From: Tetrahymena thermophila SB210
Lineage: Eukaryota; Ciliophora; Oligohymenophorea; Hymenostomatida; Tetrahymenidae
Reading direction: 5' to 3'
Length of the DNA: 64,000 nucleotides
Assembly: GCF_000189635.1 (NCBI RefSeq)
Contig: NW_002476320.1
Span: 186,001 to 250,000 of the forward strand
Below, one piece after another: positions 1-64,000 of this stretch. Within the stretch, counting starts at the first letter, position 1, and each line of letters starts with the position of its first letter. The notes below the pieces were generated by a model. It was not told the origin of the DNA. It saw nothing but the letters and a program-made list of their open reading frames with translations, and made no database searches. A program made the translations under genes and the position numbers.

Positions 1-1839
1 AAAACTTTTTACGTTCCTAATCTAATCTTATTATTATGTAATTTTTATTATAATTATTAATTACTTTAAATATACTTTAAAAAAAATGTGATTAGTTATA
101 ATATAAAGCCATTCAAATAATTATATATATCTCCTCTTTTTATTCAGTTCTAATAAATTATTTAAATATGAAGCAGCTTTAAATAATATATAATATGTTA
201 ATCTAATCTCAAGCTAGTCATAATCTCAAAAAAGTTTTTTATAAAAAATATATCCATTGCTTAAAAAATTAAATATAAAAAGCAAACAAATTATTAATAT
301 CTAATTTTTTCCATAATTCTAATTTATCTTAACTCAATTATTATGGCTATTTATTCTCAATCAATCCTTTTAATTTTTAAAATTAAATTCTTCTATTTTA
401 TTAAATTAATTTAATATATATATAGATAATCATTGGATTTCACCATATTAGCTAGTTTTTAGTTTACATTCATCTTAAAGGTATTTGTTAATTTACAAAC
501 AAACAAACAAATATATTTGATATAAATATTCAAATAAATACATACAAAATTAGAAACGTTAAATTTTCCTTCATAAATTATAATTGATGATCTTATACTT
601 ATTTTTAATTTCTTGTAAATTATTATGTAATAATAAATTATGCTTAAAATTTCGTTTTTTATTTCTTAAATATCTAAATAATTTATCAAATAATATTTTA
701 AACTTTAAAAAATTAAAAAAAAAATCAGGCTTTGTTTCTTAAGAAAAAATATTTAATAAAATTTTTTAGTTTATCTCTGAATTTCTATTTTTAGTTATTC
801 TTTTTTTATTTTTTATGAATTTAAATCCAACATAAATTAAATAGATTTATTTTATTTCCCTAAAATTATTTGTTTTCTTTATTAACCTAAATTATTAATT
901 CATTCATTATTTAAAAAAGCTAATAATTTAAATATTTTTTTAAATGCTTAATTTTTAAAAAATGCTTGAAAAAAACATAGATTTAAATGGTTTTAATTTC
1001 ATTTTATTTATTTATTTTAACTTCCCAAAATATTATTTTTTCTAATTATTGTATATTTGTAGTTCTTTCATTATTAAAAATAACTTATTTTTATTAAATT
1101 TAATGAAAATGTTTATAAATTTTGATAGGATTATGTATTATAATTGATAATTTAATACTTATTTTATTAAATTTTATATTTCAAAAATAGCTTTTGCTCT
1201 AAATATTTTAATTTAAATATTTAAAGACATTTATTAATTTTTATAAATTTAAAATAAATAAATTTCATTTCTTATGAAATAATATTTAATTACAATTTTT
1301 AAACTTTGAATTTCTATTTTTAATTTCTCTTCTTTAATTTTTTATAAATATTAAATACTTTGAAAATAAAATAAATTTAAATTGCTTGAAATTAATTTAA
1401 ATATTATTTTTATTGTTTAATTTTTAAAAAATTTTAAATATTTTGAAAATAAAATAGATTTAAATTGTTTTGAAATTAGTTTATATTTAATATTATTTCC
1501 ATGAAAACATTATTTTTCTAATTTTTTTAGATCAAATCATTTATAAATTTATCTAATAAAAAAACCTATTAATTCAAAGATTTTTTGATAAGGAATACTA
1601 CCTGCCTGTTTTGTTTTCTGTGATTGTTTGATTAGGCAATTATTGAAATCTTAAATAATAAAGGATGATTTGATCAGCAGAAACAAAAGATATCAAAAAC
1701 AATTGAATGAGGAATATAAATAAAAAATTAATTAAGATTCTATCTTCTTACACTTTTTTTAATTTAAAATTTAAGTAGAAAAAATCTTACAACACTTTTA
1801 AGTTACTTAGATAGATAAATTTTAGTAGAAAATAGTTAG
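1..1839. other. AT-rich non-coding stretch
   Basis: No convincing coding region is seen on either strand. The stretch is poly(A)/poly(T)-rich. A less AT-rich patch at about 1590-1700 lies just upstream of the Vps39-like gene and is more likely its leader or promoter region than an exon, because its frames hit TGA quickly. Confidence 0.6.
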
Positions 1840-4800
1840 ATGAATTTCTTGTAAAAAGCATAGGTAAACGTTTAAAATAACATAGAGTAATTAGGAGGAC
1901 TTTTTGAATCTAGTTGGTCACTGAAAGTAGAGGCTGGTTAAAAAATTACTTCAATTGATTAAAATAGCAGAAATGTATATATTGGTTATTAAAGTGGCAC
2001 TATAAATATATATCAAATCAATAGAAATGGCTTAAAATTAGATTATTTAAAATCACAACAGTAGACAAAAAATAAGAGATTCTTCTCATTTAAAAATAGC
2101 ATTGATAGTTTGAGAGAATTTAACAATTATTTACTTATTTTAAGCGAAGGATCTGTCCTTTGTGCAGATGGAGATAGTTTAGAAAGTTTGGGAACTATAG
2201 TCGATAAAAATTGTGTTATGGTTGTAGTTAACGAAGTGTAGCAAGACAGAATCTTAGTATTAACAAAAAAGAAAGAAGTTCTTATATTTGATTTAGATGA
2301 AGCTCCTTTTAGATTTAGATAATTAGATAAAAAAATATATTTGAGTGAAATTCCTCAATAATTGATCTTTTTTAATGAAATGATCTTTTACACAACTTAT
2401 CGTAAAGATTATTGCTACTTAGATATAAATACTAACTTAGAACCTAAAACTCTAAATGTTCCAAAGAATTAACAATAGGCTTATATAAAAATAATTTCAC
2501 CAGAAGAGATGTTTGTTGTTATATCAAACAACACCGGTATCTTTTTGACTGTAATTACTACTTTATTAATTTTATAAAAATAAATAAAAGATTTTCACTT
2601 TCAAATCTCAATTTTCTTTATCATCAAAGCTATTTCATTTTTTTTGCAATAGATTTTTAAACTATTTTTATTATAGAATTTCATAATAAATTAGCTAAAA
2701 TGACATTTATTTATTTTTAATAAATATTTTTCTTTTAAATTGTCAAATGTGAAATCTAAATTTTATTAAAAAAACATTAATTTTTATTAAATTTTAAGAA
2801 ATAAAATAAATTAATCTTTTCTTAAAATATTTATTGATTTATTTAGTTTTTTATGGAAATTTTAATGATTCCTTTTTTATTTTTATATTTTAAATTATTT
2901 TCTTAATTTAATAAATATTTATTTAATTTTTATTAAATTTATTTATTAAGACTGATTAAAAATATATTTTAAAATGAAAAAAGTTTATTGGTAGTTTTTA
3001 GTATTGTGATTTATCCAAAAGAATTATTTGTGGAAATAAAGTTTTACTTATTTTTTAATAAAAAGCTTGAAGGATAACCAAAGTAAAAGAGCACAATTTA
3101 GCTAGATGCCCAAAAAATAGTGTTTAATATACACATGTTGGAATAGTTTTTAATAGTTTTTTACGAAGGTAGCTTAATTCAGATATTTAATATTGATGAT
3201 TGCGTATTAATATAGTAAATGGATATTGCTAATCGTTTAAATGAGGGGATTGTTAAATTTGTTACAAACTACTAGAATAATTAAGTTGTTTATTTTGGAT
3301 CTCAAACAGAAATTAGGAATTTGTACCTTGTTTCTTTTGAAGATCAGATAAGCAAACTTTTGCAAGAGTGCAATATTGAATAAGCTATGCAGATATTTAA
3401 TCAGCATTATTCGAAATCAAACTCAATGAGATAGCAACGTCTTGAGGAATTCAACATAGATGCTTGTTGGTCTCTGCTTATGCACGGTAAATTTAATGAT
3501 GCATATAAAATTATTGAAGATAATTACAAATATGATATCAGATAATTTATTGATAGCTTTACTAATGATGACGATATTAACATTGTGATTGCCAAAATTA
3601 AAAAAAATAGATTAACTGCCATAGTTAATAGTGGAAAGAGCACTACAAGTGCTACTTTAAAAAATACAGATAAAGAATTTAGAGAAGAAATTCTAAAATT
3701 TTTAATTAAATTATGCACTAAAAACAGAGAACATTATTTAAAATTTTTAAATAATAAAGATATCACATTCGATTTTTATTTATCTAATCATTCTGCTAAA
3801 TTTTATACTATTTCAAGAGACAGACATAAATATTCTTATTCTTAAAATGTTGCTAGTCTTTAATCTTATATTGAGTAGCAGAAGAACTCTGAAATGAATA
3901 ATAGCTTAATAAAAAGCACAATAGAATAAGATAATAATTCTATAATTGTTCCATAGGATGTTGAAGAAGAATTTGATTAAAATATTACTGCAAAATAAAT
4001 GCTTCAATAAATTGATTTCTATCTGATAACATATTTGATTATGCAAAATAATGAATAAGAGCTTATTAGTGTTTTAAGTAAAAACTCCAATAACTGCTAA
4101 GATAAGTATGAAGAGCTACTGCTTACACTTCAATCACTTATGTTTGTAGGTCCTAAGCATAATGAAGTCTTATCAAGGTTTTATGAATACTTTTAGAATT
4201 ATACAGAAGCTTTGCTTCTTTGGCAAGAATGCATTGAAAATAAAAAAGATTTGTAAGAAGCTTGTGAAAATATAGCAAGAATTCTAAAAATATTTCCCAA
4301 AGAAAAACTAATAAGCGACTTTTTCCCATATGTTATGGAACATAAACCAGAAAAAGCAATTGAAGTATTCGCAGTTTTAGATCCAAATAAATATCCACCA
4401 AGTTAAATCAAATAACTTATCATTTAAACTCCTAACATATCTTTAGAAGTTCGAAACTAACTTACAGGAATTTACTTTGAAGTTCTCTGTATGAAATTCA
4501 ATTATGTTGATACTAATGTCCATAATTCTCTAGCAGACTATTATGTTAGGTTCTTATTTTCTAAGTATCCTAAAGAAAAAACTTATCAGGAATTCAAGAA
4601 AGACATGGAACAAGTATAACAAAAAGGATCTTTGATAGATTAAGAGTTTGTTGAAAAGTATAAAAGTTTTGATAAATTTTTGAGAAACACAGAAATGCTT
4701 TACGATCCTGAATTCATTTTAAAATTCATAAACAACTCCTATCTCCAATAATAGATCATTTTCCTTCTATGTAAGCTTGATTAACAGGAAAAAGCTTTGA

Positions 4801-5549
4801 GAATTTTGATTGATCAAAAGGATCATGACACAGCTTAAGCACTGTGCAACCAAAAACAAGGCAAATTAGTGCCAATATTATTTAAAATATATTTAGAAAA
4901 ATATAATGAAACAATTGAGTAAGATATTTCAAACAATAGCTTTATAAGTACATCTTCTAGACTTTCTTAAGTAGAAGTTACAAAAAGCAAAAACACTCAA
5001 CAAAGCAAAGAATCAAAAAATGAGCAAATGTTGTATAAAAATTATTTAGATGATATTTTATACAAATACAGCTATTACCAAGATTTAAATCCTATAGATA
5101 TACTAAATTTAATTCCAGATGACTGGGTGATAGGCTCTTCTTCATAAATTAAGACTGTAACTGAATATGCTGATTAAAATTAAATTAGAAATAGGTAAAA
5201 CAATAATTTTATGAATAGCGATAATACAAACGAAGAAAATACTGCCCTGTACGAATTCCTTACCTAAGCCCTCTCTGAGACACTTTATGCTTAAAGGTAA
5301 GTAAGTTGTACTAAACATGCCTCAGAATCTTTGTTGCTAGAAAATAAAATTAAATTAATTAATTGTAAAAAAGCCTATATAACATGGTATAATGATAGAA
5401 AATGCGCAGCATGCAATAAAACCATAACAGAGTCCACTATCTTTGTTGTATATCCAAACGGTGTAGTTGCCCATCAAAGTTGTGTCAGTAAATCATTAAC
5501 AATCTGCCCCGAAACAGGATAAGACTTTGTTAAAACATTCAAGCTTTGA
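1840..5549 (+). CDS. Vps39/TGFBRAP1 (Vps3)-like HOPS/CORVET tethering subunit
   Basis: Predicted large coiled protein of the Vam6/Vps39/TGFBRAP1 family, whose members bridge Rab GTPases to the class C core for endosome or lysosome fusion. The start ATG is at 1840. Exon 1 (1840-2550) reads as a CNH-like beta-propeller, with segments such as VYIGYQSGTINIYQ and GSVLCADGDSLESLG. A phase-0 intron begins GTAATT at 2551; its acceptor is probably at 3065. Exon 2 runs open to TGA at 5547-5549, giving about 1,064 residues. The C-terminus carries the family's zinc-ribbon-like motif (CAACNK followed by AHQSC, about 5404-5480), and the middle is helical, as expected for the clathrin-like repeats. As I recall, Tetrahymena lacks HOPS-specific subunits, which would favour a CORVET Vps3 role. 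Family call fairly sure; the Vps3 versus Vps39 choice is inference. Confidence 0.8.
2551..3065 (+). other. Intron 1 of the Vps39-like gene
   Basis: AT-rich, full of TGA in the coding frame, begins GTAATT. The reading frame changes from positions 1 mod 3 to 0 mod 3 across it. Acceptors that keep phase 0 are at 3041, 3065 and 3083; 3065 best fits the rise in GC. Confidence 0.6.
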
Positions 5550-6953
5550 AGAGCAATTATATCATTTTACCATCTCCTAAAACTGCTGGTGTGTTTACAT
5601 TTATTCATTCTCTTATTGGTTAACAAATAAAGGAACCATAGTCTAATTGTTCAAACATTCCAATATTAATTATATTTATTTAAAAAATACAAAATTTATC
5701 AACTTTATTTTTATATGCAATTATTTCATTGTTCAAAGCTCTCACAAATAATTATGTTGGGATCTAAACTTGTATCTTTCAATTTCTCTCTTCATAATTA
5801 ATTTAAAAAAAATATGAAAAAATGATTTAATTTTTAAATAAATATATTGCAAATCATAATTTATTGGCAAAACTAGAAAATATTTTAAATTATTTAAATT
5901 TTTTGATAAAATGAATTGATTTTTATATTTTTAAATCTACAAAAAGAGGTTCAAAATAGAAAGTACAGTATATTTTTTTTATTTGGCTATATTATAATCA
6001 ATTTAGTTAGTTTTATTTATTTCACTAAATATATTTTTTAAAAGTAAATTAATTTTTAAATAATTTTAAATATTTTTTAAAATAAAATAAATATCATAAT
6101 TATATATTTTTTTTCAATAAATTATAAATAAATATAAAATGTTGTAGGATAATTTGTTAAATCAAATAATTTTTATTGCTCATTTAAATAAGTTTTCATT
6201 AAAAATAGTTATTTAAATAATAATTTACACTTAAGATTTATTTTAATTATTTGCATTTTTATTATTTAATAAAAAGATTTTTTCATAAAATTTGAGAATA
6301 TTTTAAAAATATTTTTGATTGATTGAAAGTTTTATTGATTAATTTTCAAGATTTAAGGAGATTTATTTTAGATTCAATTTAAATTGCAGTGAAATATTTG
6401 ATAAATTTGTTAGTCTGATATATTGATTAAGCAAGCTGAAAAGATTTGAATTTAAAATAAAAGTAAATTAAAATGAACGAATAGTTATTAAATCTTGAAT
6501 TTTAAAAATGAAAAGGTTATAGAGAAAAAAAGGGTTTGATTGATATTGCTAATAAATTAAACGAAATTCAAAATAAACGAAAGAGATTATTTAATTATTA
6601 TTATGAATCAATGAATGACAAAAGTAAAACACTACTTGATTTTTGAATATTTTTGAAAAGTGATAAGATTAATTTAATGAATTTTTGCTTTATTAATATT
6701 TAAACAATGTGTATTCAAAGTTTTAATGAAAAAATTTTAAAGTTTGTTTGTATAACATTGATTTACAAAAACTAATATTCACTTTTTAACGAAAAAGAGG
6801 AATAAAGTAGAAAGAAAAGACACAGAATACAAATAAATAATAGGATATACTATCAACTGAACATTAAAGCAAATAATTATAATAGGTTAAAATATATTAA
6901 GGAAAAATTACATGATACAATATAGAGATTAAGAGAGTGCATTGAATCTCAAT
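5550..6953. other. Intergenic, with possible stray coding fragments
   Basis: Mostly AT-rich. Two patches look weakly coding in the ciliate code: about 6515-6645 (segments REKKGLIDIANKLNEIQN and YYYESMNDKSKTLLDF, ending in TGA) and about 6790-7010 (segments KYIKEKLHDTIQRLREC and ESQYAVGNKQFSHVFYK). The second overlaps the start of the next gene in another frame. They could be unrecognised 5' exons of that gene or decayed remnants. Confidence 0.4.
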
Positions 6954-9900
6954 ATGCAGTTGGGAATAAGCAATTCAGTCATGTCTTTTACAAATCATTT
7001 TAAAACACAAGAATAAGATAATGCTAAATAAGAAGGAGAGAACAATTTATTTAATTATAAAAACAATAAAGAAAACTATGATTATTAGCAGTAGAGTGGT
7101 GAGATCAAACAAAAGGAATAGCAACAACCTAATTAGTTAGTATTTGATATTATTCATTCCTTTGCTCAAGAAAGCTTATCTAATCCAGTACTACTTTAGA
7201 ATATTAATAGTGATCAAAAGCAAGCTGTTACTGGCTCTTCTTGTTCATCTTTTTCTTAGCTTTCTTAAAGGGCTCAAAATCCTAATAATTAAATGATCTA
7301 ATTGAAGAATAACATAAATATTCCTAACTTAAATCTTCAACAGAACTTATATCATTACAACACAGAATAATCAATTAGTCAACTACCACCTTAGCCTAAA
7401 TTTGGAAAGGATGATTTTATCAAAAGTCCAAATAAATCTAATTTCGATGAGCTTTCTGGTTAAAAGCAAACTATTTAAGATAGTATAAATAGCAAAAGTG
7501 GGAACTAAAATATTAATTTAAGTTCTCCTGCTCCACCTACTCCTTTGAAGAATCACTAAAAGGTGCCCTCAATAATTATCAACCCAATTAGTTAATAGCA
7601 GCAAGAAAATAAATCATCTCTTTACATTCCAATAAACCAAATGTTTAGTTAAGAGCAGTCAATAAGTTAAAATAATTCAAGTGTGTTGTGCAATACAAAT
7701 GCGAAATCAAGCTACAGAAGCAATTCTACTGGAATGAACAATAATAGCTAAGTAAACTTAAATGTAAAAAATCTATTAAATAATAATAGTAATAGTAGTA
7801 ATACTTTTGATTTAAATTTTGTGAATAACACAAATAGTAGTTCAGTTCTTGCAAATAATAATTTTTAAATAATAAACAGCAATTATCAAAATATTAACAA
7901 TTCAAATAATACTAACGGTATTTTGAGTGTCAACTCATAAAAGAATAATAGTGCTATTTTAAATAATTAGCTAAACAAAAGCAACTTAGAAGAAAATAAA
8001 ATGAATCTTACTGGAATAGATCTCACAAATAGGAGTTTTTTAGGTGAATTACATCAGCAGAATATTTCAAATACTAACAATAAAAGTACGATTAATGGAA
8101 ACAGCAGTTTTAGTAATAGCAACAATAACATCAGTTTTGTAGCTAACTGCAATAATACTACAATTATGAAGACTTTAGAGAAAAATATGGGAGTTTCATA
8201 CTAGCAAATGCAACATTTGATTAACTCTTCTCAGTAGTTGTAGAATAATTATTCTTTGGAAATAGAAAAATATTTGGATCAACTAAATAGCTTAAAAGAG
8301 AAGCAAGAGAAATGTGAAAACAAATAAAAAAAGAAAAAGAAAGAGCTTGAAGAAATAGAAGATTAAATCAATCAAGTAGAAAATAAATAGAAATATCATA
8401 GAACAATGATATTAAGTGATGACCAAAGTAGAAAACAAAAAATAGAAATCACTTTCAATAGTCATTCTTAGCTTGATACAGTGCTCTAAAAAATGAAAAA
8501 CCTCATATCAATAATTCCTGATCCTAAGATGCATGAGAAGTTTTAAGCCTCCACACAGCCCTTGGAAAGTGTTTTAAAGCAACTAAGTGAAAATAAAAAA
8601 GAGATAATAATGCTCTTGCTATAAGAAAGAGATGAACAAATGAGAATAAGTGAGTATCTTAGTGCTTTAAGGGAAGACTTTAATTCCTATATAATGAAAA
8701 ATACAGAGCATACTTTAATTTATGAAGAAAACAATGAAGTTTTGGATTCATTAAAGGCTCAATATCCTGCTGAGTCAACATACATAACATAAAATTTAGA
8801 ATATTAAAATCAGAAGTAATTAATATTGACAAAGCTTTAGCAAGTTAAGTAAGACCATGAAAACACACAAAAAGAAATACATTTCAAGGAGCAAATGATT
8901 TCTAAGTTTAATGAAAACTCCTCTATCCTGCAACAAAGGCTAGAACAAGCTAGAAGAAATAAATCATCTGGTCCTGATTATCAAACCTACGAAAATCAAT
9001 TTTAGCTATTTTTAATTGATAGCTTTGATGAAAACGCAAGCCAATTTTACAAAGATTTCATTAAGATTTTCGATGCTGAATTTCTTTAAAAAGCTGTCTC
9101 CCACTGTAAAGCAAACTCAAATATTCTTTTAACAAAAATTATTTCCTTTCAATCATTGCTTCTCCAAGAAACTCATATTATCCTTTCTAATTAACTAAAC
9201 CTCAAGTAAGTTTATTTATTTCTTTAATTTAATTTAATTATTTTTTTATATTATTTTGATTATTTTTTATATTATTTTATATTATTTTTTATACTTATTT
9301 CTTTATTTTTTATTGATTTTATATATTATTTTATTCATTTTATTTTTTATTTTATTCATTTTCATATTATTATTTGATTATTTTTTATATTATTTTTCAT
9401 TTTTGATATTATTTTATTCATTTTTAATATTTTTTTATTCATTTTAAATATTATTTTATTTATTTTTAATAATATTTTATTTATTTTTAAAATTATTTAA
9501 TTTAAGCTGTGAAGATTTGAGGAGGATTTAGGAACAGAAGAGAGAATTAATGGTTGATCTGAACTAAGTGGAAATGCTTAGGGAGATTATTTTATCCATA
9601 TTGAGTTATGACTAATTGTTACTAAATGTTAGCATGTGCGTTAGGAATATGAAGAGGAAAGACATTATTATGCAAACTTTTTATTAGTATCTTATGAGTA
9701 AAAAGACTCAATTTAGCTTTAAATTTTAAGCTTAAAATGATATTATAAGCATAACTGATGATTATATGAGAGCTAATAAGGATTTATTAAATTTAGAAGG
9801 TGAAAAGAAATAATTACAATAGCAAATAAGTGAATAATTGAGAGAAATTAATATATTGAAAAGCTAGTTGCAGTAAATTAATTAAAATTTAGATAATAAT

Positions 9901-12900
9901 GAAAACACTTTCAAAATCCACTATGCTAAAGAATGTTCCTCATATTATGAACAATATTTAAAAGAAAAGAACATCCAATTAAAGGATATTATGTAAAATT
10001 ATTTAAAATGTTTTATTTAAAAAATTAATTCATAAAATTTTAATTAGGTTCGCTTATGGAAAGGCTTATGTTGAAAAGTTGGAGTAAGATATTAAGGAAG
10101 AATTTGATAAGGCTAATAAAATGAATATAGATAGAATTAAGGAATAATTAACAACTTTGAATCAAAATATGCAAACAATTACAGATAAAAGAACAAAAAA
10201 TTTCATGATATTGCAAGAGGAAATTAAACCATAATATGAAGAGTATTAAATGAAGTTAAAATAATCTGAGTCTAAACAAATATCTTTAAACGATGAGCTA
10301 GCAGATATCATAAATAAAGAAAGAGTTTACATCTAATAACTCAATTGTATTTTAAGTGATCAGTTTGACTTAAGGAATAAAAAATTTAATAAAGGCAGTG
10401 CTTTGTGCAACCTTTAGGAATTGATGCAAGCATCTGAAGAGGAGGCATAATTTAATTATAATTAAATTGTTTAGCTTGTTCTGAACTAAAATACTTTAAA
10501 GTAAGACGAAAAAGAAATTAGCACTTATAATCATTTATAACTGCTTAAAGAAAAGATGAGTATCTTGCAAGAAGAATTAGTAAACATGACAAGAGCAGAT
10601 GTTGGAAACATAGCTTAAATTGAAGCTTAATTAACTAAATCAGAATCTATCATGAAAGATTATCACTCTAAAATTGAATAAATTCATTCAGTTTTAAAAG
10701 ATTAACTTTCTAAAATGAATTTAGATTCTGATACTATTTTTAACACTTTTAACTTGAACTTTTCAGCTCAGGTTTTAAATGTAAAAGATCTTATAAACAA
10801 AAATTAAGATAGGATGAAAGCAATTTAAGATCTTGCAAATAATGGCAAATTCGAATCAAAAAGTAATAACACTGATCAAGTAAAAAGGTCTAGATGTTCC
10901 AAAAGTATGTACATCGATATATCCAAAAGTAGTTCTAAGTAATAAAGCAATCATAACTAATCACTAATATAGCAAAGTAGAAACAATATGACAAATTCTT
11001 AAGTATAACCTAAATATGGAAAGATCACAATCGATATGAACTTTTTGGCTTCAATGCCTGATGTAAAAACAGTTAATACTCAGCAACTTTAAACTTCTAT
11101 TATGAACTCTAACAGCTCATTCAACCAAAATAAAGAGAATTTGCAACCTATGAATTCAAGTATTAGAGGAACTAGTCCTTTACTTCCTAATTAAAAATTA
11201 AATCAATCTCAAAAAGATGATATGATGAGCAGTAATTATAGTGAAGCATTCTTTAATTCTAACAATTCTAAATCAAATAATCGTCTTAATAATTCAGGTA
11301 GGACTTAATCCTAAACCTTCTAAAATAAAAGATAAAATAGTATAGGAAATGTTACTCTCACTTCTGGCAGAATTCCTAGTTCAATTCTTTTAGATCCTCT
11401 ATATAATGAACTCACCTCTACTAATAGCATTTAAAGCTACACACTTTAGTCTTCTGGTTTCTAACAATAATAATATTAGCAACCATAAAGAAATGGAGAA
11501 TCATAAAAATCAATACAGTAAATAACTTCTTCATCCAATCTAACAAATTTATCATCATTCAACTCTCCTCCTAGTCTTTCAGCTTAAAAAAATAAATCAT
11601 TATTCAAACGAGCAAATTCATTTAACAATACTTCTTCTCAGCAATTAAACAATAACTCAAGTGGTAACATCGCACAATAAATTCATAAAATTACAAACAG
11701 CAACAACTTTAATTAACAACCAAATAAAAACTCAAATACAAATTTACACTTCACTGCTTGGAAAAACTAAAGCAGCAGCAGAAGTAACTTGAACTGTAGC
11801 AATATAAATAATGTTAGTGGAACTAACTTGAACAATAACAGCGGAAGTAATATAACCTGCAATAATTTTAACAATACATTCAGAGATTTTAGTCCAAATA
11901 ACAAAAGTATGCTCTAAAATTATAATTTTTAACCAGCTTATAACAATCAACATAAGAACTTTTAAAAATAAGATTAGGATAGAAGTGAATAAAACATCAC
12001 ACTAAATTTATCAACAATTAATCATGTCCATAATGGAAATTCTAACTTTAATCACAATAATAATAACAACAACAATAACAATAATTCAAATTTCAATAAC
12101 CTAATCCATAACAACTCTCTTTTCCATAACATTTCTATGAATAACAATAACAATACTAAGAATTAAGAGTAAGCTTCGGCATTCTTAGACATAAGTGCTA
12201 TTAATATGATAAGCGCTACAAATAGAAATGATTTAAGTGGAGTATTTACACAAACACTAATAAACAATGGTAATAGCTCAAATAACTTCAATAACTCTAG
12301 AGTGTAATCGAAAAACTCTAACTTTTTAAATGAAAATAAATACAGCATATACGATGATAACAACATTTCATTAAATACTAATAATGATAAAAGTGTAATA
12401 ATGACTGAAAACAATAATTAAAGAGCATTAAATACCAGTTAAAACAGGAGATTAAACAGCTATTCTACTCATTAAGCTTATTGTAATAATTTAAATTCTA
12501 AATAATCTATATCTTCTATTAACTCTTAAAGCAATTCAAGATATATTGAAATTTACAAAATGTATGGTGTGAGTAAAGAAAACTTTGTAAAAAAATAAGT
12601 ATATGACCCAATTAATAATAATTCTAAACCTACTTCCTTTGGTTATGCAAAACGCTTTCTGAGATTTAATGAAAAAAATTAAAATCTTGAAATACTAAAA
12701 GAAGAAATCATTAACCAGCAATCAAGAAAAACTATTGAATAAGCTTATAGCAAGCTACTAATTAAAAAAATTAACATCCCTGCTATAACTTCTTCAATTT
12801 TAGAATATAAGAATGAATATAGATTTAAAGAGCCAGAAGATGAACTTATATCTAAATTTGTTAACTGTTCCAATTTACCTTTCTCAATAGAAGTTGAAAA

Positions 12901-12973
12901 AATGGGTAAAATTGAGTGTATAGCTTTGAATGAAGAAGATCTTATATACTTGGCAAAAATATTTGCATAGTGA
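6954..12973 (+). CDS. Large Asn/Gln-rich coiled-coil protein, unknown function
   Basis: No family recognised. Exons 6954-9205, 9507-9992 and 10048-12973 join in frame (5,664 bp, 1,887 residues); the stop is TGA at 12971-12973. The N-terminal third is low-complexity, rich in Asn, Ser and Gln. A coiled-coil section follows, about 8250-10750, spanning both introns, with segments such as LDQLNSLKEKQEK and LEEIEDQINQVE. A long Asn-rich, prion-like section follows (about 10880-12500) with runs of Asn near 12055-12100. A more ordered tail of about 140 residues ends the protein (about 12540-12970, e.g. FGYAKRFLRFNEKN). Gln is written mainly TAA/TAG. The start is the first ATG of the open frame; an upstream exon cannot be excluded. 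A scaffold or cytoskeletal role would be guesswork. Confidence 0.8.
9206..9506 (+). other. Intron 1 of the Asn/Gln-rich gene
   Basis: Begins GTAAGT at 9206 and ends TTTAAG at 9506. The interior is almost pure A/T with repeated TTTTATATTATTTT-like units. Removing it joins codon AA|C and keeps the frame open. Confidence 0.85.
9993..10047 (+). other. Intron 2 of the Asn/Gln-rich gene (55 bp)
   Basis: Begins GTAAAA at 9993, ends TTAATTAG at 10047. Splicing rebuilds ATG (AT|G). Without it the frame meets TGA shortly after. Confidence 0.85.
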
Positions 12974-13276
12974 AAAAAAACTCAAAAATTAAACTAATTT
13001 GTTAATCTTTTATAAAAAACAGTTTTAAAAACTTTTCATTTTGCTATAAATAATAAATAAATAAATGTGATAATATTTTTTAATTAATTAATTAACTAAA
13101 AATATATCAATATAATATAAACTAATCCTAATTAATTAACTAACATAATTATCTTCATCAATAAAATTTATCCATTTTTAAATATAAATTAATTAATTAA
13201 TTATTAATGGTAAATATATATATAAAATATGTGTGTATGTATGTATTCTTTTGGTTTTTTAGAAATTCAAATTAAT

Positions 13277-13502
13277 AATTTAGCCATTAAGGACTAAATT
13301 TGATCAAAAGTTTTTATCTGAATATGCCCTTAATATATGAGAAACTACGGTATATATTTTTATTCAATTAAATTAAATTACTTGTTTGAACTTTCTTATT
13401 TCTACTTAGCTTAGATAAGCTAAACAATTAATTAATTAAAAACAAATATATTTAATTAAATGCCATTCACTTATCTAATCGTTAGATTTTTGAATGGCAT
13501 TT
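13277..13502. other. Cluster of potential RNA hairpins
   Basis: The strongest is 13458-13502: a 12-bp perfect stem (AAATGCCATTCA with TGAATGGCATTT) enclosing an inner 6-bp stem (ATCTAA/TTAGAT). 13406-13423 is a perfect 8-bp palindromic stem (TTAGCTTA GA TAAGCTAA). Upstream, ATTAAGG and CCTTAAT, and AATTTAG and CTAAATT, could also pair. It resembles no structured RNA I recognise. It may be a small ncRNA gene or a palindrome from a mobile element. Confidence 0.35.
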
Positions 13503-14057
13503 TGCTATAAAATATATTCTTTATCTCTTATTATTTATTCTTCAAAATTATTTTGTTAGATTATTTTAATTATTTATATTCATTTATAATGAATATACCT
13601 ATTATTATTGAAAAAATATTTTTCTTTGATTAAAAATCATCTTTAAAAAAATAAATTTTAACTGAATAAATTTTTCATATTTTTTATTTATAATTATTAA
13701 AAAAAAGAGAACGATTTTTTTATAGACACATTTAAAAATTCGAAAATATTTTAATTATTCAATTAATTATACATAAAAAGCAAATCTCCAGCTTCTGTTA
13801 AAGTTAAAGAGGATACTATATTCTTGTAAATAAAAAATGTTAATTGCATTTGAAAAATAATTCTAATTTTTTTCGAAGAGTAAATCAAAGATTGTGATTT
13901 AGAAAATGTTACAGCTTAACAAGATAATATATTATAAATAAAAATATAAATATGAGGTATTATGTATAAAAAAGGATGATTTAGATAAGATATAAGGGAT
14001 ATTCAGAGGTAATACGAACTTATTAGAATAAATACATTTTATTGATGTATTTTCATG

Positions 14058-14199
14058 TTTTTTTTGTAATTAAATAAGTATATTTTCATATTTTTTTTAA
14101 TTTATTTTTACATTTTTGTAATAGTAGTCATTTTTTAAATTTTGCCTATCAAGAAAGTCCGACTTTAAAAAATATGAAAATAAAACTAATTACAAAAAT
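14058..14199. repeat. Imperfect inverted repeat, ~35-bp arms
   Basis: The left arm (about 14058-14096, including TTTGTAATTA and TTTTCATATTTTTT) is complementary with small gaps to the right arm at 14167-14199 (AAAAAATATGAAAATAAAAC and on). The spacer is about 70 bp. Confidence 0.5.
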
Positions 14200-14805
14200 A
14201 TATGTAAATGTGTTAAAAATTGATTATATTCTAGTAGGTTCGCATTATAATTTTCCTTTATATACAATCTCTGGTTCGAACTATATATTTAAGTACACAT
14301 TTTAAATAGAAATATTAAGATTTAATAATGAATGTTATCCTAACTTTTTTGTGATTTTTATTAAGAAAAGCATATTAATTAATTCATATAATTTATTTAT
14401 TCTTTTTTATCCACAAAAAAAGAATGATATAATAGGTTAAATATTACTGCAGATTAGAAGAAGTAATTATTTATTCTTTTATCAATATACTTTAAATTTA
14501 TATTTACTATTATTAAAAGTTTTTAAATTCTACACTTTAATCTCACTAAAATCTCTATATTGATCTGAGGTATATTTAATTATAAATATTATTATTCTTA
14601 TTATTAATAAATATTTTCTTTATATTTAACTTTCAGTTTATTTAAAAAACTATTTTACAAATAAAAATTGTCATTTAATTCATTCATTTTATTATTAAAA
14701 ATGTTTTTTTAGTTTATTTTAACTAAATTTTCACTTTAAATTTTTTAATTCATTATCCATTTTTTTATTATTTAATATTTTTATTAATTATTTCCTTCTA
14801 AAACT

Positions 14806-14875
14806 TTTAATTGATAAAAACAGTTTATTTATTTTGAATTATGATATTTTTATTTATAAAAATTAATTTAAAACA
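14806..14875 (+). pseudogene. Relic LRR intron unit that has lost its exon
   Basis: The sequence ATAAAAACAGTTTATT and the following stretch match the 5' part of the introns in the LRR array, down to the GATATTTTTA and TTTAAAAC segments. The donor GT is changed to GA, and the 90-bp exon that should precede it is missing apart from a few bases. It looks like a ninth, dead unit at the upstream edge of the array. Confidence 0.55.
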
Positions 14876-15058
14876 CTTTTAATTTATTTATTTGCTTTTT
14901 TAGCTATTATCAGATCATTATTTCTTCAGAAAGAAATTTACGTTTTCAACCTTTATTTTATTATTTATTTATTTATTTATTTATTATTATTTCATATTTT
15001 TACATTATTTTTCCTACTAAATAGCTATTTAATTCTATTTTTTTTCAATATTAAAAAG

Positions 15059-17524
15059 TAATAAATAAATTGGTGAGTAAGATGCATAAGAGTTAGGTTC
15101 TGCTTTAGCAAATTGCACTAACCTCTCAAATTTGACACTTCATCTTGAGTAAAACAGAATATTTGTTTTGGATTATGATATTTTTAGTTATAAATTTTTT
15201 TTAAATATTAAAAAGGTACAATTAAATTGGTGAGTAAGGTGCATCATGCTTAGGTTCTGCTTTAGTAAATTGCACTAACCTCTCAAATTTGACACTTTAT
15301 CTTGAGTAAAAACTGTTTGATTGCTTGGATTGCGATATTTTTAGTTATAAAAATGAATTTAAAATAATATTACTCCTTTAATTTGTTTTTTAGCTTTTTA
15401 TTGATTATTTTTTCTGAAATATTTTTTAATTTAACTCATTTATTTTTTTTATTTTCAACATTTACTTTTATTATTTATTAATTTATTTCTTATTATTTGA
15501 TCATTTTTTCCTTCTAAATAACTAATTAATTATATATTTTGTCATCAATATTTAAAAAGCAAAAATTAAATTGGTAAATAAGGTGCATCAGGCTTAATTT
15601 CTGCTTTCAAAAATTGCACTACTCTTTTAAATTTGACTCTTTATCTTAGGTAAAAACTGTTTATTTGTTTTTGATTGTGATATTTTTTGTTATTTTAATA
15701 AATTTAAAACAATTTAGCACTTTAATTTGTTTATTAACTTTTTATTTAATTTATTTATTTATTATTTATTGAATTATAGTTGTGTTTTTTTTTCTTATAT
15801 CTTTCTTAATTCAACTCATTTTTTAATTTCAGCATTTACTTTTATTATTTATTAATTCATTTCTTATTATTTCATATTTTTTTATTCATTTTTTCCTTTT
15901 AAACAACTAATTTTGTCTTCAATATATAAAAAGGGATAATTAAATTGGTGAATAAGGCACATCAGGCTTAGGTTTTGCTTTATCAAATTGCACTAATCTC
16001 TAAAAGTTGATACTTTATCTTGGGTAAAAACAGTTTATTTGTTTTGGATTGTGATATTTTTAGTTATAAATATGAATTTAAAACAATAAAAATCTTTTAA
16101 TTTTTTTATAGCTTTTTATTTAATTTATTTTTCTTTTAGTTTTTTGTTGTACTTGTGTTTTTTCTTCTTCTATCTTTCTTCATTTACCTCATTTTTTTAA
16201 TTTCAACATTTACTTTTATTATTTATTATTTTTTAATTTATTACTTATTATTTCATATTTTTTCTAAATTTTTTTCTAAAAAAAAAAATTAATTTTATTT
16301 TTTGTCTTCAATATTTAACAAGATAAAATTAAATTGGTGCAAAAGGTGCCTCAGGCTTAGGGACTGCTTTATCAAATTGCACTAATCTCTCAAATTTAAC
16401 ACTTGAACTTTGGTAAAAACAATTTATTTGTTTTGAATTGTGATATTTTTAGTTATAAAAATGAATTTAAAACAAAAAAACTCTTTTAATTTGTTTATTA
16501 GCTTTTTATTTAATTTATTTTTCTTTTAGCTTATTATTGTGCTAGTGTTTTTTCTTCTTTTATCTTTCTTAATTTAGCTCATTTTTTGGTTTTCAACATT
16601 TGCTTTTATTATTTATTAATTAATTCATTTCTTATTATTTCATATTTTTTCATAATTTTTTCCTTCTTCTAATGACTAATTAATTTTTTTTTCTTTAACA
16701 TTTAAAAAGGAGAAATTAAATTGGTGATTTAGGTGTATCAGGCTTAGGTTCTGCTTTAGCAAGTTGCTCTAGTATCTCAAATTTGACACTTCTTCTTGGG
16801 TATAAACAGTTTATTTGTTTTGGATTGTGATATTTTTAGTTATAAAAATGAATTTAAAAACATTATAATTCTTAAATTTGTTTATTTGCTTTTTATTTAA
16901 TTTATTTTTCTTTTCTTTATTATACTTTTGTTTTATTTTTATTATATCTTTCTTTATTTAACTCATATTTTTATTTTCAACATTTCCTTTTATTATTTAT
17001 TTATTAATTAATTTCATATTATTTCATATTTTTTCCTTATAATTAACTATTTAATGATATATTTTGTCTTCTATATTTAAAAAGGGAAAATGAAATTGGT
17101 TAATAAGGTGTATCAGGCTTAGGTCCTGCTTTAGCAAATTGCACTAATCTTTAAAATTTGGAACTTTATCTTAGGTAAAAGCAGTTTATTAATTTTGGAT
17201 TGTGATATTTTATTAAATAAAAGCTAATAAACAAAAAAAAGAGTTATATTGTTTTAAATTAATTTTTACAGCTAAAAATAAATTTATTTTTCTTTTAGTT
17301 TTTTTATTGTACTTATCTTGTTTTTTCTTCTTTTATCTTTCTTAATTTAGCTCAATTTTTTGATTTTCAATATTTGCTTTTGTTATTTATTAATTAATTT
17401 CTTATTATTTCATATTTTTTCAATATTTAAATAGGTACAATTAAATTGATGCAATAGGTGCATTAGGCTTAGGTTCTAGTTTAGCAAATTGCACTAAACT
17501 CACAAATTTGACACTTAATCTTAG
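15059..17524 (+). CDS. LRR protein gene (internal part): eight 90-bp, one-repeat exons
   Basis: Eight exons, each exactly 90 bp: 15059-15148, 15216-15305, 15560-15649, 15934-16023, 16323-16412, 16710-16799, 17085-17174, 17435-17524. Each follows an AAG or TAG acceptor, ends at a GTAAAA- or GTATAA-type donor, is symmetric phase 2 (1 base, 29 codons, 2 bases), has no in-frame TGA, and encodes one ~30-residue ribonuclease-inhibitor-type LRR. The shared pattern is NQIG..GASGLGSAL, then NCTNLSNLTL. LRR arrays of this type bind proteins. The introns (67, 254, 284, 299, 297, 285 and 260 bp) are alike in sequence, so exon and intron were duplicated as a unit. I could not find a sure first or last exon. 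A terminal exon at about 17718-17781 is possible but weak. All eight exons being open and spliceable argues for a live gene, but a partly decayed one is not excluded. Confidence 0.8.
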
Positions 17525-17570
17525 GTAAAAACAGTTTATTTGATTTGAATTGTGATATTTTTAATTTTTA
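15059..17570 (+). repeat. Tandem exon-plus-intron repeat, eight copies
   Basis: Unit of about 340-390 bp (the first is only 157 bp because of a short intron). Besides the 90-bp exon, the intron shares an opening block (GTAAAAACAGTTTATTTG, then GATATTTTTAGTTATAAA and GAATTTAAAAC) and a closing block before the acceptor (CTTCAATATTTAAAAAG). The middle has drifted. Confidence 0.85.
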
Positions 17571-17769
17571 ATTTGAATTTAAAACAATAAAATTCTTTTA
17601 ATTTATTTATTAGCTTTTTATCTAATTTATTTTTCTTTTACTTTTATATTCTGCTAATATTTTTTTATTTATTAATTTTCAATATTATTTTTAATGAAAA
17701 AAATTAAATCAACATAGTATTTTATTTTTAATTTAATAAAATATAAAAGTGAAAACTAAATCAATAGTT

Positions 17770-18380
17770 CATAAGAATTGAAAGTAAAAAGCAAGTGTCT
17801 TAAATCAAAAAGATTAGTTTTCTTTGAAATACATTTCTAATGGTGAAAAACTAGTGGTGAAAAAGGATGAATAATTGAAAAATGTGTTTTATAATATAAT
17901 ATTTTGTGTAACCTAAAATATATAAAGATTTATTATTTTTTTTATGATTTAAATATTTTAAAATATAACTGGTATATAAAAGCTTGGCATTTATATAATT
18001 TGATAAGATATAATATAATATTAAAATTTTCAAATTATTTGATCTTTTTTGGAGAAAACAGAGGGTTTGCTTAAGAGGAATTAATTTATTTAAGTAAATT
18101 TAATTTTTAAATTTTTTATTTTTTATAAATAATTTATTTACTTACAAAAATATGAATGATATTTATAATATAAAACAATTATAAAATCTATATGTCTATC
18201 TATTTATATTTTAGTTTAAAAAAACTTTTTCAAAATATTATATAATAAAATATATTATATAATTCAAGCATTTAATATTTATTCATCTTTTATTCGCCAG
18301 TGTTTATCAAAAGAAATATTATTTAAAGACAACTAATCTTTTTGATTTAAGAAACTTGCTTATTACTTTGAATTCTTATG
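17770..18380. mobile_element. Putative inverted-repeat (MITE-like) element
   Basis: 17770-17827 and 18324-18380 are nearly perfect reverse complements (TTAAATCAAAAAGATTAGTT in one arm, its complement in the other). Weaker pairing extends inward to about 17885 and 18269 (GATGAATAA and TTATTCATC). The ~380-bp centre is AT-rich with no transposase seen. It could be a MITE or relic transposon end, or a locus folding into a long hairpin RNA. Confidence 0.55.
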
Positions 18381-18903
18381 ATTTATTCTTTTAGCTAATA
18401 ATTTTATAATTTATTTTAAATAGTATCAAATAGAAAAAACTATTTAAAATAAAAATTATTTCTTCAATTAATAAATAAAATAATATTAGAAATCTCAAAT
18501 AAAAACAATACAGACTTTATGGAAATCAAAAGTATAACAAATATATTAATAATAAATTAAGTAATATCTAAGAATTTGAAGATAATTTAGACAAATAAAG
18601 TGGAGTTGAAGAATCTGACTTAAATCTTTTATGAGATTCTCCTACTAAGAAATAATTAATAAATAAATAAATAAATAAATAAAAAAATTTACAAAATTTA
18701 ATTTCAGATAATTATTATATCAGATTTTCAAAATTTAATCTTTTTTTTAAGCTAAACATTTTAAACATTTGTTTAAATTTCTATTAATTTAATATTTATT
18801 AATATAGATAGTTTATCAAAATTATAAATCTTTTAAATCTATTTGATTTATGCTTATTACTTAAAATATTTTTTGTTATAAAATATTTATTATATTTTTT
18901 TAA

Positions 18904-20211
<1,308 letters not shown>

Positions 20212-21947
20212 ATGTTTGAGCTAACAACTTTTGTAATATTTTTTCTGCAATTTTTATTTGTAGGAGCATGCTTGTATTTGATCATGTGTGCGGATCCTAA
20301 TTCTTAGGGCATTTTAGGCAAAGCTCATAGATTTGTTTATAAACTCATTCCTTCCCTTTATAGGTAACATATCCATTTTAATCATGTTTATTTTATGAGA
20401 TAGAAAAACAAGTCTTAAATGTTATAAGCCTCTCAAATGCACATAATTAAAACATTACAGCGAAATACAAGCTAAGACATCTCAAAGCATTCAAATTAGA
20501 TAAATTTTTAGCATAAATTGATTTCTCAAGATGAGATTTTGATTGTTTTCCATTTATTTATTTATTTATTTATTTTAAATGAGAATTGATTTATTAGAAA
20601 ATTGTATTTTATTGCTGAATAAATAAGTAAAAATGACTTGCTAAAAAATCAAAATATGGACTTTAAAAATGATATTTAGATTAAATTTTATAAATAAAAA
20701 GTTCATCAAAAGATTCTAACAAATAGCCTAACATTTTCTTTAGAGTTGCTGATAAAATAATTAACTATCTTTGTTATACAAATCACCCATTAGTCTAAAT
20801 ATTTTATGTCATAGTTGCAGGAGGTGGATTTGTCGTTTATTGCAATTTTGGTCTATTTAAACACTTTCCTAATTAGTAAGTCTCAAGTATCCACATTTAC
20901 ATTGGCTCTCTTTTTGCCTTCTTCTGTTTTTACAGTTATTACCTAGCTTGTAAAGTCAGTCCAGGAAAAATAAGCAAAGAAAATGTGAAGCAATATACAA
21001 AAACCTATGAAAAGTATTACGATGATGTTTTATTTGAAAAGGGTAACAACTGCTCAACTTGCAACATAGTAAAGTAAAACAATTTAAATCATTCTTTTTT
21101 AGATTTCAAGTTTTTTATGTGTGCTTCCTTCGACTTATTCTATCAAAATATAGATTAAAAGCATTTATCAAAATAAGAATTTAAAAAGATTTTTGATGAA
21201 TTCTTTTTAAAATTATTATAAAAATAGACCTGCTAGATCTAAACATTGCAAGACTTGCAATATGTGTGTAGCTAGATTTGATCATCATTGCATTTGGTAA
21301 TAAAACCATAAATAAAATTTGTAAAAAATAAATTATTTATTTATTTATTTTATAGGATTAGATAATGTGTTGGAGAAAAAAACTATAAATATTTCTTATT
21401 GTTTATAGGATCTCATGCTCTCTTGACTTTGTATGGTGGTATTATAGGTATCCTATGCTTATATGGAATAGTTTTGGACTCTAACTTACTCTATGCAAAA
21501 TTTAGAATCCCAGGATCAAATGAAGTAATTGATGCTAACTGGTCAATCATATTAAAAGTAAATTATCAAAAAACATTAACAGAAGAATGTAAATATTTTA
21601 TTTATTTTATATAGTACTTATTCTACAAGGAGACAATGTTCGTATTCATAATTATTCTTTGCATAATTATGGGAATAACTTTAACATTGTTCTTACTCTA
21701 TCACTTCTCTATGATAAAAGATAACATGACAACAAATGAAAGAATTAAAAGAAGTGATTTCATTAGCTTCCTTGAAAAAGAAACCAAAAAAATGGAAAAA
21801 GATTTAGAAGAACCTGATTAAACTGCTGAAAATAAGGCAGAAAAATAATAGAAACTCAAAAAATATAAAAGAGATCTTGATTAATTAAAAAAATGGTTTC
21901 CTACTAAGGGATTTAAATAAAATCTTAAAGATATTTGGAATTTATGA
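20212..21947 (+). CDS. DHHC-type protein S-palmitoyltransferase
   Basis: Membrane enzyme that transfers palmitate to cysteines of other proteins. Four exons: 20212-20363, 20744-21073, 21228-21296, 21356-21947 (1,143 bp, 380 residues); stop TGA at 21945-21947. The Cys-rich core is complete: CSTC at the end of exon 2, then KHCKTCNMCVARFDHHC in exon 3, continuing IW and QCVGEKNYKYF in exon 4. DHHC holds the catalytic cysteine. Hydrophobic segments: one at the N-terminus (TTFVIFFLQFLFVGACLYLI), two before the core and two after (HALLTLYGGIIGILCLYGIV; MFVFIIILCIIMGITLTLFL). A charged C-terminal tail follows. A 26-base stretch ending in TAG at 21589-21614 looks like a mini-intron but must be kept, because removing it breaks the frame; that TAG is Gln. 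Confidence 0.92.
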
Positions 21948-22514
21948 TCTATCTCCATCTATTTTATTCATATTGATTATGTTTAACACAATAATTATTT
22001 TATTTAACTTCAAATTTTTTATATTATTTTTGTTTTCATTTTGTCAAATTTGTATATAATTTTAACTAAATTATATAAGTAAGTGAAATTCAGAGACATA
22101 AAATTAATTTTTGCTATTTAATTTCTAATTTCTGTTTTTTTAATTTTAATAATTATATACTCCTCCTTTTTGATTAAATTAATTAAGGGGATTCTCTATC
22201 CCTTATTCATTTTTGACAAAAACTTTGTGGCGACAAATTAATAAACAGCTCAATCTCCTCTATTTATCTATCTATCTATCTATCTACCCTATGAAAAGAT
22301 TTTATACTTAGATCAAAAAATTATAAAATTTAGGCAATTAATTTTTTAATTATATTAAATGAAAATATTTAATTAGAAATTTTATTTAATAAATAATTTA
22401 AGAGTAAATTTTATTATGAAGTTTGTTAGATATAAATTATGATTTTATTACAAATATTTAATTTATTATTTTAATATAATTTAGTAAGAATAAATATAGA
22501 GGATTGTTATGATT
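21948..22514. other. Convergent intergenic region
   Basis: Lies between the 3' ends of the DHHC gene and the cysteine-rich gene. AT-rich; holds a short CTAT microsatellite at about 22260-22285. No gene seen. Confidence 0.6.
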
Positions 22515-25500
22515 TCATAGAAAACTATTTTTTGTTTCTTTATGCCTTGGCTGCAATCTTACCCAAATTTGGCTAGAAACTAAGCTATTAAATTATTTTT
22601 ATTAAACCATTTCTCTTTCGTAGTATGTGAGATTTAGTCTTTGCTTAATGAGGCTTTTGTTGTTAAGTTTTATTGAACTAAATTCATTTTATTCAGTGAA
22701 ATTAGACAGATTGTTTTTATTTATTTTATCGCTATTAAGTGAATTCATTCTTTTTAATCTTTTTTGCTGAATGAATTCATATAATTGCACTAGAATAGCT
22801 AGTATGATGTAGGCACTTTATTATAATATAATAATTTGAATGGTTATTAAAGCAGAGTAGCTTAAGATATCTATATTTTTAGAGTAATTGTTAAGATCTG
22901 GCTTTTAACATAATATATTTATAGCTAAATATTAACAATATAGGCAAAGCCACAAAAATCCATTTGTTATAAAGTAACCATTTGAGAGTTTAGATTCAAA
23001 TGGCATATAAAAAAGGATAATAGCAAATTCCAGAAATTATAAGGCAATTGAAATTGTGCTGGTTATTTTCCATGTAAAACTAAATTAAATGTATAATGTT
23101 GGTATGAGAAAAGATTCAAAAAATAGGTAAATTATCATGAAATTTCTTCTTATTTTGTTTCCATAAACAGCTCCATTTAATATTTTTTCTTTGTTTAATT
23201 AAATGAAATCGTATTGTTTGTTAGAGCTTTTAGTCTTATTCAGGAATTTAATTTGTTCATAAAATATTATTATTATTACAACTATGTAAATAGTAACTAG
23301 GTTTATTTGTAATCCAATTGGCAAGCTACCCTAAATGTCAAAGAAGAATTACTTTAATTATTGATTAACTCCTAAAACAAACATTGTTGAGATGAGTTAA
23401 AAAAACTGAATCAAAAAACCTGAAAATAGTTTTTAGTAAATTAGGACAATTATCGATAAAACTCTGTTACTTTTTATGTATTTTATCAGAATGTAAAAAG
23501 TTCCAAATACAAAAATGCAAATGCCAAATATTATGGTTGATTGTCCACATGTTTGAAGGATGTTAAATGAAAGACCAACTATTTCGTATCTAGAGTCTTA
23601 ATACTAATTTTAGTTATTGCTTATCAGCGGCTAAAAAAAGTTAAGCATTTTAAACTGATTTGACGGAAATTAATCTATAAAATAAAAATAAAAATTTTAA
23701 TAAAAGTGAAATATGGAAAAGTAATTGCTTTACCTTTCATTGCTTTTAGAGGTAGGTAGATTTGGGCAGGAATAGGAACATCAATTAGAAGTAAAAAGCT
23801 GAGCTTTTAGCAAACTAAACTATTTGTTAGAATTCCAAAGCTTGTTTGGGAAATTATGTTTTAAATTGAACTCAAAATTGTTGTTCCAGCTAAAGATGCT
23901 TCAGAGGAAGCTTAAATTTGATCTTTTGCTTCATTTATTTTGCTTTAAGTGAATATGCCAGAGTTGTATTGGAGATATTACTCCTAGCAAGTATTGCTGA
24001 AAAGGGAATAGCCATCAAAGCATGATAAGCATTGATTTTTGCTACCTCCACTGCAAGTCTTACAAATAGGATTACAAGCTAAACAGTTTATTCCTTAAAT
24101 AAAATATGATTTATTAGTATCACATAAATTGCAAGAATTATTTGAAAATAAATATTTTCCTGAATTACAGCTTAAGCAATTCGTTGCTAAAGTTCCACTA
24201 CATGTTTAACAGCTTGGATCACATTTAAGACATTAATTACCTTTAATAAAATAGCCATTTTAGACATTACAAGAGCCACAAGAATTATCTTAATGCAAGT
24301 ATTGTCCTTAAGGGCAAGAAAGACAGTTATTTTTTAAAGGACCACTGCATGTTAAGCACGTAGAGTTACATGGTAGACATTACTTACCACTTATGAAATA
24401 TCCTGCATTAACTTAGCAAATATTACATGAATTATTCTAATATAAATATGTATTCTAGGGACATGTAAGACAGCTTGTCGAAGAAGAACTACTGCATGTT
24501 TAGCAAGACGAATCGCATTTTAAACACTTATTGTTATTAATATAATAGCCATTATTTAAATTGCATACGCTGCAAGTTCCATCTGTAAATTGAAACATAC
24601 CTAAAACGCAAGTCAAACAATTTTCTGGTTAAGGACCACTGCATGTTTAACAATTTGAATTGCATTTAAGACACTAATTACCTTGTATAGTATAACTATT
24701 TTAAATGTCACAATTGCCACAAGTATTATCCTAATGCAAGTAAACTCCTGAAGAACAAGTAAGACAGTTGTTGTTTAAAGAACCATTACATGTTAAGCAT
24801 GTAGAGTCACAAGGAAGGCATTTATTACTACTTATGAAATATCCTGCATTAACTTAGCAAGTATCACATGAATAATTCTAAAACAAATATTTATTTACAG
24901 GACAAGTAAGGCAACCTGTTGAAGTAGAGTCACTGCATGTTAAGCAAGATGAATCGCATTTTAAACACTTATCATTATTTATATAAAAGCCACTATTTAC
25001 ATTACATACGTTACAGGTACCATCTTAGAATAGATATTAGCCTGAAGGACATGTTAAACAATTAATATTTAAATTTCCATTACAGGTTAGGCATGATGAA
25101 TCACAAGGAACACATTTAGTTCCTTAAATAAAATACTTATTTTTATTACAACTATCACAAGAATTATCTGGATTTAAATAGTTGTTTGGAGGACAACTTA
25201 AACAACTTGTCTTTGAAGAATCGTTACAAGTTAAACAAGATCCATCACACGGTTAGCATACATTATTGCTAAATAAAAAACAAGAATAAAAAATTATTAC
25301 AAAATTAGAAGAAATTAAATTTTTAAACAATTTTCTCGTAAATAATAAAAATTTTAATTATAAAATTTGATTATTTTTTTTTCTTAATATAAATTTCAAT
25401 TCTAATTCTAAAATCTATTTTTATAAACTGTATTTAAAATAAATCAAAATTTAAGTTTTAGTTTGTTTTTATGGGGGGGGGGGGGGCTAAGCTCGATTTT

Positions 25501-27591
25501 CAAAATTTTTTCTAAAAAATCCTCAAAAAATACAAAATTGAGGAAATACGATTGATAATGGTTTTAAAATTTATTTTTAAGTTATTAAAAATCTATTTTA
25601 AATTATTGCTTTAAAATATCAAGTTAATTCATGAATAAAATCAATTAATTGTTTTGCTTAATTAAAATGATTTATTTTTATTTCAAAATAATTTTATATA
25701 AACGTATAAAAATTACTTCAAGTAAGTACCATCATTGCATTTACAAGTGCCATCCATTTAAAGAGTAAAACCACTCTAACATGATTAGCATTAGTTTTAG
25801 CTAATACAGTTTTAGCAGTATGGAGTACAAATTTTACACTGATTCTAATTAATTAAGTAATAATTTTTTGAGCACTAGCATGAATTATCTAAGTTGATAG
25901 CATTCTAATCGCAATAACATTTATTTGTTTTAGTGTCAGTAATAGCTGTTGATGGGCAATTTGAACCACATTAAGAGTTTAGCTAAATAAATTATGTATT
26001 TGAACACATTTAATAAATTTGATTAATATTATAAAGAAATTTATTAGTGCCTTAACTTAAAAATATTGTACTTCCCTGATAATTAAATAAAAATATTATT
26101 TATTTTGTATTTGTTGGTGGTGAGTTGAATATTACCTACTAAAAATTAAAGTTGTAAAATGGAGGATTAACAAGCATGTAATTATTAGGCAGATTTGTAA
26201 AAGCCTCCGAAATTTGTACTTACTAAGTAGTTGGATTATACAAAGCAGTATACTAGCAATTTTTCCCTGTGTAAAAGATGTACTAAATTTAAAATAAAAT
26301 ATTTAAATAATTAATTAATTAATATATTTAAGATTTTACACCATATTAAACAAACTCTAATTAAACACCCAAATTTGTTATTGATGATCCATATCTAGTG
26401 ACTGGATTCATAGTAGCAACATCATATACATTGAACCTTTTAGCAACTTAATCTCTTCCAAAAATTAAATTCACCTTCAAAAATAATTAATATTTTTAAT
26501 ATATAAATCTGCTGTTTTTAAACATTTAAGTTAATTTACTCCGTTAGATAAAAAGACTTTGGATATTAATACATCTTATTAATTTTACGCTTTTAAATCT
26601 TATACATTTGTGCAAGAAAAAGTCTTTGATCCGATATCTAATACTCCCTTGCAGAGCTTAAGATCTTAAAGAAATACATCGAATTGTTACTAATTATAAA
26701 TATATATATGACCATTTAACTTATAAATAATTAGAAATATTATGTTAACTTGTAAAAAACTGTAAGCTAAAAATCTTAATTAAAATAAACCAATTATTTT
26801 TATTTTATTACATCGACTAATATGTATCCGGCATTAGAAACATTGCTAAGATTAGTGAAAAGGTTATTTTTGTAAACCAACAGAGACTGATCAAACATTA
26901 AATATACTTAAGACTAAATATAATTTTAGTAGGTATATTATCTTGTCGTTGATTATAAAGCTGATAAGCTTGCTTCTTAGAGATAAAACGGTGGAGTTAA
27001 ACATATTAAGAAATAATAAGTCCCCTTTATGTTAATATTAATTAATTTAATTATGCCATTTATCATGAATAAATCTTACGTATCTCCTAATCATTCCTCC
27101 TGTTGAGCATGGAATGTTAGAATTTGCTAAGACGCTAGTAGTTAAGTACCCACTTTATCCACTTGTAAGCTTGCTTAAGTCAATCAATTAATATTAAGGT
27201 GTATTTTGAGTATATATGTAAAGTTGGTTATTCTATTTTTTTGTATTTAATATATAAATGATGATATGTATCTAAAATAAAAACAAAGCATACTTATTCA
27301 ATGAAATAATATGATTATGCTAAATCCTATAATCCATCGATTACATAAGTAGCAGTTATAGCTCCATTTTAATCATATAAGCTGTATCTCCATTTATTCT
27401 CAGTAAACGATTTATAAATGATTGCTGAAGTTTCCTAATAAGATTTTTTTTAGAAATGATGCATTTAATGGAAGTAATTTTACTTCAATTTAGTAGACAT
27501 TGCTGCTGACTTAATAAGGGATGGCATCTTAGCATTCAAAAATGTAAGAAAAAGCAGCGAAAATAAAAAAAACATTAAAAAAAGAATTCAT
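22515..27591 (-). CDS. Cysteine-rich (furin-like repeat) membrane protein with ~7 TM segments
   Basis: The start ATG at 27591-27589 opens a signal peptide (MNSFFNVFFIFAAFSYIFEC). The N-terminal ectodomain lies on several exons with introns between about 25985 and 27300. Exons from about 25990 down to 23734 carry many CxxC-type furin-like/EGF-like repeats (e.g. NCLTCSSGVYL, KTCSGGSKNQCLSC). The last two boundaries are clear: intron 25269-25716 and intron 23675-23733. The final exon 22515-23674 holds a row of about seven hydrophobic helices (e.g. STIIFGICIFVFGTFYILI, LVTIYIVVIIIIFYEQI, FITNGFLWLCLYC) and a basic cytoplasmic tail, ending at TGA 22517-22515. This layout matches a large ciliate family of surface proteins. 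Ligand and role are unknown; a receptor or surface-coat role is inference. Confidence 0.8.
25269..25716 (-). other. Intron of the cysteine-rich gene with a 14-G homopolymer
   Basis: Donor GTAATT next to 25716, acceptor TTTAG at 25269-25270. Holds 14 consecutive G (plus strand) at 25473-25486 in an otherwise A/T-rich intron. Confidence 0.75.
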
Positions 27592-28796
27592 TTTAATGTT
27601 ATATGCACTTATTAGACTTTGTTTAAATTCTTCTCACTTTTTACCTAAAAATTAATTTCAGCCGATTAATAGAGCTAAGTAAATCTTCATAAATAATTAA
27701 ATCAAAAAAAAGAAATAAGATGTAAATTGAAATCTCTTTTGAAGGCTAACTAGTTATCTCTTGAAATTCTGTAATATGAATGTGGTAATACAATATAACA
27801 TATAAAAAACATAAATTATGTGGTATTTAGATACTTAAAAACTAATAAATTTATCAATTATTTTATATTATTTACAAGTAAATTACATGTCATTAATTAT
27901 TTATTAACTTTTCCATTTTACAATTCTAAAATTAACAATTAGTTAATGAAGTAAAAAAATTAGAATTTTTAAATCTAAAAATTGTAACAAAAAAAAAAAA
28001 TTATATTTCTGGCGTTCTTAGATTAAAATTAATTTAGTATTTAAGACTTGCAAGTTTTAAGAGGCTCGATTTAAAAATAAATTGTTTTATAAAAACTTTT
28101 TCAATTTGCTTCAGTAGAAAATTTAAAAATAAATGAATAGCTTACACTGGCTTTGCTTATTTACTATTCATGAATGAATATTGGCAGCATTTAACTATAT
28201 CAAACAAACTCCTTTTACGAGCATAATTTTTTATTTATTCATTCATTAAAATTCGATATTTGATTAAAATAAAATTATCAAATTGAATTATTTATAGAAA
28301 GTAATTCGTTTAGAAATTCAAATGAATTAAATACAAACAAAAAAGTTAAGTCATAAAAAATAATCCTTGCTCAAAAACTCTAAAATGAAAAGTTTTCATG
28401 TTTTAAGTTGTAATTTTCTTCAATAATTTGTTTATTTGTTATTATCTTAAATTATGCAATGTAAATTATAATAACTAATAAAATCAAACAAATTTGTTAT
28501 TTTTTGATATTTTATTAAACAATCAATTTAAATAGCATAAAATTTATCATTCAACATACATGTAATCTTTTTTCTAAATAAAACGATCAAAATAGAGGCT
28601 ATTTTTTCAAATCAATCATGATAATTTATTTTTCTTGTCAAAAATAGTTTTAAATAAATTTATTTTTTAAGACTTATTCTCTTTTTTAAGCCTTTTTTGA
28701 TAGGAAGAATATTAATAATTTCTTTCACTCTTAATTACTAAAATAAATTAATTGCTTATGTCATATATGAAATTTGCATACTTTTGTTGGTTGTAA
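27592..28796. other. Intergenic, upstream of the cysteine-rich gene
   Basis: AT-rich. It should hold the promoter of the minus-strand gene. No open frame with coding character was seen. Confidence 0.6.
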
Positions 28797-29316
28797 GGTG
28801 TGGTTAAAATATTTTACACTCAGCAAATTAAATATAAGAATATAATAGGTTTATTTATTATGATTAATTGATTGGTTAAAAAAATGTAATCATAATAGCT
28901 AATTAATTATTGAAGCAAAGAAAATAATATGGCGATACTGATCGATTTGTTAAAAGAATTAAATTTTAGGGGGTGTTAAAATATTTTATACTCAGCAAAT
29001 TAAATATTATAATATAATAGGTTTATTTATTGTGATTAATTGATTTATTAAAAAAATTTAATCATAATAGCTAATTAATTATTGAAGCAAAGAAAAATAA
29101 TATGGCGATATTGATCGATTTGTTAAAAGAATTAAATTTTAGGTGTGGTTAGAATATTTTATACTCAGCAAATTAAATATAAGAATATAATAGGTTTATT
29201 TATTATGATTAATTGATTGGTTAAAAAAATGTAATCATAATAGCTAATTCATTATTGAAGCAAAGAAAAATAATATGGGGATATTGATCGATTTGTTAAA
29301 ATAATTAAATTTTAGG
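28797..29316. repeat. Three tandem ~173-bp repeats upstream of the tRNA cluster
   Basis: Copies at about 28797-28970, 28971-29142 and 29143-29316 are nearly identical. Each contains TATTTTATACTCAGCAAATT (first copy TTTTACACTC), a TAGGTTTATTTATT block, and ATTGATCGATTTGTTAAA (first copy ACTGATCG) near the end. No coding potential seen. Confidence 0.92.
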
Positions 29317-29362
29317 TAAAAGCTTAAAAGAAACATGAGATTAGATTTATAGATAATATAAT

Positions 29363-29435
29363 GCCCGCCTAGCTCAGTCGGTAGAGCGCAAGACTCTTAA
29401 TCTTGTGGTCGTGGGTTCGAGCCCCACGGCGGGCT
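29363..29435 (+). tRNA. tRNA-Lys(CUU), copy 1
   Basis: Cloverleaf: acceptor GCCCGCC with GGCGGGC, D arm GCTC..GAGC, anticodon stem CAAGA/TCTTG with loop CTCTTAA (anticodon CUU), T arm GTGGG TTCGAGC CCCAC. No intron. A T-run after AACCGC is the likely Pol III terminator. Confidence 0.97.
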
Positions 29436-29582
29436 AACCGCTTTTTTTTTATTTTATAATTTTTTGATTTCACTAATTCTTAATTATTAATATCTAAATA
29501 TGAATGAATGTTCTTTTCTGAATTAGAATCAGGTTTGATTAGTTAAGCAAAAGTTTTAAATATCTCTATTATCTATTGAATT

Positions 29583-29655
29583 GCCCGCCTAGCTCAGTCG
29601 GTAGAGCGCAAGACTCTTAATCTTGTGGTCGTGGGTTCGAGCCCCACGGCGGGCT
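29583..29655 (+). tRNA. tRNA-Lys(CUU), copy 2
   Basis: Identical in sequence to the copy at 29363, again followed by AACCGCTTTTT. The 5' flank resembles that of copy 3 (a GTTTTA segment and an ATTGAAT-like end), so gene and flank were duplicated together. Confidence 0.97.
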
Positions 29656-29782
29656 AACCGCTTTTTGTTTTTTAATTACAATCCTTTTATATGTATATTC
29701 AAATGAAAGCTATGAATGAATTATTCTATTTTATTTAAAAATCAAGAAAAGTTTTAGTTAATTAATAAATAATTACTGAATC

Positions 29783-29855
29783 GCCCGCCTAGCTCAGTCG
29801 GTAGAGCGCAAGACTCTTAATCTTGTGGTCGTGGGTTCGAGCCCCACGGCGGGCT
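29783..29855 (+). tRNA. tRNA-Lys(CUU), copy 3
   Basis: Third identical copy, 200 bp after copy 2, followed by AACCGCTTTTTT. Confidence 0.97.
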
Positions 29856-30415
29856 AACCGCTTTTTTATTTTTTATTTTTTTGTTAGTCTAAAAAATTTA
29901 CTTTTTTGTTGATTTTTATGAAACAAAACATTGTTTAATTATTAATTAAACTAAAATAATCTAAAAAAATTAATTTAAATTTTCAAATCAAGATGCATGA
30001 AAATTAAATCTCAAACAGGGACAAACATTTAAATTCAAGAAATGAAATGAATTATTTTGAGGAGGAAAGATTTATTTTTTTATGCTTATTGAATATTTTA
30101 TTAATAAATTGAAAAAGCGATCGGTTACTATAAAAAGAATATATGCTAAACAAGAGCGATAAGTTGTAAGTATTAATGTGGGTATCATAAAAATTGAGAA
30201 GTTAAAATAGATATAATCTGTCAGTCAGTCAGTGTATGTGTGTGTTTATGTGTTGGTAATATGAAGTATCAAAAAGTATAAAGATTTTTATGCTTAAGAA
30301 AATCAAAGAAATTAAATATTATTAAGAACCTAAAATCTGCGCATTAATAATATATTTCTATCTTCAACAAAATTAATAGTTTTTAATAATATTAGCACAT
30401 AAAAATTAAAAATAG
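29856..30415. other. Intergenic before the kinase gene
   Basis: AT-rich, no gene seen. Contains a CAGT/GTGT microsatellite at about 30220-30245. Presumed to hold the promoter of the kinase gene. Confidence 0.6.
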
Positions 30416-33400
30416 ATGATGATCAAGAAGAAGAATAATAGCAAAGTAAGCGAAGCTTTAAATCTAAAGAATATTTCTCTCAAAATATTTAACTAAATAG
30501 AGAGAGAAAGCTCTTTCGATTATTATTCAATAAAAGGATGTTTGCAACTGCTTACGGAAAAGAAACCTTCTTATGTGTAGTTTAAATACATTGGAACAGG
30601 TAAGCAAAGTCTAGTGCTCAAAGTTAATGATTAGTTTGTAGTTAAAATCAAAAAAATTAATAGACACAATGAAAAGGAAATAAAAGATTTAGATATTTTG
30701 GTTAATGCAGTAAGATCCCTTGGAAAGGAAAATTATATTCATCAAGTTGATGATAGTTATTTTTTGCAAAGTGATTTTTAAGAGAGCAAAATAGATTTGT
30801 TCTATATTTAAGAAATGGAGTTTGCTAATGGTAAATTATTTCAATTTAATTCGTTCAATAAATGTTTGTTTAAAAATACTAAAGGCAACTTCGAAGACTT
30901 ATTTCTATAGCTGAGAACTAAAAGCATTGAATTAAAAGATTGGTAAAAAGAAAGGATGGCTATATAATTATTTGATGCTTTGAACATATTTCATTAATGC
31001 GGAAGTTGCCACAGGAATATAAAACCTTCAAATATTTTGTATTTTTATGAAAATGGAAATTTTACTGTCAAACTAGGTAAGACTAAGTTACTCTTTTATT
31101 ATTCAAATCAAAAAAATCGTTGAATTGATTTTATTTTTTAATCCTAAAGCCGATTTATAAGCAAACAACACAGAAGACTTTTCTTAGGAATTCAACTAAA
31201 TTACTAATCCAGTCAGTTCTTATGTAATTTACTTTGATAAATATATTAATTTTGTGGTTGGATATTTAATTAAATTGCGCTTGTTTACATAAATCTTGTA
31301 ATTAATTATATTTTTTTTTAATTATACAGAAATATATTGATGTATATCAACCTCTTGAGGCCTATCTTAACCAATACCATAAAAAGGTATAAAATTTATC
31401 TATTTATTTATGAGCTTATTATTTAATAATAATTAATTTTATTAGAGTGATTTGTTTAGACTTGGATTAGTCCTTGCACAGCTTGATACTCCTTCATTTT
31501 AATTTACTAATATTAGCTTTGAAAAATATCTACAATTTCAAGCTAACTTTTCAGAAAATATCTTTCCTATATCTGATAACATCAAAAAAGATACTTTTCT
31601 TTATAAAATAATTCAAAGATGCTTGCATAAAAACCCAAGCTAAAGACAATAGAGTTAATATTACCTTTAAAGCTTGATTGAAAGACAAAAATCTCTTAAT
31701 AAAAACTAGGATTTGATAATATTCTCGATTCAGCCACCATCAGAAGAAGACGAAGAAGTAAATATTCGCAATTTTACTTTTTTATTATTATATGAATATA
31801 TATATAAATTAATTAATTAAAATAAGATCAAATTGTTCAATATTCTCATGTAGTAATTTGGATAAGACGCTTAATTGCTGGCAAATAAAATAATTTAATT
31901 GAAGAAATATGCATGCTTTAATGCTCTTGGAGCTGGAAGCTAGGGAATAGTCATTGAAGCATTAAACAGAGAATCGAATAGAATAGTTGCTTTGAAAATA
32001 TAGCTAATAGAGGATCAATAAAGCAAAGAGTAACTAGAGACAGAAGTCTAAGTAGTTTAAAGTCTTTAATCTTAATATATTGTTAAAATTTATGAAGTAG
32101 AAATGCTTAAAATTGGAAAAAAAGAGTTTTATATCATTCAAATGGAGAAGTGTGACTGTAACTAAATTATTCATTTTTATTAATAATTATTCTATTTTTT
32201 TAAAAAAGGTTCTCTTTTTCAATACTTAAAAGCAAACTAAACTTAGTTTTCTATTGACGAAACACTTAAAATATAAATAGCTTATTAAATTATTGTTGGA
32301 TTAAATATCTTACACTCTAAAAACATTATACATAGAGACATTAAACCTTAAAATATATTGGTTTGTATTCAAGGATCTAATAGCGTATAAATTAAAATAG
32401 GTAAAATATTACTATTTTCTTATTTCTTAGTTTTTAAATATATTGAAAAAGTAATATGCTTTATAGATCAATAACTACCGTGTATTCTCTAATATAAGCT
32501 GATTGAATTCAACAATTTTTAAATATTTTTATCATCTTATAGTTTTTTTGAAACTCAATTACTTTAATAAAACACAAATTTATATTAAAGAATAAACGGT
32601 ATTCATTATTAAATCAATTATATTGACATAATTCATTGTTTTAGCTTATTAGAGTGATTATTTAGTAAATTTATTTTTTACCATTCAAGAAAGAGTTTAT
32701 ATTAAAAATATAAAATGAATGAATATTCTTTATTTTCACATTTAAAAATACACCATAAATTTATTTATTCTTAATTAGTTTTTATTGAATAAAACCTTTC
32801 AAAATGTTAATCTTTTAATTAAAATGATTAATTTATTGAATTTAAATTAATGAAAATATTTATTTTTAGACATTAACAATAAATTATTTTTTTTAAATTT
32901 CTGTAGCTGACTTTGGTTTTGCTAAAGAAGTAAATAAACAGACATAGTAAGCCTCATATGTAAAAAAATAAATTTATGTTGATAGGAGATTTTAAATAGT
33001 TTATTTTATAACAAGAAAGGAACACCTATGTATTCTGCACCAGAGTTCTCTAAAAATATAATAACGATGAAAGTAAGTTGCTTTTCAAATAGCTTATTTA
33101 TTGAATTAATATTTATAATTGAAGTCTGATATATTTAGTTTAGGTATCATTCTACTTGAGATAGATAACTATGAAGACTTTAGCTATTCGTTTTAGAACT
33201 TTTTGTAACTTATGATCCCCTTTACAGTACCTTTGGAAGGAATAAATTAAATTAGAAGAAATAGCTTTCTTTATTAAGTTGCTTCTCAGTGTCTTAAATA
33301 CAGCGAAAAGTAAAGACCCCAGTTAAACACCCTAATACAACTATTTTAAAAGGAATAATATAATCAAATACCTTAACTTATAGAAAGAACTTGGGATATT

Positions 33401-34427
33401 AATTGGGAATAGCTATTTTCTAAATACATAGATTTTTAAGATTTATGTGAGCTCATTAAATGTAAGTTAGAGTCTCAAAAAGATAATTATCAACAAAATT
33501 CTACACTAGAATTAAATTTCAGCAATCTAAATTTAGAAGACATCCACATCAAGATTTTTTCAGATTTCATCACACAATTCCCACTCGCATAAAAAATAAT
33601 TTGGAGTTTTAGGTACTCAAATTCTTACTCACTATTTTAGATATTAAAATTTACTTTTATATCCACTTTAAAACCTTTCAAAACTATCTTAATATCTATT
33701 ATTAAAAAGATTAAAATAAATTATTAATCCAAATTAAAACAAGAAAATTTTATTCACATTATTATTCAACACAAAACTTATATTCCATCTCTTTAGTTTA
33801 TCTTCTACAAATCATTACCATGTTATTTATTTATTTTGATATGACTAAATTTTTTATTGATTAATTTATTTATTTGATTATATTTAAATAATAGTGGAAA
33901 TTTGATAGAGGATGCTGGATTATCTTCTCTTTCATAGGCGTTAAAAAAATTCCCTCACCTTTTAGATTTAGAATTATGGTTTTTGTAAAATAATTAATTT
34001 TAATATTGTTATTGAATAAAACTTTTAAAAAAATAAAAGATGCAATAAAATTACTGACAATGGTTTATAAGTTTTATGTGACTCTTTAAAATCTATAACG
34101 AATATATAATAGCTTTGCTTAAACTTCTAGTAAATAATTTACATATTATGATTAGTTTGTTTATATTCAAATGAATAAATTATGTAAATTAGGGAAAATA
34201 AAATATCAGATAAAGGAATTTTGAGTATTCCAGTTTGCTTAAAAAATCACCAGAATTTGATAAATTTAAATTTGCATTTTGGGTAAATTATTTTGAAAGA
34301 ATGTCCATTAAAGATAATTTAATTTATTTAAATTAGATGGAATTACATTTAGGATGAAGATTAAGTTATATAAATGTTTGATAATTAATTTAAAAATAAA
34401 ATAAAATACTACTAGTTAGATGTCTGA
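30416..34427 (+). CDS. Pseudokinase-kinase-LRR protein
   Basis: Multi-exon gene, start ATG 30416, stop TGA 34425-34427. The first kinase-like domain (30416 to ~31757) keeps the lobe order and a Lys in VVKIKK, but its glycine loop is GTGKQSLV, the catalytic loop reads HRNIKPSN (HRD Asp to Asn), and DFG is replaced by DLQ; it is probably inactive. The second (about 31870-33390) looks complete: GAGSQGIV, VALKIQ, HRDIKPQN, ADFGFA, GTPMYSAPE, SDIFSLG. Clear exons include 31827-32157, 32209-32400, 32907-32959, 33016-33072 and 33125-33612. The tail is LRRs: three exons of exactly 90 bp, phase 2 (33895-33984, 34040-34129, 34193-34282; e.g. NKITDNGLQVLCDSLK), then a short last exon 34337-34427. A regulated kinase with LRR target binding is inference. 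Exons around 31150-31385 are approximate. Confidence 0.85.
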
Positions 34428-35514
34428 TATGCAATAAATTTCATTATTTATTAAAAGTTGGATCATTTTAATATTTATAATACCATATAGTTATAATATA
34501 TTATTGTTTTATAAATTTATAATCGAGTTTGTCCTTATAATAATTCTTCAATACAAAATCTTTCTTTCTTTCTTTTTTTACTCTCTTTCTTTTATCAGCT
34601 CATTTATTTAAACTATTTTCTTTCATATTCATTTTATTCTCCTTTATTTGCCTTAAAATTGAAATTGTTTAAAATTTGCGAAAGAACTTTTGATATTTGA
34701 CTAACTTTTTTGTCACTTTTTTATACTTATAAAAACCTTTATTTGATTAATATTCTATTATTATTATAAATAAAGATCATTTACAAACATACTATTAAAT
34801 AGCACTTGATTTTAATTATAGATTAATGTATAACTTATTAATATTATGTCAAACTTTCATAAAAAACTTTAATTTATGCTAATTCCAAAAAAAAAGGTTA
34901 AGAGAATTAAAAAAATCTTTTGAAGTTTGCATAAATGGAGTTTTAGAGGTATGTTTTTTATTTTTAAGCAATTAAGAAGAATATTGAATCTTTTGAATAA
35001 TAAACAGTATCTAGTAGTGATTGACAACTTACTTGTAATGCAGATAAATCCTTGAACTTTTAAATAATTTCGCTAAATTTAGTTTTTTGTTGCATTAACG
35101 TGAGTTTTTAATAATACTAAAAATAAATATCCTATTTTTTCTGACAAGGAAAGTAGGATTTTTTGATGAAAAATAATAAAGATTTTGTGATTGTACAAAC
35201 ATTATCAAAATTAAAGCTATAAAAAATCAATAAATATTTTATTATTAAAACTATTTAAAATTATTTGATTCATATTATCATAAATTTTTTAAATTTGTTT
35301 ATAAAATACAGCTAAAATTATTTTTAACATCTTTATATTTATTTTAAGTAATGAGAAAAAGCTATTGGAATTAGAGTGATATTTCTTCTAGATAGTAGCA
35401 TAAATAAGACTTTCCTATTTTCAAATGATAAGCAAATTATTAATTAATTACTTACTTACTTAATTAATTGATTAAATAGATATAAGCAATAAATTAATAA
35501 TACCAAATAGAATA
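34428..35514. other. Intergenic, no gene seen
   Basis: AT-rich, with scattered TGA in all frames and no coding character. It presumably holds the promoter of the ARF-like gene. Confidence 0.6.
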
Positions 35515-36057
35515 ATGGGTTAAATATTTTAAAAAGTTCAATAGTAGTTTAAACCAAAGAAAATAAAATTATTTATGTTAGGACTATGGTGCTCAGGTAA
35601 AACAACTATGCTTTATAGAATGAAATTAGGTTAAGTTGTTAGAACAATTCCAACAATAGGGTTTAATATAGAAGAAATATAATATAATGATTTTGTTTTT
35701 GAAATTACAGAATCAGGAGGCGGAGATAGAATATACCCTTTATTTAGACATTATATGCCAGGAAAAGACGGAATGATTGTCATTGTTGATTCTTCAGACT
35801 TTAGCTATTAATAACTATTACAAAATACTTTCAAAGATTGTATTGATAAGATCTATGTTGATAAAAAAATACCTGTTCTAATTTTAGCTAATAAAAGTGA
35901 TAAATGCAAATATACTGATAATGAAATATTATAATATGTTGGAGTTCATGATATAGAAAACAAAATATTTTACAATATAATACATACTAATTGTATGTCA
36001 GGAGAGGGAATTAATCAAGCCTTTGATTGGTTATATTAAACATTCTCTAAATAATGA
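35515..36057 (+). CDS. Divergent ARF/ARL-family small GTPase
   Basis: Single-exon, 180 residues, ATG 35515, TGA 36055-36057. Regulates membrane traffic or cilia in its family. Gly2 (MGQIFQKV) suits N-myristoylation. P-loop GLWCSGKTTML, switch I PTIGFNIE and guanine motif NKSDK are kept. The switch II motif, normally WDxGGQ, reads TESGGGDR, so the Trp-Asp and the catalytic Gln are lost; RYM-like RIYPLFRHY follows as in ARFs. The C-terminal SAK-like motif is altered (CMSGEG). It should bind GTP but hydrolysis, and possibly nucleotide-driven switching, may be changed. Not assignable to a named ARL. Confidence 0.9.
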
Positions 36058-36651
36058 AATACATATTTTCTTATAAACAAACTTGCTTAATAAAATAATT
36101 TAATTTTATAAATTTTTTAAATTATTTTTAAAAATATTTTATATTTTATTTAGTTTCAATTTTATTTTTAATGTAATTAGTTTGTTTTTGTACATTAGTT
36201 ATATTCTATCTAATTACCTATTTTTTAAGCTTTATCTTTATTAGCATGAAAAATTTATCATGGACAATATAATTTTTGTGAATGATAATTAGAGGGCATA
36301 AATTTAAAATTATTTGTTAAAATACTTAAAGAGTAAAAAATTTTTTCATAAATCCTTAATCTTATTTAAAAATTAATTAAAATTTAATAAACCTTTTATT
36401 TTTTTTAATTTGTAAATTTTATAATTTTTTGGAATAAAAAAATTATTTGAAATTAAATTGTTTTGTAAAATAAAATTTGAGATTAAAAAAATAAAATAAT
36501 TTTGTGGAAAAGCTTATTTAAGAGGAATTAGAAATAGAGATAGATAGATATTACAGAGTGATATAAACTATAGAACATTTTAAATTTTTAATAAAAAGTT
36601 AGTAGTGTTTTAAAGTGCTTTATAATAAATAAAATTAAAGATTTTAGCTAA
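36058..36651. other. Convergent intergenic region
   Basis: Lies between the 3' ends of the ARF-like gene and the PP2C gene. Very AT-rich, no gene seen. Confidence 0.6.
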
Positions 36652-38562
36652 TCAATCAGTTCTTACTTGTCCTACAATAACAGTTATATCATCAGACTTA
36701 CCTCCCATATAATAATGTTTGCTGGCTCTTGCTTTTTAAGCAAAAGGAGAATCATATAACCATGATAAAGAGAATGTCTTAGCCTAACCTCCTATATCTT
36801 TTGCTAATGATTGAACATCAACAATTTTATCCTTCATAACATATTGAGTTATTTGTTATCTAATTTGTTCAAAGCTCATGTTATCAAACAAGCCATCTGA
36901 ACCAACAATTACAATATCTTTATCTTTAATTTCGTGTTCAAATTCTAAAGCAGTTGAAGGGTTGTCTCCATTACCCATTCCACCTAACTGTATTATTTAA
37001 AATAAAAATCAGTAAGTAAATTTTCGTTATTTTTAGGATATAATTTTACTAATTATTTGCAAATTCAATCAATAATTTATTGTAAATATTATAAATGAAT
37101 AATTAATTAATTAGTTAGTTACCTGATAGGGGAAATTAAATGACTTTTATTGCTCTTTAAATCCAAAGACAAGTCTTGGTGAGTTATGTTCATCTAATCT
37201 GTAGATGCAGTAACCTGAGTCGCCAATGTAGGAGGTTTTCAAGATGTTCTTTTCTTAGTCAACAGTGACCAAAACAAGAGTGCTTTTTATATCGTTTTTT
37301 AATTTAACTTTAATTTAAGAAAGTTAATAGAAAAGTTTACCTTGATCCCATAATTTGTGTTGCTTAAGCAGAGTGTATGAGGAGAAGCTTAGGATTGCTG
37401 ATGTACTTGAGTACATTTGACTTGTAATTTTGTTCGACGCTAAATTTTTAACAAAGAATTAACAATAGATTCTAAGAATTCCAATTTTTTGAGAGAAAGT
37501 TGAGTAGGAAGAATGATAGAAAAATAGTAGAAATTAAAAAGTAAATTTAATTATTTTTTTTTTAAGGCTGAAATTAAATAAAGATTTTGTGCTTTTTTGT
37601 TGGTAGGCTTAACTTCAAGATTTCTAGTTATTTTTACTTAAATTTGTTAGTGGTTCTGTATAAATTAATCAGAAATGATTAATTTTGGTTTGAAATGTCG
37701 TAATATTATAAATAAATTGATATATGCTTTATAAAATAATAACAATTTAATTTAGTGAAAGTAGACGAAGAAAAATAGAAACTTTCCCACTCTATTTCTT
37801 TCTTTCTTTTTTTTTTGGTATTCATGCTGATTACATTAAATAATTTGAAATCCATAAAAATCATCCAATTTTTATACAGATGAAAATTCACAAAATTTTC
37901 TGCATCTAAATTCAAAAATTTAATCTACGTATTATTTTTAAAGTAAGTAAGTCAAATTATTATTAAAGCAGTAATTAATTTTTCATAGCTTTTTCTACTT
38001 TTTTTCTTTTATATGAAAACTCTGCCATTTTTAAAAATACTTTGCTCAATTTTTTCTTTCTTCCTCATTTTTGTTTAATAAATTATGAAAATATTACTTT
38101 CTGATCAAACCTCTGCTATATTCAGCTGGGTCAATTCCCTTTTCGGCCCATCCTCCAACGCCATCGGCAACGGCTAACAAGCTGTTTATTTTATAATGTT
38201 AAAAATAAAAATCCAAAAAACACATTAAATATCAAAATCTGCTGCTAGATTGTTATTGTAATGGTTAATAATGAAAGGGCAGATATCCACAATCTTAAAA
38301 ATATTACTTTTTATCAGCGAAGTATGCATCTTCACCTCCTTTTGCTATTTTATCTGGATGAGGTAATACTTGGACACTATGATTTTTTATTTAAGCGATT
38401 TTAATGAAAAGTTGAGCCAAATTGAAGTGCAATATAAAATTTTTTACCTAAAGTCAAAGTAATTGACATGCTTCTTTTCTCTGCATGAAGAATCTTGGTT
38501 TTAATGCTAAATGTAGGCTAATAATCCGAAACTAAGGGCTACTCCACCAGTAATTTAAATTC
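36652..38562 (-). CDS. PP2C-family Ser/Thr phosphatase, PTC7-like
   Basis: Metal-dependent protein phosphatase. Exons from 5' to 3' on the minus strand: 38562-38448, 38376-38308, 38181-38098, 37439-37341, 37282-37123, 36987-36652, with all phases matching. The motifs fit the PTC7/PPTC7 group: HPDKIAKGGEDAYFA, LLAVADGVGGW (metal-binding Asp-Gly), MGSSTLVLV, YIGDSGYCIYR, GGMGNGDNPSTA, VGSDGLFDN, GGKSDDITVIVG. Stop TGA at 36654-36652. The first listed exon has a hydrophobic stretch (ITGGVALSFGLLAYI), perhaps a membrane anchor or targeting segment; PTC7 proteins are often mitochondrial. The initiating exon was not found; it must supply one base of a split codon upstream of 38562. Confidence 0.87.
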
Positions 38563-41500
38563 CTATAAATAAAATTAAGAGTATTATTAATGATAATGAA
38601 AGGATAAATGCGGAATGCTTTAAGCCTTGATATTAAAAAAGCTTTCTAATAAAATTTTTTAAGAAAGAAAGAGTAAAATTACTTTTTTTAGTAAAAAAAT
38701 TCTTAAACTTTTTAGCAAACAGCATTTTTTAGGGTGAATTAATTATAGGTCTATTTATTGTTTTTGAAGAAATCTAGCTTTGATTTTAATATTTTTTTTA
38801 CTTAACTTTATTTATTAAAGCAAGCTGGCTATTAAAAGAGATGGGTAAATTTTAATTTTTGATATTAAGAATAATTATTTATTTATTGTAAATAAATTAT
38901 CTAAAACAGCATTTACTTGCTCATTATAACACTTTTGGCACCAAAATATGTATTTATTAAATCATTAGCTGGAGCATTTTGATTCAGCTAATTCAGATAC
39001 CATAATAGATAGATAGATAGTAGTACCAAAATCTTATTTTAAATTTTGTTATATATTTCTTTATATAAAATTGCTTAACTGCTTAACATAGATTCAATTT
39101 AATAATTGGTACCCATAACAATCAATTATTCATAAATCATATAAAGCTAATCAATCAATATGAATTTAAGGTAAAAATTAAATCACCCTACTTTGTTTTT
39201 TTATTATAAATAATTAGCCAATAAACCTTCTTGTTATTCTTCGAATCTGAATTTCATATATCTCTAAACAAATTATAATATTAAAAAAATATTAATAATA
39301 TTTAGAATATGCAAACATTTCTAAAGTTCTAATGCATATCTAATCATTAAGAAAGTATATCGATTCATCAAATTATGAAATAAAACATTGCATTTATATT
39401 TAAGTATTAATTATATCTACTTGTTATTTAGAATATTTTAAAAATAAAAGCTGTAATTTAGAATATTTTAAAAATAAAATAGAAAATATTATTTATTGTT
39501 ATATTCATCAATAATAAAGAACAATTAAATACAATAATAAATTACAAAAGTTTTTATACTTTTTACATTTAAGCATGCTTTAATTAAAAAGTGCAAGATG
39601 ATTTATTTAAAACTTTAGAATTTTGTTATTTTTAATATGGAATAGAAATAAAAAAGCAATAAATGATATTTATGGTATTTACAACTGATTTGCTTTTATT
39701 TTTGAATTCATTTACATCTAAACTATTTTCACTACAATATTTTACTATTTTATCATTTTATAATCCCTTATTTACATTTGAGAAATCGTATAAATCATTA
39801 TCAATTTTTATAATTGCACTCTTTTTTTAATAGATCAATTCAAGTACGCCTAAAAAATGTAGTCAAAAATATAATAAAGTTTTAGTTCGCAAAATAAATA
39901 AAATATCTAATGTTATTTATTTAAAGATTTTATTTAATAAGTTAATAATTTGATTATATATTACAATATTATCCATTTTCTCGCCCTTGTGTTAAGGTTA
40001 AAAAGTAGGTAGAGGTTTTTTAAATTTCCAAATTTAGGGCTCCTTCAGCTACTTTGTCGATTTCGCTTATCAGGAAATAGGGTATATTTTGTTTATTTGA
40101 AGGTAATAATCATTTAAGATGAAATCAAAGATTGAATACTTAATTTAGAACCAAATAGATATATTAATTAATTTCACCTAATAAGTAGTTAAATAATTTT
40201 TTATTTTCTAAATCATGGATATTCATTCTATGTATCTATTTAATCTATAATTCTTGATTGAATCTAAGTTCCATTCAATTTTATTTTAATTTCAAGCATT
40301 AAAGTTAGAAAAACACAATCAATAATTTACAACCCACTCGTATAAAAAAAATTTAAGACATTTAACTCCATTTTTAAATAATATTTGTTTATTAGAAGGA
40401 AATAATCACTTAAGATGAAATCAAATATTGGATCGATCCTTAATTTAGAACACAATAGAAATGTTAATTAATTTTCGCCTAATAAGTAGTTAGATGATTT
40501 TTTATTGTCTAAATTATGGAAATTCATTCTATCTATTTAATAAATATATAATTCTTTATTGAATCTAAGTTCCATTCAATTTTATTTTAATTTCAATCAT
40601 TAAAGTTAGAAAAACACAATCAATAATTTACAACCTACTCGTATAAAAATAGCTAAAACCATTTAACTCCATTTTTAAATATCCAACCTTTCCTGAAGAT
40701 AATGCATTCAAAGAGATGGTTATTATTAAGAATGTGATGAAAATAAAGCCTAAAATATAATTTTTTGACCCTTGTTTATGTGAAGAATTAGATTAATTTC
40801 ATTTATTTGCAAGCTATAATAATTTTAAGTATTGTCTTTAAAAAATAATTTTACTTATTTAAAGATAACAACATTTCTTTTTATTTCAGCTTTAAATAGA
40901 TTTATGAAATTTTTAAAGGATCTTTATTGCTATAAGATAGATAGACATTTGCTTTATTTATCTCCATGTTTATTAATTTTTTACTAGATTTTATATCAAG
41001 TAAATATTATTCATATGTAAAAAAGCTTTATAATTGTATCTTTAAGTTAAAAATGGTATCAGTAACATTACAAATACAAAGAGTAAATGATATATTTTAA
41101 TAATTTTATTAAGTGATCTAAGTAGATTATTAAATTAAAGTATTAAAAATTAGAAATATTTTAAAAATTTGCAGAACATATTTAAATAAATGTATTTGTT
41201 ATTTTTGAAATAGCTCCTACTTTATTTTTCAAAATTTAAAAGCAATGTTAAGCTTTCAAAAATAATCTGTAATCATGATATTCTTCTTAATAATAATGGA
41301 TTGCTTCACAGAAATGAATTTATTATTATTAACAAATGCTAGAATAGAAATATATGACCTTTTAGTTAGTAATTATGAAGGATCCAAGTTTAATTGTTGG
41401 TTTTAAATATTATTTTAATAATAAGATAATGCTTAAAAAATGCATAAAAAATATTTAAATGATTTACTATGTAATTAGCTACACTTTATTTTCAAAAATT

Positions 41501-41785
41501 AAAGGCAGAATTGAGTTTTAAGAAATAATTAGACTAATTGATTATTGTCTGTAATCATCGAATTTCTCTTAATTAAAGAAGAATGCTTCTCCAAAATTAA
41601 TTATTCAAAAATAAGAAAAACTATGAATTAAATGACGTTTTAGCTTAAAAATGGATAACTTTAATTTATTTGCTTGTTTATAAAAATTTTTATATCTTTT
41701 GAAAAGGTTTAAAAATATATAGTAATCACTATTAGAGTGCTAATTTATAGGTTTTTTTTTTTTTTTGAAAATATTTGCAAATAAA
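38563..41785. other. Long AT-rich region up to the assembly gap
   Basis: May hold the first exon of the PP2C gene. Otherwise no gene seen. Contains the duplicated ~300-bp block at 40090-40680 and a weaker repeat pair at about 41215-41330 and 41480-41590. Confidence 0.55.
40090..40680. repeat. Direct duplication of a ~290-bp non-coding block
   Basis: Copy A about 40090-40378 and copy B about 40387-40680 share long stretches such as GAATCTAAGTTCCATTCAAT and AAACACAATCAATAATTTAC, and both end in CATTTAACTCCATTTTTAAA. Divergence is a few percent to ten percent by eye. No coding potential. Confidence 0.9.
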
Positions 41786-41885
41786 NNNNNNNNNNNNNNN
41801 NNNNNNNNNNNNNNNNNNNNNNNNNNNNNNNNNNNNNNNNNNNNNNNNNNNNNNNNNNNNNNNNNNNNNNNNNNNNNNNNNNNNN
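41786..41885. other. Assembly gap (100 N)
   Basis: Exactly 100 N, the usual placeholder for a gap of unknown length. The flanks are a poly(T) tract on the left and short GGGA/TCCC-rich repeats on the right. Confidence 1.
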
Positions 41886-42214
41886 TTTTAAATAAACTTG
41901 TTCCCTCAAAATTTCAGTTTTTAGGAATTTAGAAGGGATGAAAAAAATTTTTTTTACATATTTGTTCCCTCCAAATTACCATAAATTGAGTATTTAAGAG
42001 GGATTAAAAAGCTCAATCCCTTCTATCTACCCCTCCCCCCCCCAAAAATAATATTAAAAAAATAAATTTAAATTACAGATTAGAAAAGGTTTGTGTGTAC
42101 TTACTAGTTTAATAGCATGCAGAAATCCTACAAGATGAAATGATAGGTGATGATCTTAATAGCGATTTAAGCTAATTCAATTTAGTTTTTATTTATTTAT
42201 TAAGGAATGGATAT
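41886..42214. other. Repeat-rich gap flank and 5' region of the REJ gene
   Basis: Two related ~50-bp copies (about 41898-41945 and 41962-42012) share TTGTTCCCTC and an AGGGAT-like segment. A run of nine C lies at 42035-42043. No gene seen before the ATG at 42215. Confidence 0.6.
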
Positions 42215-45200
42215 ATGAACTATAATTTAATTTTGATTTGGGTATAAGCTCTACTTTACAGTCTTAATTTGTAATTAAATAATCAGTAAATAATAAGTGG
42301 CTTAAAGCCTGCATATTAACAAATAAATGGCTTATAATAATTTACAGCAATTTTTATATCTCCAACGCTTCTACTAAGTATTTCATTTAATAAAAGGGTT
42401 ATTTTTAAGATTTTTGCATCCAAAAACAGCTTTAGAGGGATTTATTTTGTTAAAATTAGAATCTTAGGCGAGATAAATTCAAATGGTATTAATTTATTAT
42501 TTGTTTGGTTGGTAACTAATTAATTTAGAATAATTTACTTAAAAAAGGCTTAAGAGATCAATTTATCATATAATATTTAATAAATCACAAAAATTATTAA
42601 TCTGAATCCCCTAAAAATAAATTGAATTAACAATGAAAACTTAGAAAATCAGAACATTTCTATTGATTATTTTACAAAGTCAAATTTTTCATTAATAAAT
42701 TATATACAAAAGTATTAATTTCTTTTAATAATTTAATAGTCTTAAAATGCTTATATACTTTTCAATGGATAGATTGCACCTAATAGTAACTGATTTAATA
42801 AGGTTTTAATCCTAATTGTAAATATCTTTTGAATTATAGTTTTATTATTAAATAATTTTTTATAAATTTAAGTTAGTTATTGCATAATTAATTACCTTTA
42901 TCCTGCATAACAATTTGACATAGACAATGTGAAAAAATATTTCTTAGACATGAATTGCTTAAATGAAATTTATTTTAGCGATTAATATTTTTTATCAGGG
43001 GCTAGCTGTACTTCAAATAATGATATAACAATAAAATATACTCCTGAAAACAAGTAAAAATAATTACTAATAAAAGAAAAATTATGATATAAATATTTAA
43101 ATGTTTACTTAATCAAAATTTCAGTTTAAATTCACTTATTTAATATAAAAAGAGAAATCACAATATTTTTAATGTTTTAATTTGATATTCTTATATAATT
43201 TTCAAAATATCTTATAAATAAATTAGGAATACAAAGATATATTCCTTTACCTTTATATTTTAAATTGTAGCCGCTTTACCTGCTGACTATACTTTAAAAT
43301 CGATTGTCGAAATAAATAATGTCTCTTATCAAAGCGATATGGGATATTATACTGAGTAAAATAATGGATATTCTTTTAATTAAAATGGTGTGTATTAATA
43401 ATCGTAAAATGTAGATAGTTTAACACTCAAAATAACACCATTTAATAGGAATATTGGGAATTAATATCAAATTTATTTGTAAAAATTAGTACTAATTGTA
43501 TAATTGGTAAATTTAATTATTAAATTTATTAATATCTATAATATTGGTTAATTAATAAGAATATTAAAAAATTATTTCAATTATAATTATGGTCAGACTA
43601 AATAAATAGACATTTTAAGAAAAAGTCCGAATAAATTTTTTTGAAAATAGGCTTCGGCTCAATAAATTTAGCCAAAATTATGATTCAATTTAACCTTAAT
43701 TAAAATTATAAAATGCAATTTTATTTTATAAACAGCTTTTATTTAATTTTTTTAAATATGAATTCCCAATTAAAAATATTTATAACATAATATAGTGCTA
43801 AATAAATTGTTCATAGTGTGATTCTAATTAATTATGCTTATAATGCTATCCTGGGTATTACCTTCAGCAAAAAACAAACTAATGTGTAACTTCTTGCGAT
43901 TATAACTAATTTGTGAATTAATTGAGCTAGTGCTAATCATGTGATCCAGGTTGTAAAACTTGTAAAGGTCCATATCCAAATAACTGTTTATCATGTAACA
44001 TAGGACTATATTATAATTAAACCACATAATAATGCATTTGTGATCCAACCTGTTAAACTTGTGATGGTCCAAGTTAAACTAATTGTTTATCTTGTAGCTC
44101 TGGGTTATACTATTAGTAAGCTGCAAAACAGTGTGTATAATCTTGTAATTAAAATTAATTTCCAAATTAATAATTGTAATAATGTTAATCATGTGATTAA
44201 AGTTGTGCAAGTTGTGATGGAAAGGACCCAAACAATTGTTTAAGTTGTTACCCTAACACCTTTCTCTACAACAAAAATTGTGTAAGCCTTTGTCCAAATG
44301 GGTTTTAAAGTAATTTTACTGCTCATACATGCGATTCATGCTAAAATTATTGGAGCCTATAATGCAATCCCTGCTATGCGAGCTGTAAAAAATGTGATTA
44401 GTCATAGATTTAAAATTAATAATGTCAGACTTGCTATAATGAAACAAGATAAATAGATGTTTAAAGTAAAAAATGCCTTTGCAAAAACTAAAACGATACA
44501 AGGAATATATTTTATTAATGTAGCTATGAAAATATTGCTGTCATTGATGCAAAATTAAGTTCTACATCTCCATAGCTCAGTATTGACTTGGGATCTCCAT
44601 TGATGAATATCATATCAAATACACCTTAGTCTTTGTGCTCATAGATATTTGATTAAACAACACTAGGCCTTCTTGGGTTAGATTCTTAATGCGAAATCAA
44701 TGGGAATAGAATTTTGGTTAACTTAAGTAACTTAGTTTTATTAAATATTAGATAATTCAACTCATGAAATTTATTAATAAATACTTTCATTTTTTAAATG
44801 TTTTAATCTAATCTAATTTTATTTTAATTATTTTAATAAATAGGCGACTCATCGACAATCATGGAAAATAATTCAATTAATTTTTTGCCAAATAAGCTGC
44901 AGTTTATAGATTATACGGGCACGTTCATTAACATATTTTATAGAAACATTACTTTCTAAGAGTACCCTGGAATCCCTTAACTTTAATTTAGCTATAATCA
45001 CATAGAAAATAGCTGTAACTCTATAAATATAACTCTTTACAATATTTAAAACGATGCAGGAAGAAAATTTATGAGTCTAAATTGGACTTTAATTTAAATT
45101 GTAGGCTCGATAAGTAGCGAGTAGTAAGAAAGTATAAAGGAGATCTTATTAAAAGCAAGCTAAATCAAAAACACAAGTTTAATAATAGATCCTAAATTCA

Positions 45201-48200
45201 TACCCCCAAATATTAATATAACAATATAATTTAGTTATTTACTTAAGGTTAACTAAGCTGGTTCTTAAATGTTCACAATTATTTATCAAAAATAAAAATT
45301 TATAAGAATCAACTATTAGCAATCTTTGTACCCACCAATTTATAGGTTAATTTTCTTTACAATTAATTATTTTTATCAATAAATATTTTTTATTTTTAAA
45401 ATAATAAATAGATCTATGAGCTTGAGTTTCTACTTTTAATTTTACACAGAGATATGCGAGTTAGGCCATATAACTTTTTTTAATGAGCCTGTTGATTTAC
45501 AACTTGTTTCTAACTAGCTTTAAAAGGAAAGCTTAATTCAATACAACTAAACAAGCTTTCAATATGATATTCTCTCTTACTCCTTAGCATCTAACTAAAC
45601 CTTTAATATGAGTGTAAATTTTTTATAAATATTATTAAGAAACACAATCAAAACATACAAACCTATTTATCAAATTTCCTTTAAAGGGTAGATAAATATA
45701 AATAATAGTTCTTAAATTGTTTAATTAATTTAGCTATAACAAAAAATGTAATTAATTCAAATAAATATGTAATTTTGAAATATTCCTCCTAATTATTGAA
45801 TAATATTCCCATGTTATTAATAAAGAGAAATTGAATTTTAATGTTTAAATTTAAATCAAACCTCTTCAAAATGTTCAAATATTAATTATTTTTATTTTTA
45901 ATTATTCAATTTTAATAATAGCTAATTTTGAATTTGAGTTCAGATAGTAATATTACTACCATCCAAAATATATCAGTTAATATTTAAATTACAGATTTGT
46001 ATTTGCAAATTATTGGAGGCTCAAGTCTTGTTTTAGGCTATTAAAATTAAATGGTCTTAAATACTGAATCGAGGGATTATGAGATTCAAGATCCAAATTC
46101 TGCTTCAAATATCAACTTTAGTTGGAAGTGTAATAGCCTATCCTCTAATGACCATATTTGCTATGATTACTAAAATAAGTAGATTTAATTGCAACAAGGG
46201 GTCAGAAACATCTCATTTCCTGCTAAAACGTTTTAGCCATACACTGCAATTTAGATTACTGTTATTGGATAAAAAGATTCTAGATAATCAAATTTCACCA
46301 CTACTTGTATATTCACAGAATTAGATATTCCTCCACTAAATATTTTATATATTGCAGCAAGCACTAACCGAAAAATTAATTTGAATGATGATCTTAATTT
46401 TTAAATAAATTATGGTGAGAATGTTTCATCAGATTACTTGTCTTATGCAGGAGCTATATTATATGATAATAATCCAGTTGCAGCAATCAAATTTGATTAT
46501 TTCCAAGTTAGATTCAGAATTTGGAACTATTTTTAAAATATAGATCCCTCAAAACCAACACTTTAAATAAGATTTTCTGTTTATAATCCGCTATTTGTTA
46601 TGCCAAGCTTGTCTACAGTTAGCATTTAAATTAATATTCCCCCTCAGAATTGCGTTTTAAGTATAAATCCCTTATAAGGAATAGCGCTTGAAACTATCTT
46701 CTAGATATAATTATTGAATTGTACAGATGAAGATCTTCCTCTAACTTACTAGTTTTTCTATTACAATAGTGCTGATGATGCCCATCAAGAATTAATTTCT
46801 CCCTGGAATATATTAAGAAGATAAATATAAGATTAAACTATCAAAAACTTAATTTAAACAGTACTACCTAATGGAAATCTAGTTGTTATGGTATAGGTCA
46901 TGGATTCTTACCTAGGAGTTTATAATACCTCTTCTATAATATAGGTTCAAGATTAGAATAAATCAGCTGACGAATATTATAAACTGGTAAATCAACTCAC
47001 TTCATAAACTTTATAGAGCTCAAATATATAAGTCACTAACTAACTAGTGATTTTAAGCATCATAGCAGAAGACATTAGTAAAAACAATAACTTTCATAGC
47101 AAATGAATGATTTAGAAACACTACTGATTTAAAATATATAGCAACTCTCTTTCTAAATACCTAAATTCTCCCTTTTGTCTACATTTGCGAACAAAGTAAC
47201 TGCTTAGCTATCATAACTACTCTTTAGCTCATCTTAATAAAACAATGTTACCACATAGAAAAATAAAATATTTGGTTAACTGTAAACAATACTCCAAAAT
47301 ACTAATTCAAGCATATAAAGCAGTAATCTTAGTCATTTACAACAAAATAATGATATTTAAATTTAAAATATGGTGGATTCTTTTAAAATTTTAAATTCAA
47401 GCGTTAGTTTGTTAAGTAATAACTCATACGAAGATTTTTAGTCATACGATAAAATATCGAGTTAGATTGGAAATCTTCTTAATAACATTAGCTTACCAAA
47501 CTAAGGACAAATTATTTTAAATGGTGACTTGTCCACTCATTTGTCAGATAAAGTAACATAGAAAAACCTATTCAAATACGTTCTAAGTATAGATGACGAC
47601 AATTCTGAAAATTAAACTAGCATTTTTAGTATTTCAAGAAATAATTATAAGTAAAACATATATGAAAATACTTCAGATTTTTAGGCGTACACATAACAAT
47701 TCAAAAATATTAGTTAAAACTTCACTTACTCTAAGAATGAAGTAATATCACCATAGATTTATAATTTTTCTTCTTAAGCAGCATTAAATCAGTCTACTAT
47801 CATTTACTAGTTTAATAATACAAATTCTAGTAAGTTATATAAAATGACATGCCTTTAATAAAATAATCTTTCTTGGAGCTAATAAAATTGTGGTATCACT
47901 AAAATTTCTTAAGATCGCTACGTGTGCAGCTGTGCATCCTAAAAACCAACAACCATTATTGAAGATATTGATGACATGTTGTTAAAAAATAAAAATCTGC
48001 AGACAGCATTTGGAGAATAAGGGCTATTAAATATAGCAAGCTTTGATAACTTTTAAATGTATATAGTATTTTGGCTATTGCTAAGTTTCACATTGTTTCA
48101 AATTTTATTATTTTTAATTGGAAAATTCTTAGACAAATACTCAGTAAAAATGAGATACTCAAAAGTTCATATTCAAGAATTAAATAATTAATTGTAAAAT

Positions 48201-49194
48201 GAATAATAAGAATAGGCATAACAATAATAAGAATAATAATCATAAATTTATGATAATAACTTAAATATTTGCGAAAATTCTTAAATGATAAATAATGATG
48301 TATTCCAGAACTCTCCTTTTACTCACCAGTTTAAAAGCAATGAAAATGTCTAACCAGAAATTTTGTAAAATCAATAGATTTTATCACCTTCTGATTAAAA
48401 AATAGATAATTAATTTAATAGAAGAAGAAAAAGATAAAAATTCCTCAACTTATAAACATAACAAACATAAAGAAACTTAAAACTATTTTAACAACAAAAT
48501 ATTGAAATGAACGTAGAGAAGACTGAATCAAACTAAAAATAACAATCAAGCTCTAAAAGTGTTGAAAGAATCAAAACTCAAGCAAACTCATAAACTGAAA
48601 TAAAATAGGTTTAAGATGAAGAAGAAATCTAAAAAATAAATGTTTATTTGTAACTTCCTAAAGCGAAGAAGGTAGCAATTTTTCATTAATTTTTTAGTAT
48701 TTTTTATATTTTTGATGATATCCTTTCACGACCATTAAGATTCACTCTGCTTTACTTAAAAACAATACACACGTTAGTTATTTCAATATTGTTCTAAGGT
48801 TATAATATGCTCATTTAGCAGGTAATAATAGCTATAATAAACAGCTCATTAATGAAGATTGCTTTTTTTGGGATTATACATACATTCAAAAAGGGTAAAA
48901 TAGGTAAAACCGTATCTCTAGTTTTGTAAATAGTAATAAGCTTAGTTTATTACTATGTCATTTTAGCAGTATCTAGTGGTAAAACTCCAAGCGAGTCGAA
49001 TTAATTTATAATCCTATTTATAATATCTTTTCTAACAGAAATGGTATTTGTAGAGTTAATAAAGTCATTTTTTATGATCTTGTTGATTTCAAAATACATT
49101 AAATATAATCAATCCAAAAATATTTTTGGTAAATTGTATAATTTATTTGATTTAAAATAAACAATACTTAATATAGATGTTTGAGCCAAATTTA
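42215..49194 (+). CDS. REJ/GPS receptor-like protein (polycystin-1-like), cysteine-rich
   Basis: Start ATG 42215 with a signal peptide (MNYNLILIWVQALLYSLNL). Several introns lie between 42480 and 46000. A furin-like Cys-rich block (about 43800-44510; CDPTCQTCDGPSQTNCLSC and similar) is followed by a long ectodomain with a clear REJ signature (about 46640-46930; CVLSINPLQGIALETIF, DEDLPLTYQFFYYN, LPNGNLVVMVQVMDSYLG). A GPS-like motif at 47850-47925 (CLQQNNLSWSQQNC, then YVCSC) precedes the first TM (MYIVFWLLLSFTLFQILLFL, about 48058). A Gln-rich cytoplasmic stretch and about four more TMs follow, ending at TGA 49192-49194. Polycystin-1 relatives sense or adhere at the surface; no PLAT domain was seen. 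The function here is unknown. Confidence 0.82.
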
Positions 49195-49969
49195 TAAATA
49201 TATTTTTTGTTTTTCACTTAAAAGAAAATAATATCACCTTTTAAAACTATTTGTTTTAAAATTACATTAATTTTTTAGAATTTAATTTATTTTTTTAAAA
49301 TTTAATTTAAAATAATGATGTAAAATTTTAAATATCATCAGCTTGAGTATTGGTTTTTAGCAATGAAAATCGACACCTTCATACTAATTTTTTAGATAAA
49401 AACTAAAGAAAATACTAAAGGATAGAATCTATATTCATCTTTAATTTTAAAACAAATACTATTACTATTCAAAAAATAATTCCTAGAGAAGAAATCCAAC
49501 AAAATGTTCTATTTTTTTCTAATTTTCTCAAAGTTTCCTAATGTCGAAAGTTAGAAAAAATGTTTTTAAATGAAAATTATCAACAACAGAAAATGCAAAT
49601 CTTCTCTTTTGTTCTATTTTTATTTTTCTCTTAAGCAATTAATTTGACTTAGTTCAAATACCGTAATACTCCGTTTTTGAAATTTTACGAATTTCGAGTA
49701 TTGAGGTAAGTTACATCTAAAATTATGTTCAAAATTTGAGAAATTAAACATAAAAAAAATATTTTAAAATTTAATAAAAATAGGTTGATAAAAAAAATTA
49801 AAAATAGAAAGTGTAAAATTAACTTAAAATCATAAAAATTAAATGAAATATCACCATCTGTACCTACACAGTTCGTGATATTTTAATTACAGGATTAGCA
49901 ATAGAAAAACAAGAAATTTTTAGTTAATGAAATCACATTTAATATTTATAATTTTATTGATTAATTTTA
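49195..49969. other. Convergent intergenic region
   Basis: Lies between the 3' ends of the REJ gene and the TPR gene. AT-rich, no gene seen. Confidence 0.6.
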
Positions 49970-52900
49970 TCAAATTTAAGATTTAGTTTGTTTTAAGAAA
50001 TCAATTCCTTCAAAATCTTCTTCATCAATTTCAAGAGTTTTTTTAAAGCAAGAAAGAGATTTGCTTGCCTTTTCTTGGTCTTGGTAAATCATTCCCAAAT
50101 TAATATATGCATTGATGCCAGTAGGATCAATATTTATTGCCTTTTTATAGCAATAAATAGCTTAGCTATCAAGTTGCTTCTCCTCGTATGCTATTGCCTA
50201 ATTGTAGTATCCATAATAGTAATTTGGATCTATTTCTAAGCATTTTTAATAGCAGACAATCGCATCATCAAACATTTTTTTTTCTAGGTATATGTTACCT
50301 AATTTATTATAACCATTAATAAAATTTGGATTTTTCTCAATTGCTTTTCTGTAATTTTCTATTGCCTTGTCTAACATCTTCTTTTCTTCATAAATGAGAG
50401 CTAATTTGTCATATGCTTCAAAGAAATTTGGGTCCATTTCTATTGCTTTATTAAGACACTTAATTGATTAGTCCTTCATCTTTTTGGTATAGTAAGAATA
50501 GCCTTGTTTGTAATAATCAATAGCACTCTTTTACACGTTGATACCAAAATCTGAGAGTAAATTATCTACATCAGGTTCATCTATACCTCCTGTTTTTAAA
50601 AGTAACTAAGTCATTCTTGTGAGTGTCTTAACATCATTCGGATCAACTTCCAAAGCCTTATTATAAAACTCTAAGGCTTTTTAATTTTAGTTTTTCATTT
50701 CATATGCGAGTCCTGAATTATAAAGAGATAGTATGTACCTAGGATTTATTTATAGTGCTTTCTGGTAATATGAGAGTGCCAAGTCATCGTTTTTTAGATT
50801 ATAATAAACAAGTCCGATGTTATTGTAAGCAACTACCTATTTTGGGTCTATTTCTATTGCTTTTTCGTAACACTCGCGAGCCTTTTCGTACTTAATTTAT
50901 TTTAAGTAAATATTACCTAATTTAATATATGCATTAGCGTATTTAGGATTTAATTCTATGGCTTTAGAAAAACAAGTTATTGCTTCATCAAACATACTTT
51001 TTTCTTAATAAGCTACTCCTATCTTATGATGTAATTCAGGAACATCAGGATTCTTTTCAATTATTTAATTATGGAACTCTTTTGCTTCGAATAGTGTTTT
51101 CTTTTCTAAGTAAATTGCCATCAAGCTGAGAACAGCATCATAGCATTTTGGATTGGTTTCAAAAGCTTTTTAGAAATTTTAAATAGCATCTTCATACATT
51201 TAATAATATTGATAAACAAGACCTAACTTGTCATAAGCTTCAGAATAATTTGGTTCTATTTCAATAGCTTTTTTCAAACAATCTATTGATAGGTCTTTAA
51301 TTTTTTTAATGAAATAAGTAGATCCCTGGATAAAGTAATCTTTAGCAGATTACGGAATTTTATCAGCTTTTAAATCAATTTCAATTTCTTCTAGATTTTT
51401 ATCTTTGTTTTCATTTATCTTTTAAATTCTAGTTAATGTTTTCTTATCATTTGGGTTTATTTTAAGAACTTTGTTGTAGCATTCAAGAGCTTTATCATTC
51501 ATTTTCTTAGTTTCATAGACTAAGCCAGAGTTGTAGTAAGATAGATCATAATTTGGATCTACTTCTAGAGCTTTATTATAAAATTGAATTGCTTCATCAT
51601 ACTTATTCTATTTAAAATGCACTAATCCAATATTATTATATGCTACTGCTTACTTTGGATTAATTTCTACTATTTTATTATAGCATTCTAAAGCTTTTTC
51701 ATACTGTATTTTATTCAAATAAGTATTACCTAATTCAATGTAAGCATTTATATGTTATGGATTTAATTAGATTGTTTTTTAATAATAATCTATTGCTTCG
51801 TCAATCATGTATTTATCAGCAAAGACATTTCCTATATTGTAATAGGTTTCTGTGTTCTTAGGTATCGAATTGAAAAATTCTTTGACTTCATTCAACATGT
51901 TTCTATTGTGATATATTTCGACAATATTACGAATAGATTCTAAGCTTTTAGGGCTTAGTTATATCGCTTTTTTATAATTTTCAATAGCCTCATCAAACAT
52001 TTTTTTTGATTAATAAATAAATCCTAATTTTCCATAAGCTTCGTAGAAGTTTGGGTCTATTTCTATAGCTTATTAAAGACATTGTATTGATTCATCATCT
52101 TTCCCTTAAATGTAATGTAAAAATCCTTTTTAAAAGAATTCTTCAGCTTTAGAATTTGAATTCTAAATTATATTCTTATTTAATTCGTTTAATAAATTAA
52201 ATTCATCTTTTTAAGTTTTATCTTCTAATATTTTCTTTCTCTTCAATGACTTTTATTCAGTAGGGTTTATTTCCAGCACTTTATTGTAGCATTCAAGAGC
52301 TTTTTCTTTTAACTTCATTTTTTCATAAATTAATCCAGAGTTATAGATAGGCAATTCATATTTAGGATTAATTTCAATAGCTTTGTTATAATATTCAAGT
52401 GCTAAATCAATCTTTTCTTAATTGTAATAAATTAGACCTATATTGTTATAAGCTATCACATCATTAGGATCTATTTCTAATGCTTTCTTATAGCATTCTA
52501 TAGCTTGATCATACTAAACTTTGTCTAAATAAGAATTACCAAGCTAAATGTAAGCACTTTTGTATTTAGGATCTTATTCAATCGCCTTCTAATAATTAGA
52601 AATTGCCTCGTCAATCATATTCTATCTTTAATAAATTATTCCCATTTCATAATAAGTTGTGGCACATTTTTGAATAGAGTCATAAAAACTTTTTGCTTCA
52701 CTGATCATTTTTTTGTCTAAATAAATATTCATCACAGATTTTATAGCGCTATAGCATTTAGGATTAATTTCGATAGCTTTTTTGTAACTTTCTATTGCTT
52801 CTTCAAATTTTTTATTTGCTTTTTATAGAAGTCCTATTTTTTCATAAGCTTCAAAATAACTTGGATCAATTTCTAATGCTTTTTTGTAGCATTCGATTGC

Positions 52901-55900
52901 TTTATCATCTAACAATTTATTGTAATATTTAAACCCTTAATCTAAGTAATCCTTAGCAGTTTGAAATTCTGTGTCTTGTTTTTACACATTTTATTGCTGT
53001 TCTTCTACTTCCATTTTATCAGTATCATTACTTAGGGCGTTGATTCTTGATAAAGCTTTTTTTTCAGTGGGGTTTAAGGCAAGAACTTTATTGTAACACT
53101 CAAGAGCTTTTTCTTTTAAATTTTTTCTTTCATAAACAAGCCCTGAATTATATAGAGATAGCTCATATTTTGGATTTTATTCCAGAGCTTTATTGAAATA
53201 TTCAAGAGCTAAATCATCATTTTTTTATCTAAAATGCACAATTCCTATATTATTATATGCAACGGGTTCTTTTGAGTTTATTTCTAATATTTTTTAGTAG
53301 CATTCAAGAGCCTTTTCATAGTATAGCTTGTTTAAATAAACACTACCAAGTGAAACATAGGCATCAATATCTTTATTGTTTAATTCAAGTACTTTCTAGT
53401 AATTATTTATAGATTCGTCTAGCATGTTTTAATTTTGATATATCTATGCTAATTCATAGTATGTATCTGAGTTCTTTGCTATTGAATCATAGAAATCTTT
53501 GGCTTCGTTGACCATTTTTTTATTTAAATAAATGTCCATCACTATTTTAATAACTTTGAGTAATTTAGGATTTATTTATAGTGCCTTTTTGTAATAAATT
53601 ACAGCCTCTTCAAACATCTTTTTTTGCTCATAAATAAATCCTAATCTTTCATAGGCATCGCAGTAGTTAGGATTAATTTCAATAGCTTTTTTTAGACACT
53701 CTATTGACATGTCATATTTTTGCTCCATAAAATATAGAAATCCTTATTTGAAATATTCTTCAGCTTTTGATGTAAACTCTTTGCCTAATTTCTTTTATAA
53801 AACTTTCAGTAAGTCAAATTTTTCATTTAACGTTTTATTTTGCTTTTACTTTATAATTTGTATTCTACTAAGCGATTTCTATTCATTAGGATTTATTTCA
53901 AGAACTTTCCTGTAGCATTCAAGTGCTTTATCATTTTAGTCTTTCCTTTCATAGACAAGACCAGAGTTATAAAGAGATAGCTCATATTTTGGGTTTATCT
54001 CAATAGCCTTTTAGAATTATTCAAGAGCTAAATCATTCATTTCCTATTCGAAATACACAAGCCCTATATTGTTATAAGCTATAGCTTTTGAAGGATCAAT
54101 TTCAATTATTTTTTTATAGGACTCGATAGCTTTATCAAACAAAAGTTTATCTAAGTAAGCGTTACCTAATTAAATGAAAGCGTTAATATATTTTGGATTT
54201 AATTCTATGGCTTTCAGATAACTTTCAACAGCTTCATCAAGCATTTTTTAATCTTGATATACTAGTCCAAACTCATAATAAGTTTCAGCACATTTAGGGA
54301 CTTGATTGTAAAAATCTTTAGCTTCATTGATCATCTTTTTATCTAAGTAGATATTCATTAAGCTGTTAATAGAATCAAATGATTATGGATTTATTTCAAT
54401 AGCCTTTTTATAGTTTTCAATCGCTTCTTCAAATCTATTATTTTCTTCATGTACAAGACCTAATCTGTCATAGGCTTCAAAATAATTTGGATCTAACTCT
54501 ATTGCTTTCTTTAAGCACCTTATTGAATCTAAATCTTTGATTTAATTGTAATATTTAATACTTTGCTCATAATAATCTTTTGCTGTTTGAAGATTACTTT
54601 CTTAGTTCTCTAAATCAATAGTTGGATCTTCTTTCTTTTTGCTTAAAAATTCGATTCTAGACAAGGATTTTTTGTTGTTTGGGTTAGCAGCAAAAGCCTT
54701 TTTATACCATTCAAGAGCTTTATCCTTCTAATTCATTTTTTCATATACAAGGCCAGAATTGTACATAGATAAATCATATTTTGATTCTACCTCTATTGCT
54801 TTAGTAAAATACTCTAGAGCTTCATCATTCATACCTTATCTAAAGTACACAAGTCCAATATTGTTATATGCAACAGCTTTCTTAGGATCTATTTCTATTA
54901 TCTTTTAGTAGCTCTCAAGTGCTAAGTCATACTGAGGTTTATCTAAGTAAGCATTACCCAATTAAATATACGCTTTAATATATTTTGAATTAAGCTCAAT
55001 AATTCTTTTATAAATTGCTATTGATTCATCAAGCATCTTTTGAGTTTAGTAAACTACTGCCAATTCATAGTATGTATCTAAGTTTTTAGGAACTTAATCG
55101 TAGAATTCTTTAGCCTCATTGAGCATTTTTCTGTCCAAGTAAATATTCATGACCTCCTTGATAGCATTCAGACAATTTGGATTTATTTCAATAGCTTTTT
55201 TATAATTCAAAACTGCTTCATTAAACATCTTTCTTTCTTTGTAGACAAGTCCTAACTTATCATAAGCTTCAAAGTAATTTGGATCCAGCTCAATAGCTTT
55301 TTTAAGACATTAAATAGATTATTCATCCTTAAGCTATTAAAAGTAAAGATATCCTTATTGATAAAATTCTTTAGCAGTGCTTGGAGCTTTATCAATTTTT
55401 TTCTCTAAAATTTTATTTTGTAAGCTAATTTTCTTTATTCTAGTGAGTGATCTCTCCTCATCTGGATTCAATTATAGAACTCTATTATAACATTCTAGTG
55501 CTTTGTCAATTTAATTTTTTGATTCATACGCAAGACCAGAATTGTAAATTGATTATTAAAAGTCAGGGTTTATTAAAAGCGCATTGTTATAATGTTCAAG
55601 AGCTTTATCAAACATTTTCTTTTCATAATACACTAATCCTATATTATTATGAGCGATAATTTCTTAAGGATTTATTTGAAGTACGTTTTCGAAACACTCA
55701 AGAGCCTAATCATTCATTTATTTATCTAGATATATATTTCCTATTTCAATATAAACATCAACATTAAAAGGCTCTAATTCAGTTATTTTTTAGTAGCAAT
55801 CAATTGCTTCATCAAACATTTTGTTTTCCTGATAAGCCTCTCCTATTTACGCAAGTGCTTGTGTACTATTTTGATTATCTTCGATTACTTTTTTGTGAAA

Positions 55901-58639
55901 TTATTTTGCTTCATCCATCATTTTCTTTTCTTTATATAGTCCCATAATGATTCCAATAGCGCTGTAATATTTTGGATTTATTTCAAAAGCTTTTTTATAG
56001 CTTTCAATGGCTTATGAAATCATTTTTTTTTCTTTGTAGAGAAGACCTAATTTGTCGTACGCATCAAAATATTTCGGGTCTAATTCAATAGCCTTTTTTA
56101 GACATTCTATAGATTTTGCATCTTTCCTTTAAATATAGTAAACAAACCCTTATTGGTAGAAATCTTTAGCACTTTTAAGATTCTTGTTTGCGTCTTAAAG
56201 TATTTCTTCCAAATTTACATTATTTTTTCCATCTTTTTAATTTAATTAATCAATTTTAGAAAGTGCTTTTTTATCTGTAGGATTTATTAATAGTACGTTT
56301 TTATAGCATTCTAGAGCTTTATCAATTAAATTTTTTGATTCATAGACGAGTCCAGAATTGTAAATTGCTAGTTCATAATTTGGATTTATTTCCAAAGCTT
56401 TTTTGAAGCTCTCAAGAGCTTTATCATCCATCTTCTAAGTAAAATAGAATAATCCAAAATTATTTAACGCTGAGGCACTATTTTAATCTATTTCTAGTGC
56501 TTTTTCTAAGCATTGCTGTGCCTTATCATATATTGCTTTACCAGAATAGATATTGCCTAATTCAAGATAAGAATTTATGTACTTAGGATCTAATTCTATC
56601 GCTGCCTAAAAGTAACGCATAGCTTCTTCCATTTAATTTATATTTGAGTGAAGTAATCCTAAGCTATGATAAAACTAAATATATTTTGGATTCAGCTTAA
56701 CAGCATCTTCATAGTTTTTGATAGATTCCTAAACAAAGCTTGCTCTACTAATTTCTAATTCCTCGCTTAAAGAATAAATGTTCTTTAAAATTTATTCACT
56801 GACTTTATTGTAGCATTAAAATGCCTCATTTTACATATTCTTTTAAGAGTAAACATTTCCTTATCTAACAAAGACAATAAAGTATTTTGGACTCATTTCT
56901 TCTACTTTATTATAATATTCTAAAGCTTCATCAAGCATTTGCTTTGATTCATAAGCTACTCCGATATTATAATAAGATAAATAATATGTTGGATCTATTT
57001 CTATTACTTTTTTAAAGTAATTGATAGCCTCGTCAAACATATTTTTCTAAGAATAAATATACCCTAAATTATTTAGGCCATCTAAATTATTTTCTTCTAT
57101 AGTGAGCAAAGTTTAATAGCATTTAATAGCATCCTCATAAATCTTCTGATTTGTATAAAGAGCTCCTAAATTAATTAATGCACTCACAAATTTTGGGTTA
57201 ATTTCTAAAGCCTTTTTATAACATTCTAGCGCTTCTTTAACATTTCCTAAATGTGAATAAGCAATACCGCTATTAAAATGTGCTTCTTAACTATTTGGAT
57301 TTAATTAGATTGCTTTTTTATAACATTGCAAAGCCTCTTCTAAATTTCCTTATTTTTTGTAAGAAATACCTAAATATAAATGAGCGCTCAATTATTATGG
57401 GTTTATTTCAAGTGTAATTTTATAGTGATTGATTGCTTCTACTAACATATTTTTTTTATAATACAAATCTGCTAAGCTATAATGATCAAAATAACTTTAA
57501 GGATCTAATTGAATGATTTTTTTGAAACACTCTATTCCTTCATCTAGCAGATTATTATCAATACAAATATCTCCTAGTCTTGTCAAGGATTTAAGAAAAC
57601 TAGGGTTGATTTCAATTGTTTTTTTATAGCATTAAATGGCTTCATCTATCAATTTTTCTTTCTCATAAGCAAGAGCTGAATTGTGATATGCTTTGTAATA
57701 CTTGGGATCTATTTCAAGTGCTTTCTTGTAGGATTCAAGCGCTTCTTTTATCATACCTTTATAATAGTATATAAGTCCTATGTTGTTGTAAGCATCTACT
57801 TATTTTGGATCAATCTCTATTGCTCTTCTATAGCATTAAAAAGAATCATCAAAGTTATTCTAATTTTAATAAATTAGCGCTAAGTTAAATTGAGCATTAT
57901 AATAGTTTGGGTCTATTTCAATTGCTTTTTTGTAATATTTTATAGCCTCTGAATTATTTTTTTCGTTCTAATAAACAAAGCCAAGTCTTTCATAAGCTTC
58001 AACAGAATTCGGTTCTATTTCTATAGCTTTTTTGAGGCTTTTAATCGCATCTTAAATTTAGAAATCTAAATAATAGTTACGAGCTAAACTAATATAAGAT
58101 TTAGTGTATTTAGGATCTATACTTTGGGCTTTCAAGTAACATTAATAAGCTTATTGAATCAGGCCTTTACCTTCATAAACAATACCTAAGTTATGATAGG
58201 CCTCTGTACAATTTGGATCTATCTCAATAGCTTTTTTATAGCATTTTATAGCTTAATCTATAAGATTTTATGCTTTATAGGTGAATCCTAATCTTTCATG
58301 AGCATTCGCGTTATAAGGATCAATTTCGAGCACCTTTTTAAGGCAACTAATAGCGAAGTCTAGGATTTTTTATTCTAAATAAATACCTGCCTTACTTATA
58401 TATGCATTCACGTGGCTTGGGTTTAAATCTAATACTTTATTAAGATATACAAGAGACTCATCTATTAATTTTTTTGACTAATAAGTCAGTGCTAGATTGT
58501 ATAATGCTTCCGTATTATTAGCGTCAATTTCTAAAACTTTTTTAAAGCATTCTACAGCCTCATCTAACATGTTTTACTTTTAAAAGTCAATTCCCTATTT
58601 AAAAAGCACTTGACTATCCACCATATCTATTTGATTCAT
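49970..58639 (-). CDS. Giant tetratricopeptide-repeat (TPR) protein
   Basis: One uninterrupted frame of 8,670 bp, ATG 58639-58637 to TGA 49972-49970, 2,889 residues, no intron. Nearly all of it is 34-residue TPRs (e.g. [27 protein letters not shown]), roughly 75 to 80 by eye. TPRs form a superhelical protein-binding scaffold; no enzymatic domain, signal peptide or TM was seen. From about 56300 down to 50660 the TPRs fall into super-repeats of about 783-819 bp (261-273 residues), each with a short charged non-TPR linker followed by (A/S)(K/E)(D/E)YFxQG-like and [10 protein letters not shown] repeats. The N-terminal ~780 residues are more regular TPRs without linkers. The last residues are FLKQTKSQI. 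The partner is unknown; ciliates have many TPR proteins, including ciliary ones, but nothing here shows location. Confidence 0.95.
50620..56320 (-). repeat. Coding super-repeats of ~800 bp inside the TPR gene
   Basis: The repeat encoding [13 protein letters not shown] (plus-strand anchor ATTCAAGAGC-like) recurs at about 50669, 51481, 52291, 53098, 53917, 54709, 55492 and 56308, spacings 812, 810, 807, 819, 792, 783 and 816. Each anchor is next to a linker of variable sequence. Confidence 0.9.
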
Positions 58640-61035
58640 TTATTTAGTCTTTTATTAATAATTTAATCTATAGAATATTAAAAGATATCTATCTGATAAC
58701 AATTTTTATTAATATTTATTATGTAAGGAGAGTTCAATGTATTTATTTCTTCTATAAGGCGCTTTTATCAGAAAATAACTCTTAACAAATACATATTTAC
58801 CAAATCAAAATATTTGATAGAATCAATAGATTATTCATATCTCTGAGAATGTATAAATGAATTTCTTTTATTCAATCAAATTACGAATATCATTAAAGCG
58901 AATTTGCATCAAAAATAAATTCTAAGTAGACAAACATTAATAAAGAAAAGTTTGAATGAGTTAAATAAAATCAATTCAATAAAATTTTAAAATATATTTT
59001 AAATAAAAAATTCAATTTAATTTTTAAGTTAAATCACGAAATAGTTAAAGTATATAATTTATTTATTGTTAAAAATTTCATCAATAATGTATAAATTAGT
59101 AATTCTTATAAATGAATCCATTTTTACTAGTAATTATAAATTCGTTCCTAATAATTTATTCCCGCAATTTAGAAGTATTTTCAAAGAATTCTTAATTAAA
59201 ATAGAAAGACATAATTTCTTTCATCTAATTTAAATATTTGATAGTAAAAATTATTTGGCTCAAAATTAAATTTTTATGATCAGAAAATTTCAGATTTAAT
59301 TAATTTAGAACAAACTAGATTTCCTATCTCAATTCTATGAAATATTATTATTTCTTGAATCATTCTTATAAAATATTTCAAATCAAAAAATTATAAAAAT
59401 AATCATATTATATCGAGATTCTTTTTATATTTTAATAAAAAAAAATAGTAATAAAAAAATATTTTGATAAAAAAATTAATAGTGACTAGATATTAAATTA
59501 AATAATATACACTTTATGTTAGACTTTGAATTGATTGATTTGATGCAATTGTATTTATTTTAAAAATAAAATATTTAAAATAAATTATAAATTCTAATTA
59601 TCATTTAAAAATATAATCCCAACAAATGAACAAATGTTTGACTTTTATTTATTTTTTTAATGCTTTTAAATTTAGTTTTATTCCTTTTTAATTTCCTTTG
59701 TAAAGCAAATCAATTTCTATTTAGATATTTATAACTGAATGCCTTTATAAAATCTATTAAATTATCATTATTTTTTTGAAAGGCCTTTATTTTTTAATAT
59801 TTTTTTTTTGCATGAAAATATTAATGATAAGAATAGATTTTGATTTATAGTTTTTTTAATTTTTAAAAAGCTAGCTTGTAAAATATCTTAATTAAATAAT
59901 GTTATTAACAAAATAATATCTATCTATTTATTTTTATCTTGAAATAATCAAATTTAATTTACCTAAATATGTTAAAAAGTGAAGTTTTTTTCATTTTGAT
60001 ATTTTTAAATAGAATAACAAATATTCATAAAAATTTTTAGGATTTTTTTTAAAAATGTAATTCATAGAGTAAAAATCCAACAAATAAGTTGTTTTAGAAA
60101 AGTATTTATCATGAACTTTTTAAAAAGGAAAAATGAAAAATATTTTTGACTACTTTAAACTGCTTGTTGCCTTAGCGAAAGAAAAAATAAAATTTCAAGA
60201 GATATTAGTATATTGAGAAATCATTTAAGACTTTTTCCTTATAAATCAATTAATTAATATAGATAGATGTTTTTGTATGAAAATAAAAGTGTTTTTAAAT
60301 TAATAAATTATTATTCATTCACTTAATTTTTTAAATATTAACCTGAAATTTCATTCCACCAAAGTAATCAAAGACTTAGAGAGCCGAAAGAAACTAATCT
60401 AACTATGCAGATGTTTAGCTAATAAATTTCTACTAAATCTATGTTATTAGGCTAAGTTAAAAGCCATATACCTACAATAGGGTAAATCAATTAGATATTA
60501 GCTCATCAAAGCACTAATATCTATCATTGAGTTTCTTTGAGGCATTCATATTTTTTCTAATTAGACTTTCAATTTTTTATTTCTATTAAATGATTATGCA
60601 AATTTTAATATTTAAACTTTTTAAAATAATTTTATCTTCAAATATTATGGTTCATTCTTGTTATTATAAAAATAATAATTATTTTATATTTGAAAATAAA
60701 GTATATTTTAATTTAATTATTCAATTCATTATTTTATTATATTTTTATTTATTTGTATGTGAATATTTAACGATTTAATTGAAGAGATGTTAGTATATTT
60801 GAAAACTAATTAAATCTTCTTTTTGATAAGGCTTATTTTTATCTGCCAAATTAATCTAATTTCTTTGAATTAATCTCTATAAATAGTGACATTCAAAATC
60901 ACTTTTGCATATATAGTTTTCACATTGAAATAAAAACACCTGTTTTTAGTAAAAAAGCAAACCTCTCAGCCTACTCTTAGTAAGTTAGTAACCCAGCCAA
61001 CCCCCCTAATCTCATAGCGTTAATCAATAACAAAA
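58640..61035. other. Intergenic, between divergent TPR and kinase genes
   Basis: AT-rich. The promoters of both flanking genes should lie here. The only candidate is a 41-codon frame at 60405-60530, listed separately. Confidence 0.6.
60405..60530 (+). CDS. Doubtful small ORF, 41 codons
   Basis: ATG 60405 to TGA 60528-60530. The patch is less AT-rich than its surroundings. Part of it (MLLGQVKSHIPTIG) faintly recalls the ARF segment before switch I (compare KLGQVVRTIPTIG in the gene at 35515), so it may be a relic of an ARF gene; the match is short and could be chance. Confidence 0.25.
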
Positions 61036-64000
61036 ATGTCTAAAGTATCTTAAAGCTAATTAGTCAATACAATCTCATAAAATATCCCCAAGGATTGCCA
61101 GATTCAAAAGGGGAGTTTGAGAGATATAATCAAATTGATGTTCAGTCAGAGAAAATATTTCTAAAATTTCGAGTACTTAAGTAGCGGTGCTTACGCTCTT
61201 GTCTTGAGAGCTAATAACACTAAGGCAAATCGTACTGTTGCGCTTAAATTCCTAATATCTACGAACAAAGAGGACAAGAATGGCATCGAATCTTTGAAAA
61301 AAGAATATGAAATGCTTCAGAAGTTCAGCTAATCTGATTTTTTGGTAAATGTCTATGATTGCTTCTATTTAATGGAAGAAGATGTTGAAGATGATGAAAA
61401 TGGTTTCGAAAAAGTAGTCATAACATAAGAGAAATCCTTTTTTGTGATGGAAATGGAGCTTTGCAAGTGTAATCAACATTATAATTTTCATCCATTTTTT
61501 TTTCACCTCCCAAATTTTTTAAAAACGATGAAGAAGCTCATAAAATATGATAGTATTTTTTTTATCACTTTTACAATAATTGAAGTTCCACCATTTTAAA
61601 AAAGTCAATTTAATATTTTTTCTAAGTATCTTTGGATTTGATTAATTTTAAAGAAAAAATAGATTTGCGTTAAGCTATTTTAATTAATTAGTTTTGAAAA
61701 TATAATAGAAATTGTTTATTTATAAAATTTTATTACTTTTAATTTTTAAAATTCATTCCCCATAAATAAGGTTTTTTTTAATTAAATTTTCATTGAATTT
61801 TATAAGGTTTTTAATTAAATCTTCTAGAACATTAATTAATCAAAATTTTATAATCTATTTCCCCAGTATTATAATTAGAAATTTAATTTTATAATATATT
61901 AAATTTTATTTTTTAATAATTGACAATATTTATGAATAAAATTTATATAAATTAAATTCAACAAATATTTCATTAAACATTATTTTAATTTAATAATTCA
62001 ATCATAATTTTTATTTTTAATAAATTTTAATTTAAAATAAATCAAACTTTTTCTTAATTAATTTTATTTTTTAATATTTTTTTTAATTTAAATAATAATT
62101 TTTAATATTTAAACATAAATTAAATTTGTCTAATAAATTAATATAAAATTAAATAATTTAAAATTAAATATAGTCTAATGAAAAAATTAATTTTTTGTTA
62201 TTTTTAAATAATTTAATTGATTAATAGAAAAAAATTATTAATTAAATATTAATAGAAAAAAAGTATTAATTTAATTAAAAATAGATTAAAATTTTTAAAA
62301 AATTAGTTTAAATTATTGAATATTGATTATTAATTTTAATTTAGAAAAATTTTTTCATTCAAGCTTTTAATTTCAAATTAAACAAAATATTTTGAAAATT
62401 TTTTGTTTTATTTCTTAATTAATAAAAATATTTGTTTGTATTTTATAAATAGAAAATCTTAAACAGCTCTTCGATTTTTTCAGAAATACATAGCCACCTC
62501 CTAATGAAATAAAGGAAGTAATAGCTATTCAAATGTTAGAAGGATTGAATAACCTTCATGTCAAAAATATCATGCACAGGGATATCAAACCTCACAATTA
62601 CCTAGTTTCCCCTTCTCAAACTTATGGATTTACCATCAAGCTCTGTAAAAAATTTTAATTATCACAAAATTTATCAATTTAAAAAATTATTAAAACTAAA
62701 GGTGATTTAGGTTTTGCATCTACAGTAACAAAATCGAAAAGCCATTACCTATCAAAGGTAAACATCGAAATATTATTTAATATTAATCTTACATTATTTT
62801 AATCTATAGAAAGGAACTGATGCTTACTTCGCTCCTGAGGTAGAAAAGGGATAATCCAGAATTCAGGTTTTTAAATAAAACTAATCTTTAAATTATTAAT
62901 TTAATTTTAATGTTTAAAAGTCGGACATCTTTTCTCTAGGACTAGTTTTACTTGAGCTAGATAATCTGAATGTGCTAAATGATAATTGGATTGACTTGGA
63001 TACAAAGGCAGAAATTCATAAAGGAAAAGCAATAGCTTCGAAATATTAGATTGATAGAAAGTCTAATATTTATAAAATAGCTGAGATTTGCTTAAAACCA
63101 AATTATTTAGAAAGGAAAAGTTCAGGAGACCTACTTTATGAGCTTATTAATCTTCATGGATAACCACTGAAATTCATACTCAGGTCTATGATATTAAAAG
63201 TAATAAATGCATTTATCATTATTATTATAAATAATTTTCCATTAAAAAACAATTAAAAGATAATATATTACATTAAATATCTGTGAATAGTTTTTAAAAT
63301 ATTAAAAATATATTAAATATAAGTTTAGACAACAAATATTAACTATTATTTTTTTAATGATAGGAACAAATTCCGTAGTAATCATAATATATGGTAAAAA
63401 CATAATCATATTAATTTTTTACATTCTAAATTATTAATTTTAAGTTTGATAATAATTTTTTTTCTAAGCAAATTTAATTTGAAAAATAGGCACAGATATT
63501 GCTTGATAACACAGATTAAAAAATAAAGAAAAAAGATACTGAAAAACAATTTGTAAATAAAGAAATACTATCTAAACTATTACAAAGTCTATTTGAAAAT
63601 AATAAATATGTAAATAATTTCCAAATTCTTAATTTTGGAAGCTTTGGTATGGTATTATCTACTAAAAAAGTTAACTTGAACAACAAGGAAATAGCATTAA
63701 AAATACAAAAGATTGTAAATGATTAAGAAATTTAAAATGAAATTAGAATAATGTAATAGTTGAAAACTCCATTAGTAGTCTAGCTATATGACCATTATGT
63801 CATAGAAAAAGCTACAGCACCTGAAAAATATGTAGTTTTCGAATTAGAAAAGTGTTCATGTAAATTTTTATATTTCAATTTATAAAATTTTTATTTTAGT
63901 TTTTTATTAAATTAAATCTTAATTTTAAATACACCACTTAAAGTATTTTAGTAGCATATTAATAATAAGTGATAAATTATGCATTTATTATTGAGGTTTT
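61036..64000 (+). CDS. Tandem-kinase protein, 3' end outside the window
   Basis: Start ATG 61036. First kinase domain: glycine loop SSGAYALVLRA (lacks two of three Gly), VALKFL, Glu-rich insert, then a ~1-kb intron from about 61475 to 62450. The next exon gives IMHRDIKPHN (about 62550-62600). DFG reads DLG (GDLGFAS), followed by GTDAYFAPE and SDIFSLGLVLLEL. The catalytic Asp of HRD and the metal Asp of DLG are kept, so activity is possible. A second kinase domain begins at about 63600 (NFGSFGMV, IALKIQK) and runs off the window. The layout resembles the gene at 30416, including the CKC/CDC segment just before the αD region, so the two are likely paralogues. Whether it has an LRR tail is not visible. 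Confidence 0.82.
61475..62450 (+). other. Long AT-rich intron in the second kinase gene
   Basis: Almost pure A/T with many TGA in frame. It splits the N-lobe from the C-lobe of the first kinase domain. Donor near GTGTAATC at 61467-61475, acceptor near AATAG at about 62452; exact ends uncertain. Confidence 0.65.

Follow-up and report, generated by a model that had tools for sequence, protein, structure and literature searches.

The closest described system is a family of leucine-rich repeat (LRR) genes in Tetrahymena, termed group III, whose coding region is built of 90-bp exons (Xiong et al. 2019, PMC6564038). According to that paper, T. thermophila carries 1,874 LRR genes, and the group III exons are exactly 90 bp long, as a rule at least three of them consecutive, with phase-2 introns whose main length peak lies at ~257 bp in this species. 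Group III is formally defined by masking with at least one consensus repeat of the set CRS1-8. The same text describes an association with a REP retrotransposon tail and a pericentromeric or subtelomeric germline position, and gives a median Ka/Ks of ~0.4 for young LRR genes, which was read as purifying, relatively relaxed selection. Searching its text for "positive selection", "hypervariable", "first exon" and "last exon" gave no hit.

A second system with one LRR per exon is found in the ROCO genes of brown algae (PMC11378527). As reported there, the exons are 72 bp long and phase 2, are subject to exon shuffling and alternative splicing, and encode LRRs joined to ROC-COR GTPase domains; sites 14, 16, 18 and 19, which lie on the concave face, show positive selection. 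The LRR exons of gonadotropin receptors are named in the same source.

The locus described here lies in a window of 64,000 nucleotides (T. thermophila SB210, contig NW_002476320.1, positions 186,001 to 250,000); all coordinates refer to this window. A telomerase reverse-transcriptase locus of the same genome fits this source: two of its exon stretches, ~100 and ~135 residues long, are identical to the solved chain 6d6v_A, the T. thermophila enzyme, with differences at the ends and across a read-through intron. A preliminary description had recognized eight 90-bp, phase-2 LRR exons with good splice sites and free of TGA, with no evident first or last exon. All eight exons were re-derived with this length and phase, each flanked by AG and GT and free of TGA under genetic code 6, in which TAA and TAG are read as glutamine. 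Both end exons exist as well, just beyond the range first quoted, at 14424-14569 and 17750-17846. The gene consists of 10 exons on the plus strand. Splicing them computationally gives a frame of 963 nt that encodes 320 residues with a single stop at its end, while the other two frames contain 9 and 12 TGA codons. Every one of the nine modelled introns is in phase 2.

The first exon (14424..14569) begins with ATG, has 48 codons plus two bases and ends in phase 2 at a GTATAT donor; its translation is MIQQVKYYCRLEEVIIYSFINILQIYIYYYQKFLNSTLQSHQNLYIDL. Preceding it is a conserved region (14260..14423, plus strand) that from its position is probably 5' UTR or promoter. In 23 aligned upstream regions, most of its columns have one majority base at 60% or more, a minority being lower, and an in-frame TGA is present at 14352, upstream of the ATG. 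Intron 1 (14570..15058, 489 bp) contains part of the repeat-type intron sequence. The LRR exons are located at 15059..15148, 15216..15305, 15560..15649, 15934..16023, 16323..16412, 16710..16799, 17085..17174 and 17435..17524. Each starts on the third base of one split codon and stops after the second base of another. The seven introns between them are 67, 254, 284, 299, 297, 285 and 260 bp long, six of the seven thus being long. The short one (15149..15215) forms with exon 1 a 157-bp tandem unit that is a near-duplicate, with exon 2, at 86% matches. The last intron (17525..17749, 225 bp) ends at a phase-2 acceptor at 17749. The last exon (17750..17846) contributes one base and 31 codons (...KVKSKCLKSKRLVFFEIHFQW), with terminal residues ...KSKCLKSKRLVFFEIHFQW and a TGA ending at 17846. 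The gene is thus whole and apparently intact, with predicted splicing.

The reading of the locus as a gene with one LRR per exon was borne out by the exon translations, which all follow one LRR pattern, xNQIGxxGxSGLGSALANCTNLSNLTLxL, presumably of the ribonuclease-inhibitor type. A check against LRR profiles, which had been proposed for the translated exons and was run here on the spliced product, gave matches above the cut-off to the Pfam families LRR_6 (35.2 bits, cut-off 23.4) and LRR_4 (34.2 bits, cut-off 27). At an E limit of 0.01, the 320-residue product matched LRR families only. The predicted protein is a family-typical N-terminal piece, eight LRRs of this presumed type and a short basic C-terminal piece.

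The earlier description had pointed to a Tetrahymena LRR family with 90-bp phase-2 exons; this family is real and is the group III of PMC6564038. The window gene resembles its members in having tandem 90-bp exons, phase-2 introns, long and mutually similar introns, a variable number of exons, and repeats that are alike at the nucleotide level across many genes. With 90-bp exons in phase 2, LRRs, nucleotide-alike units, long introns and a Tetrahymena host, the gene is classed as a group III member by exon length, phase, LRR and nucleotide likeness, the formal definition being CRS1-8 masking. Introns like those of the window are longer, with a median of 284 bp among 249 introns picked for likeness, than the ~257 bp peak of group III in the published text. 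As to chromosomal position, no telomere repeat is present in the first 180 and last 209 bases of the contig carrying the gene.

The likeness to the brown-algal genes extends to single-LRR exons in phase 2, to exon shuffling and to variability on the concave face. The differences are exons of 90 rather than 72 bp and a product that matches only LRR families, with no ROC-COR. Since ROC-COR is absent and the exon length is different, the window gene is not a member of the LRR-ROCO family; the two lineages are independent and what they share is a design. The LRR exons of gonadotropin receptors also resemble the window exons in their similar size, one LRR each and phase-2 introns. The window exons belong to a family with hundreds of members. 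Gonadotropin receptors are membrane receptors of animals in which the number of repeats is stable, and they do not form a rapidly expanding family.

Several other features occur in the window. A putative orphan last exon of a convergent LRR gene lies on the minus strand at 18307..18394, with a phase-2 TAG acceptor followed by QKNKSQEFKVISKFLKSKRLVVFKQYFF and TGA, placed tail to tail with the window gene; no group III-type LRR exon that could belong to it was found on the minus strand of the window. Just past it is a (CTAA)n tract of ~95 units (18908-19286). Three more 90-bp, phase-2, TGA-free LRR exons on the plus strand (33895-33984, 34040-34129 and 34193-34282), separated by introns of 55 and 63 bp, are weakly like the group III profile and look like an older group II array. 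On the minus strand, a cysteine-rich frame at 23624-25522 matches Giardia VSP and growth-factor-receptor models and includes a 441-bp unit in ~1.9 copies, and a single open frame at 49973-58801 encodes 2943 residues, largely TPR repeats (65 TPR_1 matches). Tandem repeats are present at 28796-29317 (173 bp, 3 copies, 92% matches) and 40088-40681 (301 bp, 2 copies, 88% matches).

Searching the 101 Mb genome (445 contigs) with the reported stretch gave at least 352 matches at E up to 0.001. From 20 of the 30 listed clusters, 20 similar regions were fetched, chosen for likeness to the locus and all from this single genome. The repeat units of the window gene and of these 20 loci formed the comparison set for codon-level change. 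The sample comprised 181 exons with introns of 180-400 bp on both sides and with no N and no TGA. Pairs were formed from units with similar upstream introns, and distances were then taken from the exon and the downstream intron; no unit entered more than one pair. Of the resulting 75 pairs, 44 were inside one locus. The values are pairwise counts, not a codon model on a tree.

Relative to the introns, the rate of change of the structural codons is 0.3 to 0.64. Over the 75 pairs the introns differed at 0.131, 4-fold silent sites in core and remaining codons differed at 107/770 (0.140) and the first two bases of the core codons at 0.040, and codons 1, 28 and 30 at 0.553. The ratio of these three codons to the intron was 4.21 (bootstrap 3.8 to 4.65), and under a stricter cut that left 15 pairs it was 7.05 (5.05 to 10.54). 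For the five window exons with two long introns (ten pairs), pN was 0.518 at codons 1, 28 and 30 but 0.038 in the core, with introns at a distance of 0.147. Codons 1, 28 and 30 had been chosen by eye from the entropy of the same data, which is circular; the comparison was therefore repeated with a set taken from the LRR motif and with split loci. The exposed set of the LRR beta-strand (26, 28, 30, 1 and 3) changed at 3.5 to 5.7 times the intron rate over three cuts. When the loci were split at random 20 times, the top three codons were 1, 7 and 30 in 20/20 splits, with held-out ratios of 4.0 to 4.8.

Individual codons were then set against a neutral rate of 0.20, deliberately high compared with the 0.14 measured at 4-fold sites, using the 75 non-overlapping pairs and Bonferroni correction. 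Codons 26, 28, 30, 1, 3 and 7 exceeded this rate, the most variable being codon 30, which is split by the intron. Codons 2, 4, 12, 16, 18, 21, 22, 24, 25, 27 and 29 fell below it; as 0.20 is strict for fast codons and lenient for slow ones, the slow set was also held against 0.14, where ten of the eleven stay slow and codon 29 fails. Fast and slow codons alternate through the strand: 28 is fast, 29 slow, 30 and 1 fast, 2 slow, 3 fast and 4 slow. The alternation tracks the LRR motif rather than the distance from the splice site.

Codons 26, 28, 30, 1 and 3 would be surface-exposed on the inner beta-sheet, where LRR proteins usually bind, if the repeats fold as their motif predicts. By the spacing of xLxLxxN in our own motif alignment, they include the counterparts (26, 28, 30 and 1) of the brown-algal sites 14, 16, 18 and 19. 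We take the fast-codon pattern to be diversifying selection for recognition. A gene-level Ka/Ks below 1, such as that published for young LRR genes, does not exclude fast sites. An NG86 omega computed across all codons (1.76 for the eight window exons, 1.16 for sampled pairs of 272) was discarded as evidence, because the method ignores base composition and mixes the codon classes. By frame, NG86 gave 1.73 in the true frame vs 0.61 and 0.92 in the shifted ones. Mean entropy was alike at the three codon positions (0.614, 0.615 and 0.609).

The fast codons could instead be merely tolerant of change or hypermutable, with no positive selection, a reading we regard as unlikely. They are LRR surface positions, which tolerate change, and recombination may decouple the histories of exons and introns. 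The larger, overlapping pair sets also show their silent third-base sites slightly raised, at 578/3892 vs 6497/51410 elsewhere in 3,000 random pairs (p = 9e-5) and 147/1161 vs 1580/14725 in 837 similar pairs (p = 0.04). In 76 non-overlapping pairs, however, these sites were not raised (9/133 vs 156/1381, p = 0.14). Tolerance, moreover, cannot carry a codon past the neutral rate, and the fast codons exceed both the 4-fold sites and the introns. Nor does proximity to the splice site explain the pattern, since codon 29, flanked by 28 and 30, is slow, as is codon 2 beside 1. Aligning AT-rich introns with gaps makes them look less diverged, and in random pairs fixed-register intron blocks reached 0.42, with codons 1, 30, 7 and 28 at 0.53 to 0.66.

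A position-weight matrix seeded with the eight window exons and scanned over the 20 fetched regions and the window found 281 similar sites, 272 of which have AG, GT and no TGA; the AG and GT columns belong to the matrix, so that their rate is partly built in, and the absence of TGA was not directly scored. Of the nine failing sites, seven lack AG (one of them partly N), one lacks GT and has a TGA, and one lacks GT only. A search that allowed gaps returned 284 matches, of which 279 are close to full length and 5 partial. Net indels were present in just two of the 279, of 3 bases and 1 base, vs ~0.04 gap openings per aligned base in introns of random pairs. The bare signal of AG, 90 bases and GT would not suffice, as 141 of 248 such intervals on both strands of the window are TGA-free in that phase. 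An origin by chance or as a satellite was rejected on the combination of frame, splice sites, end exons and a paralogous family of exons.

Both end exons are common to many paralogues. In 19 of the 20 regions there is a match to the DNA 5' of the array that overlaps 14183 to 15057, the best matches having ~67-79% identity. First exons could be aligned for 23 of 32 arrays, eight others having less than 900 bases upstream and one being left out. A strict test (ATG, phase 2, no TGA, GT) was passed by 12 of the 23, including the window gene; the test tracks alignment columns, so a few of the failures may be alignment faults. Among the 11 that failed, one is N-filled, one has no ATG and the rest are frame-shifted. 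Loci with a frame-shifted or ATG-less first exon are L009 (minus array), L010, L015, L016, L018, L021, L023, L026 (second array), L027 and L028. From these failures, some family members may be dead copies, or else the result of misassembly or misalignment. The core motif of the first exon occurs at 404 places in the genome with up to 2 mismatches, and the reversed pattern at 10. A last exon was found in 26 of 29 aligned downstream regions, with an AG within 30 bases, a phase-2 frame, a KRLV-type motif and TGA; three further arrays had too little DNA. Its tail pattern occurs at 209 genomic places and the reversed pattern at none.

The preliminary description had argued that symmetric phase-2 exons let such a locus grow or shrink by single repeats, and the paralogues agree. 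In the fetched DNA and the window, 19 of 32 arrays carry both end motifs, and 14 of the 19, those with no step above 600 bp, hold 5 to 16 90-bp exons each. Among the other five, L011 has 21 exons around a second last-exon motif, near 5308 on the array strand and between exons 10 and 11. It is probably two genes or a fusion, and the upper limit of 21 exons per gene was for this reason dropped to 16. As array sizes vary and exon indels are few compared with intron gaps, units appear to come and go while the length of the exon is kept.

Against this background, the window gene could still be a dead or never-expressed copy whose tandem units are homogenized in the manner of a satellite. The introns too are fairly conserved between units, with a majority base at 75% over intron positions +6 to +60 vs 85% in the exons; the strict first-exon test was failed by the 11 loci mentioned, one of them N-filled; and there are traces of rearrangement nearby in the orphan last exon and in a private intron inversion. 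The latter is a segment of ~69 bp in intron 7 (17212..17280, no strand assigned), recognized from the orientation of paralogous matches: of 273 matches in other fetched loci, 270 are opposite to it relative to their own array, one, a weak match, has the same orientation and two are away from any array. A dead copy is nevertheless quite improbable given the uninterrupted 963-nt frame, with 9 and 12 TGA in the other frames, the slow change of the structural codons relative to the introns and the near absence of net indels among the exons.

The least probable alternative is an ordinary structural LRR scaffold, for instance a cytoskeletal or ciliary one: among the 14 solved chains matched by the product are dynein regulatory complex subunit 5 (two entries) and radial spoke protein 15, but LRRs of the ribonuclease-inhibitor type probably match each other generically, which would give these hits little functional weight, and a fast inner face and hundreds of family members are ill-suited to a fixed structural part. 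The best match was 9y6s, named only "Leucine-rich repeat protein" (E 2.8e-12), and 5irm_A, labelled "Uncharacterized protein", which we take to be NOD2, is also among the 14.

The account we prefer, and hold to be probable as a whole, is that of an intact 10-exon group III LRR gene whose inner face diversifies, whose array grows by crossover in introns and whose product binds variable partners. The repeats would stack as a horseshoe. Unequal crossing over within introns would gain or lose whole repeats in frame, because the internal introns are all phase 2 and mutually similar. Residues 26, 28, 30, 1 and 3 together with the loop residue 7 would be under diversifying selection. If these residues are under diversifying selection, binding of variable partners is the most likely consequence, and the variability of the repeats at the would-be contact residues hints at a recognition role. 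A patch of the inner face (28, 30, 1 and 3) would combine residues from the 3' end of an exon with residues from the 5' end of the following one. Phase 2 thus makes each such patch span two exons, with the split codon 30 in it, and any crossover within an intron would therefore make a new patch as well as alter the repeat number.

The family was known already; for a codon-level selection pattern of this kind in Tetrahymena LRR genes no earlier report was found in a search that covered few subscription papers. The fast inner face combined with a conserved frame points to the binding of variable partners and names the residues of interest, and the clear ends of the gene allow it to be cloned or tagged as a unit. 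Tetrahymena would be a second lineage, besides the brown algae, in which one-LRR-per-exon phase-2 arrays are found alongside diversification of the concave face. As a tentative extension, which we consider possible rather than probable, the family may be a germline recognition repertoire of a single-celled predator, in which an intron crossover would add a repeat and at once yield a fresh patch with a different split-codon residue, the brown algae having independently arrived at something alike.
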